Below are positions 1 to 12,913 of a DNA stretch of 12,913 nt, piece by piece. Position 1 is the first letter of the stretch. The number at the start of each line of letters is the position of its first letter. The DNA is from Candidatus Kaiserbacteria bacterium (GTDB taxonomy: Bacteria; Patescibacteriota; Minisyncoccia; Phycocordibacterales; UBA918). Location: assembly GCA_020428895.1 (NCBI GenBank), contig JAGQLZ010000042.1, positions 1-12,913 on the forward strand, given 5' to 3'. The translations under genes and the position numbers were made by a program. The notes below the pieces were generated by a model. That model ran no database searches. It worked only from the letters and a program-made list of their open reading frames with translations, and had not been told where the DNA came from.

Positions 1-67
1 AAAAAATTGATTATAATATAATCCGATTGGTGCGGATAATGTACCAAATTGAAAATACTAAATAGTG

Positions 68-73
68 TAGAAT
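68..73 (+). promoter_or_regulatory. -10 box for leaderless start of the gene at 81
   Basis: TAGAAT lies 7 bases before the ATG at 81, which would place the transcription start at or within a base or two of the start codon. No Shine-Dalgarno-like purine run is present before the ATG. No -35 at standard spacing is convincing; TTGAAA at 49-54 is only 13 bases upstream. The call relies on the same arrangement recurring before most other plus-strand genes here. Confidence 0.45.
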
Positions 74-80
74 TAAGTAT

Positions 81-1088
81 ATGTTTAAAAAGATAATAAG
101 CATTTTTTGTATAACCCTTTTACTAATACCGGCAACAACTAACGCTGATGCTGATGTGGTGGTAATTAAAGAACAATTGATGGCTATTGATATATCAGTA
201 AATGAATTAAAAGCAAAAGTAGAGGAATTGTATCCTGATAGTATTTATGAGGCCCAAATGAAATTATTATCTGAAGCAGTTAGCTTAGTTAAACAGCTTT
301 CAGGTATAGATTTTTCTGGTTCTGATGAATATAGTATAAACACCAAGTCAGACGGACCGACTTATGTGGGAGCAGATGATGGAAAGCCAACTTATGTGAG
401 TGATTCGAAAACCGCGGTATACACTAATGAAAGTGGTGTGTCATTTTATGCTAGTGACACTTCAATTGCTGGTGTTTATGGAGCTGGTGTTGGTTCAGTT
501 TCCACTAATAAGAAGTCTTTAATTAATGGTTTTGGACGAGGTAGTTCAACTATTAATAAGATTGATATTTATCCTTCTAGTGCTGGGTCATTATTTAGTG
601 CTGGAAGCGGAAAGTCAACGATTGATATAAAAACTGACCAAGGTGAATGGTTGAAATTATGGTCTAGACAAGGCACAAGTAAAACTAGTGAATTTGTTCT
701 TGGTTATGAATTAGGTAAAGAAAATAAGAAAAAACCAGGAACTATGATTGTAGAAGAAAGTGATGACACCGAAGGTTACAAGATTGAATACGCTGACATT
801 GTTGCCTATTTACAACAGGTGATTCCTGATACAGACACTAAAGCTAAACCGGGGGATTTTGCAGAACTTGTTTTTGGTATTGAGCCTTCAGTTTCTGTAG
901 ATGCTATCGGTACTTCGGTAGGTTCCACCCTGTTTGGTGATTGTACCGGTACTTCTACTGATATGGATATAGCACTTCCAGTGGTAAGAGCACTTTTGAA
1001 TAGTGACAAAATTCAATTTGAAAAACCACTTAAAGATATATTAAAGGTTCATTCCGATGGCAACGATTGTCTATTTATCTTACCTTAG
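81..1088 (+). CDS. Exported protein of unknown function
   Basis: A 335-residue protein that I do not recognise. It begins with a clear signal peptide (basic residues 3-4, hydrophobic core about 5-18, small residues PATTNADA), so it should be secreted or surface-exposed. Residues about 27-75 look helical (IKEQLMAIDISVNELKAKVEEL), like the short coiled segments that follow the signal peptides of the next two proteins. Residues about 85-200 are rich in Gly, Ser, Thr and Tyr and probably beta-stranded, with a small internal repeat (GPTYVGADDG / KPTYVSDSK). The mature part has two cysteines near the C-terminus (GDC, NDC) that could form a disulfide. No catalytic motif is visible. It is followed by its own hairpin terminator and is the first of three consecutive exported-protein genes. 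The coding call is secure; the function is not known. Confidence 0.85.
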   Translation: MFKKIISIFCITLLLIPATTNADADVVVIKEQLMAIDISVNELKAKVEELYPDSIYEAQMKLLSEAVSLVKQLSGIDFSGSDEYSINTKSDGPTYVGADDGKPTYVSDSKTAVYTNESGVSFYASDTSIAGVYGAGVGSVSTNKKSLINGFGRGSSTINKIDIYPSSAGSLFSAGSGKSTIDIKTDQGEWLKLWSRQGTSKTSEFVLGYELGKENKKKPGTMIVEESDDTEGYKIEYADIVAYLQQVIPDTDTKAKPGDFAELVFGIEPSVSVDAIGTSVGSTLFGDCTGTSTDMDIALPVVRALLNSDKIQFEKPLKDILKVHSDGNDCLFILP

Positions 1089-1130
1089 CTGACCACCTAT
1101 TCTTAAGTAGATAAATTAAAATTTGTTAAC

Positions 1131-1164
1131 ACAAATCCAAGCCAACATGGCTTGGATTTGTTTT
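1131..1164 (+). terminator. Rho-independent terminator after the first exported-protein gene
   Basis: A perfect 13-bp stem (1131-1143 with 1149-1161) has a 5-base loop (aacat) and is followed by a T-rich stretch (TTTT at 1161-1164, then GTT). It lies 42 bases after the TAG stop. The next promoter candidate begins three bases further on. Confidence 0.9.
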
Positions 1165-1166
1165 GT

Positions 1167-1175
1167 TGGTATAAT
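1167..1175 (+). promoter_or_regulatory. Extended -10 promoter upstream of the gene at 1234
   Basis: TGGTATAAT is a perfect extended -10 (TG, one base, TATAAT) directly behind the terminator. It would start transcription near 1182 and give a leader of about 50 bases. No good -35 is visible, as is usual for extended -10 promoters. A second candidate nearer the gene is listed separately. Confidence 0.5.
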
Positions 1176-1200
1176 TAAATTGATAACAGTTAAGACGCTG

Positions 1201-1228
1201 TTGGTTTGTTAGTTTAATTGTTTACTAT
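1201..1228 (+). promoter_or_regulatory. Gene-proximal promoter candidate (-35/-10) for the gene at 1234
   Basis: TTGGTT (1201-1206), a 16-base spacer and TACTAT (1223-1228) stand 5 bases before the ATG at 1234. If used, the transcript would start at about the start codon and be leaderless. No Shine-Dalgarno site precedes the ATG. Confidence 0.4.
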
Positions 1229-1233
1229 TGATT

Positions 1234-2637
1234 ATGAAGAAAATTCTACTAAGTTCAGTCTGTGTTGTGTGTTTTGCTATAGCTTTGTCAGTGCCGAGCT
1301 CTACACAAGCGGCCGCAGATCGTGAGGAAATGTTGGCACAAATCCAGCAACTCATGGAACTGATTGCAGATCTGCAAAAACAACTATCTGATGCTCGAGG
1401 AGAAATACGAGAAATTATCAAAGATGGATTGTCTGAAGGTATGACTCATGAAGATATTCGTGAGATTCAGCAGCTCTTGGCAACTGATTATGAAATTTAT
1501 CCGGAAGGTTTGATTACTGGTTATTTCGGTAATTTGACCAAACAAGCTTTGAAGAGATTTCAAAAGCGACATGGTATTTTGGAAAGTGGTGAAATTAATG
1601 AAGATACAAGAGAAGCTCTAGAAGCATACTTTGAGATGAAGAACGGTCGGTATGTGCCAGGTCAACTAAAGAAATTTGAGATACATCAATTTGACTGGAA
1701 GTTTAGTAGTGATAAAGACGATCTTGATGATTATCATGGTCATAAGGTAAGAGTTTGTCATAACGGCAAGACCATTCAGGTGGCAAAACCAGCCGCTCGT
1801 GCCCATGTGTCACATGGTGACAAGATTGGCTCTTGTGATGGTGAAGAAAAAAATAAAGACGACAGAGATGATGACAAAGATGAAAAAGCTAAAGATGAGG
1901 CAGAAGACGCAGTAGCCGAAGCAAAAACCGCTATTGAAGATCTGGAAGATTTCATTGAAGAATCTGACGCAAGTGACGATGATATTGATGAAGCAGAAGC
2001 AGACTTGAATTCAGCTGAAACTTATCTTGAAAGAGCTGAGGCTGACTTTGAAGATGAAGATTATGAAGGTGCTAAAGAAAACGCTAAAAAAGCTATCTCT
2101 AAAGTAGATGATGGTTATGAAGCGCTTGGGTCAAACTACGATCCTGAAACAAAGAGTGATGCTGAAGAAGCTATTGAAGACGCTGAAGATGAGATTAACG
2201 AAGCAGAGGATTTGATTGAAGAAACTGAAGATAAAGATCTTGAAGATGCCTATGAAGATCTTGATGAGGCTAAAGAACTTTTAGAACAAGCTGAAGAAGC
2301 TTTTGATGATGGCGATTATGAAGAAGCTTTGGATAAAGCAGAAGAGTCTCTTGATATTGCAAAAGATATTGATGAAGTCTTAGAGGATTCAGATGATGTG
2401 AATGACGATGATACTAAAGATGCATTAGATGAAGCTGAAGAAGCGATTGAAGATGCCAAAGATGCTATCGATAATGCTGATGGAAATACAGATGATGCTG
2501 AAGAGTTATTGGCAGATGCTGAAGAGCTGTATGAAGATGCTGATGAAGCTAATGATGATAAAAACTACGCTATGGCTAAGTATTTAGCAGAAAAAGCTGA
2601 AGAAAAAGCTGACGAAGCTCGTTTTGAAGTATCTTAA
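1234..2637 (+). CDS. Exported peptidoglycan-binding protein with three acidic helical repeats
   Basis: A 467-residue protein read from the ATG at 1234; the TTG two codons earlier adds nothing. Order of parts: signal peptide (about 1-27, ending near STQAAA); a short helix (about 28-55); a PG_binding_1 domain (74-133, with IYPEGLITGYFG and ALKRFQKRHG), a fold that anchors proteins to cell wall; then a Cys-bounded motif (175-201, CHNGKTI...AHVSHGD..GSC); and an extremely Asp/Glu/Ala-rich C-terminal half. That half consists of three diverged copies of about 75-80 residues (219-298, 309-383, 393-467), each with a helical run of AE/DA steps and a FDDGDYEEAL-like segment, reminiscent of TPR-type helical hairpins. 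It is probably a wall-attached, anionic surface protein. The acidic repeat recurs once in the next gene. No enzyme active site is seen. Confidence 0.88.
   Translation: MKKILLSSVCVVCFAIALSVPSSTQAAADREEMLAQIQQLMELIADLQKQLSDARGEIREIIKDGLSEGMTHEDIREIQQLLATDYEIYPEGLITGYFGNLTKQALKRFQKRHGILESGEINEDTREALEAYFEMKNGRYVPGQLKKFEIHQFDWKFSSDKDDLDDYHGHKVRVCHNGKTIQVAKPAARAHVSHGDKIGSCDGEEKNKDDRDDDKDEKAKDEAEDAVAEAKTAIEDLEDFIEESDASDDDIDEAEADLNSAETYLERAEADFEDEDYEGAKENAKKAISKVDDGYEALGSNYDPETKSDAEEAIEDAEDEINEAEDLIEETEDKDLEDAYEDLDEAKELLEQAEEAFDDGDYEEALDKAEESLDIAKDIDEVLEDSDDVNDDDTKDALDEAEEAIEDAKDAIDNADGNTDDAEELLADAEELYEDADEANDDKNYAMAKYLAEKAEEKADEARFEVS
1888..2634 (+). repeat. Three tandem acidic helical repeats in coding sequence
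   Basis: Approximate copies at 1888-2127, 2158-2382 and 2410-2634. Each encodes a helix rich in AEEAIEDAED-type steps, a short gap, a second helix (AE..LEQAEEAF), and a [D/N]YEEALDKAE-like third helix. The three are diverged at DNA level, so this is an old duplication. A fourth copy sits in the following gene. Confidence 0.75.
2158..2191 (+). repeat. Near-identical DNA shared with the next gene (copy 1)
   Basis: These 34 bases match 3549-3582 with a single third-position difference (gaa versus gag). They encode DAEEAIEDAED in both genes. Such close identity inside otherwise diverged repeats suggests recent exchange between the two genes, though low-complexity codon usage could contribute. 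Confidence 0.7.
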
Positions 2638-2653
2638 TTACGACATAATTCGT

Positions 2654-2691
2654 AAAACAAAAACCACACTTTATGGTGTGGTTTTTGTTTT
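2654..2691 (+). terminator. Bidirectional-type hairpin terminator
   Basis: A perfect 16-bp stem (2654-2669 with 2676-2691) with a 6-base loop; the GC part is CCACAC/GTGTGG. The 3' arm is itself T-rich (gtttttgtttt) and the 5' arm A-rich, the usual form of an intrinsic terminator. It lies 16 bases after the stop codon. Confidence 0.9.
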
Positions 2692-2724
2692 ACTCAGGTT
2701 TCAGTAACGGCAAAACTTAGGTGG

Positions 2725-2733
2725 TGATACAAT
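2725..2733 (+). promoter_or_regulatory. Extended -10 promoter for the gene at 2766
   Basis: TGATACAAT (TG, one base, TACAAT) predicts a start near 2740 and a leader of about 26 bases without a Shine-Dalgarno site. A weaker TAATTA (2752-2757), 8 bases before the ATG, would fit the leaderless pattern of the other genes. The sequence does not decide between them. Confidence 0.45.
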
Positions 2734-2765
2734 ATACAGACAATTTGTCGGTAATTATTTTTTAT

Positions 2766-4196
2766 ATGCGTTTATTATCTTTAGGAATTAGTAGCTTTAT
2801 TTTAGGGTTAGTTTTGGTTTTAGCTTCTCCGGTAAAGGCTAATACAGATATGTCAGCTGTGTTAGAGAGAATGGATGAAATTATTGCTGAAATGCAAGTA
2901 CTGCGAACTGAGTTTGCGGTCCTCTCAAAACAAGTGGGTACAACTGTATCAACTCCAGCAGTACTTGGGGTACAAACTACAGCTGGTGGTTTTTCTGAGT
3001 CTTTAGAATACGGTGTAACAAATGATGATATATCTTACATTCAAAAACTTTTAGCAACTGATCCGGAGATTTATCCAGAAGCAATTGTGTCAGGATTTTT
3101 TGGCCCTAAAACCCAAGAGGCAATTCGAAAGCTTCAAACTAGATTCAATTTAGATCCAGTTGGAGTAATTGGTCCAGCCACAAGAACTATCTTAGAAACT
3201 TTTAAAAAAGCTTTTCCAACTGGTGCTTTTCCTGACGGAGTTTTAAAACAAGTACCGCAAGTACAAGGTGCTTCAACTAGTATTACTCCTGTTCAGTCAC
3301 CAGTTACAAGACCGACATTTTCTGATAATTCAAATCCTTTTTATTCGATTGAAGGTGAAATTGATAGAGGTGAAGCGGAGGTAAGAGTTGAATACAAGAA
3401 TGGAAAAACTAGTCGAATTATAGTTGATGGTGACGATGAAGGTGAAGTAGCTAAGAATATTGCAAAACGCACTGGTCAATCTGTCGCACATGTTTTGGCA
3501 GTACTTGATTTAGGAAATGAAAAACCAAGCAATGGCGGTGATGAAGATGATGCTGAAGAGGCTATTGAAGACGCTGAAGATGCTATCGATGATGCCGATG
3601 AGGCAATTGATGAAGCTAAAGATGATGATGAAGACATTGACGATGCAGAGGATATGCTTGACGAAGCGGAAGAATATTTAGAAGAGGCTGAAGATGCCTT
3701 TGACGATGAAGATTACGAACAAGCAATTAGTAAAGCTAAAAAGGCTAAATCAAAGGCTAAAGACGCTGAAGATGCTATTGGTGGAAAAAGTAGCCGTAAA
3801 GGAGATAGTGATGACATAGATGAAATCAGAGTAGATATTGTTGGTAAAGATGAAGCAGAAGTAAAAGTAGAATATGATGATGGTTCTGAATATGAGTTTG
3901 GTTTAGAGGAAGATAAAGAAGATGAGATAATTGAAGAAATTGCTGATGAGCTTGATATGGATGAAGATGATGTTGAAGATTTAATTGAGTTTGATTACGG
4001 TGATGTAGAAGAAATTAATGTAGATGTTGATGAAGATGCTGATGAGGCTACAGTAAAAGTAGAGTATGAAAGTGGTGTAACACGGCGCTTTGATATTGAG
4101 GCTGGCAGTGAAAGTTCGATGATTAAGGATATTGCTAAAGAAATTGACGAAGATGAAGACGATGTTGAGGATTGGACAAATTTTGATTATTTGTAA
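2766..4196 (+). CDS. Exported peptidoglycan-binding protein with acidic insert and triplicated beta-helix module
   Basis: A 476-residue protein. I start at the ATG at 2766, because it begins directly with a good signal peptide (MRLLSLGISSFILG...SPVKA); a GTG 15 codons upstream would bury it behind polar residues. Parts in order: signal peptide (about 1-26); helix (about 27-55); PG_binding_1 domain (87-146, IYPEAIVSGFFGPKT); Pro/Ser/Thr linker; module copy A (195-250); one acidic helical repeat (259-340) like those of the preceding gene; module copies B (354-412) and C (417-476). The module has a strand pair around AEV[R/K]VEY..G, then a helix (IAKxxD) and a DDVED-type end. I do not recognise the module. 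The architecture suggests an anionic wall-associated surface protein. It has a terminator on each side. Confidence 0.88.
   Translation: MRLLSLGISSFILGLVLVLASPVKANTDMSAVLERMDEIIAEMQVLRTEFAVLSKQVGTTVSTPAVLGVQTTAGGFSESLEYGVTNDDISYIQKLLATDPEIYPEAIVSGFFGPKTQEAIRKLQTRFNLDPVGVIGPATRTILETFKKAFPTGAFPDGVLKQVPQVQGASTSITPVQSPVTRPTFSDNSNPFYSIEGEIDRGEAEVRVEYKNGKTSRIIVDGDDEGEVAKNIAKRTGQSVAHVLAVLDLGNEKPSNGGDEDDAEEAIEDAEDAIDDADEAIDEAKDDDEDIDDAEDMLDEAEEYLEEAEDAFDDEDYEQAISKAKKAKSKAKDAEDAIGGKSSRKGDSDDIDEIRVDIVGKDEAEVKVEYDDGSEYEFGLEEDKEDEIIEEIADELDMDEDDVEDLIEFDYGDVEEINVDVDEDADEATVKVEYESGVTRRFDIEAGSESSMIKDIAKEIDEDEDDVEDWTNFDYL
3348..4193 (+). repeat. Three copies of a ~56-60 residue protein module
   Basis: Copy A 3348-3515, copy B 3825-4001, copy C 4014-4193. 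Shared pattern: I.v[D/E][I/V], then [E/A]A.V[R/K]VEY..G, a short variable stretch, then a helix centred on IAK/IAD, then a [D/A]V[E/L]-type hydrophobic end and fDyG/L. B and C are adjacent and most alike. A is separated from them by the acidic helical repeat. Confidence 0.75.
3549..3582 (+). repeat. Near-identical DNA shared with the preceding gene (copy 2)
   Basis: Matches 2158-2191 at 33 of 34 bases, in the same reading frame (DAEEAIEDAED). Confidence 0.7.
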
Positions 4197-4210
4197 AATT
4201 AATTTATTAA

Positions 4211-4250
4211 ATAACAAACGATCCAGTCTTTAGGCTGGATCGTTTGTTAT
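4211..4250 (+). terminator. Hairpin terminator overlapping the next promoter
   Basis: A perfect 16-bp stem (4211-4226 with 4235-4250) has an 8-base loop that can close further by a C-G and a T-G pair. The 3' arm ends in T-rich sequence (gtttgttat) and the 5' arm is A-rich. There is no T-run beyond the stem, because the last bases of the 3' arm are also part of a TGTTATAAT promoter element. Confidence 0.8.
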
Positions 4251-4253
4251 AAT
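4245..4253 (+). promoter_or_regulatory. Extended -10 promoter for the metallopeptidase gene
   Basis: TGTTATAAT is a perfect extended -10. It ends 11 bases before the ATG at 4265, so transcription would start about 5 bases before the codon. Its first six bases are the end of the preceding terminator stem, so terminator and promoter are physically fused. Confidence 0.65.
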
Positions 4254-4264
4254 TCCTGTTAATA

Positions 4265-4681
4265 ATGTGGCGACGATATAAGAGAAGAAAAAAACGAGCT
4301 AGTAGTGTTACTAAACATTATACAGAACATAAAGAATTGGCTCGTGAGTTGGTTTTAACTCGCTTAAATCAGTGGAATCAGTTCTATGGTTTAGAGTGGA
4401 ACCGTGTAGCAATTCGTAACCAGAAAACCTGTTGGGGCAGTTGTACTTCTCTTAAGAATCTAAATTTTAGTTATCGACTTTTATTTTTACCACCACACCT
4501 GCAGGATTACATTATTGTGCATGAGTTATGTCATTTGTCTGAACTAAATCATTCACCAGCCTTTTGGGATTTAGTAGCAATGACAATGCCTGATTATCAT
4601 ATGCATAAACGAGAGCTGCGAGCAATTGAGAAAGCCGGTATTGGTGAATTGATGAAATATTATAAATATACCAGCGTATAA
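4265..4681 (+). CDS. Short YgjP-like (DUF45) zinc metallopeptidase
   Basis: A 138-residue protein of the YgjP/SprT-like metallopeptidase group (M48-type gluzincin fold). The diagnostic stretch is present: CWGSC at 56-60, a strand NFSYRLLFLPP (67-77), then the zinc site VHELCH (85-90: H86 and H90 as ligands, E87 as catalytic base) and LNHSPAFW (94-101) with H96 as the likely third ligand. The usual family members run to about 220-240 residues with an N-terminal beta domain. This one keeps only the protease core behind a very basic tail (RRYKRRKKR), which may bind nucleic acid or membrane. No signal peptide, so it is probably cytoplasmic. The physiological substrate of the family is unclear. 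The TAA stop overlaps the next gene's -10 box. Confidence 0.85.
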   Translation: MWRRYKRRKKRASSVTKHYTEHKELARELVLTRLNQWNQFYGLEWNRVAIRNQKTCWGSCTSLKNLNFSYRLLFLPPHLQDYIIVHELCHLSELNHSPAFWDLVAMTMPDYHMHKRELRAIEKAGIGELMKYYKYTSV

Positions 4682-4682
4682 T
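4677..4682 (+). promoter_or_regulatory. -10 box for leaderless msrAB transcript
   Basis: A consensus TATAAT overlaps the TAA stop of the preceding gene and lies exactly 7 bases before the ATG at 4690. This predicts a transcript beginning at the start codon. No Shine-Dalgarno sequence is present. Confidence 0.6.
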
Positions 4683-4689
4683 TTAATAT

Positions 4690-5970
4690 ATGGACTTTAT
4701 TCAAGCATTGTTTTTATCAATCATTGGTTTATTTGGATTTGGTGGGACTGTAGCTCAGCCAGCAACGACAGAAGTACCGTCAGTTGAAATATCCAGATCA
4801 GAATTATCAGTTAATTCAACGACTACAATAAATATGGAATCAACCAGACAAAATAATCCCGAAGCAAATAAAAAAGTACAAACTGTCGCCAGTGATGATT
4901 CGGTCATGAAAGAAGTCAAGACGGTTTCCGATGAGATTTCTATTAATGAAGCAACTATGTTGGTCGCCGGTGGTTGTTTTTGGTGTGTAGAAGCTGACTT
5001 AGAAAAATTATCAGGTGTGATATCGGTTGTCTCTGGTTATACAGGTGGTGATTCAGAAAATCCAACTTACGACAATTATTCCAAAGATGGACACAGGGAA
5101 GTGGTGGAAGTTACTTACAATCCAAATGTAGTAAGTTACGAAGAGATTTTGATTTATGCCATGAAGCATATGGATCCTACTGATGATGACGGATCGTTTG
5201 GTGATCGAGGTGATTATTACTCACCAGCTTTTTACTACGAAACTGATGAGGAAAAAAACATAATTGAAAATCTTATTAGTGATGTTAATGACAACGGTCC
5301 TTATGATAAACCTTTGGCCATTGACATTGAAAAGAAATCAGCTTTTTGGCCAGCCGAAGATTATCATCAAGATTACTACAAAGGGACTTTGTCTAAATTG
5401 AAATACAAATATTATCGTAATGCTTCGGGGCGGGATAAATATATTGAAAAATATTGGGGTAATGATACGGACGCCAGTTTATACTGGAGAAATAAAAATA
5501 ATAACAAACATTCTAATACCGATTGGCAAAACTTTGTTAAACCGTCTGAAACTGAACTTAAGTCGAGTTTGACAGATATTCAGTACAAGGTTACTCAAAA
5601 AAATAGCACTGAAAAATCTTTTGACAATGAATATTGGGACAATAAAAATGACGGAATTTATGTTGATATAGTTTCTGGGGAACCACTATTTTCTTCAACT
5701 CACAAATTTGATTCTGGTACTGGTTGGCCGAGTTTTACAAGACCAATTGACTATAACTTTGTCACCGAACATGATGATTATTTATTATTACAACCCCGAA
5801 CAGAAATACGTTCAGCGATTGCAGATTCACATTTAGGTCATGTTTTTAATGATGCACCAGTTGAGTTGGGAGGTGTTCGTTACTGTATGAATTCAGCGTC
5901 GTTACGGTTTGTGGCCAAAGAAAATATGGAAGCTGAAGGTTATGGTGATTTTTTGTACCTATTTGAGTAG
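4690..5970 (+). CDS. msrAB: Membrane-anchored or exported MsrA-MsrB fusion (methionine sulfoxide reductase)
   Basis: A 426-residue bifunctional enzyme reducing both epimers of methionine sulfoxide in proteins. An N-terminal hydrophobic segment (about 3-22) acts as signal or anchor, followed by a Ser/Thr/Asn-rich linker to about 85. The MsrA domain (about 88-245) has GGCFWC with catalytic C96, and YHQDYY (225-230). The MsrB domain (about 284-420) has [18 protein letters not shown] and the catalytic [11 protein letters not shown] (C399). The whole protein has only three cysteines: C96, C99 and C399. The two zinc CxxC pairs of many MsrBs are absent (VSGEPLF and [10 protein letters not shown] instead), and the common resolving cysteine of the SGCGWPSF form is Thr344. 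So MsrB has no obvious internal resolving cysteine and may depend on an outside thiol partner. The next gene encodes a suitable reductant transporter. Family call is secure; extracytoplasmic location is inferred from the N-terminus. Confidence 0.95.
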
Positions 5971-5987
5971 TTTCATATTTACTCATC

Positions 5988-5996
5988 TGTTATTAT
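5988..5996 (+). promoter_or_regulatory. Extended -10 for leaderless start at 6004
   Basis: TGTTATTAT (TG, one base, TATTAT) ends 7 bases before the ATG at 6004. It sits in the 33-base gap after msrAB. No Shine-Dalgarno sequence is present. Confidence 0.55.
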
Positions 5997-6003
5997 TAAC
6001 CAC

Positions 6004-7239
6004 ATGAAATTTCGTAAAACTTTCCTGTGGCTTTTGATGTTGCCACTATTTTTTATTCCTGCAACTGCCAATATAGAAGCTGAGGATGTGTTAATTAAAG
6101 AAACCGGTGAACAGGTTATTTATATGTTTGGTCGTGATGATTGTGGATTTTGTCAGGCCCAAAAAGAATATATGGACACTGAACCGTTGCCATATATTTA
6201 TTTAAATATTATTGAAGATAAAGCAGCCGCTTTGCAGTATGATCAAGTAGTTGAAAAACATGGTCTGTCGAAAGTAACACCCATAACAGTGGTGGGTGAG
6301 AAAGTTTTTTTGGGTTGGAATAGTGCCAGAACAACCGGTGAAGCTTTAAAGGAAGCTTTGTATCATTCTAATAATCAGCAAATATTGACCATAGAGCAAC
6401 ACTTAGCTGAAGCGACTCCGCAACCTGATGCTACTTCAGCTGGTGGCTGTAGTGGACTTGAGTGCGATACCGGAGAAGTTGTGACGTTTGAATTTGATTT
6501 GCCAGTGTTTGGAGTGGTCGATTTGCGATCATTTTCATTATTTTCGCTATCAATTATTTTAGGAATTATTGATGGTTTTAACCCATGTGCCATGTGGGTA
6601 CTGGTGACTTTCTTAGTACTACTTTCACAAGCCGGTAGTAAGAAAAAGATGATTTTCTTGGCTGGGCTATTTATGTTGGCTGAGGGAATAATGTATAACC
6701 TAATTTTGAATGTTTGGTACCAAACTTGGGATTTTGTCGCTTTGGATCATATTGTGACACCGCTAGTTGGCTTTTTGGCAGTTGGTGGAGCAATATTTTT
6801 CTTATGGCGCTGGCACAAGAACCGTGAGACAGCTTTAGTGTGTGACATCAGCAGTATCGAGCAACAGTCTCGTACCATGGATAAATTTAAAGCAATTGCT
6901 AACCAACCGGTTACCATTGCTTCAATTTTAGCTATTTTGATTATTGCGTTTTCTGTAAACATAATTGAATTTGCGTGTTCGATTGGTATTCCGCAAGCTT
7001 ATACTAAGATTCTTGAGATTAACTTATTAGAGTTTTGGGAACGCCAGTGGTACATATTTGTCTTTACAATCGGGTATATGCTTGATGATGTATTGGTGTT
7101 TGCATTGGCAATATGGGGGTATGATAAACTCCAAGCTCATGGTCAGAAATATGCCCAGTACTCACTTCTAATTGGTGGCATACTGATGCTTGTCTTAGGA
7201 CTTATCCTAGTTCTTAATCCAGCTATGTTAGTGCTGTAG
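6004..7239 (+). CDS. Glutaredoxin-like domain fused to a CcdA/DsbD-like thiol transporter
   Basis: A 411-residue membrane protein. A signal peptide (about 1-25) exports a glutaredoxin/thioredoxin-like domain (about 35-120) with a CGFC redox motif (C47, C50) and a cis-Pro loop at TPITVV (P93). A linker carries a second pair, CSGLEC (C149, C154). Then come about six membrane helices (roughly 176-206, 215-235, 248-268, 303-322, 350-371, 386-407). Two helices contain the cysteines expected for a DsbD/CcdA-type transporter: DGFNPC (C195) and IIEFAC (C325). Such proteins take electrons from cytosolic thioredoxin and pass them outside. Here the outside acceptor would be the fused Grx domain, and beyond it the MsrAB encoded immediately upstream. 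A further cysteine, C280, lies in the loop between helices. Fusion and partner are inferred from sequence and position. Confidence 0.85.
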   Translation: MKFRKTFLWLLMLPLFFIPATANIEAEDVLIKETGEQVIYMFGRDDCGFCQAQKEYMDTEPLPYIYLNIIEDKAAALQYDQVVEKHGLSKVTPITVVGEKVFLGWNSARTTGEALKEALYHSNNQQILTIEQHLAEATPQPDATSAGGCSGLECDTGEVVTFEFDLPVFGVVDLRSFSLFSLSIILGIIDGFNPCAMWVLVTFLVLLSQAGSKKKMIFLAGLFMLAEGIMYNLILNVWYQTWDFVALDHIVTPLVGFLAVGGAIFFLWRWHKNRETALVCDISSIEQQSRTMDKFKAIANQPVTIASILAILIIAFSVNIIEFACSIGIPQAYTKILEINLLEFWERQWYIFVFTIGYMLDDVLVFALAIWGYDKLQAHGQKYAQYSLLIGGILMLVLGLILVLNPAMLVL

Positions 7240-7245
7240 TACAAT
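7240..7245 (+). promoter_or_regulatory. -10 box for leaderless antiporter transcript
   Basis: TACAAT begins on the base right after the TAG stop of the preceding gene and ends 8 bases before the ATG at 7254. No Shine-Dalgarno sequence and no clear -35 are present. Confidence 0.45.
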
Positions 7246-7253
7246 TAGTTATT

Positions 7254-8210
7254 ATGATTCAGTTATTGATTTGGACGATTTGGTTGGCTTTAGCTTTGTT
7301 TGCCTTGATACGCGGTGCTGATACTTTTGTTTCTGGAGCAAAACAAATGGGTGCTTCTTTGGGAATGAGCAAGTTTGCCATCGGTGTTTTGATAGTTGGT
7401 TTCGGTACGTCATTACCAGAATTAGCATCCTCAATAGCGGCCGCCTTAGATGGTTCTACTGAGATTGTAATAGCAAACGCAGTTGGTTCAAATATTACTA
7501 ATATTCTTTTAGTAGTTGGTGTTTTGGCGGCGGTGGGCGGACGAGTTTTGATTAAAAGAGATTTGATTAAAACTGAGTTGCCGATTTTCTTTATCTCGAC
7601 AACGCATTTTTTAGCGGTGGCATATGACGGTACGATTGATAGGATTGAGGCCTTGTTATTATTGGGTACATTTAGTGCGTATGTTTACTATCTAATGTAC
7701 GAGGCAGAAGGCGATGATAATGTAGATTTGGTTAAAGATAGTAAGGCTCATCGTCCTAGGCTACAAGGTAAATCAATTGCTTTTATAATTGTAGGTTTAA
7801 TGGCTGTTTTGGTAGGCGCACACTACACTGTAGAAATGGTAGTTAATATTGCAAATCTATTGGCGGTGCCAATTGGCTTGGTTTCGATTGGAGCTATTGC
7901 TTTAGGTACGTCATTACCGGAACTTTTTGTGACTATACAAGCTATTAAGAACAATGAAGCTGAATTGGCTATTGGTAATGTATTTGGATCAAATGCTTTC
8001 AATATTTTGGTAGTAATTGGTATACCAGGTTTGATTATACCGTTGGTGGCTGATGAAGTAGTTATGGAACTTGGTTTACAGATTCTATTAGCAGCTTCAG
8101 CTATCTTCTTTGTAAATGGTTTAGCACGGCAGATTATGCGGTGGGAGGGAATGATGATGCTACTTTTCTTTGGTTTTTTCTTGATCAAACTAGCTGATTT
8201 TGTAGTATAA
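7254..8210 (+). CDS. CaCA-family calcium/sodium (cation/proton) antiporter, YrbG-like
   Basis: A 318-residue integral membrane protein with about ten membrane helices. It shows the two inverted alpha repeats that define the CaCA superfamily: GFGTSLPELASS (49-60) with NAVGSNITN (75-83), and ALGTSLPELFVT (216-227) with NVFGSNAFN (242-250). The acidic residues E56 and E223 and the GSN triplets form the cation site in known members. A charged cytoplasmic loop (about 150-172) separates the two halves. Length matches bacterial YrbG-type exchangers. It probably exports Ca2+ in exchange for Na+ or H+, but the ion is not proven by the motifs. Its neighbours are the redox transporter upstream (14-base gap) and truB (4-base gap). 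Confidence 0.92.
   Translation: MIQLLIWTIWLALALFALIRGADTFVSGAKQMGASLGMSKFAIGVLIVGFGTSLPELASSIAAALDGSTEIVIANAVGSNITNILLVVGVLAAVGGRVLIKRDLIKTELPIFFISTTHFLAVAYDGTIDRIEALLLLGTFSAYVYYLMYEAEGDDNVDLVKDSKAHRPRLQGKSIAFIIVGLMAVLVGAHYTVEMVVNIANLLAVPIGLVSIGAIALGTSLPELFVTIQAIKNNEAELAIGNVFGSNAFNILVVIGIPGLIIPLVADEVVMELGLQILLAASAIFFVNGLARQIMRWEGMMMLLFFGFFLIKLADFVV
8181..8208 (+). promoter_or_regulatory. Promoter for leaderless truB inside the end of the antiporter gene
   Basis: TTGATC (8181-8186), a 16-base spacer and TAGTAT (8203-8208) lie within the last codons of the antiporter. The -10 ends 6 bases before the truB ATG at 8215. No Shine-Dalgarno sequence is present, although the genes are only 4 bases apart. 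Confidence 0.45.
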
Positions 8211-8214
8211 ACCC

Positions 8215-8904
8215 ATGAATGAATGGCCAGAAATACTATTAATTGATAAACCTTTAGGCCTGACATCTTTTGATGTTATCAGAAGATTACGACGTAAATA
8301 TAGCGATTCTCATGAGGGAGAAAAAGCTCCTAAAATGGGTCATGCTGGCACACTTGATCCGTTAGCATCAGGTTTAATGATTATTGGGGTTGGTCAAGGA
8401 ACTAAGAATCTTAACGATTTAATAAAGCTCGATAAGGAATACGTGGCAGAAGTATTGATTGGAAAAAAGACCACCACTGGTGATATGGAAGGAGAAGTAG
8501 TTGAGGAAGTAATAGTAAAAGAGGATGTGGAAATTTTGCAAAGCAAAATTTCCACTGAACTAACATCAATGATCGGTACTATCACATTGCCGGTGTCTGT
8601 TTATTCAGCGATTAAAAAAGCGGGTATTCCAATGTATAAACGAGCAAGAGAGGCCGAAAAGACTGGGGAGGTGATAAAAGAAATTCCCGTGCGAGACATG
8701 AAAATCTATGAAGCTGAACTGCTGGATGTTTATAGTGGCGATGGCTTCGCCATCGCCACTATTCGATTTTCTGTTGCTAGTGGCACGTACATTCGCTCAC
8801 TTGGGGAAGAATTAGGAAAGCGTATAAATTATCCGGCAACTTTACAAAATTTGCGACGCACTAAGGTAGGGGAATTTGATATAAAGGATTCTGAAAAATT
8901 ATAA
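8215..8904 (+). CDS. truB: tRNA pseudouridine-55 synthase, catalytic domain only
   Basis: A 229-residue enzyme making pseudouridine 55 in the T-loop of tRNAs. Motif I, KMGHAGTLDPLASGLM (40-55), holds the catalytic Asp48. YSAIKKAG (130-137) and FSVASGTYIRSLGEELG (185-201) supply the conserved substrate-pocket Tyr and the Arg (R194) that contacts the catalytic Asp. The protein ends soon after the LRRTKVGEF stretch (213-221). Full-length bacterial TruB is about 300 residues with a C-terminal PUA-like domain, so that tail is missing, as is common in reduced genomes. Two segments are encoded by perfect DNA palindromes (EDVEILQSKISTE around 103-115 and YSGDGFAIAT around 173-182), both at places where the protein is a few residues longer than E. 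coli TruB by my recollection. The start follows a -10 box with no Shine-Dalgarno. Confidence 0.95.
   Translation: MNEWPEILLIDKPLGLTSFDVIRRLRRKYSDSHEGEKAPKMGHAGTLDPLASGLMIIGVGQGTKNLNDLIKLDKEYVAEVLIGKKTTTGDMEGEVVEEVIVKEDVEILQSKISTELTSMIGTITLPVSVYSAIKKAGIPMYKRAREAEKTGEVIKEIPVRDMKIYEAELLDVYSGDGFAIATIRFSVASGTYIRSLGEELGKRINYPATLQNLRRTKVGEFDIKDSEKL
8527..8555 (+). repeat. Perfect 13-bp palindrome inside truB
   Basis: Arms 8527-8539 and 8543-8555 are exact reverse complements with a 3-base AAA loop. Plan: GTGG, 7 bases, GC-AAA-GC, 7 bases, CCAC. It is read through in frame as VEILQSKIS and neighbours. No T-run follows, so it is not a terminator. Confidence 0.95.
8732..8762 (+). repeat. Perfect 14-bp GC-rich palindrome inside truB
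   Basis: Arms 8732-8745 and 8749-8762 are exact reverse complements with a 3-base TTC loop. Plan: ATA-GTGG, 5 bases, GC-TTC-GC, 5 bases, CCAC-TAT. It encodes YSGDGFAIAT in frame. The core is far richer in G+C than its surroundings. On the minus strand the apex reads GCGAAGC, a known, unusually stable DNA mini-hairpin. Confidence 0.95.
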
Positions 8905-8909
8905 TAAAA

Positions 8910-8941
8910 AATCCGAGGCTGTGGTGTACATACCTCGGATT
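8910..8941 (-). terminator. Hairpin terminator between convergent truB and the minus-strand genes
   Basis: A 9-bp stem (8910-8918 with 8933-8941, AATCCGAGG/CCTCGGATT) with a 14-base loop. Read on the minus strand it is followed by a run of six Ts and more T-rich sequence, so it is a good terminator for the minus-strand operon. Read on the plus strand only AAGTTT follows, so truB termination would be weaker. The stem overlaps the stop codon of the minus-strand gene. Confidence 0.75.
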
Positions 8942-9143
8942 AAGTTTCTTCATCCCATTTCTCCATTTCTTCTAACAAGTCTGGAGGAGGAACTGCCCAT
9001 ATCATCCATGTTTGGTCTTCATTGACTAGTTTATGAACTTCACAACCCATAAAATAAAGACCGCCAGCAATCATGTCTACTAGCCGATACTCGTCATTAA
9101 TTGAAAAGGTAACGATAAGAAATTTGCTTCTGTCATAGGTCAA
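8940..9143 (-). CDS. Small protein of unknown function, TTG start
   Basis: A 67-residue protein I do not recognise. It starts with TTG (complement of 9141-9143), chosen because AAGGAG lies 7 bases upstream at ideal spacing; the first ATG codons are far inside. The sequence looks like a small mixed alpha/beta fold: a strand FLIVTFSI, an amphipathic helix around EYRLVDMIAGGLYFMG, a strand TWMIWAVPP, and an acidic tail DLLEEMEKWDEE. It has no signal peptide or membrane helix. It is the last gene of a two-gene unit: its ribosome site overlaps the stop codon of the gene upstream, suggesting translational coupling. The minus-strand terminator follows immediately. Confidence 0.75.
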   Translation of the reverse strand: MTYDRSKFLIVTFSINDEYRLVDMIAGGLYFMGCEVHKLVNEDQTWMIWAVPPPDLLEEMEKWDEET

Positions 9144-9150
9144 CTGCTCA

Positions 9151-9156
9151 CTCCTT
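9151..9156 (-). promoter_or_regulatory. Strong Shine-Dalgarno site deciding a TTG start
   Basis: AAGGAG on the minus strand, 7 bases before the TTG. It overlaps the TAA stop (9155-9157) of the upstream gene. It is one of only two strong Shine-Dalgarno sites in the window. Confidence 0.85.
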
Positions 9157-9478
9157 ATTTGAACTTAAAGCTTTTTTGACGAGCTTTATCCATGGCGATT
9201 TTTTCTTTCAGTTTGTCTTTTTCAAGCCGTTTGATTTTTTGAGCTTTATTTTTAGCTTTGGTTTCAGCAGTCTTTTTTGCCATTTTGGAACGCATGAATT
9301 GAGCTACTTCTATAATCAAACATTGTTGTTCGAAAGAAGTTGTGTACTTTTTACAAAACCAACTGGTGCTTTCGAGCCACGCTTGGGCAAGCTGTTCAGG
9401 TTTAAAAACCGTACCACGGCCTCTGCCTTGTCGATCTCTTAAGACTGAGTTAGCTATCTGCTCTGGAGTCATATCCAT
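9155..9478 (-). CDS. Small basic protein of unknown function
   Basis: A 107-residue protein I do not recognise. The N-terminal two-thirds (about 1-65) appear helical with two cysteines (WFCKKY, QQCLII). The C-terminal third (about 65-107) is a highly charged Lys/Ala/Glu helix (KKTAETKAKNKAQKIKRLEK) ending KSFKFK, which suggests RNA, DNA or ribosome binding, or a coiled coil. No signal peptide. The ATG at 9478 is preceded by a long match to the anti-Shine-Dalgarno sequence and by a well-formed promoter. It is co-transcribed with the 67-residue gene downstream. An 88-codon plus-strand reading frame overlaps it but has no start signals. Confidence 0.78.
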   Translation of the reverse strand: MDMTPEQIANSVLRDRQGRGRGTVFKPEQLAQAWLESTSWFCKKYTTSFEQQCLIIEVAQFMRSKMAKKTAETKAKNKAQKIKRLEKDKLKEKIAMDKARQKSFKFK

Positions 9479-9480
9479 TC

Positions 9481-9489
9481 GATCACCTC
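9481..9489 (-). promoter_or_regulatory. Extended Shine-Dalgarno match
   Basis: GAGGTGATC on the minus strand matches the complement of the 16S rRNA 3' end over nine bases. The GAGG core is 7 bases before the ATG at 9478. Confidence 0.85.
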
Positions 9490-9505
9490 ATTTATTTCCG
9501 AATGA

Positions 9506-9533
9506 ACTATACCACAAAAAATATTTGTGTAAA
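9506..9533 (-). promoter_or_regulatory. Minus-strand promoter with -35, extended -10 and a true leader
   Basis: TTTACA (9533-9528), a 16-base spacer and TATAGT (9511-9506) preceded by TGG, so -35 and extended -10 are both present. Start near 9499 gives a leader of about 20 bases carrying the Shine-Dalgarno site. This contrasts with the leaderless layout of the plus-strand genes. Confidence 0.65.
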
Positions 9534-9535
9534 TA

Positions 9536-9841
9536 TTAAATTTTTCCTTCTTCAATCAAAGTTTTTAGAGTTTTAGCGTGAGCAGTTAGTAGGGAGTTGT
9601 CTAATTTTTTATCTATATCAACACCGGAATGTTCAACGTGTCCACTAATGATCTCACTATCTTCAACTGAAAAAACTGTCGGTTCTGAGTTACCTTGCAT
9701 TATAACCGAAATTACACCGTCTGCTGATCGGCGGTCAATAAAAATATTTAAAAAATCACGCTCAATAGTTTCAGTTTTTGGCTTTTCATTAGCTTGTTGT
9801 TCCGCCCACTTTCCTAGTGGCGTATCTTCAAATCCAGACAT
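9536..9841 (-). CDS. Small acidic protein of unknown function
   Basis: A 101-residue protein I do not recognise. The N-terminus is polar (GFEDTPLGKWAEQQANEKPKTE). The middle (about 29-65) looks like a small beta sheet (DFLNIFIDRR, GVISVIMQG, PTVFSVED). The C-terminal part (about 79-101) is helical (LDNSLLTAHAKTLKTLIEEGKI). No signal peptide, cysteine or catalytic motif. The ATG at 9841 is 3 bases after the stop of the yqeY-like gene, so the two are surely co-transcribed. No Shine-Dalgarno is visible, so translation probably depends on coupling. An AT-only hairpin just after its stop (9520-9537) could slow transcription but is not a convincing terminator. Confidence 0.7.
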   Translation of the reverse strand: MSGFEDTPLGKWAEQQANEKPKTETIERDFLNIFIDRRSADGVISVIMQGNSEPTVFSVEDSEIISGHVEHSGVDIDKKLDNSLLTAHAKTLKTLIEEGKI

Positions 9842-9844
9842 AAA

Positions 9845-10297
9845 CTAAAATAATTCTTCAACAACAGTTTTTACGTCACCACCGTCAGCTCTACCACCTA
9901 ATTCTTTCATCACCGCACCAATTAACATGCCTATTTTAGACTTATCTTCGATACCTAATTCGGTCATTTTGGCTTGGGCAATAGGTTTTATTTCAGCTAC
10001 ACTCATCATCTTTGGTAAGTAAGTTTCTAAGACTGCCAGCTCTTCTTTTTCTGGTTCCACTAAATCCATACGATCGGCTTTTGTGTATTGCTCAATAGAA
10101 TCTTTTCTTTGTTTAGCTAGTCGCTTTATTACAGATAAAACCCCGTCGTCATTTAAAGCGTCCTGTGGGGTTTTTCCGGTGGCTACTAATTCATTAGTAA
10201 TAGCAGTAAGAATACCGCGAGTGGTTCGTAGTTTAGCAGCTTCTTTAGCCTTAAGTGCCACTTTCATGTCAGTCCTTATTTGTTCATGTAAAGTCAT
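9845..10297 (-). CDS. yqeY: GatB/YqeY family protein
   Basis: A 150-residue cytoplasmic protein of normal length for the YqeY family, related to the tail domain of the GatB amidotransferase subunit. Typical features are the N-terminal helix bundle (LHEQIRTDMKVALKAKE...LRTTRGIL), the conserved VIKRLAKQRKDSIEQY (56-71), ETYLPKMMS (91-99), and the C-terminal IGMLIGAVMKELGGRADGGDV (122-142). The family is widespread, often encoded near ribosomal or translation genes, and presumed to bind tRNA; its exact role is unknown. The ATG has a poor, too-close AAGGA (10301-10305). A possible -10 (TATATT, 10324-10319) would give a 15-base leader. It is divergent to the ATPase gene and heads an operon with the 101-residue gene. 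Confidence 0.92.
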   Translation of the reverse strand: MTLHEQIRTDMKVALKAKEAAKLRTTRGILTAITNELVATGKTPQDALNDDGVLSVIKRLAKQRKDSIEQYTKADRMDLVEPEKEELAVLETYLPKMMSVAEIKPIAQAKMTELGIEDKSKIGMLIGAVMKELGGRADGGDVKTVVEELF

Positions 10298-10403
10298 ATA
10301 TCCTTTTATTTCAATATCAATATAATGAGTTTAGCATATTTTATCTTGACTACTACTAGTATTTAAATGTGTATAGACTAACCACAATATTAGTTACTTT
10401 CTG

Positions 10404-10409
10404 TATACT
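10404..10409 (+). promoter_or_regulatory. -10 box for near-leaderless ATPase transcript
   Basis: TATACT ends 9 bases before the ATG at 10419, placing the start within a few bases of the codon. TG stands directly before it. The 121-base divergent gap (10298-10418) also contains a TTGACT (10346-10351), but it is not at standard spacing from a -10 box. No Shine-Dalgarno is present. Confidence 0.45.
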
Positions 10410-10418
10410 TAAGCCTAT

Positions 10419-12913
10419 ATGGGTTCTCATCAGGAAAAGGAGCAGGTAGCAGTCAATCAACCGACTTGGCACTCTAAAGAAGCTGAAGAAGTTCTTAAAG
10501 CCTTTAGTGTTGATGAAAATGGACTGTCTTTTGATGAAGTAAATGAAAGAAAAAAACAATATGGTGAGAACATTTTTTCTAAAGTAGAAAAAAAATCCAT
10601 CTTCCGTAAATTGTTAGATCAACTAAGTAGTCCACTAGTATTTATTTTGGTGATTGCTTTTTCGGTTACTTTTGCTCTACAAGAATTTGTTGATTCGGGA
10701 GTGATTGCTTTTGCTCTTTTAATAGCTGTTGCAGTTGGTTTCATTCAAGAAGGAAAGGCTTCAAATGCTTTTGAAAAATTATCTAAATCACAAGAACACA
10801 TAGCTTTTGTAGTTAGAGATGGTAAAAAAATCCAAGTATCTTCTGAAGAATTAGTGCCAGGCGACATTGTTGAATTACAAAGTGGTATGCAAGTACCAGC
10901 TGACATGAGATTGTTTTCAGTTAAAAAGTTGTCAATCAACGAAGCTCCGCTAACTGGTGAATGGATGTCGGTAGATAAACAAGTTTTTCCAGTTGAAGTT
11001 GGTGAGGCTTTTGCTGAACAATCCAGTATGGCTTGGAAAGGTACTTTTGTAGCTAAAGGTCGTGGAATGGGGGTAGTGGTAGCAATTGGTGACAAAACTG
11101 CTGTAGGAGTATTAGCTGCGCAGGTACAAGTGGTAGAGGATGAAATGACGCCACTGCAACACGAAATGAGTAAGGTATCTAAAGTAATGCTCTACATTAT
11201 TTTGTCTTTGGTAGCAATGATATTTGCTATCGGGATGTTCACCGGTCAGTCACTTGAAGAAATGCTTTTGATGTCGATTGCGATTGCAGTAGCTTCTGTG
11301 CCAGAAGGTTTACCGGCCGCAGTAACGATTATTTTGGCAGTGGGCATGGAGGCACTTTTGAAACGTGGTGGTCTGGTTAGAAATTTATTAGCGGCTGAAA
11401 CTCTTGGGTCGACCACTTATATTTTAACTGATAAAACTGGAACTCTGACAAAAGGTAAAATGGCCATCACGGGCGTACTTTTAGATTTTGTTTTAGATAA
11501 TGATATTGAACATTGGTTACATAATAAGTATGTAGCTGATTTATTTAATGTTGCCTTATGTGGATCAGACTCATTTTTTGACGAGGCTGCTAATGTAGTG
11601 CGAGGTGATCCGGTTGAGGCAGCTATCTACAAAACGGCTGTATCGGTAGGTATTTCACCGACCGAAAATTCATATCGAGCAAACCGTATTGATATTCTCA
11701 GTTTTTCTTCAGAATTAAGGTTTGCCGCAGGTTTAACAGAAATAAATGGCACAAGAATCTTATGTATCAATGGGGCACCTGAACGTTTGATTGAATATGC
11801 TACTCATTATCAATCTAAAGATGGTTTGGTTGAATTTACTCCTGAAACTAAAAAGGCCTGTAATGATGCCATTGCTCGTGAGACTAGTATGGGCAAACGT
11901 TTAGTAGCAGTAGCTCACAAACAGGTAGCCTTTAGTGAAATTGAAGATGAGGATTTGAGTTTATTGGAAAACATAGTTTTTGCTGGTGTTTTAGTTTTTA
12001 CAGACCCAGTTCGTAGCGGAGTCGCTCAAGCAATTGAAGGAGTAAAATCTGCTGGTGCTGAAGTTTTGTTAATAACTGGCGACAATCCTCAGACTGCCCA
12101 AAACATCGCTGAGCAGGTAGGTATTGCTAAGATTGGGGCTCGCCCAGTGACAGGTAGTGAGCTTACTAATATGTCCGATAGTGACATCGAGACTTTACTG
12201 GAACAGAACGTTCGGGTGTTCGCAAGAGTACTACCTCAGCAAAAATTACGAATAGCTCAAATTTTACAGAAGCGAGGTGAAATTGTAGCTATGACTGGTG
12301 ATGGTATTAATGATGCACCAGCATTAAGAAAAGCTAATATTGGTATTGCCATTGGTTCTGGTACAGAGGTGGCAAAAGAATCTTCAGATCTAGTTCTAGT
12401 TAATGATTCTTTTGCCACCATTTATGCTGCTATCGAAGAGGGAAGACGCATTACTTCAAACTTACGTAAAATTGTTGGCTACCTACTTTCAACCTCATTA
12501 TCTGAAGTGGTCTTGATTAGTGCAGCTCTAATAACTGGCGCAGCAGCTCCAATTACAGCAGTACAAATTTTATGGGCCAATGTGATTGAAGAAGGTTTTA
12601 TGAGTGTAGCGTTTGCTTTTGAAAAAGGTGATAAAGACGCTATGAAAATGAAACCTCAAGATATTCACGCGGAGGGCATACTATCTCGACAAATGATTTG
12701 GTTTATGACTTTTGTTGTCACGGTTTTGAGTGTTTTAATACTTACTTTGTATTTCTACTTGCGATTTTTACAAGTACCAACTGAAGAATTACGTAGCGCT
12801 ATGTTCTTGGCGATTTCTATCGACTCACTGTTTATTGCATTTTCTTATCGTTCACTAACTACTCCTTTCTGGAAGATACCAATTAAAAATAATCTATTTT
12901 TTGTAGGTTCGTT
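10419..12913 (+). CDS. P2-type (calcium-type) cation-transporting ATPase, C-terminus cut by window edge
   Basis: 831 codons are visible, ending in the last membrane helices; perhaps 50-80 residues are missing. An in-frame TAA at 10410-10412 makes the ATG at 10419 the first possible start. Domains: cation-ATPase N-terminal region (about 17-60); M1-M2 (about 71-112); actuator with TGE (179-181); M3-M4 with PEGLP (295-299); phosphorylation motif DKTGTLTKGK (D338); nucleotide domain with GAPE (452-455); TGDN; hinge GDGINDAPAL (627-636); M5 with E696; M6 with WANVIEEG (719-726). E296 and E696 correspond to SERCA cation ligands E309 and E771. Departures from SERCA: TGEW instead of TGES, NGAPE instead of KGAPE, and EE in place of the M6 TD pair. 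Most likely it exports Ca2+ or a similar ion at the cytoplasmic membrane. Ion specificity is uncertain. Confidence 0.93.
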   Translation, partial: MGSHQEKEQVAVNQPTWHSKEAEEVLKAFSVDENGLSFDEVNERKKQYGENIFSKVEKKSIFRKLLDQLSSPLVFILVIAFSVTFALQEFVDSGVIAFALLIAVAVGFIQEGKASNAFEKLSKSQEHIAFVVRDGKKIQVSSEELVPGDIVELQSGMQVPADMRLFSVKKLSINEAPLTGEWMSVDKQVFPVEVGEAFAEQSSMAWKGTFVAKGRGMGVVVAIGDKTAVGVLAAQVQVVEDEMTPLQHEMSKVSKVMLYIILSLVAMIFAIGMFTGQSLEEMLLMSIAIAVASVPEGLPAAVTIILAVGMEALLKRGGLVRNLLAAETLGSTTYILTDKTGTLTKGKMAITGVLLDFVLDNDIEHWLHNKYVADLFNVALCGSDSFFDEAANVVRGDPVEAAIYKTAVSVGISPTENSYRANRIDILSFSSELRFAAGLTEINGTRILCINGAPERLIEYATHYQSKDGLVEFTPETKKACNDAIARETSMGKRLVAVAHKQVAFSEIEDEDLSLLENIVFAGVLVFTDPVRSGVAQAIEGVKSAGAEVLLITGDNPQTAQNIAEQVGIAKIGARPVTGSELTNMSDSDIETLLEQNVRVFARVLPQQKLRIAQILQKRGEIVAMTGDGINDAPALRKANIGIAIGSGTEVAKESSDLVLVNDSFATIYAAIEEGRRITSNLRKIVGYLLSTSLSEVVLISAALITGAAAPITAVQILWANVIEEGFMSVAFAFEKGDKDAMKMKPQDIHAEGILSRQMIWFMTFVVTVLSVLILTLYFYLRFLQVPTEELRSAMFLAISIDSLFIAFSYRSLTTPFWKIPIKNNLFFVGS

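Follow-up and report, generated by a model that had tools for sequence, protein, structure and literature searches.

Perfect palindromes occur in ordinary protein-coding genes of the genome studied here far more often than in synonymously shuffled versions of the same genes, and the excess is strong in the source genome, in the genus member G002 and in 29 further loci of the genus. In the source genome nearly all coding stems are perfect, at three genes both arms show paired changes, and palindromes have been gained and lost between genomes. We infer copying between the arms, and not selection, as the cause, with template switching as the copying route. The coding palindromes are probably made and kept perfect by DNA-level copying from arm to arm, most likely through polymerase template switching. 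A wider reading, which we put forward only tentatively, is that in this genus a process linked to replication or repair may continually produce perfect palindromes within ordinary genes and restore them when they decay. Such a process would be fast enough to act as a mutational force of its own, which changes two protein stretches at once and can override near-constant residues, and would represent a bacterial counterpart of hairworm mitochondria.

The window, i.e., the whole stretch of 12,913 nucleotides that was analyzed, is contig C41 of the source genome (G000; 671,341 bases in 105 contigs, 80% complete). Genes were called by a simple longest-frame rule. One frame of the window matches Pfam TruB_N (E 2.3e-34) and carries two palindromes, whose coordinates are listed in Table 1. 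The sequence-only reading had reported exact inverted repeats of 13 and 14 bp with 3-base loops, both translated in frame inside truB, and this description was confirmed, coordinates included; arm complementarity is 100% in both. The predicted folds are strong, with -17.3 kcal/mol (z -6.0) for palindrome 1 and -26.9 kcal/mol (z -7.0) for palindrome 2. Known RNA families were rejected as the identity of the palindromes, as an Rfam scan of the window gave 0 matches at the gathering threshold. A second truB-like frame of the source genome, 273 aa long and 32% identical, lies on contig C16:3183-3944 (L002, L003), and several genus members also have two truB-like frames. The TruB of L175, a Patescibacteria MAG, is 61% identical to that of the window. 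A second SmpB piece, 70% identical, is found at a contig end (G000 C5:8058-8297) and perhaps reflects strain mixture or contamination in the bin.

Table 1 The truB-like gene of the window and the parts of its two palindromes.
Feature	Position	Strand	Basis or remark
truB-like tRNA pseudouridine synthase gene, 229 aa, carrier of palindromes 1 and 2	8215..8904	+	ORF, Pfam
Palindrome 1, left arm, 13 nt	8527..8539	+	complementary to 8543-8555
Palindrome 1, loop AAA	8540..8542	+	
Palindrome 1, right arm, 13 nt	8543..8555	+	site palindromic with other letters in G002, G005, G019, G020, G047
Palindrome 2, left arm, 14 nt	8732..8745	+	departs from residues of several relatives
Palindrome 2, loop TTC	8746..8748	+	
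Palindrome 2, right arm, 14 nt	8749..8762	+	encodes A-I-A-T, near relatives' A-V-A-T

A scan of all 105 contigs looked for perfect stems around loops of 3-8 bases. With arms of at least 12 bases, the genome has 118 perfect inverted repeats, whereas five dinucleotide-shuffled versions averaged 0.2. Arms of at least 11 gave 142 stems, 46 within frames of at least 80 aa and 96 outside them. Synonymous-codon shuffling within each gene, the strictest null used, left 1.1 coding stems with arms of at least 11, compared to 45 observed in the 566 frames without N. A chance origin, judged very unlikely from the sequence alone, is excluded by both nulls, and the further similar structures anticipated elsewhere are present in the form of the 46 coding palindromes. 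The frames of 35 of these 46 have a Pfam match (E <=0.001), two of them below Pfam's cut-off, while ten have none and one was not scanned. The longest coding arm found measures 22 bases. Many of the 96 non-coding stems resemble intrinsic terminators in their A-run and T-run flanks. Three long hairpins of the window (1128-1164, 2652-2693 and 4211-4250) lie directly past gene ends and are of the bidirectional terminator type; palindromes 1 and 2 differ from terminators in lying inside truB and having no T run after the arms.

The fetched part of G002 contains 27 coding palindromes when counted frame by frame (26 by position), compared to 1.0 in synonymous shuffles, and 15 were found in the 29 genus loci, compared to 0.3. 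Here, 'genus' is a kinship label that covers 38 of the 79 genomes searched. About 5 kb of the G002 stretches are present twice (overlap of L142 and L163), with no palindrome of at least 11 doubled. Fifteen loci from other families of the order yielded one coding palindrome (0.0 in synonymous shuffles), i.e., 1 in 44,163 coding bases compared to 3.3 expected at the source-genome rate (P 0.16), a sample too small for drawing the border of the excess. In 76 control loci of other bacteria, 12 coding palindromes were counted compared to 4.8 in synonymous shuffles. Expressed per 100 kb of coding sequence, the density is 7.5 in the source genome, 4.5 in the G002 part and 0.9 in the 76 loci of other bacteria. 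The contig scan had kept 80 loci, nearly all from other phyla plus one close relative, L175, in which 20,665 bases held zero coding palindromes. Zero were likewise found in the SmpB locus of G046 and in 15,015 coding bases from five genus loci that surround the other truB.

Common ends and a common apex had suggested a repeat family to the sequence-only reading, which was not borne out. The plan GTGG-N4-9-GC-N3-GC-N4-9-CCAC fits four perfect palindromes genome-wide, two of which are palindromes 1 and 2. The exact core of palindrome 1 occurs in 4 of the 38 genus genomes, at truB only, and that of palindrome 2 in 1 of 38, the source genome itself. With cores private to their sites and the plan present at four places, a common repeat family was rejected. 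The palindromic elements of Rickettsia lie inside genes and are translated with them in frame. Their dispersal as copies of a single sequence has no parallel here, either for the exact cores of palindromes 1 and 2 or in a comparison of all 46 arms. According to the discussion in the available text of PMC6649704, the Rickettsia elements are selfish and lose arm identity over time, whereas palindromes 1 and 2 are private to their sites. Having two palindromes in one gene is unremarkable, because other frames carry two or more (C53:7121-7891, C60:9319-10494 and a C14 frame without Pfam match). G002 contains a dispersed family that is unlike the coding palindromes, namely near-identical TTGTTACGTAGCATGTTACGTAACATGCTACGTAACAA with arms of 16-18 at no fewer than eight places (L142, L145, L146, L148, L150, L152, L155 and L172, among the matches listed). 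An identical 19-pair coding palindrome is shared by G046 and G051 (L265 153-193; L267 2031-2071).

For 17 of the 46 source coding palindromes, an alignment spans the site in the fetched G002 part. At 14 of these 17 sites the length is equal in G002, and three lie within 2-4-codon insertions; as palindrome 2 also comes without added residues, the picture differs from that of an inserted unit of the Rickettsia type. Palindromic in both genomes are only truB palindrome 1 and a glycosylase site, two of the 12 rows in this comparison being the same place. The idea that the segments would be present or absent as units in truB alignments failed for palindrome 2, where insertion was rejected since the relatives' rows show no added length, and at palindrome 1 genes that lack a long stem can match the carriers in length. 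As a whole, the sequence-only reading was right about the non-chance origin, the translation in frame and the many similar structures, and found no support for the common-plan family or for palindrome 2 as an inserted unit.

This truB was found in 25 of the 38 genus genomes; G006 was excluded from the counts for a gap and a frame break at the site, leaving 24 genes. L175 was counted neither as carrier nor as non-carrier, except as a non-carrier on the tree, and G009 was left off the tree. Perfect stems at the palindrome 1 site are present in six of the 24 genes, with 13 pairs in the source genome, 15 in G002, 16 in G019 and 17 each in G005, G020 and G047. G049 keeps 8 pairs and the other 17 genes have at most 6. 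Among the carriers the stem sequence varies and complementarity is kept, and the ends differ between copies (GTGG, GAGG, GCGG, GCAG). In G019, for example, a T-A pair is changed to C-G through ATT to ATC and AAA to AAG, neither of which alters the encoded residue. An N gap falls exactly at this site in L175 (near 10300) and in G006 (C1 near 15340), which would fit if short-read assembly tends to fail at hairpins.

Covariation at palindrome 1 was scored on six aligned rows, i.e., five equal-length carriers and the decayed G049; G020 was excluded for its length. The score reached 0.208 compared to 0.109 in shuffles, and seven cells were changed on both sides compared to 2.3, with 0 of 500 shuffles as high for either measure. 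Pairs with both sides changed numbered 4 compared to 2.0 (29 of 500), which is not clearly above shuffles, and further pair types 6 compared to 7.0 (455 of 500), which is not above them. Synonymous redraws reached the observed stems of five carriers in 76 to 1187 of 200,000 cases with source codon use, and in 11 to 213 of 200,000 with even codon use. On the basis of these redraws, with G020 outside the test, protein constraint was rejected as the cause of palindrome 1. On a tree calculated without the palindrome columns, the carriers need five gains or losses, four of which are forced by well supported branches, and they do not cluster beyond shuffled labels (212 of 500 as low).

The protein had also seemed slightly longer at the palindromes. 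This applies to palindrome 1, where the carriers exceed 15 of the 24 genus truB genes by 2-3 residues, and not to palindrome 2, which brings no added length. At the palindrome 1 site G020 is longer still, and G004, G049 and G001 match the carriers yet lack a long stem. Sister truB genes with the same residues and no palindromy, which the sequence-only reading had named as counter-evidence, are not the pattern seen at palindrome 1: sisters with these residues are mostly palindromic and show paired changes, with the decayed G049 as the exception. Palindrome 2 itself was found in none of the relatives' truB rows (24 genus genes compared). Its right arm stays near the residues of several relatives, and its left arm lacks their D-R. 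The right arm thus appears to have been copied in inverted form over the left arm, with the length unchanged.

Concerted change of both arms was also seen in two further genes. In a uracil-DNA glycosylase relative (UDG, contig C57), compared over 22 rows out of 34 genomes with a match, the source genome reads AGA GCC GGC GAA GCC GGC TCT. In G002 and G047, CCC and GGG replace AGA and TCT, and the stems have 11 and 12 pairs. Of the 22 rows, 19 retain the serine; glycine occurs in G002 and G047 only, and alanine in G001. The second gene, a glycosyltransferase (contig C9), carries a 19-pair palindrome in the source genome that is present at that site in none of the 29 fetched relatives. Six of 30 rows are palindromic at a different site, near residue 34. 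There, G050 carries seven added codons that exactly invert the VACGGTG codons before them, so that the insertion is an inverted copy of neighboring sequence, as would be expected of a template-switch product. G019 and G005 show shorter stems at the G050 place, with different but matching letters; the Gly codon is GGG with Pro in G050, GGT with Thr in G019 and GGC with Ala in G005. Five more rows share the added codons but have no long stem. To judge from these alignments, the pattern is the footprint that would be expected from inverted duplication, followed by mending or decay.

If the arms are indeed copied from one another, a hairpin would form in single-stranded DNA during replication or repair, and the growing strand would jump onto its own nearby complement and write an inverted copy. 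This copy would either overwrite one arm in place, as we read palindrome 2, or insert an inverted duplicate that keeps the frame, as in the relatives' glycosyltransferase. Later mismatches would be erased by the same arm-to-arm copying, so that both arms and both encoded peptide stretches would change together. A cellular role of the palindromes would not be required. Template switching creates and maintains hairpins and can produce perfect stems in one event, according to the available part of PMC8794818. In yeast genes, inverted copying of this kind homogenises arms, as proposed here, and leaves multi-base paired changes (available part of PMC8604942).

Stems of 11 to 21 pairs in source genes number 45, far above expectation, whereas those of 9 and 10 pairs, with 13 and 4 cases, are about as frequent as in shuffles (11.6 and 3.2). 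This gap at 9-10 pairs is not general, because G002 has more stems of 9 and 10 pairs than its shuffles (25 and 9 compared to 9.8 and 2.3), and source genes have more stems of 8 pairs (71 compared to 44.6). At a score of at least 12, perfect stems account for 36 of 39 coding and 72 of 104 non-coding cases in the source genome (Fisher P 0.004). In G002 the coding stems are not more perfect (16 of 20 compared to 110 of 122 non-coding), and the control loci have 8 perfect coding stems among 13. With laxer scoring, 36 of 42 coding stems are perfect in the source genome and 16 of 22 in G002. Arm copying is supported less well by G002 than by the source genome.

The palindromes might instead be mRNA hairpins kept by selection, for instance to slow translation or to protect or cut the message, with the paired changes preserving the RNA stem. 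The strong predicted folds are consistent with such a role, as are the paired changes at palindrome 1, whose persistence could come from selection, and an enrichment early in genes, with 11 of 38 palindromes (arms of at least 12) within the first 30 codons compared to 5.8 expected. A stricter scan of wobble-type mismatches likewise returned 4 G-U and 0 A-C in source genes (2 and 2 in G002). However, the larger set of coding stems from the source genome, G002 and the genus loci has no clear excess of G-U over A-C, with 35 compared to 32 at score 9, 20 to 17 at score 10 and 9 to 5 at score 12. Two observations speak against arm copying: mismatches in the control loci lean to G-U (48 compared to 30 A-C), and, by eye, the three bases by which G018 differs from the stem of G017 would leave G-U pairs. 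Selection on RNA stems in turn fits poorly with the greater perfection of coding over non-coding stems in the source genome, though not in G002, with only two of 17 sites being palindromic in both genomes, and with the repeated gain or loss of palindrome 1. We consider it rather unlikely as the main cause. It is still a rival because G002 lacks the 9-10-pair gap and has coding stems that are not more perfect, and because source genes show the 8-pair excess and the 4 G-U to 0 A-C count.

An action as DNA, for instance in recombination, in uptake or through a structure-binding protein, with GGTGG-like outer ends being recognised, appears improbable. Outer stretches such as GGTGGCGA recur more than in shuffles (8 pairs among the 46 arms share at least 8 bases compared to about 2), and 31 of 46 palindromes have more G than C in the six outermost bases of the 5' arm on the sense strand, but there is neither a common core nor a fixed length, the ends of palindrome 1 vary between copies, and codon use may account for the richness of the 5' ends in G. 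Very improbable is the in-frame insertion of a palindromic element that is mobile and dispersed, as known from Rickettsia. Although in-frame palindromes in many genes and the shorter truB of most genus members at palindrome 1 would suit it, the cores of both palindromes are private to their sites across the 38 genus genomes and lengths are mostly equal over G002, and for palindromes 1 and 2 this reading is largely refuted. An artefact of assembly or amplification is scarcely credible: whole-genome amplification is known to yield palindromic chimeric reads (available part of PMC13265396) and the N gap of L175 sits exactly at palindrome 1, but six genomes carry this palindrome with arms that are different yet self-consistent and with open frames, the arms are short, and coding runs on at both sides. 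A 37-pair palindrome in tRNA-like sequence (G000 C93:724-801), whose centre is also on C79, is possibly an assembly effect.

The closest known case is that of the coding palindromes in Nematomorpha (hairworm) mitochondria, as described in the available text of PMC6649704. There as here, perfect inverted repeats lie within functional genes with both arms translated, and the arms change in concert between species, with gains and losses; in our data this holds for truB, the glycosylase and the glycosyltransferase. Few imperfect copies are described for the hairworms, and template switching was proposed there too. In contrast, their repeats are mitochondrial, tens to hundreds of bp long (up to 284 bp) and favour phase 1, whereas the coding arms here reach at most 22 bases, lie on bacterial contigs and are most commonly in phase 2 (19 of 38). 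A 2023 paper, in its available part, treats long inverted repeats embedded in the coding sequences of mitochondria as a feature of hairworms alone (PMC10380579). Template switching is known from 39 yeast genes over strain evolution and from RNA genes, as far as the available parts of PMC8604942 and PMC8794818 go, compared to dozens of perfect coding stems in one small genome here. Among the matches listed from open-licence papers, none described bacterial coding palindromes of this kind, a weak negative, and the available text of two large inverted-repeat surveys (bacteria; all life; PMC10434271, PMC13155455) contains no Patescibacteria terms.

Paired stem changes are usually taken as proof of functional RNA, and here they are found in unrelated coding genes. 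Since, in addition, most of the compared palindromes are lineage-private, a mutation process appears sufficient to generate such changes. If this is true, the genus would offer a natural system for measuring bacterial template switching, linked amino-acid changes would be explained without selection, and the calling of RNA structures from covariation in such genomes would warrant caution.

Exonuclease VII and SbcD are tied to hairpin processing in E. coli. Neither exonuclease VII (XseA) nor SbcD gave a match above cut-off in the 38 genus genomes. Over all 79 genomes searched, XseA was found in 4 and SbcD in 1, compared to 12 and 13 of 14 control genomes. Their loss was rejected as a genus-specific cause, as it is wider than the genus; these nucleases are rare across the order and their loss does not explain the richness of the genus. 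Their absence is perhaps a permissive background, and not a cause.

Among the carriers of coding palindromes, genes for DNA repair and uptake seem to be frequent. These carriers (C10, C11, C18, C22, C25, C42, C57, C60) include a polymerase delta-like protein, DprA, an S24 peptidase and an AddA-like helicase, as well as ComEC, TatD, UDG and an AlkD-like protein.
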